This document shows, piece by piece, positions 1 through 64,000 of a DNA stretch of 64,000 bases (positions are counted from its first letter, which is position 1; every line of letters starts with the position of its first letter). The position numbers and the translations under genes were made by a program. This stretch comes from Halomonas sp. CH40 (GTDB lineage: Bacteria > Pseudomonadota > Gammaproteobacteria > Pseudomonadales > Halomonadaceae). The DNA lies in contig CP112982.1 in assembly GCA_041875495.1 (NCBI GenBank), forward strand, positions 1,674,001-1,738,000, given 5' to 3'. The notes under the pieces were generated by a model. That model ran no database searches and had not been told where the DNA came from. It was given only the letters and a program-made list of their open reading frames with translations.

Positions 1-34
1 CAAGTTCAAGTGCTCGGGTTAGCCTTTAATTACT

Positions 35-66
35 GGTGATAGCGCCTCATTTGCGGTGTTATCACC
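35..66 (+). other. Hairpin upstream of sufS
   Basis: A 12-bp stem with two G-U pairs (35-46 with 55-66) encloses an 8-nt loop. No T-run follows, so it is not a classical terminator. It lies just after the probable end of the upstream suf gene and before the sufS ribosome binding site, so it could be an RNA processing or stability element. Function is inferred only. Confidence 0.4.
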
Positions 67-109
67 ATGTATATACCCGTTTATTTCATTGGTGCCTTAG
101 GAGTTTGCA

Positions 110-1375
110 ATGTCTCATACCGCTGTTGTCACGCCACAACCGACACATCAGGCACCTTTCAATGTTGCCAAGCTTCGTGAAGATTTCCCGATTCTGAATC
201 GTGAGGTACATGGAAAGCCGCTGGTCTATTTTGATAACGCGGCAACCAGCCAGACACCGATTGAGGTGATTAACGTCTTTGCTGATTACTATGGACGTTA
301 TAACGCCAATATCCATCGCGGGTTGCATACACTGGCCGATGAAGCCACGGAAGCATTTGAAGGCGCCCGTGAAAAGGTCAGAGCCTTCATCAATGCGCCG
401 GCATCACGTCAGGTGATCTTTACCCGGGGGGCGACCGAAGCTATTAATCTGGTGGCCAATAGCTGGGGGCGGACTCAGCTGGCAGCAGGGGATGAAGTGC
501 TTATCTCCATGCTTGAGCACCATGCCAATATTGTGCCCTGGCAGTTGCTGGCCCAGCAGTTGGGTTTTACTATCAAGGTAATTCCGGTTCATGCGGACGG
601 CTCACTGGATATGGACGCTTACCGTGAGCTACTCAATGAGCGTACCAAGCTGGTGTGCGTCAATCATGTTTCCAATGCGCTGGGTACTATCAACCCGGTC
701 AAGGAAATGGCCGCTCTGGCACATCAGGCAGGCGCCCTGATCATGGTGGACGGCGCCCAGGCAACCCCGCATCAGCGCGTGGATGTGCAGGCTATTGATG
801 CTGATTTCTATACTTTCTCAGGGCATAAGGTCTATGGCCCGACCGGTGTTGGTGTGCTGTATGGCAAGCAGTCACTGCTGGAAGCCATGCCCCCGTGGCA
901 GGGCGGCGGTGAGATGATTGATACGGTTTCGTTTGAGCAGGGAACCACCTTTGCAGCCCTTCCGCACAAGTTCGAGGCTGGCACGCCTGCGATTGCTGAA
1001 GTGATTGCACTGGGTAAGGCGCTTGACTGGACTGAGAGCGTTGGGCTGGATGCGATTGGCGAGTGGGAGCAGCAGTTGCTGATGTACTCTACTCAACAGC
1101 TACAGGCAATTGATGGTCTGCGTATTCTGGGAACCGCAGAGCATAAAGCGGGTGTGCTTTCTTTTGTGGTTGATGGTGCCCATGCTCAGGATATTGGCCT
1201 GCTGATTGATCAGTTAGGTGTCGCGATTCGCACTGGACATCACTGTGCTCAACCACTTCTGCATCATTTTGGTGTAGACGCAACATGCCGGGCCTCGTTT
1301 GCGGCGTATAATACTCGTGATGAAATTGATATTTTCGTTACGTCGCTCAAGCGTGTCATTGATATGGTGCGCTAG
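110..1375 (+). CDS. sufS: SufS cysteine desulfurase
   Basis: PLP-dependent cysteine desulfurase that takes sulfur from L-cysteine for Fe-S cluster assembly by the cytosolic SUF machinery, usually with SufE or SufU as acceptor. The 421 residues match a class II (SufS/CsdA) enzyme. The PLP lysine lies in FSGHKVYGPTG (K240) and the catalytic cysteine in RTGHHCAQPL (C379). The ATG at 110 follows a TAGGAG ribosome binding site. sufT follows after 18 bp on the same strand, the usual end of a sufBCDS-T operon, so sufBCD are expected just left of the window. The N-terminus is slightly longer than in E. coli SufS. Confidence 0.95.
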   Translation: MSHTAVVTPQPTHQAPFNVAKLREDFPILNREVHGKPLVYFDNAATSQTPIEVINVFADYYGRYNANIHRGLHTLADEATEAFEGAREKVRAFINAPASRQVIFTRGATEAINLVANSWGRTQLAAGDEVLISMLEHHANIVPWQLLAQQLGFTIKVIPVHADGSLDMDAYRELLNERTKLVCVNHVSNALGTINPVKEMAALAHQAGALIMVDGAQATPHQRVDVQAIDADFYTFSGHKVYGPTGVGVLYGKQSLLEAMPPWQGGGEMIDTVSFEQGTTFAALPHKFEAGTPAIAEVIALGKALDWTESVGLDAIGEWEQQLLMYSTQQLQAIDGLRILGTAEHKAGVLSFVVDGAHAQDIGLLIDQLGVAIRTGHHCAQPLLHHFGVDATCRASFAAYNTRDEIDIFVTSLKRVIDMVR

Positions 1376-1393
1376 GCACCATCAAGGAGCGTT

Positions 1394-1963
1394 ATGGACA
1401 TTGAACAGATAGCCCGGTTAGAAAGAGGCCAGACAATCCCCTTACAGCGGGATGTTGAAGCCATTGCCATTCCTTTTGGCAAAAGTGATACCCTGCCTGA
1501 AGACAGTGTTGTCAGCATCATGCAGGCGAAAGGCAGTTCGGTCAGTGTTGGCTATGAGGGTCGCCTTTACTTGATTGAAGGCAGCAACCTTGACGCTCTT
1601 GGGCTGGCAGCACTGCCCCGTCCGACGCTTCACAAAGACGCCAGTGATGATGAAATTGAAGAATTTGTCTGGGAGCAGCTGCGCATCTGTTATGATCCTG
1701 AAATTCCTGTCAATATTGTTGATCTGGGGCTGGTTTATGGCTGCCGCATTGAACGTCTGATCAGCGGTGAGCGTTTGGTCACTATCCGCATGACGTTGAC
1801 AGCACCAGGGTGCGGCATGGGAGATGTGATTGCCGCAGATGCGCGCAACAAAATTCTGGGTGCGCCACAAATCAGTAATGTTCACACGGAAATTGTCTTC
1901 AGTCCTCCGTGGAGTCGAGACATGATGAGTGAAGAGGCCAAACTTGAGCTGGGTATGTTCTGA
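1394..1963 (+). CDS. sufT: SufT, putative Fe-S cluster assembly protein
   Basis: This 189-residue protein has a C-terminal MIP18/DUF59 domain, with DPEIPVNIVDLGLVYG near residues 100-115 and the LTAPGCGMGD segment near 140-150, including the conserved cysteine. About 95 N-terminal residues precede the domain, as in SufT proteins. The family takes part in Fe-S maturation, mainly when Fe-S demand is high; its biochemical role is not settled. The ATG follows AAGGAG and the gene lies 18 bp after sufS, so co-transcription is very likely. Confidence 0.88.
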   Translation: MDIEQIARLERGQTIPLQRDVEAIAIPFGKSDTLPEDSVVSIMQAKGSSVSVGYEGRLYLIEGSNLDALGLAALPRPTLHKDASDDEIEEFVWEQLRICYDPEIPVNIVDLGLVYGCRIERLISGERLVTIRMTLTAPGCGMGDVIAADARNKILGAPQISNVHTEIVFSPPWSRDMMSEEAKLELGMF

Positions 1964-2011
1964 CCATCAAGGGATCAAGAGTATCATTCTGCCACTATTG
2001 GCTATGAGCTG

Positions 2012-2740
2012 ATGCGTCTGAAAATCGTCGCAGGATTCAAGTGGTGGTTAATGACGTTGGGAGCGGCACTTTTGCTGGTGCTGCTTTTTTTTGTGGCCAG
2101 CAATCTATGGATATTGGCACGTACTTACCCGGTGATTGAATCTTCAATCGCTCAATGTGGCCCGCAACGGGTCGGCATTGTGTTTGGTACTTCCCATTGG
2201 ACGCGTGGTGGCTCGCAAAACCCACACTTCTACTCACGTATGAGCACTGCTGCTGGCCTGGTGCATACCGAGCGAGTGGAACACCTCTTGCTCTCCGGAG
2301 ACAATCGTACGCGATCCTACAACGAGCCACGCGCCATGTGGCGTGCGCTGACCAGTTTTGGGGTGCCGCCTGAGCAGCTGACGTTGGATTACGCTGGCTT
2401 CAGCACCTTTGATACTCTGGTGCGTGCCCAGCAGGTCTTCGAGCTCGATAAAGCTGTGCTGGTGACTCAACGCTGGCATCTTCCCAGGGCCTTGTATATT
2501 GGTCAGGCTTTGGGGATGCAGGTGTCGGGTTGTGTTGCCAGCAACCATAGCGTTGACGGTGAATGGCGACTACGCATCAGGGAGTGGGTGGCGCGGGTCG
2601 CCACATTGGGGGATCTGTATATATGGAAGCGCCAAGCCTATTTTCTTGGCCCAGCTGAGCCAATCGAATTTCCAGTCAATATTGAAGATGCATCAACCGC
2701 CAGCGAAAGCGCTGGCGTTGAGCTTGATGACAACCCCTGA
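2012..2740 (+). CDS. sanA: SanA/YdcF-family (DUF218) membrane protein
   Basis: One N-terminal membrane segment (about residues 11-33) is followed by a DUF218 domain of about 170 residues. SanA hallmarks are present: GIVFGTS, LLSGDN, YNEP near residue 98, and DYAGFSTFDTLVRAQ near 127-141. E. coli SanA affects envelope permeability to vancomycin at high temperature; its chemistry is unclear. The protein is predicted to be anchored in the inner membrane and to face the periplasm. The start at 2012 has only a weak ribosome binding site, and an in-frame ATG at 2051 is possible but would cut the membrane segment. About 25 acidic or polar residues follow the domain. Confidence 0.75.
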   Translation: MRLKIVAGFKWWLMTLGAALLLVLLFFVASNLWILARTYPVIESSIAQCGPQRVGIVFGTSHWTRGGSQNPHFYSRMSTAAGLVHTERVEHLLLSGDNRTRSYNEPRAMWRALTSFGVPPEQLTLDYAGFSTFDTLVRAQQVFELDKAVLVTQRWHLPRALYIGQALGMQVSGCVASNHSVDGEWRLRIREWVARVATLGDLYIWKRQAYFLGPAEPIEFPVNIEDASTASESAGVELDDNP

Positions 2741-2766
2741 AAACTCACCTTAAAAACAGGCAGGCT

Positions 2767-3225
2767 CTAAATAGACCCGCTGCGCTGCGGCTTGCGCTTC
2801 TGCAGCTGATAGAGCTCGCGAATCAGCTGGCGGCAGCCTTTCATGCATTCTTCAACCACCGGCTCCACAGGGTCGGGAAGCGGGTGGGTGAAAAGGGTAG
2901 AGAGTGCCTGCATCAAAACGCGCTCCTGTTCGAGGAGCTCATTGATCAACACCTGGCTATCATTACCAACAAAGCTTTTCAGCCGGCTCCATAGCCACAG
3001 GAAATCATCGCGTTCCACATCGGCGTCACGCGGCAACATTTTCAGGTGGGTACGTGCCAATTGCTGCAGCTGCCCCATCTGCTGCAGCCGCTGCTCGTAA
3101 TAAGGCTTCAGGGTGTCACGCAGCGATGGGCGCAGGCGTTCTATATTGTCCTGAAAGTAATCAATGCTATCTGCCAGCGCTTCGAGAACGCTGTCCATCG
3201 CCACTTGGCGATTATCAAGAAACAT
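2767..3225 (-). CDS. Conserved helical protein of unknown function
   Basis: This 152-residue protein is predicted to be almost all alpha-helical, rich in Leu, Gln and Glu, with no signal peptide or membrane segment and a basic C-terminal tail. I do not recognise the family; the pattern would fit a four-helix bundle, but that is a guess. The ATG at 3225 follows a strong AGGAGGT. It is the last gene of a minus-strand group with rimK, about 90 bp downstream of the rimK stop. Confidence 0.7.
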   Translation of the reverse strand: MFLDNRQVAMDSVLEALADSIDYFQDNIERLRPSLRDTLKPYYEQRLQQMGQLQQLARTHLKMLPRDADVERDDFLWLWSRLKSFVGNDSQVLINELLEQERVLMQALSTLFTHPLPDPVEPVVEECMKGCRQLIRELYQLQKRKPQRSGSI

Positions 3226-3313
3226 GAGCGTCTACCTCCTTCGGTGACGCAGATTGTCGCCGCGGTAGCCGCGTTTTGCCACCCCTGCAATGGATTAATT
3301 TTGATTTCAGGCC

Positions 3314-4222
3314 TTAGCCTTTTGGTTTGGGGGGGGCTTTACGCGGCGTCACCGCATTTTTCTCGATATGTTCAATAATCAATCCCGCTATATCCTTGCC
3401 CGTTGCGGTCTCAATTCCCTGCAGCCCTGGAGAGGAGTTAACCTCCATAATCACCGGTCCGTGGTTGGAACGCAGCAGGTCAACCCCGGCGACGCGCAGG
3501 CCCATAGCCTTGGCCGCACGAATGGCTGTTGAACGCTCTTCCGGTGTAATACGGATAACGCTGGCGCTGCCGCCGCGATGCAGGTTGGAGCGAAATTCGC
3601 CTTCAGCCGCCTGGCGCTTCATCGAGGCAACTACCTTGTCACCAATCACCAGGCAGCGAATATCAGCGCCTTTGGCTTCCTTGATATATTCCTGCACCAT
3701 GATGTTAGCTTTCATGCCCATGAACGCCTGAATCACCGATTCAGCCGCCTGATTGGTTTCAGCCAGCACCACCCCGATACCCTGGGTGCCTTCAAGCAGC
3801 TTAATGACCAACGGCGCGCCCTTAACCATGGTAATCAAGTCAGGGATGTCATCCGGTGAATGGGCAAACCCGGTGATGGGCAGCCCCAGCCCCTTACGGG
3901 AAAGCAGCTGCAACGAGCGCAGTTTGTCGCGTGAACGGGTAATGGCTACCGAGTCATTAAGCACATAGGTATTCATCATTTCAAACTGACGCAGCACCGC
4001 GCAGCCATAAAAAGTGACCGACGAGCCTATTCGCGGGATGACCGCATCAAAGAATTCGATTTCAGCACCCTTGTAATGGATGGAAGGGTGGTGAGAGGCG
4101 ATGCTCATATAACAGCGCAAGGTATCAACAACGCGGGCCGAGTGGCCTCTCGCCTCAGCTGCTTCAACAAGGCGGCGGGTTGAATATAGATTACGATTAC
4201 GCGACAGCAAGGCAATATGCAT
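3314..4222 (-). CDS. rimK: RimK, ribosomal protein S6 glutamate ligase
   Basis: ATP-grasp ligase of 302 residues (E. coli RimK has 300). RimK adds glutamate residues to the C-terminus of ribosomal protein S6. The ATP-grasp core is visible in [14 protein letters not shown] (about 140-153) and in the metal-binding [12 protein letters not shown] near residue 260. The ATG at 4222 has a GGAAGGGAG site upstream. It lies 43 bp downstream of a RimB-like protease gene, a frequent pairing in proteobacteria that suggests joint control of S6 modification. Confidence 0.93.
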
Positions 4223-4265
4223 TGAGTGCTCCCTTCCGGGTCAATTAGGGGTGATTCGTTAGCGT

Positions 4266-4706
4266 TCAGGGTTCGCCGTGGAGAAATTCAGCGCCAGGGG
4301 CGATCAGTAAGCGGCGCATGGCCCGGCGACCCAACAGCATCGGATGACGCATATTGCTGCGGTCGGTCAGGGTAAGCTCAACCGGGAAATTAAGATCGCC
4401 CAGCTGGATAGGTGTACGTACCACGTAACGCCATTCGCTGTGCCCGTTGGAACTGGTCACACGGCGACGGTCGTGGAGGTGTGCCTGGATTCGGTGGGGG
4501 GGGGAATCGGGCCCTCCGCTGTGAGTAATAAAGCTTACCCACAGTTGGCCATGTTCGTCTTCTGATGTTTCGATCTGCTCGGCATGCAGCGCTGAGGTAC
4601 GCGCACCGGTATCTGCCTTACAGCAGAGGTGCAGATCAAATTCAGGCAGTACGACCATTTCGCGTCGGCCAATCACCGCTTTTGCCTGGTAAGGTAATTC
4701 CTTCAT
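4266..4706 (-). CDS. rimB: RimB-like retropepsin/zinc-dependent protease family
   Basis: This 146-residue protein has the aspartic-protease-like signature KADTGARTSALHAE, with D32 the likely catalytic aspartate, as in the RimB family annotated as ATP-dependent zinc proteases. In Pseudomonas, RimB works with RimK and RimA to modulate S6 glutamylation. The sequence ends in a conserved LLGRRAM. The ATG follows GAGGGAAG and only 9 bp separate it from the DUF3549 gene upstream. The symbol is assigned by family and neighbourhood. Confidence 0.8.
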   Translation of the reverse strand: MKELPYQAKAVIGRREMVVLPEFDLHLCCKADTGARTSALHAEQIETSEDEHGQLWVSFITHSGGPDSPPHRIQAHLHDRRRVTSSNGHSEWRYVVRTPIQLGDLNFPVELTLTDRSNMRHPMLLGRRAMRRLLIAPGAEFLHGEP

Positions 4707-4715
4707 CTTCCCTCC

Positions 4716-5762
4716 TCAGTCTTGCGCACTGGCGGTGTGCGGCGCTAATGCAGCCAAACGTTGTTGTAATGTTGACCCCTTGGGAGCCTCTTTAAGGAAC
4801 ATTATGACGGGTAAGCGTAAACGAGGAATCAACGCTAGATCACGAATCACAGCGCCGAAATCCGTGCGAGGGTCTTCGGCCAGACGCTCAAGAAACAGCG
4901 GTAACCGTTGACCGTCTTCCAGATGTAGCCACCCGCGCCCTGCAATGGCGGCCAGTGTATCAGGCCCGCTGGCAGCTGTATCCTTCAGCAGCTCGGAATA
5001 CCACTGGGCTGCTGGCTCGCTGGGGGTGCTGCCCACAGCGCGAATACAGGCGCACAGTGACTCGATATCCCCCGCCTGGGCTGACTGCTCCCCGCGCTCG
5101 ATCAAGGCGCTGACAAGGCCCTCACTAAGGGTGAGATGCTCAAGACAGTAGGCAAGCGCCTGCAGCAGTTCAGCCGGCATATCTGGCAGGGCATCAATCA
5201 GTTGCTGAACCTGGCTGGCATCCATGCGTACTGTAAAATCGGCAATACCCTGCAGTCCAAGCGCCTGCCAGTCAATGCTCATCTGCTGGCTGAAATAGGC
5301 TTCCACTAGCTCAAGGTGCTGGCTGGCAGTAAGTTCCAGCTGATGTGTCGCCTGAGCATTCAGCATCGCCTGAAAATGAGTCGTAGGTGTGAAGGCCAGC
5401 GGGTTGTCCTGCATCAAATGTTCAATCTCTTCACTCTTGCCGCTATCGAGGCTTTGGGCATTGCGCCCCAGGGTTTCCAGCAGACGCTGCAAAAAGGCAT
5501 CGCGCTGGCCTGGCGACAGATAGCCCTGCTCATCAAGCGGCAGCGCCAGAAACCAGATGGCGGGTTCTGGCATATCGCCCAGCTGGAAAACAATACCCAG
5601 CCGTGCCTGAGCTTGCCAGGGCTCTGGCCAGGGTGCTTCCAGGCTTTCCAGGGCGACCAGGGTATCCTGTGGGCAGGCAGTCACTCTGCGTCCCATATGG
5701 AACAGCAGGACGTCTGCGCCGCTGCGTTCAAAAAAACCAGTGAGTGTTGTAATCGGTTGCAT
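4716..5762 (-). CDS. DUF3549 family protein
   Basis: This 348-residue soluble protein starts with TLTGFFERSGADVLLFHMGRR, cut here into TLTGFFERSG and HMGRRV, which match the conserved N-terminus I associate with DUF3549. The rest is helix-rich and Leu/Ala-rich, resembling a helical-repeat scaffold. Function is unknown. It is first in a tight minus-strand group with the RimB-like protease and RimK, which hints at a link to S6 modification, but nothing in the sequence shows an enzyme active site. Confidence 0.75.
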   Translation of the reverse strand: MQPITTLTGFFERSGADVLLFHMGRRVTACPQDTLVALESLEAPWPEPWQAQARLGIVFQLGDMPEPAIWFLALPLDEQGYLSPGQRDAFLQRLLETLGRNAQSLDSGKSEEIEHLMQDNPLAFTPTTHFQAMLNAQATHQLELTASQHLELVEAYFSQQMSIDWQALGLQGIADFTVRMDASQVQQLIDALPDMPAELLQALAYCLEHLTLSEGLVSALIERGEQSAQAGDIESLCACIRAVGSTPSEPAAQWYSELLKDTAASGPDTLAAIAGRGWLHLEDGQRLPLFLERLAEDPRTDFGAVIRDLALIPRLRLPVIMFLKEAPKGSTLQQRLAALAPHTASAQD

Positions 5763-6077
5763 AGCATCCTTCCGTATTTCAGGCGAGCACTTTACCGCGC
5801 CATACGCTGCGTGTCAGCTAGCGGATGGAAAAGTATAAAAAGCGATGCGGATCGGTGTGGTCAAAAATTAAACACTCGCTGTAGCCGCCCATGTTGAAAG
5901 GCTTTTCGCCATCTTTCCATAGGTTATCCACAGTCTCTTGCAGGTTTTCTGTGCATTGCCTGGATACTTAGTGCGGCGCCCCGATTTAGCGCGGGTGGTG
6001 GTACAGAAAGCACCACCCTGAGATAATAATCAATAGCACAATGAGGTATTACCGTAGTGACAATCAGAGGTAAGGCA
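5763..6077. other. Intergenic region between divergent genes
   Basis: About 315 bp separates the DUF3549 gene (minus) from yqcC (plus). It contains a perfect DnaA-box 9-mer (5924-5932) and an 8-bp hairpin (5993-6000 with 6011-6018). Promoters for both flanking genes must lie here. No RNA gene or ORF is convincing. Confidence 0.5.
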
Positions 6078-6410
6078 ATGACGTTTCATCAACAGCTTTC
6101 ACAGGCCCTTGACGAGTTAGAAGAGACGCTAAGAGCATCACATCTGTGGCAGGTTGAAACTCCGGATCAAGAGGCAATGCTGAGTCAACAGCCTTTTTGC
6201 GTCGATACAATGTCATTGCCGCAGTGGCTGCGCTTTGTCTTTATTCAGCGCCTGCAGGGACTGGCTGATGCCGGTGGTGCCATGCCTGCAAAATGTGAGG
6301 TGGCACCGGCGGTGGCGGTCTATCTGCAGCAGGAAAAACTTGGCTCATCTGATCAGCAGCGCGTTGTCAAAGCGGTTGAGCGGGTGGATTATCTGGTGAC
6401 CCAGAACTGA
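6078..6410 (+). CDS. yqcC: YqcC family protein (DUF446)
   Basis: About 110 residues matching the YqcC family: a short helical N-terminus, then QQPFCVDTMSLPQWLRFVFI and a later PAKCEVAPA segment. Family members are small soluble proteins of unknown function, often near truC or other tRNA-modification genes. I place the start at the ATG at 6078 because AGAGGTAAGG lies 8 bp upstream; a GTG at 6057 in the same frame would add seven residues but lacks a comparable site. A terminator follows directly. Confidence 0.8.
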   Translation: MTFHQQLSQALDELEETLRASHLWQVETPDQEAMLSQQPFCVDTMSLPQWLRFVFIQRLQGLADAGGAMPAKCEVAPAVAVYLQQEKLGSSDQQRVVKAVERVDYLVTQN

Positions 6411-6428
6411 AGGCACAGGCATGAAACG

Positions 6429-6464
6429 AAAAAGCCCGCCGTGGCATAGCCATAGCGGGCTTTT
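6429..6464. terminator. Bidirectional terminator between yqcC and ompW
   Basis: The stem AAAAGCCCGC...GCGGGCTTTT is flanked by A-run and T-run on both sides, so it can stop transcription of yqcC (plus) and of the convergent OmpW gene (minus). Confidence 0.85.
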
Positions 6465-6477
6465 CTATGGGTGTGGC

Positions 6478-7116
6478 TTAGAAACGGTAGCTCAGGCCAC
6501 CCATGACTACCAGCGGGTCGATGTTAACGGTGCCTGCGTCATCACCAGCGACCGTGGCATCAGTGTCAATATCGATATACCAGGCTGCTGCGTTGAGTGA
6601 CCAGTTATCATCAATAAGCAGATCAAGACCGACCTGGCCCGCTGCTCCCCAGGAGTCGTCCAAATCAAGGCTGACTCCATCGATATCAACAGTTTCATCA
6701 TCAAAGATGGTGTAGTTGATACCGGCACCTACATAGGGTTGCACCCGAGATTCAGTGCCACCAAGCGGGTAGTACTGAAGCGTTAGGGTTGGCGGCAAGT
6801 GTTTGGTAGACGCAATATTGCCGCCATTCAGTTCAATGTCATGCTCAAAAGGCAGTGCGGCCAGGAGTTCAACGCCGAGTTTGTCATGGAAGCGGTAACC
6901 CAGGGTAAACGCAAACTGCGTCTCATCATCTACATCAACATCTAGGGCGCCAAGGGCGGTATCCAAGGTACCGTTGTCGTTTTTAGGGTCGACGTTGGCA
7001 GCACCGAAACGCGTGAAGAAATCACCCTGACCATAAGCCATGGCCTGTGTGCTGGCAGTGACGGCAACGGCAGCAAGGCCAGCAGCAAAAAGAGTCGGCA
7101 GAGTAAATTTGCGCAT
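6478..7116 (-). CDS. ompW: OmpW family outer membrane protein
   Basis: This 212-residue precursor has a signal peptide of about 27 residues ending QAMA. The mature part alternates amphipathic strands as expected for the eight-stranded OmpW barrel and ends in GGLSYRF, the terminal aromatic expected for BAM-dependent insertion. The PPTLTLQYYPLGG and QPYVGAGINYT segments are typical of the family. Extracellular loops are very acidic (DVDVDDET, DIDTDAT), in keeping with a halophile. OmpW porins form a narrow hydrophobic channel for small molecules. The ATG follows AGGAG. Confidence 0.9.
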   Translation of the reverse strand: MRKFTLPTLFAAGLAAVAVTASTQAMAYGQGDFFTRFGAANVDPKNDNGTLDTALGALDVDVDDETQFAFTLGYRFHDKLGVELLAALPFEHDIELNGGNIASTKHLPPTLTLQYYPLGGTESRVQPYVGAGINYTIFDDETVDIDGVSLDLDDSWGAAGQVGLDLLIDDNWSLNAAAWYIDIDTDATVAGDDAGTVNIDPLVVMGGLSYRF

Positions 7117-7253
7117 GGGAACTAACTCCTGGTGTGTCTCAGTTGGCTATCGTTGGATAGCCGCTATGTGAATGATGACCAGTGTAACGGCACTTTAAAG
7201 TCGTGTTATTGATCCAGCGCAATACTTGCACCGCTTCCAACCAAAACGTCATG

Positions 7254-7278
7254 AAAAAAGCCACCCTGTTGGGTGGCT
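7254..7278 (-). terminator. putA terminator
   Basis: A 7-bp stem GCCACCC/GGGTGGC with a 4-nt loop is followed on the minus strand by six T residues, about 40 bp after the putA stop. Confidence 0.85.
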
Positions 7279-7318
7279 TGAGAGGGTATGCAGGCAAGGC
7301 CTGTGAACGAGACGGAGC

Positions 7319-10300
7319 CTATTCGTCGTCAAGCGCCAGCAGTGAGGCGTTGCCTCCAAGGGCTGCCGTGTTGTTGGTAATGGTTTTTTCCGTCGCAAAG
7401 CGGTACAGGTAGTGCGGGCCACCTGCCTTGGGGCCAGTGCCGGAAAGCCCCTGACCGCCGAAGGGCTGAACCCCGACAACGGCACCAATGATATTGCGGT
7501 TGATATAGACGTTACCGACGCGCATCCGGCGGGCAATATCAGCCGCAAAGGATTCATTGCGGCTGTGAACCCCGAACGTCAACCCATAGCCTCGGGCATT
7601 GATTTCATCAATGACCTTATCAAGCTGGCTGGCCTTGTAGCGCACAATATGCAGGATAGGGCCAAACTGCTCTCGGGTCAGGCTGTCAATGCTGTCAATA
7701 TTAAAGGCAACCGGGGCAATATAGGTGCCGTTCTCGGTATGCTCGGCTGCCATGGGGGTTTCGGCCACCAGGCGACCTTCACTTTTGAGCGCATCAATAT
7801 GTGCCTGAAGGCCCTTGCGGGCATCTTCATCAATTACCGGGCCAACATCCGTGCCCAGTTGGCGCGGATCGCCGACATGTAGCTCGTTCATGGCCCCTTT
7901 GAGAATGCTGGTCACCCGATCGGCTACATCCTCCTGCACATAGAGTACCCGCAGTGCCGAGCAGCGCTGACCAGCACTCTGGAAGGCAGATTGGATGACA
8001 TCGACTACCACCTGTTCAGGCAGGGCGGTGGAGTCGACAATCATGGCATTCATGCCCCCGGTCTCGGCGATCAAGGCAGGCAAGGGGGCATTTTCACGTG
8101 CTGCCAGCGCACGATTGATGATCTGCGCGGTATCGGTACCCCCGGTAAACACAACGCCCGTCACGCGCGGGTCTGAGGTCAGTACACTGCCCACGGTGGG
8201 GCCATCGCCTGGGAGCAGTTGGACAACATCACGCGGCATACCCGCTTCATAGAGCAGCTCAATAACACGGTGAGCCACGATAGACGTCTGTTCAGCGGGT
8301 TTAGCCAGCATGGTATTGCCAGCCACTGCAGCCGCCACGACCTGGCCGCAGAAAATGGCCACCGGGAAGTTCCAGGGGCTGATAGCCGCAAAGACACCAC
8401 GCCCACCCATAACAAGATGGTTGGATTCACCGGTGGGGCCTGGCAGCTCAATCGGCTTGCCAAAGCCTTCTTCAGCGCGCATGGCGTAGTAGTAGCAGAA
8501 GTCGACGGCTTCGCGGATTTCATCCACACCGTCGGTCAGCAGTTTGCCCCCTTCACGTGAACACAGCGTCATCAGCTCGGCCATGTTGTCTTCCATCAGC
8601 TCACCAAGGCGAACCAGAATGGCCGCGCGTTCTGCCACCGGCGTGGCATCCCAGCGGGGAAAGGCCGCCCAGGCGGCATCCAGTGCTTTGGTAGCCTGTT
8701 GGCTGGTCGTCCACTGTACGCTGCCCAGTACCTTACGACGGTCATAGGGGCTGGTCACGCTATGGGTGTTGGCACTGTCGTCAGCGACATCAAACGCCAG
8801 TAGCGGTCTGGCCTGATAAGTTTTATCCATAAACGTATCCATCTTCTCCATCAGCGGGTAGAAGTGGCTACGGATATTAAGATTGACCCCACGCGAGTTG
8901 CGGCGCTTTTTACCGAAGATATCCTTGGGTAGCGGGATGCGCGTGTTAACCAGGGAGTCATACTGGCGCAAGGTTTCCACCGGATGCTGGCACAGCGATT
9001 CCACCGGCACATCCGGGTCGACCAGCTGATGGACGAAGGAGGAGTTGGCACCGTTTTCCAGCAGGCGCCGCACCAGATAGGGCAGCAGATCCTTGTGGGC
9101 GCCGACAGGGGCGTAAATGCGGCAGTAAGTGCCTTCAGGCGCTCTGGTCAGGGCCGCATCATAAAGGGCTTCACCCATGCCATGCAGGCGCTGGAACTCA
9201 AAGGCGCGATCGTCGGTATTGGCGAGTTCAAGAATGGTGGTGACGGTGTGCGCATTATGGGTGGCAAACTGCGGGAAGATGCGCCCCTTGGTGTCGTTGG
9301 ACAGCAAGAACTGCGCGCACGCCAGATAGGCAACATCGGTGGCTGCCTTGCGGGTAAACACCGGATAACCCTCGACGCCGAGCTGCTGGGATTCCTTGAT
9401 TTCGGTATCCCAATAGGCGCCCTTTACCAGTCGTAGCGGGATCTCATCGCCCTGTTGTTCGGCTAGGCGATTAACATAATGCAGCACTGGCAGGGCGCGT
9501 TTGGCATAGGCCTGCACGACCAGGCCGAAATGCCCCCAGCCCTTAACGGCATCGCTGGTATAGACGGCGCGGAAGACTTCCAGTGACAGCTCCAGGCGGT
9601 CAACTTCTTCAGCATCAATGGTCACGGCAACATTCAGGCTGCGAGCCTTGGTGACCAGTTTGATCACCGTATCGACCAGTTCGGCCAATACCTGTTCGCG
9701 ACGGCCAAATTCATAGCGGGGATGCAAGGCAGACAGCTTGATGGACACCGAAGGGGCTGGCGTCCTGGCGCCCAGTGTCTTACAGGTTTTACCTACCTGC
9801 TCAATGGCGTGGGCGTAGTCGTCAAAATAGCGTTTGGCATCATCACGGGTACGCGCCGCTTCGCCGAGCATATCGTATGAATAGGTGTAGCCCTTATTGA
9901 ACAGCGGCCTGGAACGCTTGAGTGCTTCGTCGATGTCGCGGCCAAGCACAAACTGCTTACCCATCACTTTCATGGCTTCCACCATGGCACGGCGAATGAC
10001 GGGCTCACCGAGGCGGTTAACCATGCGGTTGATAAAATGCGCAGGGCGACCTTCTTTGGGGTGATCCAGCTTGAGTACCCGGCCGGTCATCAATAGCCCC
10101 CAGGTCGACGCGTTCACCATCCAGGATTCACTTTTACCCAGATGCGCCTGCCAGTCGGCAGGGCCAAGGCGGTCTTCAATCAGGGCATCGGCGGTCTCTT
10201 TGTCAGGAATACGCAGCATGGCTTCGGCCAGGCACATCAGCATCAGACCTTCATGAGTGTCCAGGCTGTACTGCTGGAGTAACTCATCAATTGTATCAAC

Positions 10301-10510
10301 CGCTGTATCCATCTTGCGCACGTCGCGTACCAGGGCGGCAGTGTTCGCTTCAATGCGAGCAAAGTCATCACGGTCTGCATTGAGCAGTTTGATCAGTTCA
10401 TTGACGAAACTTTCTTCATCAACAGCGTAATGATCGCTTACACGGGTCATCAGCGTATCAAGATCTGTTTGCCAAATGGCAGGGTCGCGCAGTTTCTTAG
10501 CATTGAGCAT
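7319..10510 (-). CDS. putA: PutA, proline dehydrogenase / P5C dehydrogenase
   Basis: Bifunctional flavoenzyme of 1063 residues that oxidises proline to glutamate. The FAD-dependent proline dehydrogenase barrel covers roughly residues 130-470 (SIKLSALHPRYE, LVKGAYWDTEIK). The NAD-dependent glutamate-semialdehyde dehydrogenase covers about 540-1040, with AETGGMNAMI and the catalytic cysteine in SAGQRCSAL (C850). It lacks the N-terminal ribbon-helix-helix DNA-binding domain of the 1320-residue E. coli PutA, so it cannot repress its own gene that way. An AraC-type regulator gene lies 153 bp upstream on the same strand and is the likely controller. Proline use fits an osmoadapting bacterium. Confidence 0.95.
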   Translation of the reverse strand: MLNAKKLRDPAIWQTDLDTLMTRVSDHYAVDEESFVNELIKLLNADRDDFARIEANTAALVRDVRKMDTAVDTIDELLQQYSLDTHEGLMLMCLAEAMLRIPDKETADALIEDRLGPADWQAHLGKSESWMVNASTWGLLMTGRVLKLDHPKEGRPAHFINRMVNRLGEPVIRRAMVEAMKVMGKQFVLGRDIDEALKRSRPLFNKGYTYSYDMLGEAARTRDDAKRYFDDYAHAIEQVGKTCKTLGARTPAPSVSIKLSALHPRYEFGRREQVLAELVDTVIKLVTKARSLNVAVTIDAEEVDRLELSLEVFRAVYTSDAVKGWGHFGLVVQAYAKRALPVLHYVNRLAEQQGDEIPLRLVKGAYWDTEIKESQQLGVEGYPVFTRKAATDVAYLACAQFLLSNDTKGRIFPQFATHNAHTVTTILELANTDDRAFEFQRLHGMGEALYDAALTRAPEGTYCRIYAPVGAHKDLLPYLVRRLLENGANSSFVHQLVDPDVPVESLCQHPVETLRQYDSLVNTRIPLPKDIFGKKRRNSRGVNLNIRSHFYPLMEKMDTFMDKTYQARPLLAFDVADDSANTHSVTSPYDRRKVLGSVQWTTSQQATKALDAAWAAFPRWDATPVAERAAILVRLGELMEDNMAELMTLCSREGGKLLTDGVDEIREAVDFCYYYAMRAEEGFGKPIELPGPTGESNHLVMGGRGVFAAISPWNFPVAIFCGQVVAAAVAGNTMLAKPAEQTSIVAHRVIELLYEAGMPRDVVQLLPGDGPTVGSVLTSDPRVTGVVFTGGTDTAQIINRALAARENAPLPALIAETGGMNAMIVDSTALPEQVVVDVIQSAFQSAGQRCSALRVLYVQEDVADRVTSILKGAMNELHVGDPRQLGTDVGPVIDEDARKGLQAHIDALKSEGRLVAETPMAAEHTENGTYIAPVAFNIDSIDSLTREQFGPILHIVRYKASQLDKVIDEINARGYGLTFGVHSRNESFAADIARRMRVGNVYINRNIIGAVVGVQPFGGQGLSGTGPKAGGPHYLYRFATEKTITNNTAALGGNASLLALDDE

Positions 10511-10663
10511 TGAAGCCCCCAGAAGTCAGAGCAGGAACGAAAGGGACATAAGGGCATGGAGCCCAAAGTTAACAATCGAATGTAGAGGGCAACGCGTTCG
10601 TCTGTGTGTCTAAAACATGGCAAAACATGTCCATTTCAAGGCAAACGCGCTGAATATACTACT

Positions 10664-11491
10664 TTAGTAGAGGTTTTTGTGCCCGGTAAGGGCTCTGCGT
10701 GGATGGGGTGAAACTGTGGCAGCAGGGGCCGAGCCGTCCTGGCGCAGCTGGCGAGGCGACATGCCAAAGCTGCGTTTGAACGCATGGGAGAGGGTACTTT
10801 GATTGGCGAAGCCGGTTTGCACGGCAATATCGGCCAAGGGGAGACGGCTTTGCATGATCAGTTGACGCGCTGCGCTCAGGCGTTGCCGCCGAACGTACTG
10901 CCAGGGGGAAAGGCCCGTCTGTAGACGAAAGCGCTCGGAAAAGTGTGCCTCACTCAGGCAAGCTAACCTGGCCAGATCGGCAACGCGTAGCTCATCAGCA
11001 AGATGGTGCTGGATATAGCGATTGATCTGGCTCATGTTCAAGCGCTCGTGGTGGGTCTGGGCACTTTCTCCCAGGCGAGCCTTTAATGAGCCAAGCAGGG
11101 TGCTCGCCAAGCGATCATGCTGAAAGGTGTTAGTGTCATTGACGCTATGAGCAATCTCGCTTTCTACAAAAGCAAGATAATGGCGTAACGGGTCATCAAG
11201 GGAGAAAAAACGCGGCGCGTCAAACAGGGCCACAAGTTCGCGCTGTTCACCGGACAGGGCAGGGGCATCTTCCGGCAGATCCAGAATCAACTGGCGGTTT
11301 TTGGCATTTCCCGAATAATAATGTTCATGGTTGGCAGGAACAATGCAGCCGGAAAAAGGGTTGATCAGCCCGCCTAGGCCTTCAATTTCAAACTCGGCGG
11401 TACCACACATGGTGATCACGATCTGGTGAAAATCGTGAGAATGGTGGTGCGTCACAGCATCTAACGGTAACTGACGAATCTTACTAGGCAT
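10664..11491 (-). CDS. AraC family transcriptional regulator
   Basis: This 275-residue protein has an N-terminal cupin-like sensor (HHHSHDFHQIVI near residues 15-26) and a C-terminal AraC/XylS domain with two helix-turn-helix motifs at about 170-255 (VADLARLACLSEAHFSERF and IAVQTGFANQSTLSHAFKR). It lies directly upstream of putA on the same strand, so activation of proline catabolism is the simplest hypothesis, more so because this PutA has no DNA-binding domain. The ligand is not shown by the sequence. Confidence 0.88.
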   Translation of the reverse strand: MPSKIRQLPLDAVTHHHSHDFHQIVITMCGTAEFEIEGLGGLINPFSGCIVPANHEHYYSGNAKNRQLILDLPEDAPALSGEQRELVALFDAPRFFSLDDPLRHYLAFVESEIAHSVNDTNTFQHDRLASTLLGSLKARLGESAQTHHERLNMSQINRYIQHHLADELRVADLARLACLSEAHFSERFRLQTGLSPWQYVRRQRLSAARQLIMQSRLPLADIAVQTGFANQSTLSHAFKRSFGMSPRQLRQDGSAPAATVSPHPRRALTGHKNLY

Positions 11492-11514
11492 GATGAGGTC
11501 CTCATGCAGGCATA

Positions 11515-11874
11515 TTATGGACGGTGTAACGCGGTGTGAGCCGCGAGGTGGTCACGTAAGGCCTGGAGTTCAGCTTTGCCTTCCTTGTCCAGCAGTGATT
11601 TGCCTTGGGCAAGCTGCCAGTGTCGTCCATGCTGATCCATCAAGCGTCCAGCGCGGCGACGCACGCCATCCAAATATTCATTATGGCGAATGGGGTAGCC
11701 AATAATGGCATTCCATTCTGTCTCATTGATCTCGCTTTCCAGTGCTTTATCAAACAGATTCAACAGGTCTTCAGGCTCGGTTCTATATCGCGGCGTGCCA
11801 GATGTCAGCAGGATGGCCAGCACCCCGCCAATTACCAATACGCAAACACCTAAAACAAGTAAGTAGAGCGCCAT
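11515..11874 (-). CDS. Small membrane-anchored protein of unknown function
   Basis: Of 119 residues, the first 24 form one hydrophobic membrane segment (LYLLVLGVCVLVIGGVLAIL). The remaining 95 form a charged helical soluble domain with no recognised motif. It is probably anchored in the inner membrane. It lies 23 bp upstream of the AraC gene on the same strand, so they may be co-transcribed. Confidence 0.6.
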   Translation of the reverse strand: MALYLLVLGVCVLVIGGVLAILLTSGTPRYRTEPEDLLNLFDKALESEINETEWNAIIGYPIRHNEYLDGVRRRAGRLMDQHGRHWQLAQGKSLLDKEGKAELQALRDHLAAHTALHRP

Positions 11875-12354
11875 ACGGATGCTCCTGAATGAAAAGCATG
11901 AATCCTATCTGATACTTCAGTATACCCTTGTGACGGCAAAGGAGAAAAATTGCATTAAAAGCGAACTTTCCTGCAGCACAGTGTCTGATATATAGCAAGC
12001 CAACACGGCGACGATAGTTGCTAGCAGTGTTGACGAGTAACCTTAATTGGTTTCATGTTTTCGATCCCTTGCTTATGCTGCTCACTGAGCAGCTTTTTTT
12101 TGCATAAAAATTAGGGGATTAGTGTTTTAAACGGGTGGTTTGACAATGGTGCCTGCCAGCAACCCAGGTTTCATCAATAGCCTTTCATCGCTCCTTGGCA
12201 TCATTATAAACCAGCGTTTTGTCAGCGTTGAACAGCGTTGGAGACAGCGGGGCAGCCGTGTACACATTCAGAGCAACAAAAATGCAATCGGCGTCCGTCA
12301 GTGATGGTTTAGGCTGAATGAATCGCCGCGAATTGCCAATGCCGCAATGCCGCA
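11875..12354. other. Intergenic region with an orphan terminator
   Basis: About 480 bp lie between divergent genes. It carries a plus-strand terminator (12077-12101) with no plus-strand gene before it, and the short inverted repeats CAACAC/GTGTTG and TAGCAA/TTGCTA around 11994-12031. Three head-to-tail copies of an 8-bp unit AATGCCGC lie at 12338-12361, overlapping the first possible hrpB start. Confidence 0.5.
12077..12101 (+). terminator. Orphan rho-independent terminator
   Basis: The stem GCTGCT/AGCAGC with a CACTG-type loop is followed by eight T residues. No coding sequence on this strand ends upstream; the neighbouring gene at 11515-11874 runs the other way. This suggests an untranslated transcript, possibly a small RNA from about 11.95-12.1 kb. 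Confidence 0.6.
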
Positions 12355-14874
12355 ATGCCGGTTACGGGGCCGTGTAACGGTAGAATGACCCATTCAATGA
12401 GAATTGTAATGCTAAACGATGATGTCACCAGTCTGCCTGTTGATGCACACCTTGACGACATAGCAGCGGCCTTGTCCTGTTCTTCGCGTCTTATACTGGT
12501 GGCCCAGCCCGGTGCGGGTAAAACTACCCGGGTTCCATTAGCATTGCTTCAACAACCTTGGGCAAATGACCAGAAAATTCTGCTCTTGGAACCACGGCGT
12601 GTCGCGGCACGCCTGGCGGCTACCTTTATGGCACAGCAGTTGGAAGAAAGCGTGGGTGATACCGTTGGTTACCGCATGCGTGGCGAAACCCGCTGTGGCC
12701 CGTCAACCCGGCTTGAAGTGGTCACCCAGGGAGTGCTGACGCGAATGCTTCAGGAAGACCCTTTCCTGGAAGGAGTGGCCTGCATCATTTTCGATGAGTA
12801 TCACGAGCGCAGCCTGGAAGCTGATCTGGGCCTGGCGCTGGCGCTGGATATTCAGCACAGTGTGCGGGAAGACCTGCGCCTGGTGGTGATGTCAGCCACT
12901 CTGGATACGGCTGCGTTGCGCCAGTTGCTGGGCGAAAGTACCCCACTGATTGAGTGTGCCGGACGGCAATATCCGGTGACGACCGTCTATCGCCCCTGCG
13001 CTAACAGAACCCCGATTGATGCCCACTGTGTTGATGTCGTGAGTGAAGCACTGAGCGAAAATGAGGAAGGCGATATCCTGGTTATCCTGCCGGGAGTGAA
13101 TGAGATTGAGAAAACCGCCAGAAAGCTTGCAGCCCGGAACATTGATGCCCTCGTCACCTGTTTGCATGGGCGTATGCCGCTCAACGAACAGCGGGCGGCG
13201 TTAACTTGGGTGCCTGGTCAGCAGAGAGTGATTCTGGCCACGGCCATTGTTGAATCAAGCGTAACCGTTGCAGGCGTGAACTGTGTGATTGATGCGGGGC
13301 TTGAACGTGTGCCTGTCTATCAGCATCGCAGTGGTGTAGGGCGCCTTGAAACCCGACGTGTCAATCGTGCCAGTGCTGATCAGCGGCGTGGCCGGGCGGG
13401 GCGTCAAGGGCCGGGCACCTGCTATCGTCTATGGGCCAAGGAGCAGCCTTTGCCGGCGCATCGAGAGCCGGAAATGCAGCAAGCTGATCTGACAGGTCTG
13501 GTATTTGAACTGGCTCGCTGGGGGGTGAATGACCCTGAACAACTGGCGTGGATGACACCGCCGCCGCAGGGCGCCTGGCGCAGCGGCCAGCAGAGATTGC
13601 TTCAGTTAGGAGTGCTGGATCATCGCTATCAGTTGACGACGCTTGGCCAGCAGTGTGGTCGCTGGCCGCTGCCGCCACGTCTGGCCGTCATGCTTGAAGG
13701 CGCTTCACGCTTTCATGCTGTGCCGCTGGCGTGCCTGTTGGCAGCGTTACTGCAAAGTGGCGAACGCTTAGGGCCACACCCAGAGCAAATGCTGGCGCAA
13801 GCGCTGGCAGCGCCCACCAAAAAACCAACTGCCTGGTATCAGGAGGCCCAACGCTTGGCAAGAATTGCCGGTGTCGCGCTTAACGATGGGAAGTCACTAG
13901 CTGCCTTGGGCACCTTGTTGACCCTGGCCTATCCGGAGCGTATCGGTTATCCGCTAGCCCCAGGGCGGTTCCAGCTTGCCAATGGCATCATTGCTGAAAT
14001 GCCTCTGGATAACCCTCTGGCCCATCAAACCTGGCTGCTGGTCCTTGACTGGCACGAACGTCAGGGAAGCCAGCGCATCAGTTCTGCTGTGAGGGTAGAA
14101 GGTGATGTGATCGCGTCCCTGTTCCCAGAAATAACGCAATGGCAGTCACAGGTTTGCTGGTCTGAACAGGAGGGTAAGTTGATTGCGCGCGAGATTCAGG
14201 CACTGGGAGCGATTGAGTTGGCCAGTCGCCCCCCGCGCAGCCGCTTGCCAAGGGCACAGATAGATCAAGCCCTGGTTGAGGCGATACAGCGGCGTGGTTA
14301 CCTATCGAGATGTGATGCCTTTCTTCAGCTGCAAGGGCGTATGCAGCTACTCAGGGAGCATGACCCAGAGTTCGATTGGCCGGATTGGTCAGACGCCAGC
14401 CTGCTTGAGGCACTGCAAGACTGGCTGATGCCATATTTCAATGGACTGGAGCGTCTGAGCGCAGTTGATCAACTGCCGCTTGGGAATATATTACTTGAAA
14501 CCCTGAGCTGGCAGGCGCGCAAGCGGCTGGATGGCCAAGTGCCGGCGGAATTGAAGGTGCCAGCAGGGAGAAGTCTGACGTTGGATTACCGACCTTGTCG
14601 GGATGGGCAGCCCCCCGTTCTGGCGGCCAAGTTGCAGGAGCTGTTTGGCTGGCAAACGACGCCCTCGCTGGTTAACAACAGGGCCAAGGTACTGGTGCAC
14701 CTGCTTTCACCCGCAGGTCGTCCATTGCAGGTAACACAAGACCTTGCGCACTTCTGGCAGAACGGTTACGCCGAAGTGCGCAAGGAGATGAGAGGGCGCT
14801 ATCCCAAGCATCCCTGGCCTGAAAATCCGCTGACGGCTGCCCCTACTTCATTCACCAAACGCCGTCAGGGTTAG
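12355..14874 (+). CDS. hrpB: HrpB ATP-dependent helicase
   Basis: DEAH-type helicase of up to 839 residues. Walker A is VAQPGAGKTT, motif II is FDEYHERSLEADL, motif VI is QRRGRAGRQGPG, and HA2 and HrpB-specific C-terminal domains follow. HrpB is a putative RNA helicase of proteobacteria whose cellular role is poorly known. The start is uncertain: in-frame ATGs lie at 12355, 12385, 12397 and 12409, none with a strong ribosome binding site, and homology begins at LPVDAHL about residue 27. The first ATG lies inside the 8-bp tandem repeat, so a later start is quite possible. The stop overlaps the convergent ATPase stop by 4 bp. Confidence 0.9.
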   Translation: MPVTGPCNGRMTHSMRIVMLNDDVTSLPVDAHLDDIAAALSCSSRLILVAQPGAGKTTRVPLALLQQPWANDQKILLLEPRRVAARLAATFMAQQLEESVGDTVGYRMRGETRCGPSTRLEVVTQGVLTRMLQEDPFLEGVACIIFDEYHERSLEADLGLALALDIQHSVREDLRLVVMSATLDTAALRQLLGESTPLIECAGRQYPVTTVYRPCANRTPIDAHCVDVVSEALSENEEGDILVILPGVNEIEKTARKLAARNIDALVTCLHGRMPLNEQRAALTWVPGQQRVILATAIVESSVTVAGVNCVIDAGLERVPVYQHRSGVGRLETRRVNRASADQRRGRAGRQGPGTCYRLWAKEQPLPAHREPEMQQADLTGLVFELARWGVNDPEQLAWMTPPPQGAWRSGQQRLLQLGVLDHRYQLTTLGQQCGRWPLPPRLAVMLEGASRFHAVPLACLLAALLQSGERLGPHPEQMLAQALAAPTKKPTAWYQEAQRLARIAGVALNDGKSLAALGTLLTLAYPERIGYPLAPGRFQLANGIIAEMPLDNPLAHQTWLLVLDWHERQGSQRISSAVRVEGDVIASLFPEITQWQSQVCWSEQEGKLIAREIQALGAIELASRPPRSRLPRAQIDQALVEAIQRRGYLSRCDAFLQLQGRMQLLREHDPEFDWPDWSDASLLEALQDWLMPYFNGLERLSAVDQLPLGNILLETLSWQARKRLDGQVPAELKVPAGRSLTLDYRPCRDGQPPVLAAKLQELFGWQTTPSLVNNRAKVLVHLLSPAGRPLQVTQDLAHFWQNGYAEVRKEMRGRYPKHPWPENPLTAAPTSFTKRRQG

Positions 14875-17615
14875 CTCTGGCGGTGGCGCCAGATACTTTT
14901 CTCCATCTCAACAGCTAAATAAACCAATCCGCTGGCGATCACAATGGCCAGCCAATGGCTTAACGCCAACCCTTCGCTGCCAAAAATCAACTGCATGAAG
15001 GGCAGGTAGGTAAAGGCCATCTGCAGCACCATAATCAACCCAATGGCAATCCATACCGGGCGGCTGCCGAAAATACCTTTTATAGACAAGGTGCTGTTAA
15101 GCAGGAAACGGCTATTAATCAGATAAGCGGCACTGCCGGTCACCAGCATATTGACGGCGCCAGCACGGGCGAGTTCGTCGCTGCCCCCTTGTTGCTGGAT
15201 CCAGGTAAAGATACCAAACACGCCAATCAGCAATAGGAGGGAGACAAAAACCACCCGCCACAGCAGGAAGAAATCCAGCAAGGGAGCCTTGGGGTCACGT
15301 GGTTTGCGCAACATGAGGTCTTTTTCACCCTGCTCAAAGGCCAGTGCCAGGCCGAGGGTGACGGCAACCACCATGTTCACCCAGAGTGCCTGTAAAGGGG
15401 TAACCGGCAGCATTGAGCCGAACAGCACCGCTAGCATAATAGCCAGGCCCTGGGCACCATTGGTGGGCAGGATAAAGGTAATGGTCTTACGAATGTTGTC
15501 GTAAACCTTTCGACCTTCTTCAACAGCGCTGACAATGGTGGCGAAGTTATCGTCCGCCAACACCATTTCTGCCGCATCCTTGGCGGCTTCTGTGCCTTGA
15601 ATGCCCATAGCAACCCCGACGTCGGCGCGTTTCAGGGCAGGGCCGTCGTTAACCCCATCACCGGTCATGGAGCACACTCCACCGCGTGACTGCATCGCTT
15701 GAACAAGGCGCAGTTTGTGTTCCGGGGAAGCGCGGGCATAGACATCAATATCCAGAATGATGTCCTCGAGCTGGCTGTCTGACATGGTTTCAATTTCACG
15801 TCCGGTCAGCGCTCGCTGGGTTTTTTCGAACCCCAGCTGGCGGGCAATGGCCAATGCCGTTGTGGCATGGTCGCCGGTAATCATAACCGGCCGAATACCG
15901 GCTTTCTGGCAACGTTTGACCGCTTCAATGGCCTCCTGGCGTGGGGGGTCGAGCAACCCGATAATGCCCAGTAGGCGAAGATCGCCTTGAACATGATGAT
16001 GGTCCAGGCCATCCACGGGAGAGGTTAGCTTGTCAGCAATGGCCAATACCCGCAGGCCTCGCGATGAAAGCTCGTGAATGCGCTCTTCCCAGCGTTGATG
16101 ATCAAGTTTGACATCACCTTCCTTTGAATAAGCGCTAGCACACATTTCAAGCAAGCGGTCAGGGGCACCTTTGACAAACACCCGCTGCTGGCTTTCATCA
16201 TGATCATGCAGGGTGGCCATGTACTTGTGTTCTGATTCGAAAGGAATGGCGTCCACACGCGAGGTCTGATCACGCATGCTATGTGCCTGAATGCCAGCTT
16301 TGGCGGCAGCCACTACCAGCGCCCCCTCAGTCGGATCACCAAAAATCTGATGGCGACCGTCCTTGTTGGCAAGCTCGCTGTCATTACATAATACCGCTGC
16401 ATTCAGAAAATCAGTCAGAGCACTTTCATTATCTAGCTTGACGGCTTCTGCTGACGTTTGCCCATCCGGTTGTACGTAATGGAAGTCGCCTTCAGGGGCA
16501 AAGCCAATGCCATCAATGGCATATTGCTGATCATGCATCCAGATGGCCTGGGCGGTCATCTCGTTGCGGGTCAGAGTGCCCGTCTTGTCTGAAAAAATGG
16601 TGGATATGGAGCCAAGTGTTTCAACAGCAGGTAGGCGGCGGACGATGGCATTGCGTCTTGCCATGCTCTGGACGCCCAAGGCAAGGCCGATGGTAACAAT
16701 TGCCGGTAGCCCTTCCGGAATGGCTGCAACGGCAAGGCCGACGGCCGCCATGAACATTTCACTGGCCGGTTGCTGGTGAACCAGAACACCCAGCACCGCC
16801 GTGATGGCGGCAGCGGTCAGAATAAAGACGGCGAGTACGCGTCCGGCCCGGTCAAGCTGCTGCAATAAAGGCGTCTTGAGTTTTTCAACACCTCGTAACA
16901 GCTCGGATATCTTGCCAATCTCGGTATGGCTGCCGGTTTCTACCACCAGCCCGCGAGCGCTACCCTGCACAACGATGGTGCTGGCGTAGGCCATGCCACG
17001 GCGCTCGGCAAGGTCGGCATCTTCAGCCACCGTTTCGGTATGTTTTTCAACTGGTACGGACTCACCGGTCAATGCCGCTTCTTCGGTTCTCAAGCGGCGT
17101 GCTTCCAGCAAGCGTAAATCCGCTGGTACCCGATCGCCGCTCTCAATCAGTACGATATCACCAGGTACAAGGTCTTCAGCAGGCACGGTAGTGCGATGGC
17201 CGTCATGTAGTACATTGGCTTGGGGAGAGAGCATATTACGTATGCTGTCGAGGGCTTGTTCCGCCTTGCCCTCCTGAATAAAGCCGATCAGAGCGATGAT
17301 GACGACGACGCCGACGATGGCCGCTGCATCAATATTATGTCCAAGCAAAAAGCTGGCCACTGCCGCTACCAGCAAAATCAGCATCAGGACATTGTTAAAC
17401 TGTTCCAGCAACCGCTTTGTCCAGTGTCGCCCCTGCTGTTGCTGAAGCTGGTTAGGACCTACATCGGCCAAACGCTGTTGGGCTTCCTCCTTGGTTAAGC
17501 CATTGGACGACACTTTCAGTCTGGTGAGGGCATCGTCAGTGTTGATGCTGTGCCAGGCGGTTCTAGCTGTTGTGTCCTTAGCCGCTGCAGAAGTGCCCTT
17601 GGATTGATTGGCCAT
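14871..17615 (-). CDS. P-type cation-transporting ATPase (type II)
   Basis: Membrane ion pump of 914 residues. In order: N-terminal cation ATPase domain (about 25-100), paired membrane helices, actuator domain with LTGESVPVEK, M4 motif PEGLPAIV, phosphorylation motif SDKTGTL (D343 from this start), TGD and GDGVNDGPALK in the P domain, and a C-terminal six-helix cation-ATPase region. PEGLP is typical of type IIA pumps, but the M6 segment NMVVAVTLGLALAFE differs from SERCA-type Ca2+ pumps, so the ion (Ca2+, Na+, Mg2+ or other) is not decided. I prefer the ATG at 17615, 7 bp after AGGGAG; a longer reading frame begins at 17663. The stop overlaps hrpB. Confidence 0.88.
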   Translation of the reverse strand: MANQSKGTSAAAKDTTARTAWHSINTDDALTRLKVSSNGLTKEEAQQRLADVGPNQLQQQQGRHWTKRLLEQFNNVLMLILLVAAVASFLLGHNIDAAAIVGVVVIIALIGFIQEGKAEQALDSIRNMLSPQANVLHDGHRTTVPAEDLVPGDIVLIESGDRVPADLRLLEARRLRTEEAALTGESVPVEKHTETVAEDADLAERRGMAYASTIVVQGSARGLVVETGSHTEIGKISELLRGVEKLKTPLLQQLDRAGRVLAVFILTAAAITAVLGVLVHQQPASEMFMAAVGLAVAAIPEGLPAIVTIGLALGVQSMARRNAIVRRLPAVETLGSISTIFSDKTGTLTRNEMTAQAIWMHDQQYAIDGIGFAPEGDFHYVQPDGQTSAEAVKLDNESALTDFLNAAVLCNDSELANKDGRHQIFGDPTEGALVVAAAKAGIQAHSMRDQTSRVDAIPFESEHKYMATLHDHDESQQRVFVKGAPDRLLEMCASAYSKEGDVKLDHQRWEERIHELSSRGLRVLAIADKLTSPVDGLDHHHVQGDLRLLGIIGLLDPPRQEAIEAVKRCQKAGIRPVMITGDHATTALAIARQLGFEKTQRALTGREIETMSDSQLEDIILDIDVYARASPEHKLRLVQAMQSRGGVCSMTGDGVNDGPALKRADVGVAMGIQGTEAAKDAAEMVLADDNFATIVSAVEEGRKVYDNIRKTITFILPTNGAQGLAIMLAVLFGSMLPVTPLQALWVNMVVAVTLGLALAFEQGEKDLMLRKPRDPKAPLLDFFLLWRVVFVSLLLLIGVFGIFTWIQQQGGSDELARAGAVNMLVTGSAAYLINSRFLLNSTLSIKGIFGSRPVWIAIGLIMVLQMAFTYLPFMQLIFGSEGLALSHWLAIVIASGLVYLAVEMEKSIWRHRQS

Positions 17616-17693
17616 CTGAACTCCCTGCGATGATAAATGTTGGTTAATTATAACCCTCATCATGTTGCACTGCAGTGATCCAGTGCAAGGAGT

Positions 17694-18026
17694 TTATCGG
17701 GTTTCAAAACTGACCCGAGTACCGCATGCCATCATCTCTTCGGGTGAGGGGACGCTGGCCGTTGCGCCGACCATTTCGTCAGCTACCGATGACCAGGTCA
17801 GGGTCGCGTGAGTAAACCCCAGTGGGCGCAAAGCGCGGCTCACCCACTGGGTGCCTGTAAAGCGACGCGTGTCTCCCGTATCGTCTACCAGCGTGAAAAC
17901 GGTTTGATTGCTGTCATGGAGCCTTACAAAATACCAACCTAGATCCAGCGCCTGAATTTCGATCTGGTAATGGTCAGTGCGGTTTTTCTGGCGAGCGAGT
18001 TGATCAAGGGTCATCGTGTCAGGCAT
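17694..18026 (-). CDS. DUF6482-like small protein
   Basis: 110 residues without signal peptide or membrane helix. The pattern of an N-terminal TLDQLA helix followed by short strands (YQIEIQALDLGWYFVRL) and an SRALRPLGF segment resembles DUF6482 proteins of Halomonas and Pseudomonas. Function is unknown. The gene starts 10 bp after the stop of the lipoprotein gene, so the two are probably one transcript. Confidence 0.6.
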   Translation of the reverse strand: MPDTMTLDQLARQKNRTDHYQIEIQALDLGWYFVRLHDSNQTVFTLVDDTGDTRRFTGTQWVSRALRPLGFTHATLTWSSVADEMVGATASVPSPEEMMACGTRVSFETR

Positions 18027-18036
18027 GGCGATTTAT

Positions 18037-18327
18037 CTACTCCTGAGGTTCTTTTTTAGGGGGCACTTCTCCCGGCAGCCTATATTGTGTGCCGGTTTGA
18101 ATGTCTTCTTCATAGCGGCTATTTTCTTCCTCGGCAGGTACTCCTAACACTGTCTTTTGTGATCCGTCTGGCCAGGTGTAGGTGGTGCATCCTGCTAAGG
18201 TAGTGAAGCTGGTCAAAACAATAAGGCAGGCAAGTCCCAGCCGTTTTCTAGGGGCGACGGATGAGGAAAGTGTGCCTGAACTTAAAGCGAGGGTGCTTGA
18301 TTGGGGTAATGTGTTGTCAGATGGCAA
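18037..18327 (-). CDS. Small predicted lipoprotein
   Basis: 96 residues with a TTG start at 18327 that has AGGA 8 bp upstream. The N-terminus is unusually long for a lipoprotein: a polar stretch and basic PRKR precede the hydrophobic core, and the lipobox LAGC puts the acylated cysteine at C47. The mature part is short, polar and ends in a Pro/Glu/Lys-rich tail. Function is not recognised. Non-ATG initiation suggests low expression or a missed downstream start. Confidence 0.55.
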   Translation of the reverse strand: MPSDNTLPQSSTLALSSGTLSSSVAPRKRLGLACLIVLTSFTTLAGCTTYTWPDGSQKTVLGVPAEEENSRYEEDIQTGTQYRLPGEVPPKKEPQE

Positions 18328-18340
18328 GAGTTATTTCCTG

Positions 18341-18382
18341 TAATAAAAGAATCGCCTGGACTGTCAATGGTCAGACGATTCT
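18341..18382 (-). terminator. Probable terminator of the phasin-like gene
   Basis: An imperfect inverted repeat (AGAATCGTCTG...CAGGCGATTCT on the minus strand) is followed by TTTTATTA. It ends just before the ribosome binding site of the lipoprotein gene, separating that gene from the phasin-like gene upstream. Confidence 0.6.
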
Positions 18383-18409
18383 GGTGATGATTGAGATCAT
18401 TTTGAGTGC

Positions 18410-18446
18410 AGACCCTGGAGTGTATTAAACCATTACGCCAGGGTCT
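18410..18446. repeat. 9-bp perfect inverted repeat
   Basis: AGACCCTGG (18410-18418) and CCAGGGTCT (18438-18446) are separated by 19 nt, immediately after the phasin-like stop. No T-run follows in either direction. It may act with the nearby terminator or as an mRNA 3' end stabiliser. Confidence 0.4.
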
Positions 18447-18472
18447 TGCATGTCAGTCAAAAGTTTAACAGG

Positions 18473-18859
18473 TTACAGTTCCTCCCAAAGTGAGCGCCTA
18501 AAATCAAGGCTAAGCTCTGATGCCTTGTGGAGCCTTTTCACTTGTGCGTCGGTAAGCGTTTGCACAACTTCCTGATAGCAGTCAGCAATTTTACGGTTGC
18601 TCTCTGGCGTACCTGAAGCATTCATCATGCATTGAGCCATCTTTTCATGGCTGGCAGTGATGGCTTGAAAAAATTGCATTTCAGCCTGCATTGCCTGAGA
18701 CATGCTCTCCATCCATGCCTGTTGGATTTTAGCAAAAGGTTGCATGGCCTGGGTGCTTTGCTCAGTCCACCAGTTCAATAACGGTTGGCTTGCATCAAAC
18801 CAAGGGTTCATAGTTGCCAATGGTGCCCAAGGGTTGGTAAGGGTATTTTGAGTCGTCAT
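18473..18859 (-). CDS. Phasin-like helical protein
   Basis: 128 residues, all helical, rich in Met, Gln and Ala, with NPWFDASQPLLNWWTEQ at the front followed by amphipathic repeats (MQPFAKIQQAWMESMSQAM). This composition is typical of phasins that coat polyhydroxyalkanoate granules, and PHA storage is common in halomonads, but no PHA synthase gene is near. The start is the ATG at 18859 preceded by AGGAGG; the frame continues upstream without a better site. An alternative is an unrelated helical stress protein. Confidence 0.5.
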   Translation of the reverse strand: MTTQNTLTNPWAPLATMNPWFDASQPLLNWWTEQSTQAMQPFAKIQQAWMESMSQAMQAEMQFFQAITASHEKMAQCMMNASGTPESNRKIADCYQEVVQTLTDAQVKRLHKASELSLDFRRSLWEEL

Positions 18860-19083
18860 GACAGCCTCCTCACGTCTTGCTTGGTGTGCAGAAATGATTT
18901 TTCTGTTCTCTTTATAAGTGTAGCCAATCAGAGCTTTTCTGATGATATAGATTGAGGATGGGAACAGAATTCGTAAATTAGGCTGATTCCTGGGCGCTGC
19001 CAAAGAAACCAGGTTTGGGGTTAAGGGTTAAAAGCAGTACAATTCTGGTAGAAGGTTTTTTTCAACTCACCGCTGAGGAGCTT

Positions 19084-19551
19084 ATGAGCACTACATTAGC
19101 AGTGGTATTATTGGTGATTGGGTTAGTCGTGGTGATCGGCTTAGGAAGTTATGCCTTGAAACTACGCAAGGAAATCAAGCGTCGCGAAGCGCTTGTTGAA
19201 GAAGAGCAGCGCCGCGCGATTAGCAACAGTCTTGAAAATCTTGACTATGTCGTTGGTGCTCTGGTGCAAGAGCAAGTGGATATCACGGAAGGCTGTTGGC
19301 GTTGCAAGGTGCTGCTCGAAATCATCGATACCCGCCTGGCTGAGCGCCCTGACTTCCAGGCATTTGCAGATGTCTATGAGCGCACACGCCACTTAAAAAC
19401 GCACTCAGCTCGCAGCCAATTAACCCCAAAGGCGCGCCATCAGGAGGATAAAGAACGCCTCGCTGTTGAGGATGAAATGCGTGATGAGGTGCTTGCAGCA
19501 GCGAGAGCAGTCATTGCATGGCGTCAAGAAAATAAACAGCCGCTACATTAG
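19084..19551 (+). CDS. DUF2489 domain membrane protein
   Basis: 155 residues: one N-terminal membrane segment (about 3-24), then a soluble helical domain resembling DUF2489, with NSLENLDYVVGALVQEQVDITEGCWR cut here to DYVVGALVQ and VDITEGCWR, and a later charged DEMRDEVLAAARAV. Function is unknown. The ATG at 19084 has TGAGGAG 5 bp upstream, which decides against a longer frame from 19015. Confidence 0.65.
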   Translation: MSTTLAVVLLVIGLVVVIGLGSYALKLRKEIKRREALVEEEQRRAISNSLENLDYVVGALVQEQVDITEGCWRCKVLLEIIDTRLAERPDFQAFADVYERTRHLKTHSARSQLTPKARHQEDKERLAVEDEMRDEVLAAARAVIAWRQENKQPLH

Positions 19552-19840
19552 ATGATGTTACGTCATTTTATAATTGTTGATTTTTATTTAGGTTTAGAAA
19601 AAAGGCATAATGCTGCTATCAAGGCATTAGCGCCATGATTTTTACTATATTTATAAATCCAGGCACACTGTAGCCACTTAACCTGCTATATTCATAGATG
19701 CGTATTATCACAATCACGTGAGTATTCTCAGTATTGTGCTGTGGGTGTTGGGTTAAGGTGCAAGTTGCCGAGCTGAAATCTGGAATGGTAGCCTCATCAT
19801 TGGCCAAGCTGCCTGTTTTATTATTTTTAAGGAGTTTTAA

Positions 19841-20701
19841 ATGAAAAAATCAACAACTGGCTTGCTCATTGGATCGGCACTGGTAGTAGGTCTTTCTGGT
19901 TGTGCAAGTTCTGCTTCACAGTCAGCTAACTCGGCGTCTGCGAGTTCTGGTAGCGGTATGCACCCATTCGTATGCGGCCTGGCAGGCAGTGTCATCGGTG
20001 GTGCCATTGGATATTCAACCAGCGGTAATTCTGATGAAGACGAAAACACCCTGGTAGGTGCAACTGCTGGTGCCGCAATTGGTGGCCTATTGTGTGCAGA
20101 TCGTACTGTCAAAGCTGAGCCGCAGTGCCCGAGCTACGGCGCTGTCCCTGCTGGTGCAGCTGTAGACGCAGAAGGCTGCCCGCTGGATTCCGATGGTGAC
20201 GGCGTTCCGGATTACCGTGACCAGTGCCCAGGAACACCAGCCGGTGTTTCCGTGAATGCTAATGGTTGCCCGGTCGATTCCGATAATGACGGTGTTCCAG
20301 ATTACCGTGATCAGTGCCCGGATACTCCGGCAGGCGTTGAAGTCAACTCTCTGGGTTGCCCGGATGCTCTGGTACTCGAAGGCGTTAACTTCGAGTTTGA
20401 CTCCTCGCGACTGACAGCAGACGCACAGCAGGTTCTGCGTACTGTAGCAGAGCGTCTGGTCAATAATCCTAATGTCCGCGTCAGCATTGAAGGCCATACC
20501 GATTCACGTGGTAGCGCTGACTATAACAAGCGCCTTTCACAGAGCCGCGCTGAATCTGTTGCCGCTTACCTGAATCAGTTGGGCGTCAGTGCTGATCGCA
20601 TGATGGCTACCGGCTACGGTGAAGAGCGCCCGGTTGCCTCTAATGATACTGCCGCAGGCCGTGCTGAAAACCGTCGTGTTGAACTGGATGAGTGGAACTA
20701 A
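19841..20701 (+). CDS. OmpA-family lipoprotein with calcium-binding-type repeats
   Basis: 286 residues. A lipobox LSGC gives C21 as the lipidated residue. A glycine-zipper segment follows (about 42-90, GSVIGGAIGY and GATAGAAIGG). Two thrombospondin type 3-like repeats DSDGDGVPDYRDQCP and DSDNDGVPDYRDQCP lie at about 115-160. The C-terminal OmpA/Pal domain (about 180-286) has FEFDSSRL and the peptidoglycan-binding EGHTDSRGS. It probably anchors the outer membrane to peptidoglycan. The ATG follows AAGGAG. A strong terminator follows, so it is monocistronic. Confidence 0.88.
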   Translation: MKKSTTGLLIGSALVVGLSGCASSASQSANSASASSGSGMHPFVCGLAGSVIGGAIGYSTSGNSDEDENTLVGATAGAAIGGLLCADRTVKAEPQCPSYGAVPAGAAVDAEGCPLDSDGDGVPDYRDQCPGTPAGVSVNANGCPVDSDNDGVPDYRDQCPDTPAGVEVNSLGCPDALVLEGVNFEFDSSRLTADAQQVLRTVAERLVNNPNVRVSIEGHTDSRGSADYNKRLSQSRAESVAAYLNQLGVSADRMMATGYGEERPVASNDTAAGRAENRRVELDEWN

Positions 20702-20748
20702 TCCCCTCAGGATTATTCTTATCTATCTTGTTTAGGCGATAGTTGATC

Positions 20749-20782
20749 AAAACGCGGAAGGCCATATGCCTTCCGCGTTTTT
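20749..20782 (+). terminator. Terminator after the OmpA-family gene
   Basis: The stem AAAACGCGGAAGGC/GCCTTCCGCGTTTT with a short CATAT loop and a T-run is also A/T flanked on the other side. Confidence 0.85.
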
Positions 20783-20907
20783 GTTGATAGTTATTGATTG
20801 CCTTGCTTTATCCAGATGGTGAGTTTTGCTACCATGCCGCACTGCAACGTGTGGCTGTTTTCTTATTACCTCGAACACGTTTTACTGATACCCATTGATA
20901 GCGATAT

Positions 20908-20928
20908 GTGACCCTTGGTGTGGGTCAC
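20908..20928 (+). promoter_or_regulatory. thrS translational operator: tRNA-Thr anticodon-arm mimic
   Basis: A 7-bp stem GTGACCC/GGGTCAC closes a 7-nt loop TTGGTGT. Counted as an anticodon loop, U is at position 33 and GGU at 34-36, the anticodon of tRNA-Thr(GGU). The core ACCCTTGGT..GGGT matches the E. coli tRNA-Thr(GGU) anticodon arm, as I recall it, at 13 of 15 positions. It lies 24 nt before the thrS ATG. E. coli ThrRS represses its own mRNA by binding such a mimic near the ribosome binding site; the same is inferred here. Confidence 0.7.
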
Positions 20929-20952
20929 CACTGCGCTCAAGGAATTACCCGA

Positions 20953-22875
20953 ATGCCTATTGTGACTCTGCCTGATGGCAGCCAACGTGAATTTTCCGAG
21001 CCGCTTTCTATCATGCAGCTGGCAGCATCTATTGGCCCTGGTTTGGCCAAAGCCTGCATTGCTGGCAAGATTGACGGCGAGCTGGTAGATGCTGCAGACC
21101 TGATCGAACGTGATGCCAAAGTGGCTATTATCACGGCTCGCGACCAGGAGGGGGTAGAGATCATTCGCCACTCCTGCGCTCACCTGATAGGTCATGCAGT
21201 GAAGCAGTTATACCCCAATGCAAAAATGGCCATTGGTCCGGTTATTGATGACGGCTTCTATTACGATATTGAATTTGCTGACTCAATCACGCCGGATGAT
21301 CTGACGGCGATTGAAGCACGGATGAAGGTGCTGATTGATCACGAATACGACGTTGTTCGTGAATATGTTGATCGTGATAAGGCCATGCTGACCTTCCTGC
21401 ATCGTAATGAGCCTTACAAACAGGAAATTGTACGCGATATTCCTGAAGAGGCCGCTATTCGCCTCTATCATCATGAAGAATACACCGATATGTGCCGTGG
21501 GCCCCATGTGCCCAATACGCGCCACCTGAAAGCCTTCAAGCTGACCAAGTTGGCGGGTGCCTATTGGCGGGGTGATGCTGAAAATACCATGTTGACGCGT
21601 ATTTACGGTACAGCCTGGGCCGATAAAAAGCAGCTTAAAGCCTATTTGCTGCGTCTTGAAGAAGCAGAAAAGCGTGATCACCGTAAGCTGGCGCGAAAAA
21701 TGGATCTTTTCCATTTGCAGGAAGAAGCGCCAGGCATGGTGTTTTGGCACCCCAATGGCTGGATCATGTACCAGGCGCTTGAAGAGTACATGCGCAAAAT
21801 CCAGCGTGAACATGGCTACCAGGAAATCAAAACGCCGCAGGTCGTTGATTTATCGCTGTGGAAGAAATCTGGCCACTGGGGGCACTACAGTGAGCTGATG
21901 TTCACCACGGAGTCCGAAAAACGCGAATATGCCGTCAAGCCGATGAACTGCCCCTGTCATGTTCAGGTCTTTAACCAGGGGCTGAAGAGTTACCGGGATC
22001 TCCCTCTGCGTCTTGCCGAGTTTGGCAGCTGCCACCGTAATGAACCTTCTGGCTCTTTGCATGGTCTGATGCGGGTGCGCGGTTTTACTCAGGATGATGC
22101 GCATATCTTCTGTACCGAAAGCCAGATCCAGAAAGAGGCTGAAGCCTTCATCGCCCTGACGCTGGAAGTCTACAAGACGCTGGGCTTTGAAGACGTTGAA
22201 CTCAAGCTTTCAACGCGGCCAGAAGATTTTCTGGGAGAGGCCAAGCTTTGGGATCGAGCCGAACAGGGGTTGGAAGCCGCTTTGGAAGCGACTGGCCTGG
22301 AGTGGGAGCTACAGCCCGGTGAAGGAGCCTTCTATGGGCCGAAAATCGAGTTCGCGTTGAGAGATTGCCTGAATCGTGTCTGGCAGTGTGGTACCTTACA
22401 GCTGGACTTTAATTTACCAGGGCGCCTGGGCGCTCAATTTGTCGATGAAGATGGTGTACGTAAAACGCCTGTCATGCTTCATCGTGCAATTCTGGGTTCT
22501 TTTGAACGCTTCCTGGGTATTCTGATTGAGCATTATGCGGGTGCTATGCCTTTATGGCTTGCTCCACAGCAAGCTGTCATCATGACAATTACTGATGCTC
22601 AACGTGAATATGCGTTAAACTTGGAAAAACGTTTGCAAAAAAGTGGTCTTCGGGCCAATGCGGACTTGAGGAACGAGAAAATCGGCTTTAAAATCCGTGA
22701 GCATACGTTACAGAAAGTTCCCTATCTCCTTGTGGTAGGAGATAAGGAAGTTGAAGCTGACTCAGTGGCCGTACGTACACGTAGCGGCGAAAACCTCGGC
22801 ACCATGACGATTGATGAACTCATCAAACGCCTTGAGGTAGAGAGAGCAGCCCTGGCGACATCGTCAATTGCCTAA
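20953..22875 (+). CDS. thrS: ThrS, threonyl-tRNA synthetase
   Basis: 640 residues (E. coli 642). It charges tRNA-Thr and edits mischarged seryl-tRNA-Thr. Domains: TGS (1-61, beginning [10 protein letters not shown]), second additional/editing domain with [10 protein letters not shown], class II catalytic core with zinc-binding [10 protein letters not shown], and the C-terminal anticodon-binding domain. The start is the ATG at 20953, matching the family N-terminus, with AAGGA upstream. A frame opening at 20908 is not used because it would run through the operator hairpin. First gene of the thrS-infC-rpmI-rplT-pheST-ihfA cluster. Confidence 0.97.
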
Positions 22876-22887
22876 GGAGACGGAACG

Positions 22888-23427
22888 ATCAAGCGAAGCA
22901 ACCAGCGTGGGCGTCCACAAGAAAAACGCCCCCCAATGAACGAGAGAATTACCGAAACTGAAGTGCGCCTCATCGCCAGCGATGGTGAGCAGTTGGGGGT
23001 TGTACCCACAACTGAAGCGCTTGAGCGCGCTGAAGCAGAAGGTATGGATCTTGTGCAAATTTCCAATGCCGATCCGATTGTTTGCAAGATCATGGATTAC
23101 GGTAAATTTGTTTTTGAGCAGAAGAAGCAGAAAGCTGCTCAGAAAAAGAAGCAGAAACAGATTCAGGTCAAGGAAGTCAAATTCCGGCCTGGCACCGACG
23201 AGGGTGACTATCAGGTGAAGTTGAAAAACCTGATCCGATTCCTTGAAGGTGGTGACAAGGGGAAAGTCACATTGCGTTTTCGTGGTCGTGAAATGGCGCA
23301 CCAAGACATTGGCCGCAAGCTGATGGAAAGGATAGCCTCAGACCTCGAAGAGATCGGAACGGTTGAAGCCTTCCCGAAAATGGAAGGCCGCCAGATGATC
23401 ATGATCCTGGCCCCAAAGAAGAAGTGA
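22888..23427 (+). CDS. infC: InfC, translation initiation factor IF-3 (AUC start)
   Basis: IF-3 binds the 30S subunit, keeps subunits apart and monitors start-codon pairing. With an ATC start at 22888 the product has 179 residues, the family length (E. coli 180). AAGGAGA lies 6-7 bp upstream of this ATC, and the next residues [14 protein letters not shown] form the basic N-terminus expected. The first ATG (22936) would remove 16 residues and has no ribosome binding site. E. coli infC uses AUU, which lets IF-3 repress its own translation; AUC should act in the same way. Gap to thrS is 12 bp. Confidence 0.92.
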
Positions 23428-23508
23428 TCCGACGGCTCTTTAAACGCGCCACAACCACGGTTGTGGCTGGCCTTGGGTTTTCTAAAAAATATCGAGCGGA
23501 GTTATCTC

Positions 23509-23703
23509 ATGCCGAAAATCAAAACCAATAGTGGCGCTGCCAAGCGCTTCAAGAAGACAGCAAATGGCTTCAAGCACAAGCAGTCTTTTCGTAGCCACAT
23601 CCTGACCAAGAAGTCGACCAAGCGTAAGCGTCAACTGCGCGGTATGAAGCAGATTCATGACGCAGACAAGGCGCTGATCCAGCGTATGCTGCCGAATCTT
23701 TAA
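23509..23703 (+). CDS. rpmI: RpmI, 50S ribosomal protein L35
   Basis: 64 residues beginning [17 protein letters not shown], extremely basic, a full-length bL35. The ATG at 23509 matches the family start; GCGGAG lies upstream. It lies between infC and rplT, as in most gammaproteobacteria, where L20 can repress rpmI translation by binding its leader. Confidence 0.96.
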
Positions 23704-23768
23704 TTTTTCGGGATTTCTTTTTTGAGCACCATTTTCAGTGTGCTCATCGTTAATGTCAGGAGTGTGTT

Positions 23769-24122
23769 ATGACCCGTGTCAAACGTGGCGTTGTTGCCCG
23801 TCGTCGTCACAAGAAAGTGCTGAAGCAGGCTAAAGGCTATTATGGAGCACGTTCGCGCGTCTTTCGTGTAGCCAAGCAGGCGGTTATCAAGGCTGGTCAG
23901 TATGCTTATCGCGACCGTCGTAATCGCAAGCGTCAATTCCGTGCGCTGTGGATTCAGCGTATCAATGCTGGCGCGCGTCAACACGGCATGTCTTACAGCC
24001 GTTTTGTTGGCGCCCTGAAGAAAGCCGGTATCGAAATTGATCGTAAAGTGCTTGCCGATCTGGCCGTTCACGAGAAAGCTGCTTTTGCGGCTATCGTGGA
24101 AAAAGCCAAGGCTGCCCAGTAA
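23769..24122 (+). CDS. rplT: RplT, 50S ribosomal protein L20
   Basis: 117 residues, full-length bL20, starting [17 protein letters not shown]. It binds 23S rRNA early in 50S assembly and is known in E. coli to repress the rpmI-rplT mRNA. The ATG has AGGAG 6-8 bp upstream. The stop is followed within 8-12 bp by a Phe-containing mini-ORF and then an attenuator before pheS. Confidence 0.97.
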
Positions 24123-24142
24123 GGTTTCTATGCATGGCATTT

Positions 24143-25339
<1,197 letters not shown>

Positions 25340-25365
25340 TTCCGCTGCCGATAACAGGAAGCTCT

Positions 25366-27747
25366 ATGAAATTTTCTGAACAATGGCTGCGTGAGTGGGT
25401 GTCTCCGCAGCTTGATACACAAGCCATGGCTGACCAGATTACTATGGCGGGCCTGGAGGTTGACGCTGTTGAACCTGTGGCTGCTGCCTTTACGGGTGTT
25501 GTGGTAGCGGAAGTGGTCGCCAAGGACAAGCATCCTGATGCGGATAAACTCAATGTCTGTCTGGTGAACGATGGCTCTCCTGAGCCCGTCCAGGTTGTCT
25601 GCGGTGCACCAAATGTTGCGGTAGGGCAGAAGGTTCCGTTTGCTCAGGTCGGTGGCGTTTTGCCGGGCGACTTCAAGATCAAGAAAGCCAAGCTGCGTGG
25701 CGTTGAATCACGTGGCATGATTTGCTCGGAGTCTGAACTTGGTCTGGTTGAAGAAACCTCACCCGGTATTTTTGTGCTGTCTGAAGACGCACCGACAGGC
25801 GAGCCGCTACGCACCTATATGGGGCTTGATGATCACACCATTGAGGTTGATCTGACCCCAAATCGCGGTGATTGCCTGAGCCTTAAAGGGCTCGCCCGTG
25901 AGGTTGGCGTTCTGAATCAGCTGGATGTTACTGGCCCTGAAATAACGCAGGTAGCGGCAAGTTTTGATGAGACCTTCCTTGTCAGTGTGGAAGCGCCTAC
26001 GCTGTGTCCGCGCTATCTTGGTCGCCTGATTCGTGGCGTTGATGTCAGTGCCCAGACGCCTTTATGGATGGTTGAGCGGCTGCGTCGCAGTGGTATTCGC
26101 TCGATAGATCCGGTCGTCGACGTTACCAACTATGTGATGCTGGAGCTTGGCCAGCCAATGCATGCCTTCGACCGTGAAAACCTCAATGGCAAGATCATTG
26201 TGCGTCTGGCGCGGGAGGGCGAACGTCTGGTACTGCTGGATGGCCAGGAAGTTACCCTGCGCCCGGAAACGCTACTGATTGCCGATCAAAACGGCCCGTT
26301 GGCTCTGGCAGGGGTGATGGGGGGTGAGAATTCGGGCATTAACCCGAATACCCAGACAATTTTCCTTGAGTCCGCTTTCTTCACACCGCTGGCGGTGGCT
26401 GGCCAGGCGCGCTCCTATGGGCTGCATACGGATGCCTCTCATCGCTTCGAACGTGGTGTTGATCCGGCACTAACTGAACTGGCCGTTGAGCGGGCGACCC
26501 AGCTACTGCTGGATATCTGCGGTGGCGAAGCCGGGCCAATCAAGGGTGTCAGCGATGCTTCTGCGCTGCCATCCGAGCGGGCGATTACTTTCCGCGAAGC
26601 GCGTTTGAGTGAAGCGCTCAGCAAGTCTTTGCCACGTGAAGAGGTGAGCGATATTCTGGTGCGTCTGGGCATGCAGGTCAGCGAAACGCCTGAAGGCTGG
26701 CACGTTGTTGTGCCGAGCTGGCGGTTTGATATCGCCATTGAGGAAGACCTGATTGAAGAAGTAGCGCGCATCCATGGCTATAACAACCTTCCGGTACGTC
26801 GTCCGGCTGCCCGGTTGGCGTTAAAACCTCAAGGTGAAGCCCGTATCTCCCAGGTTCAGCTTCGTCATCAGATGGTCGCACGTGGTTATCAGGAAGCCGT
26901 TACCTACAGCTTTGTGGCGCCTGATTTGCAGAAGACGCTGTTGCCAGAGGCGGTTTCTCCTGAGTTGGCCAATCCGATTTCTACGGATCTGTCAGTGATG
27001 CGTGCCAGCCTTTTCCCTGGCTTGGTGCGCGCCTTGATGCATAACCTTAACCGTCAGCAAACCCGTGTGCGCCTGTTTGAAACCGGGCTGGTGTTCAATG
27101 GCCCGCTTGATGACCTGGATCAGACGCCCATGTTGGGGGCCATCGTTTGTGGCTCGCGTTATCCTGAAGGATGGAGCGGCGATAAGCAAAACGCTGACTT
27201 CTACGATCTGAAAGGTGACCTGGAAAGCCTGATTGCCGTGGGCGGACAGTCAGACGCCTGGCGTTTTGAAGCGGCTGATCATCCCTCGCTACACCCTGGG
27301 CAGTGTGCTCGGGTGGTGCATGATGGGCAAACGGCAGGTTGGATTGGCAGGCTGCACCCGGAAGTGCGCGGAAAACTGGGTCTGAAAGTCGATGCCCTGT
27401 TGTTTGAAGTACGTCTGGATGCCTTGAGCGAAGGTGCAATACCTGCCTTTGAGCCGCTGTCGCGCCAGCCGGAAGTACGCCGTGACCTGGCCTTTACCGT
27501 GGCCGAGGAAGTGCCCGTGCAGGCATTACTGGATATGGCGCGCTCCCATGCCGGTGAGCATCTCAAGCAGGTCAGGCTGTTTGACGTTTATGCAGGAAAA
27601 GGTGTGGCTGAAGGACATAAGAGTATCGCCTTAGGCTTGACCTGGCAGCATCCTTCGCGCACCCTTAATGATGATGAAATCAATCAGTTGGTCGATGTCA
27701 TCGTCATGCAGGCGCGCGAGCAGCATAGCGCAGAATTGCGCAGTTGA
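25366..27747 (+). CDS. pheT: PheT, phenylalanyl-tRNA synthetase beta subunit
   Basis: 793 residues (E. coli 795). Domains in order: N-terminal region with an EMAP/tRNA-binding fold (about 40-150, DKHPDADKLNVC), B3/B4 editing domain, B5 domain, inactive catalytic-like core and a C-terminal FDX-ACB anticodon-binding domain that begins near PLSRQPEVRRDLAF. ATG with AGGAAG upstream. Transcribed with pheS and ihfA. Confidence 0.97.
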   Translation: MKFSEQWLREWVSPQLDTQAMADQITMAGLEVDAVEPVAAAFTGVVVAEVVAKDKHPDADKLNVCLVNDGSPEPVQVVCGAPNVAVGQKVPFAQVGGVLPGDFKIKKAKLRGVESRGMICSESELGLVEETSPGIFVLSEDAPTGEPLRTYMGLDDHTIEVDLTPNRGDCLSLKGLAREVGVLNQLDVTGPEITQVAASFDETFLVSVEAPTLCPRYLGRLIRGVDVSAQTPLWMVERLRRSGIRSIDPVVDVTNYVMLELGQPMHAFDRENLNGKIIVRLAREGERLVLLDGQEVTLRPETLLIADQNGPLALAGVMGGENSGINPNTQTIFLESAFFTPLAVAGQARSYGLHTDASHRFERGVDPALTELAVERATQLLLDICGGEAGPIKGVSDASALPSERAITFREARLSEALSKSLPREEVSDILVRLGMQVSETPEGWHVVVPSWRFDIAIEEDLIEEVARIHGYNNLPVRRPAARLALKPQGEARISQVQLRHQMVARGYQEAVTYSFVAPDLQKTLLPEAVSPELANPISTDLSVMRASLFPGLVRALMHNLNRQQTRVRLFETGLVFNGPLDDLDQTPMLGAIVCGSRYPEGWSGDKQNADFYDLKGDLESLIAVGGQSDAWRFEAADHPSLHPGQCARVVHDGQTAGWIGRLHPEVRGKLGLKVDALLFEVRLDALSEGAIPAFEPLSRQPEVRRDLAFTVAEEVPVQALLDMARSHAGEHLKQVRLFDVYAGKGVAEGHKSIALGLTWQHPSRTLNDDEINQLVDVIVMQAREQHSAELRS

Positions 27748-27816
27748 TCAGAGTGCGCCATCCTGCTTTACTGAGACCAGACACTGGGGCCAAGCGCTGG
27801 TGATAAGGAGATACCC

Positions 27817-28113
27817 ATGGGGGCGTTGACAAAAGCAGAACTTGCAGAGCATCTACACACCGAGTTGTCGCTTTCCAAGCGTGAAGCAAAGGCAATGGTG
27901 GAAGCGTTCTTCGAAGAGATTCGTGCCTGTTTGCGTGAAAATGAACAGGTAAAGCTTTCCGGCTTTGGCAACTTTGATTTGCGTGACAAGCGTGAGCGTC
28001 CCGGTAGAAATCCTAAAACTGGCGAAGAAATTCCCATTTCGGCTCGTCGGGTAGTAACGTTCCGCCCCGGCCAGAAGCTGAAACAGCAGGTCGAGACATT
28101 TGATGGCCAATAG
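27817..28113 (+). CDS. ihfA: IhfA, integration host factor alpha subunit
   Basis: 98 residues, the full HU/IHF fold. IHF-alpha pairs with IHF-beta to bend DNA at specific sites. Typical features are [10 protein letters not shown] at the front and the DNA-intercalating arm with [12 protein letters not shown] near residues 63-74. AAGGAG lies 6-7 bp upstream. It ends the translation cluster, as in most gammaproteobacteria, and a strong terminator follows. Confidence 0.96.
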
Positions 28114-28190
28114 ACGTTCTCACTGATGGTTCGTTAAGCGAGTATCAACAACGCCATCAAGGTCACTGTTACGTCATTTGTTACCAGTAG

Positions 28191-28222
28191 AAAAGGGCGC
28201 CAACTTTTGGCGCCCTTTTTTC
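28191..28222 (+). terminator. ihfA terminator
   Basis: The stem AAAAGGGCGCC/GGCGCCCTTTT with a 7-nt loop and a T-run. Confidence 0.88.
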
Positions 28223-28370
28223 GGCTTGACCCTGGGCAGCCACTCGATGCTGTGACAACCCGAAAAACGCGTCAAGTATCGTCTAGGCGGGCGGTAAACC
28301 TTGGAACCCTCTCACGGCACTATCAACAGGGCAGGGGTTATCAGTTGTCAACGCTATTGGGACATAACTC

Positions 28371-29492
28371 ATGCAGAAAACAGACACCGTAATCGTGGGA
28401 GCTGGCCTGGCGGGTCTATATGCGGCTCACTTGCTTGAAAAAAGAGGCGTGACGGACATTGTGCTGCTTGAAGCGCGTGAGACATTGGGTGGCCGTATCG
28501 TTTCGACTTCGCCGGGTCATCTTGCTTTCCCCGCTGCGGAAATGGTCGGGTTTGATTTGGGGCCATCCTGGTTCTGGCCTGGCTTTCAACATCAGATGGC
28601 GGAGCTTGTTCAAACTTTGGGGTTGCAGGCGTTTGCCCAGTTTGAACAAGGCGATATGCTGATTGAGCGATCATCGTCAATGGCTGCGCAGCGTGTACAG
28701 GGCTTTGTGAATTCACCGCCTTCAATGCGCCTGGTGGGGGGGATGCAGGCGTTGACACAAGCCCTCTATCAGTCACTTGAAAACACCAGTGTGATGTTCG
28801 GTCAGCCGGTGCAAGCGCTGCATAGGGCGGCATCTGATGTGGAAGTTCATAGTCAGGATGCTCACGGCAAACGTCATACCTTGCACGCTGATCAGGTGCT
28901 GCTGGCCATTCCGCCGCGTTTGGCGGCCAACCTGGCATTTTCACCCGCCTTGCCGGCTGAGCTTTCCAGTCAGTGGCAAAATACGCCGACCTGGATGGCA
29001 CCGCATGCCAAATACGTGGCGTTATTTGATACGCCTTTCTGGCGCGCTCAAGGCCTTTCGGGCGAAGCCCGCAGCCTGAGTGGCCCCTTGGGCGAGATTC
29101 ATGATGCCTCCATGCCGGATGGAAAAGCGGCTTTGTTCGGCTTTTTTAACACGCCAGCGGCCACGCGTCAGCGTATGGGTAATGATGTTCTTATTCAGGA
29201 GTGTCGTGCCCAGTTATCTCGCCTGTTTGGCCCCCAAGCCGCTCATCCTGATGTTGATACCATCAAGGATTGGGCCTATGAGCCTTATACCACCACGCAA
29301 GATGACAGACAGGGATCGTCTGGCCAGCACCCAACGGCACCGGCCATCAAAGCACAAGACGGCGTCTGGAGCGGTCGCCTGATTGGCATTGGGAGCGAGT
29401 GGGGGCAGCAGTTTCCAGGCTATCTGGCGGGGGCAATAGAGGCTGCTAGCGCAGGCGTTGAAGCAATCCTTCGGCCGCAAGCGGCAAGATAG
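28371..29492 (+). CDS. FAD-dependent amine oxidase family protein
   Basis: 373 residues with an N-terminal dinucleotide-binding site VIVGAGLAGLYAA, followed by the GGRI motif (LEARETLGGRI) typical of flavin amine oxidases. A C-terminal GIGSEWGQQFPGYLAGAIEAA forms the second FAD-contacting segment. The protein is shorter than typical monoamine oxidases (about 450-500 residues). The substrate is unknown, and no signal peptide is seen, so it should be cytoplasmic. The start has only a weak ribosome binding site (TTGGGA). Confidence 0.82.
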   Translation: MQKTDTVIVGAGLAGLYAAHLLEKRGVTDIVLLEARETLGGRIVSTSPGHLAFPAAEMVGFDLGPSWFWPGFQHQMAELVQTLGLQAFAQFEQGDMLIERSSSMAAQRVQGFVNSPPSMRLVGGMQALTQALYQSLENTSVMFGQPVQALHRAASDVEVHSQDAHGKRHTLHADQVLLAIPPRLAANLAFSPALPAELSSQWQNTPTWMAPHAKYVALFDTPFWRAQGLSGEARSLSGPLGEIHDASMPDGKAALFGFFNTPAATRQRMGNDVLIQECRAQLSRLFGPQAAHPDVDTIKDWAYEPYTTTQDDRQGSSGQHPTAPAIKAQDGVWSGRLIGIGSEWGQQFPGYLAGAIEAASAGVEAILRPQAAR

Positions 29493-29507
29493 GTGGTAAT
29501 GACCATG

Positions 29508-30590
29508 TTACTGGCAAACACGGTTGCTTGACGTGATGGCATCTAGATGAAAGTCTCCTAAGCCAGAAATGCGGGTCAGCTCGTTCAAATCTGACCAAGG
29601 GCGTAACTCAATAATGTCTTGCGCCCTGGCAGGCCCGATATGTGGAAGGGTGTCAAGCTCTGATGCCGAGGCAGTATTCAGGTCAATGCAGGACGGTTCT
29701 GTGGAGGATGGCGATGTAACTTCCCCATCTTCCAGAGAGATGGGAGTAAGTTCAGCGTTACCCAAGGTCAAATAAACGGGGGCATGGTCTGAAACAGTGT
29801 CACGCACTTCGCTGTGGCTAATATTCAGTATGTCGGGGAAGTAAAAGATCCCGTGGTCTGAAATATTCAGTGAGTGATCTTCGTTCAACCAGATATTGTC
29901 GTAGAGGTTGGCGTATTCACCGTCTGACATCCCCAGCGTTGAAGCACCTGCCGTTATCAGTGGATAAGCCCCAACCGATGACATGGCTTCCCAGCCTGAG
30001 TGAGAGGGCGCAAGGTTAAAATCGCCGGCCAGTAGCCTTGGAGTATCGGGGTATACCTCGCTCATCCATTGCCAATAATCTGCTAGCGCGTCTATTTCGG
30101 GGAGCCGGTCACTAATGCTGTCGCCATAAGTAACATGCACGTTGGCCAGTGCAAAGGTGGTGCCACTTTCGAGGCTGCGAAACCTGGCGGAATAAGGTTC
30201 ACGAGCAAAGGCATCTCTGTTGTCAATAAAGACGACAGCACCGTCAGCGTATTCGACGGTGCTGTCTCGCCACATAAAAGCGTAGTGCTCACGATAACTG
30301 GATTCGCCTAATGCATGGCTAGCCATTGATGACCATTCTTCCTCTGAAGAAGCTTCGAGTGCGCGCTCCAATTTATGAATGGCTTCTTCATTCATTACTT
30401 CCTGTATGGCCAGGAGATCAAAATGCTGAGCCACATGAGCAACGTGCTCGAAACTCTTGCCGTTGTCCCAGCCAAGATTGCGTACATTCCATGATCCCAC
30501 CACGATATCTGACCATGCTGTGCTGGGTATGACGATGGAAAACGTGAGAAGACAGCCAATGTAGTGAGCATGATGTTGAACGGACTTCAC
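29508..30590 (-). CDS. Exported DNase I-like nuclease with helix-hairpin-helix tail
   Basis: 360 residues. A signal peptide (about 1-27, ending TAWS) is followed by an endonuclease/exonuclease/phosphatase domain (about 28-275) with GSWNVRNLG, AIQEV, LLAGDFNLAPSH and SDHAPV carrying the metal-binding and catalytic residues. A Ser/Thr/Pro-rich linker leads to a ComEA-like helix-hairpin-helix DNA-binding domain (about 302-360, DLNTASASELDTLPHIG). It is likely a secreted or periplasmic DNase. GTG start at 30590 with AGG upstream. Cysteines C298 and C359 flank the tail domain and could form a disulfide. Confidence 0.85.
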   Translation of the reverse strand: MKSVQHHAHYIGCLLTFSIVIPSTAWSDIVVGSWNVRNLGWDNGKSFEHVAHVAQHFDLLAIQEVMNEEAIHKLERALEASSEEEWSSMASHALGESSYREHYAFMWRDSTVEYADGAVVFIDNRDAFAREPYSARFRSLESGTTFALANVHVTYGDSISDRLPEIDALADYWQWMSEVYPDTPRLLAGDFNLAPSHSGWEAMSSVGAYPLITAGASTLGMSDGEYANLYDNIWLNEDHSLNISDHGIFYFPDILNISHSEVRDTVSDHAPVYLTLGNAELTPISLEDGEVTSPSSTEPSCIDLNTASASELDTLPHIGPARAQDIIELRPWSDLNELTRISGLGDFHLDAITSSNRVCQ

Positions 30591-30754
30591 TGCGGCACCT
30601 GTAAATATTAATTAAGGTTGCGCAGCATGAAATGTTTCTACAAATTTTACAATGACGGATAGTGCCACTGATTGAGAAGGAGGGTGCTATGGCGTGAAAA
30701 AACTGCTCGATCTGTAGAGCATCTGCCCGTCTAGAGCGCGGTTTGAGAAATAAC

Positions 30755-30877
30755 CTACAGTGTATTGAGCGATTCGTTGAAAGTAGCCAGGTTATTTGTC
30801 ATTTGATATTCATTGGGCGGCTGCCGGCTCTGAGTATTGGATAGCCCGAGGAGGAGCGCGATATCGCGAAGGTTCAT
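30755..30877 (-). CDS. Possible small protein or gene remnant
   Basis: A 40-codon frame from ATG at 30877 (MNLRDIALLLGLSNTQ...) directly preceded by AAAGG. The open frame continues about 22 codons upstream of the ATG with protein-like composition (KLSIEELASTQVEQTQR) but has no standard start there. It could be a real short gene or a decayed fragment. No family recognised. Confidence 0.2.
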   Translation of the reverse strand: MNLRDIALLLGLSNTQSRQPPNEYQMTNNLATFNESLNTL

Positions 30878-31052
30878 CCTTTGGGTTTGCTCTACCTGGG
30901 TGCTGGCAAGTTCTTCAATACTGAGTTTGATGTAAGGGCATAAGGCAACACCTTAGCGAAATACTTAGTTGTTGCGCTCAGTGTATGCGTACAAGAGTGT
31001 AATCGCTGATACATAGCTTGCATGACTGTATATAGCTTTCTAATGCGATGGT

Positions 31053-31076
31053 CGCCGCCCAACAAAAAGGGCGGCG
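31053..31076. repeat. G+C-rich hairpin after the coiled-coil gene
   Basis: CGCCGCCC/GGGCGGCG, 8 bp, with an A-rich loop on the plus strand. It lies about 70 bp downstream of the coiled-coil gene stop. It lacks a trailing T-run, so termination is uncertain. Confidence 0.35.
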
Positions 31077-31144
31077 GGCAGGGTGACGACGCTGGAAACG
31101 GCTCCGATAGCCTAAAAGCCGACTCAACATCATCGATCTCTGGC

Positions 31145-31432
31145 TTATTTGAAGCGATTCCTGGCGTTATCGAAGGCGCTGGAAATGCTGTCCCAGGCGC
31201 TATCAAATCCTGCTTTCATGTCCTGCCAGGCATCGTCGCTGGCTTCGCGCATTTCCTTCAGTTTTGCCTCAGCCTCGTCGCGTTGCTGGCGTGCTTCGTC
31301 AAGTTGCTTCTGATATTCAATCTTTGCATCCGCCTCAGATTCATCAGCTTTCGCCTTCATCTTGTCGATCTCGGCGTTCCACTGGTCGATTCTAGCTTTG
31401 GCCTTGTCGATATATTCATTACGTTCGGACAT
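31145..31432 (-). CDS. Small coiled-coil stress-type protein
   Basis: 95 residues, almost wholly charged heptad-like helix: MSERNEYIDKAKARIDQW, then repeated Glu/Lys/Ala segments and a C-terminal amphipathic ending with DDAWQDMKAGFDSAWDSI (about residues 66-83). This pattern recurs in a widespread bacterial family of unknown function, some members of which are called stress-response coiled-coil proteins. AGAGGA lies 6 bp before the ATG. Soluble; no partners in the neighbourhood. Confidence 0.7.
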   Translation of the reverse strand: MSERNEYIDKAKARIDQWNAEIDKMKAKADESEADAKIEYQKQLDEARQQRDEAEAKLKEMREASDDAWQDMKAGFDSAWDSISSAFDNARNRFK

Positions 31433-31814
31433 GAAAAGTCCTCTTGGCTATTGATTTGAGAGGTTGATTTCAATCTTAGTCTAGCACGTTATAAATATAT
31501 TGCAGGCGGTGACCATTCAGCCACAGCACTAGCCATTTGATAATGTTGGCAGTGTTTGTCGATGCCTTTATGAACCTTGGGGGCTTGTTTCTGGTTGGTA
31601 AACCCTAAGCTCTGGAGAAGGCTTAAATGCACTAATTGTCGGCTGAAGAGGCATAAGTAGGTGCGTTAAGGCATAAAAAAGGCCCCGCATCATAAACAGT
31701 ATTAGCCCTTGATGACATGCAGGTATATTTTGACGCTATGATGTTTACTAAGAGAAAAGGTGGGAACTGCTAGAAGCACGATGGCATGCTTTTCGGGAGG
31801 GAATTAAATCATGT
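31433..31814. other. Intergenic region, no gene seen
   Basis: About 380 bp between the coiled-coil gene (minus) and tRNA-Leu (minus). I see no ORF, terminator or repeat that I can support here. Confidence 0.4.
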
Positions 31815-31899
<85 letters not shown>

Positions 31900-31912
31900 A
31901 CAACTGGCGCGT

Positions 31913-31940
31913 ATAATAGCAACTATGCCGTTAATGTCAA
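31913..31940 (-). promoter_or_regulatory. Promoter of tRNA-Leu
   Basis: On the minus strand TTGACA (31935-31940), a 16-bp spacer and TATTAT (31913-31918) form a near-consensus sigma70 promoter. A G+C-rich ACGCGCCAG follows before the tRNA start, like the discriminator of stringently controlled stable-RNA promoters. Confidence 0.75.
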
Positions 31941-32037
31941 TAATCAATGTGCTTGTTAATTGAAGAAAGAAGAGTGAAGAAAGAGGAGTAGTGATTCGGG
32001 CAGGACAGGTTAGCAGCGATTCAGGGAGGAAATGGGT

Positions 32038-32775
32038 ATGAAAAGGGTTTGGTATGCAGGTATATCCGGGCTTGAGAAGCGCCTGCGTAGGGCGTTGCCA
32101 GGGCATTGTGCTTTCTGTCTAGGGCAAACTGCAGCAGATAAGGCCTGGTGTCAGGAGTGTTTTGACGGATTGCCGTGGAACAGGCGGTGTTGCGCTCGCT
32201 GTGCGGAACCACTGGCGTCACCACAGCAATCGCTTTGTCGGCATTGTCGCAGCGAACCACCAGCGTTTTCAGGCGCCTATGTGCCTTTTCTCTACGAGGG
32301 GCCTATTCGCCAGCTGGTGCATGGCTTCAAGTTTGAGGCTTCGCCTCGCTCAGGCTACTTGATGGTTGATCTGTATCTGGAGGCACTGGAGTGTGATGGA
32401 AAGCCGGATTGGGAGGCAGATGTACTGGTGCCTGTTCCACTGTTTGCAGGCCGAGCGCGGGAGCGTGGTTTCAATCAGGCCGACTGGTTTGCTCGGCAGC
32501 TAGGCCATTATCTTGGTTTGCCAGTGATAAACGCTACCCGGCTTGTGGATACGCCCAGTCAGCGCCTGTTGGGGCGTCAGGGTCGGCGGGATAACCTGAG
32601 CGGCGCTTTTCAGCTGCGCCTGGCGTCAGCTGAAAAGGTTGTTATCGTTGATGATGTGGTGACCACAGGGGCCACTGCGCAGTCTCTGGCCAGAGCAGCA
32701 CTTGCGGCGGGTGCACAGAATGTTGCGGTAGTAGCATTTGCCCGCACACCCTTGAGCTCTGGAGTGATACTCTAG
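32038..32775 (+). CDS. comF: ComF family phosphoribosyltransferase-like protein
   Basis: 245 residues. A double zinc ribbon comes first (CAFC, CQEC, CARC, CRHC within about residues 24-80). The PRTase-type domain follows, with RGFNQADWFA and the PRPP-loop VVIVDDVVTTGATAQSL near 205-220. ComF proteins are linked to DNA uptake and, in Gram-negatives (GntX/ComF), to use of DNA as a nutrient; the enzyme reaction is not established. I choose the ATG at 32038, 7 bp after GGAGGA, over the ATG at 32032, which is too close to it. srkA follows. Confidence 0.85.
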   Translation: MKRVWYAGISGLEKRLRRALPGHCAFCLGQTAADKAWCQECFDGLPWNRRCCARCAEPLASPQQSLCRHCRSEPPAFSGAYVPFLYEGPIRQLVHGFKFEASPRSGYLMVDLYLEALECDGKPDWEADVLVPVPLFAGRARERGFNQADWFARQLGHYLGLPVINATRLVDTPSQRLLGRQGRRDNLSGAFQLRLASAEKVVIVDDVVTTGATAQSLARAALAAGAQNVAVVAFARTPLSSGVIL

Positions 32776-32796
32776 CGTATTTTCATGGAGAGACTG

Positions 32797-33771
32797 ATGA
32801 GCCATCCCTATAGTGCTCTTTCGCCGGATGTCATCATGACGGCCATTGAGCGTCTGGGCATCCAGCCCGACAGCGAGCCCTTTGCGCTAAACAGCTATGA
32901 AAACCGTGTATTGATGTTTCGCGATGAAGAGGGGCGCCGCTGGATAGTGAAGTTCTACCGGCCTCAGCGCTGGTCGAAAGCGGCGATTCAGGAAGAGCAT
33001 GATTACCTTGATGAGCTGGATGCTGCCGGTGTGCCGGTGGGTAAGGCATGGCGAAATGCCGATGGAGTATCGCTGCACGAACATGCTGGTTTCAGCTTTG
33101 CACTGTTTGAGTATTGTGCGGGCCAAGCGCCGGAGCTGGATAACCCGGAGCATCTGTTCGCCATGGGGCAAGTGATTGGCAAAATGCATACCGTCGCCAA
33201 GCGAGGAACCTTCCAGCATCGGCCAAGCTTGTCGGTGGTGGAGGGTATGACGGCGGCTCAACAGCAAGTGCTGGGTAGCGGTCATTTAACCCGGCACCAG
33301 CAGCGTGCCTATGAACGCATTAGCACACAGTTGATAAATAGTGTGGGAAAGGCATTGCCACCGTCGATGGAGCTGATTCGCTGCCATGGCGATTGTCATC
33401 TGGGCAATGTGCTGGGCCGCGAGACCCATTTCAGCCTGGTGGACTTTGATGATTGCATGATGGCGCCCGCGATTCAGGATATCTGGATGCTGCTGGCAGT
33501 GGATGAACCTCAGGCTCAGCGCGCGCAGTTAAGTGAGCTCAGTGAAGGCTATGAAGAATCGCTGACGTTTCCAGACCATCAATTGGCATTGGTAGAACCG
33601 CTGCGCAGTTATCGTCTGATGCGTCATAGCGCCTGGCTGGTGCAGCGTTGGGATGACCCAGCATTTCCGCTGGCTTTTCCATGGTTTGCCAATAGCGGCT
33701 ATTGGGATCAGCAGATTCGCCAGTTGGAACAACAGCATCTACAGGTGGGAGCGCCCAAATGGCTGGCTTGA
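32797..33771 (+). CDS. srkA: SrkA stress response kinase (YihE/RdoA)
   Basis: 324 residues (E. coli 328) of an aminoglycoside-phosphotransferase-type kinase. Landmarks are LNSYENRVLMF near the front, catalytic loop CHGDCHLGNVL and metal-binding LVDFDDCMMAP. In E. coli SrkA protects cells from stress-induced death and phosphorylates Ser/Thr. The ATG at 32797 is preceded by GGAGA at proper spacing; an ATG at 32785 in frame is less well placed. It lies 21 bp after comF. Confidence 0.9.
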   Translation: MSHPYSALSPDVIMTAIERLGIQPDSEPFALNSYENRVLMFRDEEGRRWIVKFYRPQRWSKAAIQEEHDYLDELDAAGVPVGKAWRNADGVSLHEHAGFSFALFEYCAGQAPELDNPEHLFAMGQVIGKMHTVAKRGTFQHRPSLSVVEGMTAAQQQVLGSGHLTRHQQRAYERISTQLINSVGKALPPSMELIRCHGDCHLGNVLGRETHFSLVDFDDCMMAPAIQDIWMLLAVDEPQAQRAQLSELSEGYEESLTFPDHQLALVEPLRSYRLMRHSAWLVQRWDDPAFPLAFPWFANSGYWDQQIRQLEQQHLQVGAPKWLA

Positions 33772-33811
33772 TACGCCACTGTGCAGTCTGAATGCCGGAT
33801 GACCAGCCCAT

Positions 33812-33857
33812 AACAACCAGGCCCTGATAAAGACTGCTTTATCAGGGCCTGGTTGTT
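33812..33857. repeat. Perfect 21-bp inverted repeat with tetraloop
   Basis: Arms 33812-33832 and 33837-33857 pair over 21 bp without mismatch around the loop ACTG. It lies between convergent genes srkA and the periplasmic-protein gene. No T-run follows on either strand, so it is a very stable hairpin rather than a textbook terminator. Confidence 0.85.
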
Positions 33858-33919
33858 GTCAGCTACCCGCTTAAACACAGATAGTGAAGCCAATCGGCCT
33901 TACATTTTAAACGCTAGCG

Positions 33920-34489
33920 TTACTCATCTTCTGACTGGCCTTCTTCGCTATCTTCCTGGTCTGCCTGGCGGCGCTGGGCATTGATTTCTGCAGAGGGATT
34001 GTCCTGGGCTTCTATCTCCAGGGTTTCGTTCAGAGTCAGCATGAATCCTTTGCTGGGCAAGAAAGCGCAGGTGCTGTCTTCGCAGGTCAGACCATACTGG
34101 CCGTCAGTGTCGTAAACGCCGCCATCCATCTCGCCTGAGAATATGGCACTGTCTGCGTCTTCTGCCTCAATGCAGGTAACGTCATGCGCGGTAATGCGTA
34201 CACGCTCGCCTGAACGTACGGCATCGCCAATGATGACGCAGTATTGAGGTAACTGATGGGAGGCGTCAACGTCGTGATTAGGGCGCAATAAGATGTTGTC
34301 GCGGCTATTTTCGCCCTCAGCAAAGGTAACATTTTCAGTAAATTCCACGCCGACGGTGGCACGTTCTGGCAATACCAGGGTGGCATCGGCGGCAAACAAA
34401 GGCGTGGCCATTAAAGGTGCCATCAGCACACTGAACCAGGTGGCAGATAATTTAATGGATGGTTGCAATGGTGACGGTCTCATTAACAT
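33920..34489 (-). CDS. Predicted periplasmic protein with acidic tail
   Basis: 189 residues from the ATG at 34489 (GAGATT upstream). A signal peptide (about residues 1-33, ending PLFA-AD) precedes a beta-rich domain with four cysteines (YCVI, DVTC, LTCEDSTC region), able to make disulfides in the periplasm. The C-terminal 30 residues are low-complexity and acidic (QEDSEEGQSEDE). No family recognised. The frame is open upstream to 34543, but that version would bury the signal peptide. Confidence 0.6.
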   Translation of the reverse strand: MLMRPSPLQPSIKLSATWFSVLMAPLMATPLFAADATLVLPERATVGVEFTENVTFAEGENSRDNILLRPNHDVDASHQLPQYCVIIGDAVRSGERVRITAHDVTCIEAEDADSAIFSGEMDGGVYDTDGQYGLTCEDSTCAFLPSKGFMLTLNETLEIEAQDNPSAEINAQRRQADQEDSEEGQSEDE

Positions 34490-34841
34490 GGCGGAATCTC
34501 GCTTTTGATCATGTGTGCTGTAGAAGACGCTAATAATTGGCAATGGATGATACCACAGTCATTATAGGTAGGCAGATGCGCGTGTCACTCTGCCACAGCG
34601 CCGATGGATTAAAAAATCTCATTTGGGCCCATGATGTTACTTGAGGTTGCTTTTCTGTGACATCGGACTGGCAAAGTAAGCTAGAATATCCAGTTGCCAA
34701 TTTATAGTTGTACAAAAACTATTTTAAGTATATTTTTCGTACTATATTTTTCCGCTTTGCTTATGTAAGCTCTTATTAATCATCTGAATGATACATTTAA
34801 GGTTTGCCGTGCAAGCGTCCCTTGGACTGACGAGGCCAAAT

Positions 34842-35393
34842 ATGACCGATGAGATTGCTTACCACTACCGCCAGATTATCCAGCTGTTGGGCGAAGACCC
34901 TGAGCGGGAAGGGCTTCAAGACACGCCGCTGCGAGCGGCCAAGGCCATGCAGTTTTTGAATGCTGGTTATCAGCAGTCGCTTGATGAAGTGGTCAACAAT
35001 GCTGTTTTTGAGTCACAAACGGATGAAATGGTGCTGGTAAAGGATATCGAGCTATATTCGATGTGTGAACATCATCTGCTGCCCTTTATTGGCAAATGTC
35101 ATATTGCGTATCTGCCCAATGGTAAGGTATTGGGCTTATCCAAATTCGCACGCATTGTTGATATGTTTGCCCGCCGCATGCAGATTCAGGAAAACCTGAC
35201 GCGTGAAATCGCCGAGGCCGTTCAGGACGTTACCCAAGCGCGTGGTGTTGCGGTTGTGATTGAGGCTCGCCATCTGTGCATGATGATGCGTGGTGTTGAG
35301 AAGCAGAATTCAAGCATGAGTTCGTCAGTCATGCTGGGAGATTTCCGCAGCAATCAGGCCACCCGCCAAGAGTTTCTGATGCTGGTCAGCTAG
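34842..35393 (+). CDS. folE: FolE, GTP cyclohydrolase I
   Basis: 183 residues. It converts GTP to 7,8-dihydroneopterin triphosphate, the first step of folate (and queuosine) synthesis. Zinc ligands are visible as C75 and H78 in [10 protein letters not shown] and C146 in [10 protein letters not shown], so it is the zinc-dependent class IA. The start at 34842 matches the family; the ribosome binding site (ACGAGG) is moderate. Upstream lie about 300 very A+T-rich bases without a gene. Confidence 0.93.
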
Positions 35394-35396
35394 GTG

Positions 35397-35429
35397 ACCG
35401 GATATAAGACCGGTTATTCGGTGTTTTTT
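35397..35429 (+). terminator. folE terminator
   Basis: ACCGGATA (35397-35404) pairs with TATTCGGT (35415-35422) with one G-T pair, followed by six T residues, immediately after the folE stop. Confidence 0.7.
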
Positions 35430-35530
35430 CGTCATTAAAGCCGCTTGGCTCTTGGTCAAATGGGTGCTTTCGTCTTAGCATGGGAATAACAATGTGCCCA
35501 TGGGGTTACCCCCTAGATCAGGAGTCTGAA

Positions 35531-36988
35531 ATGGAAGCGCTTAAAGAAACTCAGCTTTATTGCCCGTTTGCCTATATTGACGGCAGCTGGGTTGCTGCCG
35601 ATAGCGGCGAACAGATTAACGTCATCAACCCGGCGTCTCAGGAAATTGTTGGCGATATGCCGCGTCTGGGCAAAGAAGAGACACTGCGTGCTATTGATGC
35701 TGCTGATGCCGCGTTACCTGCATGGCGAGCGATGACAGCAATGGAGCGTGCTGACTTGCTGTTGAAGTGGCACGATCTGATGCTGGAACATCAACAGGAT
35801 CTGGCCATGTTGATGACCCACGAACAGGGCAAACCGCTCAAAGAAGCTCAGGGTGAAATTGTCTACGCGGCCAGTTTTCTGCGCTGGTTCGCAGAAGAGG
35901 CACGGCGGGTTTACGGGGAAACCATTCCTCCGGCCAAAGCCAATCAGCGTATTGTCGTGACCAAGCATCCTGTTGGGGTAGTGGGTGCTATCACGCCATG
36001 GAACTTCCCGGCTGCAATGATTACCCGCAAGGCGGGTGCGGCTTTGGCCGCAGGTTGTACCATCGTAGTGAAACCGGCCAGCCAGACGCCGTTTTCCGCC
36101 ACGGCGCTGGCAATGCTTGCCGAGCGTGCCGGAATACCTCGCGGCGTTTTCAACGTGGTGCCGGGTAGTGCAGCAGAGATCGCTGAGGCCATGACAACGT
36201 CTCCAAAGGTACGCAAGATTACCTTTACCGGCTCTACTGAAGTCGGTCGTCAGCTGATGGCACAGGCCGCAGAGCATATCCAGAAGATCTCGCTGGAACT
36301 GGGCGGCAACGCTCCCTTTATCGTCTTCGAAGATGCCGATCTGGATGCAGCCGTGGAAGGTGCCATGGCGGCCAAGTTCCGTAACGCAGGTCAGACATGT
36401 GTATGCACCAACCGTTTTCTGGTGCAATCCAGCGTGGTCAATGCCTTCTGTGAAAAACTGGCCGTGGCGATGAACAGCGAACTGACCGTCGGCGATGGCA
36501 CAAAATCAGGGGTGAATATCGGCCCACTGATTGATGAGAAGGCCGTCAAGAAAGTCAGTGAACATGTGCAGGATGCCATTGATAATGGCGCTGAACTGAT
36601 CCTGGGTGGCCATCCGCATCCGTTGGGCGGTAATTTCTTTACGCCGACCCTGATCAGTGCAGTCACCGAAGATATGAAGGTAGCCAAGGAAGAGACCTTT
36701 GGCCCTCTGGCGGCCATCTTCCCGTTCGATGACGAACAGACCGCCATTGATATGGCGAATGACACTGAGTATGGACTGGCTTCCTATTTTTATAGCCGTG
36801 ATCTGGGGCGTGTCTGGCGCGTGTCGGATGCGCTGGAATATGGCATGGTAGGCGTCAATACTGGCCTGATTTCCAATGCGGCTGCACCCTTTGGCGGCGT
36901 CAAGGCCTCTGGTCTGGGGCGTGAAGGCGGCCATCAGGGGTTGGAAGAGTTTCTGGAAACCAAGTACCTGTGCATTGATCTGGGTTAA
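35531..36988 (+). CDS. gabD: GabD, succinate-semialdehyde dehydrogenase
   Basis: 485 residues of the aldehyde dehydrogenase superfamily, oxidising succinate semialdehyde to succinate with NAD(P)+. Catalytic residues are E256 in LELGGNAP and C290 in NAGQTCVCTNR; TPWNFPAAMITRK and the C-terminal FGGVKASGLGREGG are typical of GabD. AGGAG 7 bp upstream supports the ATG at 35531. gabT and GABA genes are absent nearby, so the physiological source of the aldehyde is not evident. Confidence 0.9.
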   Translation: MEALKETQLYCPFAYIDGSWVAADSGEQINVINPASQEIVGDMPRLGKEETLRAIDAADAALPAWRAMTAMERADLLLKWHDLMLEHQQDLAMLMTHEQGKPLKEAQGEIVYAASFLRWFAEEARRVYGETIPPAKANQRIVVTKHPVGVVGAITPWNFPAAMITRKAGAALAAGCTIVVKPASQTPFSATALAMLAERAGIPRGVFNVVPGSAAEIAEAMTTSPKVRKITFTGSTEVGRQLMAQAAEHIQKISLELGGNAPFIVFEDADLDAAVEGAMAAKFRNAGQTCVCTNRFLVQSSVVNAFCEKLAVAMNSELTVGDGTKSGVNIGPLIDEKAVKKVSEHVQDAIDNGAELILGGHPHPLGGNFFTPTLISAVTEDMKVAKEETFGPLAAIFPFDDEQTAIDMANDTEYGLASYFYSRDLGRVWRVSDALEYGMVGVNTGLISNAAAPFGGVKASGLGREGGHQGLEEFLETKYLCIDLG

Positions 36989-37028
36989 TCAGTACCTGAT
37001 CAAACAGGCCTTGATTTGTCAGTAATCA

Positions 37029-37054
37029 GAAACCAGCCGCCAGCGGCTGGTTTC
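37029..37054 (+). terminator. Probable gabD terminator
   Basis: GAAACCAGCCGC/GCGGCTGGTTTC, with only a weak T-rich tail (GTATTTTCG). It lies about 40 bp after the gabD stop and before the convergent CBS gene, which may also use it. Confidence 0.55.
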
Positions 37055-37082
37055 GTATTTTCGTAGAGCAAAACGTACGTGT

Positions 37083-37502
37083 TTAGTGACGCTTTATTTG
37101 CAGCAAGGCAATCAGGATATCGCGGCGGGTGACAATACCAACAAGCCGGTTCTGCTCAACGACGGGGTAGATTTTGGGCTTGGCACCGAGCATTTCCTGG
37201 GCAAGATCTGTAATGCTTTTCGTTGGTGTCACGCTGAGTACACTTTCTTGCATCAACTCTTTAACCAGCGGGGCTTCCCCATCGTTATAGATACTGTCCA
37301 GCACTTTCCCCATAACGTCCTGCTCTGAGATAAAGCCTATCAGTCGATCCGCCTTGTCAACCACAGGCGCCCCCGGTAAACGGTGCAGGGCCAGCCCTTG
37401 AGCAAGGGTCGTAATAGAGGTCTCAGGGGAGACGCGATAACAGTCACGTGACATGATATCTCTGACCGTATCCGGTACCTTATTGGTTGCCTTGTTGCCC
37501 AT
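37083..37502 (-). CDS. CBS domain pair protein
   Basis: 139 residues made of two CBS domains (about 12-70 and 78-135: VRDIMSRDCYRVSPET and VKELMQESVLSV). Such stand-alone pairs bind adenine nucleotides and regulate partners; the ligand and target here are unknown. The ATG at 37502 has AAGGAG 7 bp upstream. An open frame extends farther upstream but without a supported start. Confidence 0.82.
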   Translation of the reverse strand: MGNKATNKVPDTVRDIMSRDCYRVSPETSITTLAQGLALHRLPGAPVVDKADRLIGFISEQDVMGKVLDSIYNDGEAPLVKELMQESVLSVTPTKSITDLAQEMLGAKPKIYPVVEQNRLVGIVTRRDILIALLQIKRH

Positions 37503-37652
37503 ACTCATACTCCTTATTACGCCAGAAAGTAGCCAATCAGTGAGCACTGGATGAAACACAGTTGTACATTTAATGTAGATCATTATTGAAGCGCGTCGAA
37601 TCCGCTTTTCAACGGTTAACTTTTTACAGTTACAGATACCAGGAGCGACTAC

Positions 37653-38243
37653 ATGGACGCACGTGAATATTTGAACCGTCAAGGGGTCGGGGTGGATAGA
37701 GAGCCAGACAAGCCCAATACCCTCGAAGAAAAGGCTTGGGAGCGCGCTAGAGGCTCAGGTCATCAGCGCCCCAAGTCTGGCACGCCGTTTGATTGGGAAG
37801 AGTGGGAGCGCCATCACGAGGATCTGGCGGCTGACGCCGAGACACTGGAACAGAAAATTGATAAGGAAGCGCATCGCAAGGCGCTGGAAAAAGAAAAGCA
37901 GGACAATGCCCTGAAGAAGACACAAGCCAGCACCTCTGAGGAACAGGCAGGGCAAGGTGGCCAAGGTAGCGTTGGCCACTTTGATCCATCCTCATCTGCG
38001 TCCTCTTCTCAGGCGACCAGTACTCAACCATCAAATGCAGGAGCTAGCCAGGCGCAAGTGCCCGTTCAGGCAATGCCAGGCGCGGTAAAAACAGCCTATA
38101 TGGCCTTGGCTGTGTTGATGCCTCCACTGGCTGTTGGGCTCTCAGGAGGCCAGGCAAAACGGGTCGGGATCGCCTGTATCCTGACATTGCTACTCTGGGT
38201 TCCCGGCGTTGTGTATGCCGCTCGCTGGATTTTTTCCCGATAG
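37653..38243 (+). CDS. Pmp3-like (UPF0057) membrane protein with long soluble N-terminus
   Basis: 196 residues. The first 140 are charged, low-complexity and helical (Glu/Lys-rich, then Ser/Gln-rich). The last 55 contain two membrane segments with MALAVLMPPLAVGL and LLLWVPGVVYAARWI, resembling YqaE/Pmp3 proteins, which are normally only about 50-60 residues and linked to salt or membrane stress. The fusion to a long soluble region is unusual. CAGGAG precedes the ATG. It diverges from the CBS gene. Confidence 0.65.
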   Translation: MDAREYLNRQGVGVDREPDKPNTLEEKAWERARGSGHQRPKSGTPFDWEEWERHHEDLAADAETLEQKIDKEAHRKALEKEKQDNALKKTQASTSEEQAGQGGQGSVGHFDPSSSASSSQATSTQPSNAGASQAQVPVQAMPGAVKTAYMALAVLMPPLAVGLSGGQAKRVGIACILTLLLWVPGVVYAARWIFSR

Positions 38244-38283
38244 TGGCTCAAGGAGCGCTAAGCGTAAACCTCAGATATTTTTT

Positions 38284-38331
38284 TAGTTTACAGTATTAAT
38301 TGCCAACTCTATGAGTATAATTTGTAAACTA
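38284..38331. promoter_or_regulatory. Inverted repeat around a -10 element upstream of the DMT exporter
   Basis: TAGTTTACA (38284-38292) and TGTAAACTA (38323-38331) are perfect inverted copies 30 bp apart and bracket TATAAT (38316-38321). The arrangement looks like an operator-controlled promoter; no regulator gene is adjacent. Confidence 0.5.
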
Positions 38332-38352
38332 TAAATTTTATTGAGGTTTACC

Positions 38353-39222
38353 ATGACGTATCTTCTGGGGGTTACAGTACTTTGGGCGTTTTCGTTCTCA
38401 TTGATTGGCGTCTATCTGGCAGGACAGGTTGATAGCTATCTTGCGGTGTTGCTCAGGATAGGGCTGGCAGCGCTGATCTTTCTGCCTTTCCTGCGGCCGA
38501 AACTGCTGACCATGCGCCAGCGCCTGGTGCTGATGGGCTTGGGTGCCATTCAGCTAGGCGTTATGTATATCTTTTTCTATCAGTCGTTTTTGCTGCTCTC
38601 GGTACCTGAAGTGCTGCTGTTTACGATTTTTACACCTTTGTATGTTGCCCTGCTGGATGATCTTTTCTTTGGCCGTTTCACGCCTTTTTATCTGCTAACG
38701 GCGCTGCTGGCGGTGCTGGGAGCGGCGGTGATTCGTTACGATGGCATTGATGCTGGCTTCTGGTTGGGCTTTCTGGTCGTACAGGGGGCGAATCTATGTT
38801 TTGCGCTGGGTCAGGTAGGCTACCGCCGTCTATCTGCTGAACTGCCTGAGAATCTGGCCTGGCACAATGTGTTCGGGTGGTTCTTCCTCGGCGCCCTGGC
38901 CGTGGCAGTGCCTGCCTTTGTGCTGCTGGGCAATCCGGCGGCATTGCCCAGCACAGGCACTCAATGGGCGGTATTGACCTGGTTGGGGCTGGTAGCTTCA
39001 GGCGTGGGTTACTTTGCCTGGAACCGTGGCGCCACCAAGGTAGATGCGGGCACCTTGGCAATCATGAATAACGCTCTGGTGCCTGCCGGGTTATTGGTTA
39101 ATCTGGTGATCTGGAACCGGGATGCCGATATCAGCCGTTTGTTGCTGGGTGCCTTGATCATGGGCTTTTCCTTGTGGCTTAACCACTGGTGGCTCGAGCG
39201 CAGGGAGCAACAAGCCGCGTAA
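38353..39222 (+). CDS. DMT superfamily (EamA) transporter
   Basis: 289 residues with about ten membrane segments and two EamA repeats, typical of drug/metabolite transporters. Sequence features such as LGAIQLGVMYIFFYQSFLLL and the C-terminal GATKVDAGTLAIMNNAL resemble the carboxylate/amino acid/amine exporter group. The substrate is not predictable. The ATG at 38353 is favoured by GAGG 6 bp upstream over a TTG at 38341. Upstream is an A+T-rich candidate operator. Confidence 0.8.
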   Translation: MTYLLGVTVLWAFSFSLIGVYLAGQVDSYLAVLLRIGLAALIFLPFLRPKLLTMRQRLVLMGLGAIQLGVMYIFFYQSFLLLSVPEVLLFTIFTPLYVALLDDLFFGRFTPFYLLTALLAVLGAAVIRYDGIDAGFWLGFLVVQGANLCFALGQVGYRRLSAELPENLAWHNVFGWFFLGALAVAVPAFVLLGNPAALPSTGTQWAVLTWLGLVASGVGYFAWNRGATKVDAGTLAIMNNALVPAGLLVNLVIWNRDADISRLLLGALIMGFSLWLNHWWLERREQQAA

Positions 39223-39314
39223 TGCTTGAAATAACTGCCTTAAAACAATGGACTTGATTTGCTTGCGAGCGTCAGGCTCGACATAATGAAACGCTATGTT
39301 AATGAGCCTGATCC

Positions 39315-40244
39315 ATGACACAAACGCCTTTATCTGCTGACGCTTCCCGGCATGGCCAGGAATCACGCCCTTTCTCCACTATTGGTCTGATCGGCCGTCT
39401 GGGCAGCGAAAAAGTAGCTGACTCTTTGATTCGTCTGGTGGGCTTCCTTGTGGCCCGTGACTATCAGGTGGTGGTGGAGGATCGCACCGCCACCGTGATT
39501 CCCCACCACGGCCAGCCTGAGGCAAGCCGACGGGCGCTGGGTGAACTGTGCGATCTGGTCATCGTCATTGGTGGAGATGGTAGCCTCTTGGGGGCTGCCC
39601 GTACCTTGTGTAAAACCGGCACCTTGATGCTGGGCGTCAACCGCGGACGCCTGGGGTTTCTGACCGATATTTCCCCTGATGAGCTGGAGCAGCGCGTAGG
39701 CGAAGTGCTGGCCGGTCAATTTGAGGTTGAAGAAAGGTTTCTGTTGGACGCCGAGTTGTACCGCGACGGTGTGGCGGTAGGGAGTGGCGAGGCGCTGAAT
39801 GAAGTGGTGGTGCACCCAGGCAAAGCGGTGCGCATGATTGAATTTGAACTCTTCATTGACGGCCAGTTTGTCTACAGCCAGCGCAGCGATGGCCTGATTG
39901 TGGCCACACCCACTGGCTCAACGGCGTATGCGTTATCCGGCGGCGGGCCTATCATGCACCCGAAGCTGGATGTGGTGACGTTGGTGCCGATGTTCCCGCA
40001 TACCTTGTCCAGTCGCCCGATCGTTATTGATGCTGCCAGTGAAATCCGTATTCATATTGGAGAAACCAATCAAACCTATCCCCATATCAGCTGTGATGGC
40101 CAAACCCGGGCCGTTGCCAAGCCGGATGATGTACTGGTTATCACCCGTAAGCCCCAGCGTGTTCAGCTTGTTCATCCTATCGGGCATAACTTCTACGAGG
40201 TCTTGCGCAGCAAGCTCGGTTGGAGCCATCGGCTGGGGGACTAA
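39315..40244 (+). CDS. nadK: NadK, NAD kinase
   Basis: 309 residues. It phosphorylates NAD to NADP. Signature motifs are GGDGSLLGAAR near residues 78-88, NRGRLGFLTD and SDGLIVATPTGSTAYALSGGGP (cut: ATPTGSTAYALSGGGP). E. coli NadK has 292 residues. The metallophosphatase gene starts 2 bp after its stop, so they form an operon. Confidence 0.94.
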   Translation: MTQTPLSADASRHGQESRPFSTIGLIGRLGSEKVADSLIRLVGFLVARDYQVVVEDRTATVIPHHGQPEASRRALGELCDLVIVIGGDGSLLGAARTLCKTGTLMLGVNRGRLGFLTDISPDELEQRVGEVLAGQFEVEERFLLDAELYRDGVAVGSGEALNEVVVHPGKAVRMIEFELFIDGQFVYSQRSDGLIVATPTGSTAYALSGGGPIMHPKLDVVTLVPMFPHTLSSRPIVIDAASEIRIHIGETNQTYPHISCDGQTRAVAKPDDVLVITRKPQRVQLVHPIGHNFYEVLRSKLGWSHRLGD

Positions 40245-40246
40245 GC

Positions 40247-41233
40247 ATGCAGGGATATGATCTGATTGGTGATGTACACGGCTGTGGTGCCACCCTGGTG
40301 GCATTGCTTGAAAAGATGGGTTATCGCGAAGAGCAGGGCGTCTACCGCCACCCACAGCGCAAGGTCATTTTTCTGGGCGACCTGATTGACCGTGGCCCGC
40401 GCATTCGTCTGGCCGTGCAGACAGCCCGGCGCATGGTCGATGCGGGGGAAGCGTTTATTGTCATGGGCAATCATGAATATAACGCGCTGGCCTATTGTCA
40501 CCCGGCGCCCGAAGGCAGTGGCAAGCGCTGGTTAAGAGAGCATTCGCCCCGCCATAACCGGATTATTCAGGATACTCTGGATCAGTACCGCGACCACACC
40601 AATGAATGGGAAGACACCCTGGCCTGGTTCAAGCGGATTCCTCTGTATCTCGAGTTCGAGCATTTCCGGGTTGTGCACGCCTGCTGGGATGACGCCTTGA
40701 TTGAGGCGTTGGATCAGCGTCTTCCCGATGCCTGCATGGATGACGATTTTCTGGTTGAATCAACAAACTCGAAAACCCAGGCCTTTCAGATTGTTGACCG
40801 CCTCACCCGAGGCACCCATATCCCTCTGCCTAAAGGTGTGGAGATTCACTCGGGCGACGGCTTTACCCGTAAAAGCTTTCGGGCACACTTTTGGTGCGGG
40901 CAGCCGTCCGTCTGGGGGGATGTGGTGTTTCAGCCTGACAACCTGCCTGGCGACCTTGAGGCCCGCCCTTTGGCGGCCGATGAACGCCAGCGGTTAAGCT
41001 ATTATGCGCCTGACCAGCCGCCATTATTTATTGGCCACTATTGGTGTGAAGGCATTCCTGCGCTGCCTGCTACCAATATTGCCTGCCTTGACTACAGCGC
41101 CGTCAAGTACGGTCGCCTGGTGGCTTACCGTTGGAGTGGAGAAAGCTGTCTGAATGCCGATCATTTTGCCTGGATCAAGGTGGCTAAAGAAGAGCTTCCC
41201 CAAGTGTCTGGTTGGGATCTGGATCAGGATTAA
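40247..41233 (+). CDS. Metallophosphoesterase (Ser/Thr phosphatase-like)
   Basis: 328 residues of the calcineurin-like superfamily. The dinuclear metal site is shown by GDVHGC (about 7-12), GDLIDRG and MGNHEYN. It is longer than ApaH-type enzymes and has an inserted helical region. The substrate is unknown (a phosphoprotein or dinucleotide is possible). It starts 2 bp after nadK, with its ribosome binding site inside the nadK end (GGGGGA). A terminator follows. Confidence 0.85.
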   Translation: MQGYDLIGDVHGCGATLVALLEKMGYREEQGVYRHPQRKVIFLGDLIDRGPRIRLAVQTARRMVDAGEAFIVMGNHEYNALAYCHPAPEGSGKRWLREHSPRHNRIIQDTLDQYRDHTNEWEDTLAWFKRIPLYLEFEHFRVVHACWDDALIEALDQRLPDACMDDDFLVESTNSKTQAFQIVDRLTRGTHIPLPKGVEIHSGDGFTRKSFRAHFWCGQPSVWGDVVFQPDNLPGDLEARPLAADERQRLSYYAPDQPPLFIGHYWCEGIPALPATNIACLDYSAVKYGRLVAYRWSGESCLNADHFAWIKVAKEELPQVSGWDLDQD

Positions 41234-41270
41234 GGCATATAAGATGACATTTAATGATTTTTTTACTCAG

Positions 41271-41319
41271 TCAAGGGAACCCGAGAGCGGTGAGACAATC
41301 ATAGTAAGTGTTCCCTTGA
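41271..41319. repeat. 10-bp perfect inverted repeat
   Basis: TCAAGGGAAC (41271-41280) and GTTCCCTTGA (41310-41319), separated by 29 nt, lie just after the metallophosphatase stop and before its terminator. Possible operator or RNA structure; role unknown. Confidence 0.45.
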
Positions 41320-41335
41320 ATGATCCCTTGCTTTT

Positions 41336-41363
41336 GCCCGGCGGTTTCCCCGCCGGGCTTTTT
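41336..41363 (+). terminator. nadK operon terminator
   Basis: GCCCGGCGG/CCGCCGGGC with a 5-nt loop, followed by five T residues. Confidence 0.88.
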
Positions 41364-41422
41364 AGCGCGCTGATAAAATCAGGATCAATGAATCCGGATC
41401 TTGAAAGACAAAGGAAGACACC

Positions 41423-42280
41423 ATGCTCCCAGTGATGCGACTTCCCCGCGAAGCAGATACAGCCGCGCTTCGCCAGGCCCTCTGGCAACAGCGTATCGGG
41501 CATCAGATCAGTGAAGAAGAGGGCGGCCTGCTGCTCTGGCTGGCTGACCCGCGTCAACGTCATGAACTGGAAGCACTGGTCAGGCGCTGGGAGCAGGGTG
41601 AACCTTTGGATATTGCCAAACCCACTGCCAGGCCGAAGCTTTCAGGCCAGCTTAGCCAGTGGGTGCCAGGCCTCAAACGGGTGCCGGTCACTGCACTGAT
41701 GATTGGCTTGAGCCTTTTGGTGTTTGCCCTGCTGGGTGTGTTTGGTGACCTGTTGATCGTCACCCTGACCATTGTGCCTATCGGCCTGTCTGGCAGTGAA
41801 TTGGTCTATGGCAGTCTGATGGATAGCGTCACCAGTGGCCAAGTCTGGCGGCTGCTGTCTCCCGCCTTTCTGCACTTCGGCTGGATGCATTTGATCTTCA
41901 ACCTCATGTGGGTGTGGTACTTCGGCAAACAGATTGAAATGCTGCAAGGTAGCCGGATGATGCTGCTGCTTCTGGTAGTGGCGGGTATCGGCGCCAACCT
42001 GGCGCAATACATGACGGGTACCGTGCTATTTGGCGGGATGTCTGGGGTCGTCTATGCCTTGCTGGGGCATGTGTGGCTAATGTCGCGGCGAGTGCCCGGC
42101 AGCGGCTTCTTTGTGCCACAGATGCTGGTAGTCTTCATGCTGGGCTGGATGGTCTTCACCATGACCGATATGGCGGGCAGCGTCGGCTTTGGCAATGTCG
42201 CCAATGAAGCCCATTTAGGCGGGCTACTCGTCGGTTTGCTATCAGGCTGGTATTATTCTTCGCGGCAGTTACGGTCCTAA
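41423..42280 (+). CDS. Rhomboid intramembrane serine protease
   Basis: 285 residues. A soluble N-terminal GlpG-like domain (1-65) precedes six or more membrane helices. The catalytic dyad is S207 in FGGMSGVVYALLG and H264 in NEAHLGG; the WR motif VWRLLSPAFLH and HLIFNLMWVW are present. It cleaves membrane proteins within the bilayer. The fit to GlpG is good, but glpE/glpR are not adjacent, so I leave the symbol blank. It starts a group with yeaC and the DUF2797 gene. Confidence 0.88.
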   Translation: MLPVMRLPREADTAALRQALWQQRIGHQISEEEGGLLLWLADPRQRHELEALVRRWEQGEPLDIAKPTARPKLSGQLSQWVPGLKRVPVTALMIGLSLLVFALLGVFGDLLIVTLTIVPIGLSGSELVYGSLMDSVTSGQVWRLLSPAFLHFGWMHLIFNLMWVWYFGKQIEMLQGSRMMLLLLVVAGIGANLAQYMTGTVLFGGMSGVVYALLGHVWLMSRRVPGSGFFVPQMLVVFMLGWMVFTMTDMAGSVGFGNVANEAHLGGLLVGLLSGWYYSSRQLRS

Positions 42281-42294
42281 CAGGAGCATGCAAA

Positions 42295-42579
42295 ATGAGC
42301 GATATGACCTTCGAAAAAATGATCAACCAGATGACGCCAGCCATTTATCAAAGCCTCAAGCAGGCGGTTGAATTGCGTAAATGGCCAGACGGACGCTACC
42401 TGACGGCTGAACAGACAGAGCTTTGCATGGAAGCCGTGATGCGCTATGAGGTCGAGAATAACGTGCCTGAAGAGAACCGGGTTGGCTATCTTGAACAGCG
42501 CACCTGTGGTGCGGGGGCTACCGGGCAGGGCGTGTCACCTGAGCTTGCCGGGCTGGGTAAGGATGCAACGCGTGGTTGA
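42295..42579 (+). CDS. yeaC: YeaC family protein (DUF1315)
   Basis: 94 residues. The hallmark MIDQMTP-like start (here FEKMINQMTPAIYQSLKQAVE) and WPDGRYLTAEQ, then EENRVGYLE, match DUF1315/YeaC. Small soluble protein of unknown function. AGGAG lies about 8 bp before the ATG and 14 bp after the rhomboid stop. The stop overlaps the next gene by 17 bp. Confidence 0.85.
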   Translation: MSDMTFEKMINQMTPAIYQSLKQAVELRKWPDGRYLTAEQTELCMEAVMRYEVENNVPEENRVGYLEQRTCGAGATGQGVSPELAGLGKDATRG

Positions 42580-43408
42580 TGCACCTCTGCAGGGTTGCCT
42601 GCGCAAGATGGCGATTGAGCCTGGCACCGGCGTTCAGGCGCCAGCACGTTACCGCTTGCGCCTGGGCGAGCACTATCTACCCCTGAACGAACGCCTGGGC
42701 CAGCCACTTTCGCTGACGTGGACAGGGGCGATTGCCTGTACTCACTGCGGCCGGGCAACCAAGAAAAGCTTTGCCCAAGGGTATTGCTATCCCTGTTTCA
42801 AGCGTCTGGCACAATGCGATACCTGTATCATGAAGCCGGAAACCTGCCACTACTATCAGGGCACTTGCCGTGAGCCTGAGTGGGGCGAAAAGCACTGCTT
42901 TCAGCCGCATATTGTCTATCTGGCCAACTCCTCCGGGCTGAAAGTCGGCATTACCCGCAAGACCCAGATGCCGACCCGCTGGCTGGACCAGGGCGCCATC
43001 CAGGCACTACCTATTCTGGAAGTTGATACCCGCCAGCAGTCCGGTTTTGTTGAGGTACTGTTCAAGGAAGCGGTCAGCGACCGCACCAACTGGCGAGCCA
43101 TGCTTAAAGGTGAAGTGGTGGAGATGGATCTGCGCGCCGAGCGGGATCGCCTGTTCAGCGAACTGGGCGACGGCCTGCGACAGCTGGCAGACATTCACGG
43201 TGACAGCGCCATTCGCAAGCTGGACGCCACACCGCTGCAGTTTGACTACCCGGTCGAGGCCTTTCCGCGCAAGATCACCTCCCACAACTTTGATAAACAG
43301 CCGCAGGTCGAAGGCGTGCTGCAAGGTATCAAGGGCCAGTACCTGATGCTGGATACCGGTGTGATTAACCTGCGCAAATTTACCGGTTATGAAGTCGCCG
43401 TTAACTGA
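42563..43408 (+). CDS. DUF2797 domain protein
   Basis: 281 residues. It contains a cysteine-rich zinc-binding block (CTHCGRATKKSF, GYCYPCF, CDTCIMKPETCHY, about residues 54-95), then a GIY-YIG-like strand HIVYLANSSGLKVGITR. This arrangement is the DUF2797 family, whose function is unknown. The start at 42563 is inferred from homology (LQGCLRKM near the front); the frame is open back to 42446 inside yeaC. The 17-bp overlap suggests translational coupling. Confidence 0.85.
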   Translation: MQRVVDAPLQGCLRKMAIEPGTGVQAPARYRLRLGEHYLPLNERLGQPLSLTWTGAIACTHCGRATKKSFAQGYCYPCFKRLAQCDTCIMKPETCHYYQGTCREPEWGEKHCFQPHIVYLANSSGLKVGITRKTQMPTRWLDQGAIQALPILEVDTRQQSGFVEVLFKEAVSDRTNWRAMLKGEVVEMDLRAERDRLFSELGDGLRQLADIHGDSAIRKLDATPLQFDYPVEAFPRKITSHNFDKQPQVEGVLQGIKGQYLMLDTGVINLRKFTGYEVAVN

Positions 43409-43451
43409 AGGTGGCTAAGGCCTTGATGGCGTCAGTAAGCATTCAATAAAG

Positions 43452-43757
43452 TCAGTCAGCATCGTAGCCTAGCGCTGTGCGCAAACGGCCTGCCTGTTGG
43501 CTGACCCAATGGGGGTCAATTGGGCCCCAGCTGACAATCTGATAACGGCCGCTATTATGCCGCTCGCCGGCATTGTTCTGAAAGACGCATTCAATATCCA
43601 GCTCGGCCAGTGAGCTAATCGTATCCTGAGCGGTTCGCCTTGGCATGCCGGTGGTTTCCATCATTGCCGGCACACTGGTCACGCCCTGATCAATCAGATA
43701 CGCCACATAAAGGCGCCGGTAAAAGCTTGATTTGGTTTTGCTTAAGCTAGCAGACAT
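43452..43757 (-). CDS. Winged helix-turn-helix protein
   Basis: 101 residues beginning MSASLSKTKSSFYRRLYVAYLI. The region TSVPAMMETTGMPRRTAQDTISSL (split: VPAMMETTGM and PRRTAQDTISSL) forms the recognition-helix part, and a wing with GRYQIVSWG follows. It belongs to a conserved gammaproteobacterial family of small DNA-binding-type proteins whose targets are unknown. The ATG at 43757 is 7 bp after AGGA; an ATG at 43763 is too close. It converges with the DUF2797 gene. Confidence 0.7.
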   Translation of the reverse strand: MSASLSKTKSSFYRRLYVAYLIDQGVTSVPAMMETTGMPRRTAQDTISSLAELDIECVFQNNAGERHNSGRYQIVSWGPIDPHWVSQQAGRLRTALGYDAD

Positions 43758-43819
43758 GGTCATTTCCTGTGACAGCAGTGTAAGCAGTTATGATGCCGCC
43801 ACCGTCTGTTTTCCTACTG

Positions 43820-44167
43820 CTATTCAAAGAGTGTCTGAATACGCGCTAAAACGTCTTCAATAATGTGTGCTGGGACGGCCTCGACCTTATGGACTCCTCT
43901 GGCTTCTAAATCCAAGGTTCTGAGTTGATTAACGAGAACCACGCCTTCTGTCTTGGTGCCGGATCCAGTTAGCGGCACAGCAAAGCCCGCATGACGTGCA
44001 AAGTTACCTACCTGCGTAATCGGCGCGATGACAGCAGTTCCAAACTGGTTGAAGGCAGCAGGAGTCAAGATCAAAGCTGGGCGAAAATCGCCTTGCTGCT
44101 CCCGACCTTCGGTTGGATTAAGATTGACACGTACAATGTCGCCGCGCTTAAACTTTGCTCGACTCAT
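43820..44167 (-). CDS. mazF: MazF/ChpB-type toxin (endoribonuclease)
   Basis: 115 residues with the PemK/MazF fold: KRGDIVRVNLNPTEGREQQGDFRPALIL at the front (split: GDIVRVNLNPT and GDFRPALIL), VIAPIT, and VLVNQLRTLDL. It is predicted to cleave mRNA at specific short sequences when not bound by its antitoxin. It starts 4 bp inside the antitoxin gene (ATGA overlap), the usual coupling. The sequence resembles ChpB as much as MazF. All family landmarks are intact, so it should be active. Confidence 0.9.
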   Translation of the reverse strand: MSRAKFKRGDIVRVNLNPTEGREQQGDFRPALILTPAAFNQFGTAVIAPITQVGNFARHAGFAVPLTGSGTKTEGVVLVNQLRTLDLEARGVHKVEAVPAHIIEDVLARIQTLFE

Positions 44168-44418
44168 TCCTCCCGCCCAACTGGCTTCATATTATGCCAA
44201 GTTGAAAGCTCTTCCGGTTCTGGTGTATTGGGGTCGCACTGATCCAGTAACTCTTGCAGAGAGTATTTCGGTTTTGAAAAGATTGGCTTTAGCGCAAATT
44301 TAGTGGTGCCCTGCTCAACCTCAAGCGCATCTCCATCGTGCAAGCCGTATTTGCGCAGCAGATCAACGGGTAGTCGCACGGCGGCGCTGTTGCCCCATTT
44401 CTGAATTTTGAGTTCCAT
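44164..44418 (-). CDS. mazE: MazE-type antitoxin (AbrB fold)
   Basis: 84 residues. The N-terminal swapped-hairpin AbrB domain MELKIQKWGNSAAVRLP binds DNA; the acidic C-terminal tail (LLDQCDPNTPEPEE) should wrap and block the toxin. GGAGGT precedes the ATG. It is the first gene of the pair and probably represses its own promoter, which carries repeat elements. Confidence 0.9.
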   Translation of the reverse strand: MELKIQKWGNSAAVRLPVDLLRKYGLHDGDALEVEQGTTKFALKPIFSKPKYSLQELLDQCDPNTPEPEELSTWHNMKPVGREE

Positions 44419-44445
44419 GATCTACCTCCTTATAAGCGTATAAAC

Positions 44446-44500
44446 ATTGTAGATACAAAGACGAATGGTCGCAAGGGTTGGGTAGATACTTTGTTTCTAC
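44446..44500 (-). promoter_or_regulatory. mazEF promoter and operator repeats
   Basis: On the minus strand TTGCGA (44469-44474), a 17-bp spacer and TACAAT (44446-44451) form a sigma70-type promoter. An 11-of-12 inverted repeat (44449-44460 with 44489-44500) brackets it, and GTATCTAC occurs twice as a direct repeat. This suits autoregulation by the MazE-MazF complex. Confidence 0.6.
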
Positions 44501-44639
44501 AAAGCTGTCTCGAAAACTTTGCGAATGGTTCCACCGAAGTCAGGGAAGGCTCCGGGCCCTGAGGCTGAAAAAACGCGGCGTCAAGGCAAGATGTACAAAC
44601 AGAAGGGCAGGTGTAGGTAGTTAACAGGCTTTGCGTAGA

Positions 44640-44674
44640 TAAAAAATATCCGAGCTAGTAATCAGCTCGGATAT
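44640..44674 (-). terminator. groESL terminator
   Basis: ATATCCGAGCT/AGCTCGGATAT (11 bp, 7-nt loop) followed on the minus strand by six T residues, about 115 bp after the groEL stop. Confidence 0.85.
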
Positions 44675-44709
44675 CGTAGTTCAGCGGAAATCTATTTTCT
44701 GCTGGGTGG

Positions 44710-44736
44710 GGCACTTGCTTGTCGTGAGCAAGTGCC
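44710..44736. repeat. 10-bp hairpin downstream of groEL
   Basis: GGCACTTGCT (44710-44719) pairs with AGCAAGTGCC (44727-44736). It lies in the groEL 3' untranslated region before the terminator, has no T-run, and may protect the 3' end. Confidence 0.5.
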
Positions 44737-44788
44737 TCACTGGGGTCATGATTCAGCTGGCAAGGCTAGCTGAGCGACGTTTGTCGCC

Positions 44789-46474
<1,686 letters not shown>

Positions 46475-46517
46475 TTAAACGTGAACGGTCTATGCCGCTG
46501 AGTCAGCCGTTGGCTGA

Positions 46518-46811
46518 TTAACCTTCAACGACGGCCAGAATGTCTGACTCGCTCATGATGAGAACTTCTTCGCCATCGATTTTCTGTTTTTCGACGCCAA
46601 AGCCATCCTTGAAAATCACGGTGTCACCCACTTTAACGTCCAGAGGGCGAACATCTCCGCTATCCAGAATGCGGCCTTTACCAGCGGCCAGCACCTCTCC
46701 ACGCGTCGGCTTTTCCTGGGCGTTGCCCGGCAGCACAATGCCACCCGCAGTGGTTTGCTCTTCTTCAACGCGGCGTACAACGACGCGATCGTGCAGAGGA
46801 CGGATATTCAT
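46518..46811 (-). CDS. groES: GroES co-chaperonin
   Basis: 97 residues, the GroEL lid. The mobile loop [20 protein letters not shown] (19 residues around 17-36) with the conserved GGIVL is intact. The start is the ATG at 46811 with AGGAG upstream, matching the family start [10 protein letters not shown]. The open frame that continues upstream is 5' untranslated region. Confidence 0.97.
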
Positions 46812-46894
46812 GCTTGCGCTCTCCTGAGTATCGTTCAATGCCCATTTGGGCGGTTTCAGATCAAGCATCCTGAGGCATTCTACCAACAGGATGT

Positions 46895-46941
46895 GAAGGC
46901 TCATGCCTTCGTTGTTTATGGTGGCAACATCCGTTGCCACC
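46895..46941 (-). other. 5' UTR hairpins of groESL mRNA
   Basis: Two hairpins lie between the promoter and groES: a 9-bp stem GGTGGCAAC/GTTGCCACC with a 4-nt loop (46920-46941) and a 6-bp stem (46895-46900 with 46905-46910). They may stabilise the 5' end. No CIRCE (TTAGCACTC-N9-GAGTGCTAA) element is present. Confidence 0.5.
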
Positions 46942-46961
46942 GATTCTGTGTGCTGCCTCAA

Positions 46962-46989
46962 AAGTGGGGGCTAGGTGATCCCTTTCAAG
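46962..46989 (-). promoter_or_regulatory. Sigma32 (heat shock) promoter of groESL
   Basis: On the minus strand CTTGAAA (46983-46989), 13 bp, then CCCCACTT (46962-46969), close to the sigma32 consensus CTTGAAA-N13..15-CCCCATNT. It lies about 150 bp before groES. Confidence 0.75.
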
Positions 46990-47046
46990 GGGGCGAGACA
47001 AAAAAAATGCAAATTTTTCATGGGCCGAGGGGTTATCGAGGCATTA

Positions 47047-47568
47047 TTAGCGGCGCGATTCGTCGCGGGAGATAAAATCACCTTCCAGCGGTTCGTTGCT
47101 GTCAGCCCCTCGCCCTGTCTTGCCAGCCTGATCAGAACCAGGGCGCTTATGCTGGTTCCAATCATCTGAGCGGTGCTTGTTCGCCTTTTGGTGAGGGGCC
47201 TCACTCTGGGCTTTAACGCGAGCAATACCCAGCCAGGCAAGTAGTTTGAACATCAAACGCCGGGCATTGGGAATCAGGCAGGCCAGCCCAAGCGCATCAG
47301 ACAGAAAACCCGGCGCCATTAACAAAGCGCCGCCGAAAATCAGCGCTGCGCCAGTGAGTAATTCACTGGAGGGCAGTTCACCGGCGTTGAGCTTTTCGCG
47401 AGCGCGAGCAAGGTTATAGGCGCCTTCGCGGCGGATAAGATGTAGACCACCCACGCCGGTAACGAAAATTAATATCAGCGTGATCAAGAGCCCGATTTCA
47501 CTGCCGACGGAAAACAGCACGACGAAATCAAGCAAGGTAAACAAGGGAATAAGTAGCAAAAGGGGCAT
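47047..47568 (-). CDS. fxsA: FxsA family membrane protein
   Basis: 173 residues. Three to four membrane segments (about 2-45 and 70-100) with LLLIPLFTLLDFVVLFSVG and GALLMAPGFLSDALGL match FxsA, followed by a basic and acidic soluble tail of 60 residues. E. coli FxsA lessens phage T7 exclusion by plasmid F when overproduced; its normal role is unknown. Position upstream of groESL is common in gammaproteobacteria. GGAG precedes the ATG. Confidence 0.88.
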   Translation of the reverse strand: MPLLLLIPLFTLLDFVVLFSVGSEIGLLITLILIFVTGVGGLHLIRREGAYNLARAREKLNAGELPSSELLTGAALIFGGALLMAPGFLSDALGLACLIPNARRLMFKLLAWLGIARVKAQSEAPHQKANKHRSDDWNQHKRPGSDQAGKTGRGADSNEPLEGDFISRDESRR

Positions 47569-47719
47569 AGGGCGCTCCAGTTAATCAATTGCCTTTATAT
47601 GGTGATGATCATGTCTTTACACAAGTTTATAGGGGAGTGAAACATGGATGTCATCGCATTTTTCTTTCATATGTTTTATGCTGCGATGCACCATCATTAG
47701 ATCAAAAGGTGATTCAAGC

Positions 47720-48481
47720 ATGGAATTAACCAATAAAATTATTGCAGTAACTGGCGGTGCCCGTGGCCTTGGTTTTGCCATGGCGGAACGTCTGGGTAAA
47801 GCGGGTGCCCGTCTGGCGTTATTGGATCTGAATGCCGATAATCTGGATAGTGCTGTCGCCAAATTGGCCAGCGGCGGTATTGATGCCCGCGCTTTTGTTG
47901 TCAATGTGGCGGATGAAGCCTCCGTTACCCAGGCGTTTGCCGATATTCTTGACCAAATGGGTGCCGTGAGCGGTCTGGTCAACAATGCCGGTATCACCAA
48001 AGATGCCTTGCTGATCAAAGCCAAGGAAGGTGAAGTACAAAAGCGTATGACGCTGGATGCCTGGAAGAGTGTTATTGATGTCAACCTGACCGGTGCCTTT
48101 CTATGCGGCCGTGAAGCGGCGACCCAGATGATCGAGGCTGATCAGGAAGGGGTGATTGTCAATATTTCGAGTATTTCCTGCGCGGGTAATATGGGGCAGT
48201 CAAACTACTCGGCGGCCAAGGCCGCGCTGAATGCGCTGACGGTTACCTGGGCAAAAGAGCTGGCCCGTTACGGTATCCGTACCGGCAGCGTGGCGCCTGG
48301 CTTTATCAATACCGAGATGACAGCCGCCATGCGGCCTGAAATTCTCGAAAACATTGCCTCAGGTGTGCCCCTCAAGCGCCTAGGTGAAGCGGATAACATT
48401 GCTCAGAGCGTTGAGTTTATTCTGACCAATGACTACTTCTCCGGGCGTGTGATTGAATGCGATGGTGGTTTGCGCCTTTAA
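47720..48481 (+). CDS. Short-chain dehydrogenase/reductase (FabG-like)
   Basis: 253 residues with a Rossmann fold: cofactor motif TGGARGLGFAMAE near residues 11-23, NNAG, and catalytic S-Y-K set with YSAAK. C-terminal FILTNDYFSGRVIECDGGLRL, split as NDYFSGRVIECDGG, is FabG-like. It could be a 3-oxoacyl-ACP or acetoacetyl-CoA reductase; the substrate cannot be fixed. The ATG at 47720 fits the family start, with AAAAGGTG upstream. A bidirectional terminator follows. Confidence 0.85.
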   Translation: MELTNKIIAVTGGARGLGFAMAERLGKAGARLALLDLNADNLDSAVAKLASGGIDARAFVVNVADEASVTQAFADILDQMGAVSGLVNNAGITKDALLIKAKEGEVQKRMTLDAWKSVIDVNLTGAFLCGREAATQMIEADQEGVIVNISSISCAGNMGQSNYSAAKAALNALTVTWAKELARYGIRTGSVAPGFINTEMTAAMRPEILENIASGVPLKRLGEADNIAQSVEFILTNDYFSGRVIECDGGLRL

Positions 48482-48497
48482 GTCGTTCTGGCCACAT

Positions 48498-48547
48498 AAA
48501 AATCCCGCTGATGCCAACAGGCACAGCGGGATTTTTTGCTGGGGCGC
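48498..48547. terminator. Bidirectional terminator
   Basis: AAAAATCCCGCTG/CAGCGGGATTTTT with a 13-nt loop and T-runs in both directions serves the SDR gene (plus) and the convergent barrel-protein gene (minus). Confidence 0.85.
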
Positions 48548-49545
48548 TAAAAATAGTTCTTCTGAATTTCGCGCTGAAAGTACATTTCCAGACGTAAGGT
48601 GACGGCCCAGCGCGGGTCATAGCTGTGCTCACGAGGGAAATGCAGCTCTGGAATTACATCGGCAAACAGCACGCCTTTATGCAGGTCGCGCCGGTAACGA
48701 GTCTGCAGATAATAATTGGTAATCCGCGGGTTGGAGGCGCTTTCACCCAGCGCAATGGCGGAATAACGCAGGGCGCTGCGGCTATTGATACGATGATTCA
48801 GTTCAGCCGTTTCGCTGTATTCCAGGTTATCCTCTTCTTCCCGCCACTGAATATTAGTGAGAAAACGCAGGTGTTTTGACGCATCAAGGGAGCGCCCGAG
48901 ATCCCAGCGGGTGCGGGCGGAATAGCCGCTGTTATTGAACCAGGAAAGGCGATTGTTGGATTCCAGCTGCCAGGGGCCTTCATTCAGCTGCCACAGCCGC
49001 TCGCTGGTAAAACGCACGTAAGGGTTCAGCGGAATGCGTAGCCGAATACCCGCGCCTACCCGATTGCTCCAGTTTTCGCGTTTATCACGGCTTTCCAGCC
49101 AGTTCAGCCCCAGAGTAGACGAGCGCCGGTCACGCTGATCATTACTCAATCGCCCTGAGCCCTGTTCCTGAAGGGTGCCCTGGGATTCTTCCGGGTCGCT
49201 TTCGATGACCAGACGTAGCCGGTCTTCTGACGTGGGAAGATCAAGACGAAAACGCAGACTCAGGTCGCCGCTGGCACCGTCGCCCTCCATCCAGTCAACT
49301 TCCTGGCCAAAGCGCAGATAGGATTCGTTCTCTACCCTGAGGCTTTCGTCCGTGCCAAAAAAGCCGTCGATATTGCGTGAGGTGTTATCTACCCAGTTGC
49401 CGATGCTTTTACGCGTGGGTTCCAGCCGCTCTACCGCCCAGGCAGGCAGGTCGCTATCATTTTCTGTTTCAGCGGCTCGTTCGTCAGCCAGCACGCTATG
49501 ACTCAAAAAAAAGCTTACCAGGCTCAATGCAACATGTTTTCTCAC
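48547..49545 (-). CDS. Predicted outer-membrane beta-barrel protein
   Basis: 332 residues. GTG start at 49545 with AAGGA 9 bp upstream. A signal peptide (about 1-20, SHSVLA) is followed by an acidic linker and many alternating amphipathic strands rich in Arg, Trp and Tyr. The protein ends in KNYF, the terminal aromatic of BAM substrates. This points to an outer-membrane barrel of about 12-14 strands. No known family recognised; similar uncharacterised proteins occur in marine gammaproteobacteria. Confidence 0.6.
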   Translation of the reverse strand: MRKHVALSLVSFFLSHSVLADERAAETENDSDLPAWAVERLEPTRKSIGNWVDNTSRNIDGFFGTDESLRVENESYLRFGQEVDWMEGDGASGDLSLRFRLDLPTSEDRLRLVIESDPEESQGTLQEQGSGRLSNDQRDRRSSTLGLNWLESRDKRENWSNRVGAGIRLRIPLNPYVRFTSERLWQLNEGPWQLESNNRLSWFNNSGYSARTRWDLGRSLDASKHLRFLTNIQWREEEDNLEYSETAELNHRINSRSALRYSAIALGESASNPRITNYYLQTRYRRDLHKGVLFADVIPELHFPREHSYDPRWAVTLRLEMYFQREIQKNYF

Positions 49546-49690
49546 CGCTACTTATCCTTTGCTTGAGCTGACGCAAAACTGCGTTGACGGCTATGACTTT
49601 ATAAGCTGAGCCAGCGCGCATCCATCGTTTTTTGGAAAAAGTGGCGGTGATAGCCGATATTCGGTACGGCCAGGTCATTATGGTGTGGAC

Positions 49691-49726
49691 AAATAAAAAC
49701 GGACGACCATGTAGGGCCGTCCGTTT
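49691..49726 (-). terminator. Terminator of the cupin gene
   Basis: AAACGGACG/CGTCCGTTT with a 12-nt loop, followed on the minus strand by TTTTATTT. Confidence 0.75.
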
Positions 49727-49738
49727 GAGAATACCTGT

Positions 49739-50116
49739 TTATTCGTAGGCGTCTGCCTGATCCTTGGTTTCGTGTTCGGTGCCCGGCGCATGCTCAGGAG
49801 GGCAGTAGGTTGTGTAAAGCTTGAGCATGATGGGGCCGGTATTGCGGAAGTTATGGTAGACCCCGGAAGGCACTATACTGACATAGCCGGCCTGAACCTC
49901 GACCTGGGTGTCACCAATAGAGGCCTCACCCTCACCTTCTACAAAATAGAGTAGTTGGTCGTGCCCCTCGTGAACCTCACCACCGATTTCACCGCCCGGG
50001 GGAATTGCCATCAAAACAAGCTGGGTATTATCGCCCGTCCAGATCACCTGACGAAACTCTTCATTTTCCTTAGCCATCTTAATAATCGGAAGGGTGGTTT
50101 TGCGGACTTCTTGCAT
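49739..50116 (-). CDS. Cupin domain protein
   Basis: 125 residues, a single small cupin. Metal ligands are visible in GGEVHEGHDQLLYFVEGEGE (H49, H52, E56-type pattern) and in VPSGVYHNFRN (second histidine near 88). It could be a mannose-6-phosphate isomerase-like or sensor cupin; the reaction is unknown. GGAGGT lies 6 bp before the ATG. It diverges from the riboswitch-dadA unit. Confidence 0.8.
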   Translation of the reverse strand: MQEVRKTTLPIIKMAKENEEFRQVIWTGDNTQLVLMAIPPGGEIGGEVHEGHDQLLYFVEGEGEASIGDTQVEVQAGYVSIVPSGVYHNFRNTGPIMLKLYTTYCPPEHAPGTEHETKDQADAYE

Positions 50117-50396
50117 ATCTTCACCTCCACTGGCTTAAAAGTATTTCAATTTTAGCCTAACAAGTACAATGAGATTTTGCAAAAAGGTATATGTTTAATC
50201 TTTTAAAGAATAGCGTGTTATTCAAGCAGGCATTGGGCATGAAAATTATGCGTCAAAAGGCCCTGATAAGGCGACCGCTAATGATGTATTGGAGTGTCTG
50301 GAAAAGACAAAGGCATATGAAATGTCATCGGCTAGACGTTTAGGTAATTGAACTTTGTTTGCTATATGAAGTATTAATTAATGCGTAACAAGTTTA

Positions 50397-50600
50397 CGCG
50401 CTTGCGGGAGAGATTGCTTTCGATCTTGTCATCATGCATCGAAGCAGCGCCAAAGGAGCAACCGCCCCGGAAACTCTCAGGCCCCCGGACCGTCTGCGCG
50501 AAAACTTTCCGGAGAGCGGCTGATGTCTGCGTCATTCAGTCCACCGAAGGAGCAAACAAGCCCATGGCTTGCGAATCTCTCAGGTTAAGGACGGAAGGGG
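50397..50600 (+). promoter_or_regulatory. Tandem glycine riboswitch
   Basis: Two glycine aptamers lie in a row. Aptamer 1 (about 50404-50505) has GCGGGAGAG, CAAAGGAGCAA and CTCTCAGG. Aptamer 2 (about 50507-50600) has CCGGAGAG, CCGAAGGAGCAA and CTCTCAGG. The linker is short, as in cooperative tandem glycine riboswitches. It controls the dadA-like gene 50 bp downstream. Confidence 0.9.
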
Positions 50601-50601
50601 C

Positions 50602-50626
50602 ACACACCTAACCCGTGTGTTTTTTC
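50602..50626 (+). terminator. Riboswitch expression-platform terminator
   Basis: ACACAC (50602-50607) pairs with GTGTGT (50615-50620), followed by a T-run, right after aptamer 2. Glycine binding would be expected to influence this hairpin, giving control by premature termination. The stem is short (6 bp), so its strength is uncertain. Confidence 0.55.
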
Positions 50627-50653
50627 CTGACGCCTTACATCTGGAGAGAAAGC

Positions 50654-51913
50654 ATGCTACCTGCTTCCCCCCGCCATATCGCTGTTATCGGCGGTGGCAT
50701 CACGGGTATTACCACTGCCTACAGCCTGCTCAAACGCGGCTTTGATGTCACTGTGTTCGAAAAAAATCTCTATGCTGCCATGGAGACGTCTTTTGCCAAT
50801 GGCGGCCAGCTGTCGGCCTCTAACGCGGAGGTGTGGAACCACTGGCCAACCGTGATTAAGGGATTGCGCTGGATGCTACGCCGCGATGCGCCGCTTTTGG
50901 TCAGTCCGCGTCCCACCTGGCACAAGCTGAGCTGGTTCGCCGAATTTATCCGCGCTATTCCCCAGTATGAAAACAACACCAGTGAAACGGCACGGCTGGC
51001 GATTGCCGCCCGTGAGCACCTGTTTCAGTGGGCCGCCGACGAATCTATCGACTTTGACGTCAAGCATGAAGGCATATTGCATATCTACCGCGATAAAAAA
51101 GGCTTTGACCATGCTGCCAATGTCTCAAAATTGCTGGCAAAAGGCGGGCTTGAGCGCCGTCCAGTGACACCAGAGGAAATGCGTGTCATCGAGCCGACGC
51201 TTGCTGGCAACTACTATGGCGGCTTTTATACTGAAAGCGATGCCACAGGTGATATTCATAAATTTACTCACAGCCTTGCCCAGGCGGCCGAGCGTCGTGG
51301 TGCGACCCTCAACTATGGCCATAGCGTTCAGGATCTGGGCGCCAATGAAACCAGCGCCTGGGTTGTCGCTGAGGTTGATGGTCAGTCCGTACGCCAAACC
51401 TTCGACGGCGTAGTTGTTTGTGCAGGCGTTGGTAGCCGCCACCTGGCGGCCAAACTGGGAGACCGGGTGAATATCTATCCCGTCAAGGGTTACTCGATTA
51501 CCGTGGGCCTTAATGATGCTGCCTCTCAACAGGGCGCGCCAACGGTCAGCTTGCTTGATGATGACACCAAGCTCGTCACTAGCCGCCTGGGTAATGACCG
51601 TTTTCGCGTGGCAGGCACCGCCGAGTTCAGCGGTATCAACCGCGATATCCGTGACGACCGTATTCGTCCGCTTATCCGCTGGGTGGAAGAATGCTTTCCT
51701 AATGTCAGCACGCGCCAAGTGGTGCCCTGGGCGGGGCTACGCCCCATGCTTCCCAATATGATGCCGCGCGTCGGCAACGGAAAACTGCCGACCGTCTTCT
51801 ACAATACGGGCCATGGGCACCTTGGCTGGACGTTATCGGCTATCACGGCAGAACTGCTCGCCGATGCGGTGGAAAGCAGCGCAGTGCAAACGCGCGCGGT
51901 GCTGGCTCGTTAA
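50654..51913 (+). CDS. dadA: DadA-like D-amino acid dehydrogenase
   Basis: 419 residues of the DAO/DadA flavoenzyme family. The FAD site VIGGGITGITTAYSLLKRG begins at about residue 10, and the C-terminal GHLGWTLSAITAELLAD is typical of DadA. Such enzymes oxidise D-amino acids, or in some cases glycine, to oxo acids and pass electrons to the respiratory chain. Control by a glycine riboswitch suggests the physiological substrate may be glycine or a compound metabolically tied to it. GGAGAG precedes the ATG at 50654. No alanine racemase gene is adjacent. Confidence 0.85.
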   Translation: MLPASPRHIAVIGGGITGITTAYSLLKRGFDVTVFEKNLYAAMETSFANGGQLSASNAEVWNHWPTVIKGLRWMLRRDAPLLVSPRPTWHKLSWFAEFIRAIPQYENNTSETARLAIAAREHLFQWAADESIDFDVKHEGILHIYRDKKGFDHAANVSKLLAKGGLERRPVTPEEMRVIEPTLAGNYYGGFYTESDATGDIHKFTHSLAQAAERRGATLNYGHSVQDLGANETSAWVVAEVDGQSVRQTFDGVVVCAGVGSRHLAAKLGDRVNIYPVKGYSITVGLNDAASQQGAPTVSLLDDDTKLVTSRLGNDRFRVAGTAEFSGINRDIRDDRIRPLIRWVEECFPNVSTRQVVPWAGLRPMLPNMMPRVGNGKLPTVFYNTGHGHLGWTLSAITAELLADAVESSAVQTRAVLAR

Positions 51914-51976
51914 TCGACACGCCTTCAATAGGGCGCAGCGACAAGTGGTAAGTCAGGTGCTGCGTCCGATTGTACA

Positions 51977-52642
51977 TCACGTCCTTTTTTCATGTTGTCG
52001 CACCCCACAGCCCTTAAGAACAATACGGGACAGAAAGCGGGTGATGTCCTCGATATCGTCTTCACTCAGCGTCTCCTTGCCGGTGATGCCCAGTACCTGG
52101 GTTTCGAAGTCGGCGTAGTGCTGGGTGGATGACCAGATCAGGAAAATCAGCCAGACCGGATTCACCGGGTCCATCAGGCCGCGTTCGGCCCATTGCTCGA
52201 AAACCCGGGCACGACTCTCGACCCAGTCGCGCAGCTCGCCGCTCAGATACTCCTGAAGAAAGGGCGCGCCGCCCAGAATCTCGGCTGCAAATAGCCGGGA
52301 CCCCTCAGGATGGCGAAGCGAGAGTTGCATCTTGCGGCGTATGAAGGCGGTGAGCACTTCTGCTGGGTCATCCTCTACCGAAATATCATCCAGCAGCGCA
52401 TTCCAGCGCTGCATCATCCTTGCCAGCAGGCGCACATAGAGCGCCTGTTTGCTGCCCATGTAGTAAAGCACATTGGACTTTGGCAGCCCGGCGGCTTCAG
52501 CGATGGCCTGAACGCTGGCGCCGCGATAGCCATGGCGGGCAAAAATGGTCTCGGCGGCGGCAAGGATCAGCTGCTCGTTGTGTGCCCGCGTGGCCTCTTT
52601 GGATATCGCTGATGGCTTGGCGGTGCCAGGGGGTGAGGTCAT
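51977..52642 (-). CDS. rutR: TetR family regulator, RutR-like
   Basis: 221 residues. The N-terminal TetR helix-turn-helix (about 22-68, GYRGASVQAIAEAAGLPKSNVLYY, split as ASVQAIAEAAGLPKSN) is followed by a C-terminal YcdC/RutR-type ligand domain. E. coli RutR senses uracil and thymine and binds TTGACCANNTGGTCAA; it also touches purine genes. Here the gene diverges from xdhA, and a matching palindrome lies between them, so it probably controls purine catabolism. The ligand is inferred to be a pyrimidine or purine. Confidence 0.8.
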   Translation of the reverse strand: MTSPPGTAKPSAISKEATRAHNEQLILAAAETIFARHGYRGASVQAIAEAAGLPKSNVLYYMGSKQALYVRLLARMMQRWNALLDDISVEDDPAEVLTAFIRRKMQLSLRHPEGSRLFAAEILGGAPFLQEYLSGELRDWVESRARVFEQWAERGLMDPVNPVWLIFLIWSSTQHYADFETQVLGITGKETLSEDDIEDITRFLSRIVLKGCGVRQHEKRT

Positions 52643-52710
52643 TTTGGCTCCTGAAAATATGGCCCGCGACTTGCATTGTTATCAGGACTGAACCATTCTT
52701 GGAACTATCC

Positions 52711-52724
52711 TGACCAATTGGTCA
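52711..52724. promoter_or_regulatory. RutR-type operator
   Basis: The palindrome TGACCAATTGGTCA is perfect over 14 bp and matches the core of the E. coli RutR box (TGACCANNTGGTCA). It lies 17 bp before the xdhA start and in the 99-bp divergent region with the TetR gene. Confidence 0.8.
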
Positions 52725-52741
52725 ACATGTGAGTTAATGCC

Positions 52742-54199
52742 ATGATCAACTTCCTGCTTAATGGCCAGCCGCGCAACGTGGCGGCCAGGCCCGATACCAG
52801 CGTGCTCGAGCTACTGCGCGAGACGCTTGGCCAGGTGGGCACCAAGGAAGGCTGCGCTTCCGGTGATTGCGGCGCCTGTACCGTCGCGGTCGGTGACGTC
52901 AATGATACAGGAAAAATGCACTACCATAGTGCAAACGCCTGCATCATGCCCGCCCATCAATTGCAAGGCCGCAGCCTGGTGACCGTTGAAGGGCTCGCCG
53001 ATGGCGATAACCTGCACCCGGCGCAGTCGGCGATGGTCACCTGTCACGCCAGCCAGTGCGGCTTCTGCACACCCGGCATTGTGATGTCGCTGTTTACCTT
53101 GCACGAAGCCCAGCCCGATACGCCTTCGCCACTGACACCCGAACGCCTGGAAGCGGCATTGGGCGGCAACCTGTGCCGCTGCACCGGTTACCGGCCGATT
53201 CGTGATGCGGCGCTGAGCATGGCCGATCACCCAGCGCCGCGCTATGCCTGGTGGCACGATGTTTCTGCACCGGAACTCGCAGCGCAGATAGATAGTACAT
53301 CAGCCGACGAGCACTTTGTGCAGCCGACAACTCTGGCGGCACTGCTCGTCGCACGTAAGCGTCACCCTGTGGCGCCGCTGGTGGCTGGGGGAACTGACTT
53401 GTGGCTGAACGTCACCCAGAACCTGAAGCGCTATGAGCGGGTGATTGATGTTACCCGGGTGGATGAGTTGTTGGGAGTAGCAGCTGCCACGCTTGACGAT
53501 GGGCGGAAAGGCTGGTGGATCGGTGCCGCCGTGACCTATACGCGGTTGATGCCGCTGCTGGATGAGCATTTTTCCGGCTTTGCCCATCTGCTTCACCGCC
53601 TGGGCTCGGCGCAGATCCGTAACCGTGGCACCTTGGGGGGCAATATCGCCAATGCCTCGCCCATTGGCGATACCCCACCGGTGTTGCTGGCGCTTGAAGC
53701 GCGGCTGTTGCTGGCCAGCCCAGAGGGCGAGCGGGAGCTGGCGCTGGATGAGTTCTTTATTGACTACAAAAAGACCGCCTTGCGCGAAGACGAAGTGATC
53801 CGGGCGGTCTTCTTGCCGGCACCCAAGCCCGCGCATACGCTCAAGGTGTGGAAAATATCCAAACGCCGCGAGGACGATATCTCAGCGCTGCTGGGGGCTT
53901 TTCACTGGCGTATGGAGCAGGGAGTGCTGCGCGAGGTGCGCCTGGCCTTCGGCGGCATGGCGGCCATTCCCAAGCGTGCCTATAGCGTCGAAGCCGCTCT
54001 GGAAGGGCAGCCACCCACAGAGGTGACGTTTACCGCCGCCCGCGCGGCCCTGCTTGAGGCCTTCATGCCCATCAGCGATGTGCGCAGCAGCGCAGAGTAT
54101 CGCCAACTGGCTGCTGCCAACCTGCTGGAGCGCCTGCGTCTTGTGGTGTCGTCTACTGCTCCGACCGAGGAGGTCATGCTCCATGCGTACGCTCACTAG
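52742..54199 (+). CDS. xdhA: XdhA, xanthine dehydrogenase small subunit
   Basis: 485 residues. The N-terminal plant-type [2Fe-2S] domain has C38, C43, C46 and C67; the second, helical [2Fe-2S] domain has C106, C109, C145 and C147. The FAD-binding domain (about 190-370) contains VAGGTDLWLNVTQ and GGNIANASPIGD, and a CO-dehydrogenase flavoprotein C-terminal domain follows. It passes electrons from the molybdenum subunit to NAD+. The start at 52742 has a weak ribosome binding site. It is first in the purine operon, right behind the RutR-type operator. Confidence 0.95.
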   Translation: MINFLLNGQPRNVAARPDTSVLELLRETLGQVGTKEGCASGDCGACTVAVGDVNDTGKMHYHSANACIMPAHQLQGRSLVTVEGLADGDNLHPAQSAMVTCHASQCGFCTPGIVMSLFTLHEAQPDTPSPLTPERLEAALGGNLCRCTGYRPIRDAALSMADHPAPRYAWWHDVSAPELAAQIDSTSADEHFVQPTTLAALLVARKRHPVAPLVAGGTDLWLNVTQNLKRYERVIDVTRVDELLGVAAATLDDGRKGWWIGAAVTYTRLMPLLDEHFSGFAHLLHRLGSAQIRNRGTLGGNIANASPIGDTPPVLLALEARLLLASPEGERELALDEFFIDYKKTALREDEVIRAVFLPAPKPAHTLKVWKISKRREDDISALLGAFHWRMEQGVLREVRLAFGGMAAIPKRAYSVEAALEGQPPTEVTFTAARAALLEAFMPISDVRSSAEYRQLAAANLLERLRLVVSSTAPTEEVMLHAYAH

Positions 54200-56582
54200 T
54201 CTGCCACCGACCGCACCTGCTGGCGCCAAGCGTCCTGCTGACAAGCATTCCCGCATGCATGAGAGTGCCATCAAGCATGTGACCGGCCGCGCTGCCTACA
54301 TTGATGACCTCAAGGCGCCAGCCGATACGCTGCACATCGCCCTGGGGCTTTCAAGCGTTGCCCATGGTCGGCTTACCCACCTGGATCTGCCACGTATTCG
54401 CCTGTTGCCTGGCGTGGTTGACGCTGTCGGGGTCGAGGATGTGCCGGGGCACACTGATATTGGCCCGGTATTTCCCGGCGACCCGGTATTGGTTGAATCG
54501 GAAATCAGCTACGCCGGCCAGGTACTGTTTGCCGTGGCTGCCGAGACCTATCGTGGCGCGCGGGAGGCCGTCAAGGCAGCGTTTGATGCCGGCATGGTCA
54601 GCGTTGACGCCGACACCCCGAGCCTTGACCCGGTAACCGCCATTGCGCGTGATGAAGTGGTTCGTCCCGCCCATGTGCAACAGCGTGGCGAGTGGCAGCA
54701 GGCGCTGAAGGAGGCTGCGCATGTGATTGAAGGCGAGCAGTTTGTCGGCGGCCAGGAACATTTCTATCTGGAAGGCCAGGCCTGCCTGGTCACGCCCACC
54801 GAGGATGATGGGGTCGTGGTGCACACGTCCAACCAGCATCCCAGTGAAACCCAGAAGCTGGTGGCCGAGGTGCTGGGCATTCCGCTGCACGCCGTGACCG
54901 TGGAAGTGCGCCGCATGGGCGGCGGCTTCGGCGGTAAGGAAACTCAGGCCTCGCCCTGGGCGTGTATCGCCGCACTGATCAGCCGTCGCACCGGACGCGC
55001 CGCCCGGGTGCGCCTGCCGCGCAGCGAGGATATGCGCGCGACTGGCAAGCGTCACCCTTTCCACAACCGCTACCGGCTGGGCGTGGATGGTAACGGCGTG
55101 ATCCAGGGCGGTGAGATCACCCTGATTGGTGATTGCGGCTACTCGCCGGATCTTTCTGATGCCATTGTCGACCGCGCCATGTTCCACAGCGATAACGCCT
55201 ATTCGCTGGGCGCTGCCTGCGTGACGGGCCATCGGGCGCGCACCCACACCGCCTCGAACACGGCGTTTCGCGGGTTTGGCGGCCCCCAGGGCATGATGGC
55301 GATTGAAGCGGCAATGGATGATATTGCCCGGCACCTGGGAGAAGACCCGCTGACGGTGCGCAAGCGCAACCTGTATCGCCAGGACGACTCGTCTTCGCCA
55401 CGCAATGTGACGCACTATGGCCAGCAGGTCGACCAGACCGAGTTGCTGCATACGCTGATGGCGCAGCTGGAAACAAGTAGCGGCTACTGGGCGCGACGTG
55501 AGGCAATCACAGCGTTCAATGCGCAAAACAGCGTGATCAAGAAAGGCCTGGCGCTGACGCCGGTGAAGTTCGGTATTTCCTTCACCGCCAAGCATCTTAA
55601 TCAGGCCGGCGCGCTCTTGCATGTGTATACCGATGGCAGTGTGCTGATCAATCACGGGGGCACCGAAATGGGCCAGGGGCTGCACACCAAGATCATCCAG
55701 GTGGTGGCCCGCGAACTGGGGCTGGATCTCAACACAGTGCGCATCAGCGCCACGCGTACCGACAAGGTGCCCAACACTTCGCCGACCGCGGCCTCCAGCG
55801 GGGCCGACCTCAACAGCCAGGCTGCCCGGGATGCCTGTGTGAAGCTTAAGGCGCGCCTGTTTGACTTTGCCGCCGAGCACTTTTTTGCCGAGCAGGGCGT
55901 GGATACCGACAGCATGCGCCTGGAAGAAGGCCAGCTGGTTGTGGGGGCAGGCAACAGCGAGCGGCGCATTGGCTGGGGCGAGCTGATCCAGGCCGCCTAT
56001 TTTGGTCGCGTCTCGCTGTCGGAGAAGGGCTTCTACGCCACGCCCCTGATTCACTACGATCGCAACCTTGGCCAGGGCAATCCTTTCTATTACTACGCCT
56101 TTGGTGCGGCGGTGTCCGAAGTCTGTGTTGATACCCTGAGCGGTGAATATCAGGTCACACGTGTCGATATCCTTCACGATGTGGGCGACTCATTAAACCC
56201 GGCCATTGATATTGGCCAAGTAGAGGGAGGCTTTATTCAGGGGATGGGATGGCTGACCAGTGAGGAGCTTAACTGGAATGCTGACGGCCAGCTGATGACG
56301 ACGGGCCCCGCTACCTACAAGATCCCCACCTTTGGCGACTTGCCGCCGGTGTTTAACGTCGCCCTGATGGAAGGCCACCCTAATTCAATGGCGAGTATCT
56401 ATCGTTCCAAGGCGGTGGGTGAGCCACCTTTCATGCTGGCTATCTCGGTGTGGTCGGCGCTGCGCGACGCGCTGGCAAGCCTTGCGGATTATCGCCGGTC
56501 ACCGCGTCTGGATACGCCGGCCACCCCGGAACGGGTGCTGCTGGCCGCTGACGCGCTGCGTCGCGAGCAGGTGTCAGCGTGA
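54183..56582 (+). CDS. xdhB: XdhB, xanthine dehydrogenase large subunit (molybdenum)
   Basis: 799 residues. It binds molybdopterin and oxidises hypoxanthine and xanthine to urate. Typical elements are GFGGKET, the FRGFGGPQGM segment, EMGQGLHTKI and the catalytic-glutamate motif KAVGEPPFML near the C-terminus. I place the start at the ATG at 54183, with GAGGAGGT upstream, overlapping the xdhA stop by 17 bp; an open frame exists back to 54054 but lies inside xdhA. Third positions are strongly G/C. Likely cytoplasmic. Confidence 0.95.
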   Translation: MRTLTSLPPTAPAGAKRPADKHSRMHESAIKHVTGRAAYIDDLKAPADTLHIALGLSSVAHGRLTHLDLPRIRLLPGVVDAVGVEDVPGHTDIGPVFPGDPVLVESEISYAGQVLFAVAAETYRGAREAVKAAFDAGMVSVDADTPSLDPVTAIARDEVVRPAHVQQRGEWQQALKEAAHVIEGEQFVGGQEHFYLEGQACLVTPTEDDGVVVHTSNQHPSETQKLVAEVLGIPLHAVTVEVRRMGGGFGGKETQASPWACIAALISRRTGRAARVRLPRSEDMRATGKRHPFHNRYRLGVDGNGVIQGGEITLIGDCGYSPDLSDAIVDRAMFHSDNAYSLGAACVTGHRARTHTASNTAFRGFGGPQGMMAIEAAMDDIARHLGEDPLTVRKRNLYRQDDSSSPRNVTHYGQQVDQTELLHTLMAQLETSSGYWARREAITAFNAQNSVIKKGLALTPVKFGISFTAKHLNQAGALLHVYTDGSVLINHGGTEMGQGLHTKIIQVVARELGLDLNTVRISATRTDKVPNTSPTAASSGADLNSQAARDACVKLKARLFDFAAEHFFAEQGVDTDSMRLEEGQLVVGAGNSERRIGWGELIQAAYFGRVSLSEKGFYATPLIHYDRNLGQGNPFYYYAFGAAVSEVCVDTLSGEYQVTRVDILHDVGDSLNPAIDIGQVEGGFIQGMGWLTSEELNWNADGQLMTTGPATYKIPTFGDLPPVFNVALMEGHPNSMASIYRSKAVGEPPFMLAISVWSALRDALASLADYRRSPRLDTPATPERVLLAADALRREQVSA

Positions 56583-57466
56583 ATGTCGCCGAGACCTGGC
56601 ATGCTGCCCTCCATCGCCTGCAGCGTGAGGGCCTGCCTCATGTACTGGCCACCCAGGTGACCAGTGCCGGCTCGACTCCCCGGGAGCCAGGGGCGCGCAT
56701 GGTGATTACTGAGGAGGCCGTGTTCGATACCCTGGGCGGCGGCACCTTTGAGTGGCAGACCATTGCCGCTGCCCGGCACAAGCTCAGCGCAGGCGAGGCG
56801 GGCATGTCGCTGGAGGCGTTCTCGCTTGGCGGGCGCAGCGGCCAGTGCTGCGGTGGTTTCGTCAACGTCCTGCTTGAGGTCTTTCCTGGCAGCGGGGCAA
56901 CGCTGGCGCTGTTTGGTGCTGGCCACGTCGGGCGCGAAATCGTCCAGCTGGCCCAGCCGCTGGGCTGGCGCATCATGTGGTTCGACAGCCGCAAGGACGC
57001 TTTCCCGAGCTGGGCCCAAGGGCAGCCACGCCTTGACTGTTACCCCGTGAACGAGTCCCAAAGCGCCGTTGCCTCGCTGCCCAGCGCGGCCCATGCGCTG
57101 GTGATGACCCACGACCACAGTGAGGACCGCGCCCTGATCAGCGCGCTGCTTACCCGCGACGACTGCGCCTCCATCGGCCTGATTGGTTCACACAGCAAGT
57201 GGGCAAGCTTCCGCAGCCGGCTTTTACGCGATGGTCACCCTGCGGCCGCGCTGGAGACAGTGCGCTGTCCGCTGGGCATGGCCAAGGGGCCAGACGGCGA
57301 GACCACCAAGGTCAATGATAAAACCCCCTACGCCATTGCGCTGCTTACCCTGGCCGAGCTGTTGCCGCTGGCGGCAGACCCGGCGCCCAGCGAGCAGCGC
57401 GGCCTGACGCCTCAGGCACTCAAGCCGTTATTTTCCACCCCTTCTGTTTATACTGACGACACCTGA
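56579..57466 (+). CDS. xdhC: XdhC, molybdenum cofactor sulfuration/insertion chaperone
   Basis: 295 residues. XdhC binds molybdenum cofactor and promotes its sulfuration before insertion into XdhB. The N-terminal domain has TSAGSTPREPGARM (about 23-36); a Rossmann-like domain carries LFGAGHVGREIVQL and a late LIGSHSKW. The GTG start at 56579 overlaps the xdhB stop (GTGA), showing tight coupling. It is needed for active xanthine dehydrogenase. Confidence 0.92.
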   Translation: MNVAETWHAALHRLQREGLPHVLATQVTSAGSTPREPGARMVITEEAVFDTLGGGTFEWQTIAAARHKLSAGEAGMSLEAFSLGGRSGQCCGGFVNVLLEVFPGSGATLALFGAGHVGREIVQLAQPLGWRIMWFDSRKDAFPSWAQGQPRLDCYPVNESQSAVASLPSAAHALVMTHDHSEDRALISALLTRDDCASIGLIGSHSKWASFRSRLLRDGHPAAALETVRCPLGMAKGPDGETTKVNDKTPYAIALLTLAELLPLAADPAPSEQRGLTPQALKPLFSTPSVYTDDT

Positions 57467-57470
57467 CACC

Positions 57471-58808
57471 ATGACCGCGATAGATACTTTAACCTCTTTC
57501 CAACGCCACGGCCTTGTGCTGCGCGCCGAACTGCTGAGCTTTGATGCCGACCCGGGTGACGACGATACCCCCTTGGCGGGCACTGTCCGGCACTTGCCCG
57601 ATGGCGCCCTGTGGCTGGAAAACGGCCGCATACGTGCGCTGGATGATTACGCGCGTCTGGCGCCTCAGTTGCCCGAGGGTATCCAGATCGTGGACCACAG
57701 CGGCAAGCTGATCATGCCCGGTTTTATCGATAGCCATGTGCACTATGTACAGCTGGAGATCATGGCGTCCTATGGGCGCCAGCTGCTCGACTGGCTTAAC
57801 GACTATACCTTTCCGGAAGAGTGCCGCTTTGCCGTGCGCGAGCATGCGGATGCCATCGCCGAGGCCTTTATCGAGGAGTTGTTGCGCGTCGGCACCACCA
57901 CGGCGCAGGTGTTTGGTTCCAGTCATCCGCAGTCAATGGAGGCGTTTTTCGCGGCCAGCCAACGTCGCGAGCTGCGCATGCTGGCGGGCAAGGTGCTGAT
58001 GGATCGCCACGCCCCCGAGGCGCTCACCGATGATACCTTCGGCGGCATCCGCGATAGCGAACGGCTGATCGCCGACTGGCACGGCAAAGGGCGGCTGGGT
58101 TACAGCGTCACCCCGCGCTTTGCGCCCACCTCGACCCGGGCGCAGCTTGACGCCGCCGGTGGGCTCTTGCGCAGCGACCCGAGCCTGTGGCTGCAGACCC
58201 ATCTGGCCGAGAACACCGGCGAGATCGCCTGGGTAGCCGAGCTGTTCCCGGAAAGCCGCGACTACCTTAACGTCTACGAGCAGTCCGGCCTGGTCGGGCC
58301 GCGCAGCACCTTTGCCCACGGCATTCATCTGGATGACGGCATGCGCGCGCGCCTGGCCGGGCAGGGCGCCAATATCGCTTTCTGCCCGAGCTCCAACATG
58401 TTTCTGGGCAGCGGCCTGTTTGATCGCCGATCCGCCCGGGAAGCCGGGCTGGCGGTCAGCGTGGCCAGTGATATTGGCGCGGGCACCGATCTTTCCGGGC
58501 TGGCCACTCTTAAGGCGGCCTATCAGGTCGGCCAGCTGCGCGGTGAGGCGCTGACCGCCTGGCAGGGCTTTTATGCCCTGACGCTGGGCAATGCGCGAGC
58601 ACTGTCGTTAGATGGGCATATCGGCCGATTGGCCGAGGGGATGGAAGCGGATTTCGTCGTGTTGGACACCCGCGCCACACCGCTACTTGCCCGGCGAACG
58701 GCGCGTTGCCAGACCCTTGCCGAGCGGCTTTTTGCGCTGATGATGCTGGGTGACGACCGCGCCATTCTTGAAACCTGGGCCAATGGGCGCTGCCAGCACC
58801 GGCGCTAA
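57471..58808 (+). CDS. guaD: GuaD, guanine deaminase
   Basis: 445 residues of the amidohydrolase family. It deaminates guanine to xanthine, feeding XdhAB. Metal ligands H89 and H91 lie in PGFIDSHVHYVQ; HLAEN, FAHGIHLDDG and ASDIGAGTDLSGL mark the other active-site segments. It starts 4 bp after xdhC, so it is in the same operon. The stop overlaps the stop of uraD on the other strand by 4 bp. Confidence 0.93.
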   Translation: MTAIDTLTSFQRHGLVLRAELLSFDADPGDDDTPLAGTVRHLPDGALWLENGRIRALDDYARLAPQLPEGIQIVDHSGKLIMPGFIDSHVHYVQLEIMASYGRQLLDWLNDYTFPEECRFAVREHADAIAEAFIEELLRVGTTTAQVFGSSHPQSMEAFFAASQRRELRMLAGKVLMDRHAPEALTDDTFGGIRDSERLIADWHGKGRLGYSVTPRFAPTSTRAQLDAAGGLLRSDPSLWLQTHLAENTGEIAWVAELFPESRDYLNVYEQSGLVGPRSTFAHGIHLDDGMRARLAGQGANIAFCPSSNMFLGSGLFDRRSAREAGLAVSVASDIGAGTDLSGLATLKAAYQVGQLRGEALTAWQGFYALTLGNARALSLDGHIGRLAEGMEADFVVLDTRATPLLARRTARCQTLAERLFALMMLGDDRAILETWANGRCQHRR

Positions 58809-59344
58809 CCGTCGGCCCGTGCGCGCAAGCGGAGCCTGGCGATACGTATGATCTGTTCAACCGCCGTGCGCCGCTCGGTGGCCAGGTCGTTGTCGATACG
58901 CTCGGCAAAGGCGTTAAGAATGGCGTAGCGATCCAGGCCTTTGACGGCAATCACAAAAGGAAAGCCAAATTTGTGTTTGTAGGCGGCGTTCAGACGTTCA
59001 AAGCGCGCGAGCTCTTCGGGTGAGCACTGATCAAGCCCTGCGCCAGCCTGCTCGCGGGTCGAATCGCCGGTGAGTTCTCCGGCGAGGGCCGCTTTGCCAG
59101 CCAGATCCGGGTGGGCGCGAATCACCTTGATCTGCTCGTCGCTGCTGGCTTGCTGAAGTATGTGCCCCATCAATTCGGCGAGGCGATCGGGATGGTCATG
59201 CTCAGTGGTCAAGCCTTGCTTCCAAGCGGCCTCAGCCACCCAGGGAGAGTGCTCGTAGATATCGCCGTAATGGGCCACGAAGGTGTCCAGATCAAGCGGG
59301 CTGGGGCGTGGCTCAAGAAGCGGTTGTGAAGGTGAGGGCGGCAT
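58805..59344 (-). CDS. uraD: UraD, OHCU decarboxylase
   Basis: 179 residues. It decarboxylates 2-oxo-4-hydroxy-4-carboxy-5-ureidoimidazoline to S-allantoin. Family motifs are RAHPDLAGKAAL (catalytic histidine), FERLNAAYKHKFGFPFVIAVKG (split: FERLNAAYK and FGFPFVIAVKG). GGGAGA precedes the ATG at 59344. It is the only gene of the pathway on the minus strand and diverges from uraH. Confidence 0.92.
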   Translation of the reverse strand: MPPSPSQPLLEPRPSPLDLDTFVAHYGDIYEHSPWVAEAAWKQGLTTEHDHPDRLAELMGHILQQASSDEQIKVIRAHPDLAGKAALAGELTGDSTREQAGAGLDQCSPEELARFERLNAAYKHKFGFPFVIAVKGLDRYAILNAFAERIDNDLATERRTAVEQIIRIARLRLRARADG

Positions 59345-59381
59345 GCTGTCTCCCGTATGGTGTGAGTTTGAAAGTCAATGC

Positions 59382-59389
59382 TGTATACA
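59382..59389. promoter_or_regulatory. TGTATACA palindrome upstream of uraH
   Basis: A perfect 8-bp palindrome in the uraD-uraH divergent region. A related CGTATACA (61202-61209) lies just before the ABC transporter gene. GntR-family regulators often bind TGTATACA-like sites, so these may be shared operators. The evidence is weak because the sites are short. Confidence 0.3.
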
Positions 59390-59435
59390 ATAAAGCAAGC
59401 AAACGTATTTTAGATTAACCCAAAAAGGAGTCAGA

Positions 59436-59789
59436 ATGGGACGTTTAACCACCCACGTATTGGATACCGCCAGGGGCTGCCCGGGTCAAGGCATCATGAT
59501 TGATGTGTATCGCCTGTCAGCCACCCAGCGAGAACATCTCGGCACTGTGACCACCAACGACGATGGCCGCTGCGATGCCCCCCTGCTTGAGGGTGATGCT
59601 TTCACAGCAGGGGAATATGAGCTGATCTTTCACGCCGGTGATTACCTGCGTCGCCAACACAAGGACGCTTCTGAGCCGCGCTTTCTGGATGTGATTCCAC
59701 TGCGCTTTGGCGTTGCCGATGCCAATCAGCATTACCATGTGCCGCTTCTGCTCTCGCCATACGGCTACACCACCTATCGCGGCAGTTAA
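59436..59789 (+). CDS. uraH: UraH, 5-hydroxyisourate hydrolase
   Basis: 117 residues, transthyretin-like. It hydrolyses 5-hydroxyisourate to OHCU. The N-terminal [12 protein letters not shown] (active-site histidine H7) and C-terminal tetrapeptide YRGS are diagnostic. AAGGAG lies 7 bp before the ATG. It is followed by puuD after 21 bp. Confidence 0.95.
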
Positions 59790-59810
59790 CGCGTAAAGAA
59801 GGGGAGTGCC

Positions 59811-61007
59811 ATGTACAGCTATATTGTTGATGTCGTCAACTTGCTGCTGCGCTGGTTGCATGTCATCGCAGCCATTGCCTGGATTGGTGAATCAATCTAC
59901 TTCGTGATGCTGGATAACAGCCTGCGAACACCCAAGGCGGACGAGGACCGTGAAAAGGGCGTGTCCGGTGAAATGTGGGCCGTCCACGGTGGCGGCTTCT
60001 ACCACAACCAGAAATACACCACGGCACCTGACAAACTGCCTAATAGCCTGCACTGGTCATTCTGGAAAGCCTACACCACCTGGCTGAGCGGGTTCGCCCT
60101 GTTTGTGGTGCTGTATATGGCAAGCCCCGATTTTTATCTGGTCAACACCAATAGCCCCTGGGCATGGGCGGCAAATCTGAGCGGCTGGCAGGCTAACCTG
60201 CTGGCGCTGGCGTTTCTACTTAGTGGCTGGGTGGTCTACAACGAGCTTTGCAAGCGCATCAGCCCCAATATGGAGCGCGATGGCCTGCTGAGTCTGGCCG
60301 TGGCGGTCATGATGGTGGTGGTGGCGTACCTGAGCACCCAGATGTTTACCGGGCGGGCGGCCTTTCTGCTCACCGGCGCGGTCATGGCTACGGCCATGTC
60401 GGCCAATGTCTTCTTCTGGATCATTCCCGGACAGCGGCGCATGGTCAAGGCCATGCAGGCCGGCGAGGCGCCCAATCCGCTGGATGGCAAGCGTGGCAAA
60501 CAGCGCTCGGTGCATAACACCTACTTCACGCTGCCGGTGGTGCTGTTGATGATCAGCAACCACTATTCCTTCCTGTATTCCCATGAGCTTGCCTGGGTGC
60601 TCATGACATTACTGATTTTCGCCGGCGCGGTGATTCGCCAGTTCTTCGTGCTGATGCACGCTGGCCACAACAAACCGCTCTATCTGGTGGCCGGTGGGGC
60701 GCTCATCGTGCTGGCTTTCTGGGTTGGCGCCCCCAGTGTCACTGGCTCGTCGTCGGAAGCGTCCGCACCCGGGCGCGAGCAGGTAAGCACCATTATTGAG
60801 CAGCACTGCGTGCAGTGCCATGCCCGTAATCCTGAACATGCCGGCTTCAATGCGCCCCCGGCGGGATACGTGTTCGAGAGCTGGGAAGAGACCCTTGGTC
60901 AGCGGGAGACAATCCAGCAAGTGGTTGGCAATCATTATATGCCGCTGGGTAATATCACTAACATGACAGATGAGGAGCGCGCTGTTATCTCGGCCTGGCA
61001 AGAGTGA
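59811..61007 (+). CDS. puuD: PuuD, membrane-bound urate oxidase with cytochrome c domain
   Basis: 398 residues. About eight membrane segments (VDVVNLLLRWLHVIAAIAWIGESIY starts the first) form the urate hydroxylase domain. The C-terminal cytochrome c-like domain (about 320-398) carries the haem motif C333-VQ-C336-H337 and a likely methionine ligand (NHYMPLGN). This enzyme class oxidises urate to 5-hydroxyisourate and feeds electrons to the respiratory chain rather than making hydrogen peroxide. GGGGAG precedes the ATG. It completes the xanthine-to-allantoin route. Confidence 0.92.
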   Translation: MYSYIVDVVNLLLRWLHVIAAIAWIGESIYFVMLDNSLRTPKADEDREKGVSGEMWAVHGGGFYHNQKYTTAPDKLPNSLHWSFWKAYTTWLSGFALFVVLYMASPDFYLVNTNSPWAWAANLSGWQANLLALAFLLSGWVVYNELCKRISPNMERDGLLSLAVAVMMVVVAYLSTQMFTGRAAFLLTGAVMATAMSANVFFWIIPGQRRMVKAMQAGEAPNPLDGKRGKQRSVHNTYFTLPVVLLMISNHYSFLYSHELAWVLMTLLIFAGAVIRQFFVLMHAGHNKPLYLVAGGALIVLAFWVGAPSVTGSSSEASAPGREQVSTIIEQHCVQCHARNPEHAGFNAPPAGYVFESWEETLGQRETIQQVVGNHYMPLGNITNMTDEERAVISAWQE

Positions 61008-61222
61008 CGGCATGCCCTGGGTTGATCCGTTGAGCGGTCAGTCAGGGGCAATAATGGTGCATCCCTGATTACCCACGCCAGAAAAAGGTGCGCAGCGTTT
61101 TAGGCTGATCCAATGCTTTGCTATAAATTGATTGTAATATTCTGATAAAAAAGCATTTTATTTATATTGGCTGTTTTTATGCAAACTCTTGATACGTTTA
61201 CCGTATACATAGAGAGTCGTCC

Positions 61223-62293
61223 ATGAAGATGCAGGCAAGCAGAGCACCCGGCAAACAGATAAACAGCGGTCTTGGATTAGGCAGTGTGGCCCTGGCCATG
61301 GCGCTGTTGTCTTCGGCAAGTCATGCTCAGGAAACCGACATTCGCTTCCAGCTGGACTGGCGTTTTGAAGGGCCTTCCGCTCCCTTTCTGATGGCGGTTG
61401 AGCGCGGCTACTTTGCCGAGGAAGGCCTGGATGTCCAGATCGACTCCGGCAGCGGCTCGGCAGGCGCGATTAACCGCGTGGCTTCCGGCGCCTACGAAAT
61501 GGGCTTTGGCGACCTGAACGCCCTGGTGGAGTTTTTGGCCGAAAACCCCGAGGGGCCTGGTATCACCGGCGTGTATAGCGTCTACGATGGCACGCCTGCC
61601 GCCGTTTTCGCCCGCAAGGACAGTGGCATTGAAACCCCCGCGGATCTGGCCGGTAAAACCATTGCTGCCCCCACCTTTGATACCGGCTATCGCGCCTGGG
61701 GTATTTTTGCTGCTGCCAACGATCTGGACCCCGAGGCGGTGGAGTGGCAAAACGTCGATCCGACACTGCGTGAAACCCTGCTTACCCGGGGCGATGTGGA
61801 TGCCATCACCGGCTTCTACTTCACCAGCTTACTGAATCTTGAAGAGCGCGGCATGAGCCAGGACGACCTGACCATCATGCCGTTTCCCGAATACGGTGTA
61901 CCCCTCTATGGCAACGCCATTATTGCCAGTGAAGCGTTTGCTGAAGAGAACCCGGAAGCGGTACGCGGTTTCTTGCGCGCCTTCAATCGCGCCCTGGGCG
62001 AAACGTTGGATGATCCCGATGCGGCGATTGACTACGTGCGTAACCGCGATCAGCTGATTGATGTCGAGATGGAAACCCGCCGCCTGAAACTTGCCCTGGA
62101 TAGCGTGGTGGATACGCCGGATGCCCGTGAAAACGGTGTGGGAGGTATCGATACACAGCGCCTAGCCGAGGCAATCCAGCTGGTGGGTGATGCCTACTCC
62201 CTGCCGACGCTGCCTGAGGTTGAAGACGTTTTCGATAGCGCGTATCTGCCGCCGCGCGAGGAGCGCATGCTGCTGCCAGCAGGGGAGGAGTAG
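61223..62293 (+). CDS. ABC transporter substrate-binding protein (NitT/TauT/Thi5-like)
   Basis: 356 residues. A signal peptide of about 36 residues ends SASHA-QE. The mature protein is an SsuA/THI5-like periplasmic binding protein: FQLDWRFEGPSAPFLMAVERGYFAEEGL (split: FLMAVERGYFAEEGL) is characteristic, followed by SGSGSAGAINRVASGAYEMG. Such proteins bind nitrate, taurine, pyrimidine precursors or purines. Position after the urate genes suggests a purine, urate or allantoin-type ligand. First of three transporter genes. Confidence 0.85.
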   Translation: MKMQASRAPGKQINSGLGLGSVALAMALLSSASHAQETDIRFQLDWRFEGPSAPFLMAVERGYFAEEGLDVQIDSGSGSAGAINRVASGAYEMGFGDLNALVEFLAENPEGPGITGVYSVYDGTPAAVFARKDSGIETPADLAGKTIAAPTFDTGYRAWGIFAAANDLDPEAVEWQNVDPTLRETLLTRGDVDAITGFYFTSLLNLEERGMSQDDLTIMPFPEYGVPLYGNAIIASEAFAEENPEAVRGFLRAFNRALGETLDDPDAAIDYVRNRDQLIDVEMETRRLKLALDSVVDTPDARENGVGGIDTQRLAEAIQLVGDAYSLPTLPEVEDVFDSAYLPPREERMLLPAGEE

Positions 62294-62294
62294 G

Positions 62295-63074
62295 ATGTCG
62301 GCGTTTGTTGCCTTTGACGATGTGAGCCTGGCCTACGACGACTCGGGAAATGCCATTGAAGACATCAGTCTGAGTATCCACGAAGGCGAATTTGTCGCCT
62401 TCGTCGGGCCATCAGGCTGCGGCAAATCAACCTTTATGAAACTCTGCACGGGCCTTAACGCGCCCACGGCGGGGGCGATCAAGGTGGATGGGGTGGCGGT
62501 CACCGAGCCGCTGAAAATCTCCGGAATGGCCTTTCAGAATGCCAACCTGCTGCCGTGGCGCACAACCCTGGATAATGTCCTGTTACCGCTGGAAATCGTC
62601 AAACCCTACCGGCATCAGTTTCGCAAACGCCGCAAGGAGTTTGAGGGCTGGGCGCGGGAGCTGCTCAAAACGGTGGGCCTGGCCGACTACGAAGACCAGT
62701 ACCCGTGGCAGCTATCCGGCGGTATGCAGCAGCGTGCTTCCATCTGTCGTGCGTTGATTCATCAGCCCCGGCTGTTGATGCTGGACGAGCCGTTTGGCGC
62801 CCTGGATGCCTTCACCCGCGAGGAGCTTTGGTGCGTGCTGCGCGACCTTTGGGAGGCGCAGCGCTTCACCGTGGTGCTGGTCACCCACGATCTGCGCGAA
62901 GCGGCGTTTCTTGCCGATACCGTTTATGTGATGAGCAGCCGCCCCGGACGAATCGTCGAACGGCGCCAGATTGATCTGCCACGCCCCCGTCCGCTGGAAA
63001 TCACCTACGACAAGCCGTTTATCGATTTGGTGCATGAACTGCGCGCACAGATTGGTGAAATCCGCAGCCGCTGA
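62295..63074 (+). CDS. ABC transporter ATP-binding protein
   Basis: 259 residues of the SsuB/TauB type. Walker A GPSGCGKST, Q-loop in FQNANLLPWRTTLDN, signature LSGGMQQRAS, Walker B LLMLDEPFGALD and H-loop VTHD are all intact. GGGGAGGAG precedes the ATG at 62295, which starts 1 bp after the substrate-binding protein stop. An open frame upstream is inside the previous gene. It powers the importer with the permease at 63133. Confidence 0.93.
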   Translation: MSAFVAFDDVSLAYDDSGNAIEDISLSIHEGEFVAFVGPSGCGKSTFMKLCTGLNAPTAGAIKVDGVAVTEPLKISGMAFQNANLLPWRTTLDNVLLPLEIVKPYRHQFRKRRKEFEGWARELLKTVGLADYEDQYPWQLSGGMQQRASICRALIHQPRLLMLDEPFGALDAFTREELWCVLRDLWEAQRFTVVLVTHDLREAAFLADTVYVMSSRPGRIVERRQIDLPRPRPLEITYDKPFIDLVHELRAQIGEIRSR

Positions 63075-63087
63075 ATCCAACCAGGAC

Positions 63088-63134
63088 AGAGCTTCACTAT
63101 TAAAAGAGCTTCACTATTAAAAGAGCTTCGCTAT
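63088..63134 (+). repeat. 17-bp tandem repeat in front of the permease
   Basis: Two identical 17-bp units AGAGCTTCACTATTAAA (63088-63104, 63105-63121) and a partial third, AGAGCTTCGCTATG (63122-63135), lie between the ATPase and permease genes. The permease start codon falls in the third copy where the first two have ATT. Each unit has an AGAG that may act as ribosome binding site. Confidence 0.9.
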
Positions 63135-63903
63135 GAATGTTAATCGTCAAATGGCCGAGCGGCTGGCGCCGTGGATCGCAGTGGTGGTATTGACGCTGAT
63201 ATGGGAACTGACGGTACGCCTTTTCAATGTCCCCAGCTTCATTTTCCCCAGCGCCTTGGATACCGCCATTGCCCTGGTCACCTATGCAGGCCCTATCGGC
63301 ATGCATTCCTGGCAAACCCTCTGGACCACTCTGGTCGGGTTTGCGCTCGGGGTAGTGGTGGGGCTGGGGTTAGGCTTTATCATCGGCTCTTCACGCTTTC
63401 TGTATAACGCCTGTTATCCGCTGCTTGTGGGGTTCAATGCGATCCCCAAGGTCGCCTTCGTACCGATCCTGGTGGTGTGGTTCGGGATTGGTTCGGTGCC
63501 GGCGATTCTCACCGCCTTCCTGATCTGCTTTTTCCCCATTGTCGTCAATGTAGCGACCGGGTTGGCGACTCTTGAGCCAGAGATGGAAGACGTGTTGCGC
63601 GTACTCGGCGCCCGGCGCCTGGATGTGCTATTGAAAATCGGCCTGCCGCGCTCGCTGCCGTATTTTTTCGCCTCATTAAAAGTGGCGATCACCCTGGCAT
63701 TCGTGGGCACCGTGGTCTCGGAAACCGTCGCCTCCAACCAAGGCATTGGCTACCTGATGATGAGCGCCGGATCGCAGATGCGCATGGGGCTGGTGTTTGC
63801 CGGGCTGATCGTGATCAGCGCCATGGCCATGGTGATGTACGAACTCTTCTCGCTGCTGGAAAAGCGCATGACCGCCTGGGCACACCGCGGCCAGAATCGA
63901 TAA
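63133..63903 (+). CDS. ABC transporter permease
   Basis: 256 residues with six predicted membrane segments of the binding-protein-dependent transport type (SsuC/TauC-like). The EAA loop VLRVLGARRLDVLLKIGLP at about 155-173 contacts the ATPase. The start ATG lies in the last copy of a 17-bp tandem repeat; AGAG is 6-8 bp upstream. Only one permease gene is seen, so a homodimer is likely. Confidence 0.92.
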   Translation: MNVNRQMAERLAPWIAVVVLTLIWELTVRLFNVPSFIFPSALDTAIALVTYAGPIGMHSWQTLWTTLVGFALGVVVGLGLGFIIGSSRFLYNACYPLLVGFNAIPKVAFVPILVVWFGIGSVPAILTAFLICFFPIVVNVATGLATLEPEMEDVLRVLGARRLDVLLKIGLPRSLPYFFASLKVAITLAFVGTVVSETVASNQGIGYLMMSAGSQMRMGLVFAGLIVISAMAMVMYELFSLLEKRMTAWAHRGQNR

Positions 63904-63921
63904 AATGATTTTTCGGTGCTG

Positions 63922-64000
63922 ATGTTTGTAAAATCACAGCGCGCTGCTGTCAGTATCTTCATTATCTTCATTTTGGCTTGCCTGGCAGACGCTTCTCATC
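63922..64000 (+). CDS. Possible start of an exported protein (partial)
   Basis: An ATG at 63922 opens a frame that runs off the window end: MFVKSQRAAV, then the hydrophobic SIFIIFILACLAD. This looks like a signal peptide, perhaps of a lipoprotein (ILAC). The ribosome binding site is weak and only 26 residues are visible, so the call is tentative. Confidence 0.3.
   Translation, partial: MFVKSQRAAVSIFIIFILACLADASH

Follow-up and report, generated by a model that had tools for sequence, protein, structure and literature searches.

In this study, we asked whether the hairpin that precedes thrS, the gene of threonyl-tRNA synthetase (ThrRS), in Halomonas sp. CH40 is an operator through which the enzyme controls its own translation and, if so, which tRNA-Thr it imitates. 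The thrS operator is a textbook example of molecular mimicry that has been studied in E. coli, and its conservation in other gammaproteobacteria has already been remarked on. The locus lies in the window, i.e., the whole stretch of 64,000 nucleotides that was analysed. The imitation of a tRNA-Thr anticodon arm in this leader very probably serves ThrRS in turning down its own production. The mechanism is known from E. coli; what this leader adds is a well-supported case of a known operator type together with a correction that concerns position 34 of the loop.

The hairpin in the thrS leader

The hairpin reads GTGACCC-TTGGTGT-GGGTCAC, with its 5′ arm at 20908-20914 and its 3′ arm at 20922-20928 (Table 1). 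This is exactly the sequence for which the initial annotation had claimed the geometry of an anticodon arm with U33 and GGU at positions 34-36, the GGU being located at 20917-20919, and the distance that it had given was found as well, 24 nt separating the end of the hairpin from the ATG at 20953. The hairpin is no chance fold; on both strands of the window, a loop of 7 nt with T33 and with GT at positions 35-36 was closed by seven Watson-Crick pairs at this site only, and when the plus strand was shuffled 100 times with its dinucleotides preserved, such hairpins numbered 0.07 per shuffle on average. The covariance model R1, in which there is no gene information, matched at 20905-20934 of the window with 41.9 bits, and in the genome of the strain the match at thrS had an E of 1e-8, while the next best reached 0.18. 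The comparison of related leaders that had been proposed as a check favoured the operator, with a mean majority fraction of 0.97 in the 30-nt core compared with 0.43 at 24-60 nt upstream of the hairpin (31 leaders, the window's and its closest relatives; the alignment was ungapped, so indels lower the second value), and the 20 nt directly upstream of the core reached 0.84.

The product of the downstream gene scored 747 bits against the TIGR00418 equivalog (cut-off 384), and its residues 1-630 aligned with residues 1-631 of the solved ThrRS 1qf6 (945 bits), which we take to be the E. coli enzyme. The nearest named relatives were members of Halomonas with 90% (H. alkaliantarctica, now under Vreelandella at NCBI), 88% and 87% identity. 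The gene that follows thrS is infC.

Table 1. Features of the thrS leader and gene in the window
Feature	Position	Strand	Basis or remark
5′ arm of predicted basal stem (CCATTGATAGCG)	20892..20903	+	fold; conserved in close relatives
Anticodon-arm-like hairpin, 7 bp and 7-nt loop; by sequence an orthologue of thrS operator domain 2	20908..20928	+	sequence, covariation, R1
Loop UUGGUGU	20915..20921	+	U33 20916, N34 (G) 20917, G35 20918, U36 20919
Conserved 3′ flank CACUG	20929..20933	+	core column 27 (C) at 20931
3′ arm of predicted basal stem (CGCTCAAGG), overlapping the Shine-Dalgarno sequence	20934..20942	+	fold prediction
Shine-Dalgarno sequence AAGGA, 9 nt before ATG	20939..20943	+	four of five bases predicted paired
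thrS, coding for the 640-aa threonyl-tRNA synthetase; target of the regulation, its product presumably the repressor	20953..22875	+	TIGR00418

Relation to the E. coli operator

The comparison with E. coli that the initial annotation had made also held, the K-12 operator having the loop TTCGTGT; the leader reads GTGATCT-TTCGTGT-GGGTCAC and continues with CACTGC. When compared with domain 2 of this operator, the Halomonas hairpin was equal in 27 of the 30 core bases; of the three that deviate, two are in the stem and the third is loop position 34, which is G here and C in E. coli. Both have a 7-bp stem, a 7-nt loop with U33, G35, U36, G37 and U38, the flank CACUGC and a location before thrS, with the operator ending 21 nt before the ATG in E. 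coli K-12 and 24 nt in Halomonas. By this likeness, and with homologues found in between, the hairpin is orthologous to domain 2 of the thrS operator of E. coli K-12, of which 1kog is presumably the solved complex, and the label “ThrRS operator” is supported by homology.

The mechanism of the E. coli operator is described in four papers (PMC11088916, PMC7373986, PMC9976931, PMC3858243), and the binding of two anticodon-like hairpins is also given among them. Related observations come from yeast, in which mRNAs with anticodon mimics are bound by HisRS or ThrRS (PMC6542539, PMC9956033). As is probable in our case, a synthetase meets an anticodon-like element in an mRNA there, but the yeast mimics belong to another domain of life and are not bacterial operators before a Shine-Dalgarno sequence.

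Distribution of the operator

No survey of thrS operators across the gammaproteobacteria was among the literature matches listed, as judged by their titles and the beginnings of their abstracts. The 110 leaders that we compared comprise 80 taken from named records and 30 of the same genus as the window, the latter being the best 30 among 60 genomes in which ThrRS was matched. A candidate was obtained in 105 of them; four (L033, L066, L094 and L099) were judged spurious and one (L109) was corrected by hand, and a sound hairpin was thus accepted in 101 of the 110. It was present in all 30 same-genus leaders (the best 30 of 60), with GGU in each, and the named carriers include Pseudomonas, Acinetobacter, Psychrobacter, Marinomonas, Aeromonas and Psychromonas as well as Photobacterium, relatives of Idiomarina, Superficieibacter and Proteus. 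The nine leaders without a sound hairpin were L033, L066, L087, L094, L099, L101, L104, L110 and L111; L066 stems from a Moraxella metagenome genome, and L104, L110 and L111 are Methylococcales, all three of which lacked the hairpin. A search of these nine with R1 at E 5 returned nothing except a remnant of 8.9 bits in L033 (Halomonas sp. NO4). At positions 1458-1485 of that leader, the loop and the 3′ flank are kept and the 5′ arm is broken, and the element is perhaps a decayed operator.

At the level of the class, R1 matches were found in 112 of 369 genomes at E 0.01, and 109 of them lie before thrS while three do not. Because R1 knows nothing of the gene, this tie counts as evidence. The class figures given below refer to these 109 thrS-linked operators, of which 84 were linked by script and 25 by reading; the other 257 genomes had no match, under filters that become stricter above 40 genomes and lose weak matches. 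Of the 349 genomes sampled across the phylum, 69 had a match, and no thrS was found downstream of the three matches labelled as lying outside the class (G473, G509 and G532). In the family sample, a match was found in 115 of 121 genomes at E 0.1, or in at most 114 after dropping G794, with thrS linkage having been checked for part of these matches. G794 was the sole match of genus g440, from which six genomes were sampled, and was judged false; hence, the genera with a match number at most 23 and not 24 of 24.

Other genes under the same element were considered on the basis of second matches. Nine of these (in G186, G324, G420, G749, G763, G845, G846, G792 and G015) had no thrS downstream, nor did the only match in G794, and all ten were taken as chance; seven of the ten non-thrS matches lie inside a same-strand open frame of at least 60 aa. 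A further second match, in G855, had an E of 0.03. An intergenic copy of the operator hairpin was observed in G365 (L191:1996-2025), similar in sequence to the thrS leader of the same genome, and no same-strand open frame of at least 60 aa starts within 600 nt of this copy.

Position 34 and the imitated tRNA

The anticodon arm of the genome's own tRNA-Thr(GGU), CACCC-TTGGTAA-GGGTG, shared 13 of 15 bases with the leader when 4+7+4 nt were compared and 13 of 17 when the comparison was widened to 5+7+5 nt, with five of the seven loop bases matching, compared with three of the same 15 bases for the arm of tRNA-Thr(UGU), so the likeness that the initial annotation had seen is real. The geometry is that of the leader hairpin; loop positions 37-38 are AA in the tRNA as opposed to GU in the leader, and the outer stems are unrelated. 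When all 60 tRNA matches of the genome were typed, the tRNA-Thr were GGU and UGU and tRNA-Thr(CGU) was absent, which makes GGU a natural state locally. G34 was found in 33 of the 34 Halomonas-like leaders and C34 in one (L034).

An operator that is tuned to one isoacceptor, i.e., one that copies tRNA-Thr(GGU) and senses its supply, could explain a GGU loop that agrees in 13 of 15 bases with the arm of the genome's own tRNA-Thr(GGU) where tRNA-Thr(CGU) is missing, and it would suit a review table in which G34 is given as one of the Thr identity elements of bacteria (PMC9976931). The operators depart from this listing, however. Position 34 was C in 62, G in 32, A in eight and U in seven of the 109 class operators, so all four bases occur and the CGU loop of E. 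coli is one state of four. The tRNA-Thr genes were tested in 45 of the 109 genomes (all eight with A34, all seven with U34, 12 of the 32 with G34 and 18 of the 62 with C34), using a sequence pattern with a gap of 12-18 nt (14 in the genome's own tRNA-Thr(GGU)) together with ARAGORN, a test in which absences are soft; the C34 pattern was run on all 45 and the A34 pattern on 19 genomes. The genomes with a confirmed tRNA-Thr(CGU) were 12 of the 18 with C34, four of the 12 with G34, two of the eight with A34 and all seven with U34, and one further pattern match in the G34 genome G222 was not a tRNA according to ARAGORN. The presence of tRNA-Thr(CGU) had no significant tie to C34 in these 45 genomes (12 of 18 compared with 13 of the 27 remaining ones; P 0.36 in Fisher's test, uncorrected for kinship, with a pattern that can miss genes). 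The comparison of C34 with G34 genomes leaned toward tracking (12 of 18 and four of 12; P 0.13, also uncorrected for kinship). Moreover, there are A34 operators although tRNA-Thr(AGU) was confirmed in none of seven of the eight genomes that carry them. Tuning to one isoacceptor is therefore improbable.

The initial annotation had named the GGU isoacceptor as the one apparently imitated, and this part of its reading was not supported, given the four states of position 34 and the lack of tracking of tRNA-Thr(CGU); the thrS operator that it had claimed is upheld by the orthology, the covariation described below and the class matches at thrS. Any of the four bases can stand at position 34, but positions 35-36 are invariant (G35-U36 in 109 of 109 class operators), so the hairpin is a mimic of N-G-U. 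The simplest reading of the position-34 data would be that ThrRS reads N-G-U.

In the eighth A34 genome, G199, a tRNA-Thr(AGU) was found in a small tRNA cluster (L447:1330-1544), in which the A34 tRNA-Thr(AGT) is accompanied by a short tRNA that was called Ser(AGA). We think that such a cluster is unusual for a gammaproteobacterium.

Covariation, fixed bases and probable mode of action

Covariation of the stem was analysed in alignment A1, which comprises 43 of 48 non-redundant cores; L006, L024, L048, L051 and L102 were left out, and L006, L024 and L102 have one unpaired stem position each. Paired cells made up 97.7% of the A1 stem compared with 83.0% in shuffles and 30-56% with slid partners, and there were 45 double-changed cells compared with 11.7 in shuffles. 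None of 500 shuffles reached the covariation score of A1, a control that is open to inflation by kinship, while the slid controls keep kinship. A weaker measure, the number of pairs changed on both sides, gave five compared with 3.2, and 33 of the 500 shuffles reached five. The pair formed by columns 5 and 23, which is invariant in A1, was T-A in 89 and C-G in 20 of the 109 class operators; this change is compensatory and was not used for building R1. The loop-closing pair was unpaired in 39 of the 109, with C-C in 18.

Besides G35-U36, the C at core column 27 was present in all 109 class operators, and U33 and the 3′ flank CACTG were each found in 101; position 37 was A in 97 and G in 12. The census thus separates the fixed bases, which are G35, U36 and the C in the flanking CACU, from the variable position 34. 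If the hairpin were a mere secondary structure that influences translation or the stability of the mRNA and is not bound by ThrRS, its location close to the Shine-Dalgarno sequence and its good folding (z -2.45) would be in line with this. Such a structure would not combine a covarying stem with G35-U36 in every class operator and with U33 and CACTG in 101 of 109, however, and we consider it very unlikely. A leader-peptide attenuator or a T-box-like element, which the location in a synthetase leader might bring to mind, is hardly credible, as none of the Rfam families attained its gathering score in the region of the thrS leader, the in-frame extension from GTG at 20908 has two separate threonine codons and no run of them before the thrS start, and the one terminator-like site in 20690-20960 lies upstream of the hairpin (20836-20855). 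A weak match of RF00506 (thrABC leader) in the genome was set aside, since by eye it sits at a terminator.

We are confident that the hairpin acts as the translational operator of thrS, with repression by free ThrRS, competition with tRNA-Thr and no strict reading of position 34. By analogy with E. coli, free ThrRS in Halomonas would bind the hairpin via its anticodon-binding domain and read G35 and U36 as it does in tRNA-Thr, with the base at position 34 probably not being read strictly. Bound ThrRS would block the access of the 30S subunit to the Shine-Dalgarno sequence that follows closely, and plentiful free tRNA-Thr would draw the enzyme away and allow thrS to be translated.

A substitution in the 5′ UTR of E. 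coli thrS, at position 1,802,589 of NC_000913.3, is reported in one study for the three strains of a single population that was kept in ceftazidime and borrelidin A, and its authors propose, as a hypothesis, that autoregulation is reduced (PMC13148393). By our mapping, the substituted base is that of core column 27 and precedes the E. coli thrS ATG by 19 nt.

Predicted basal stem and layout of the operator

Below the hairpin, a basal stem is predicted in the Halomonas leader whose sequence is unlike that of E. coli and which would extend into the Shine-Dalgarno sequence, where the predicted unpaired probability at 20939-20942 is 0.02-0.09. A basal stem of at least 4 bp was found in 33 of the 34 Halomonas-like leaders compared with 7.4 expected, these leaders being near-identical copies. 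As a general feature, it was not supported, the class count of 35 of 109 not being above chance (31.5 expected).

In the Halomonas-like leaders, no counterpart of E. coli domain 4 was detected beyond chance (an upstream GT-loop hairpin in one of 34, 0.45 expected) with a blunt test that also fails to flag L105, a relative of E. coli. Upstream GT-loop hairpins were counted in six of 109 leaders of the class sample and in 36 of 67 named non-Halomonas leaders, with 2.25 expected in either case. Twenty-five of the 36 belong to Pseudomonas (L039-L065, L082), are near-copies of one hairpin and could be terminators. Possible counterparts of domain 4 lie upstream of domain 2 in L199, L320, L339 and L346 and among the Pseudomonas candidates. 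Tandem operator-like hairpins were observed before thrS in L199 (G414) and L320 (G318), their starts being 37 and 33 nt apart, respectively; this form accounts for two of the 109 class operators, and both genomes are of one genus. Extra anticodon-like hairpins upstream of the operator, with the loops TACGTAA and TGCGTAT, were seen in L339 (G351) and L346 (G244), each genome having one and perhaps two of them, the second recognised by eye. These forms suggest that the layout of the operator varies among gammaproteobacteria.

Tentatively, we propose that Halomonas may have a compact one-hairpin operator in which the N-G-U mimic is stacked on a basal stem that hides the Shine-Dalgarno sequence, and in which ThrRS would lock the mRNA fold instead of bridging two hairpins. 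Both the covering of the Shine-Dalgarno sequence and the action through one hairpin instead of two are predictions only. If this were true, the one-hairpin form would be one end of a series that leads via the two-hairpin form of E. coli to the tandem and possibly triple forms. What ThrRS reads in the RNA and whether one hairpin suffices for control are testable predictions.

Neighbouring genes and other elements

No consensus site of a thrS promoter was found in 20690-20960. The terminator-like hairpin at 20836-20855 has a T-rich tail and separates the operator from the OmpA-like gene that precedes it. On inspection by eye, L003, the nearest relative, carries a similar sequence, and most of the other leaders from this genus do not.

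A second type of ThrRS gene, 60-62% identical to the query, was found in 10 of the 61 same-genus genomes searched (L261-L270), and in the incomplete genome G041 it was the only type found. No R1 operator was detected in front of this gene in any of the 10 stretches, the sole weak match (L270, E 0.16) being inside the gene.

Elsewhere in the window, a glycine riboswitch aptamer was observed at 50499-50604 (57.5 bits). Downstream of thrS, the infC frame is already open at an ATC codon at 22888-22890, which lies 8 nt after AAGGAG (22874-22879) and 48 nt before the first ATG. In E. coli, infC has a rare AUU start that serves the autocontrol of IF3, and by analogy the ATC start may be the same device.
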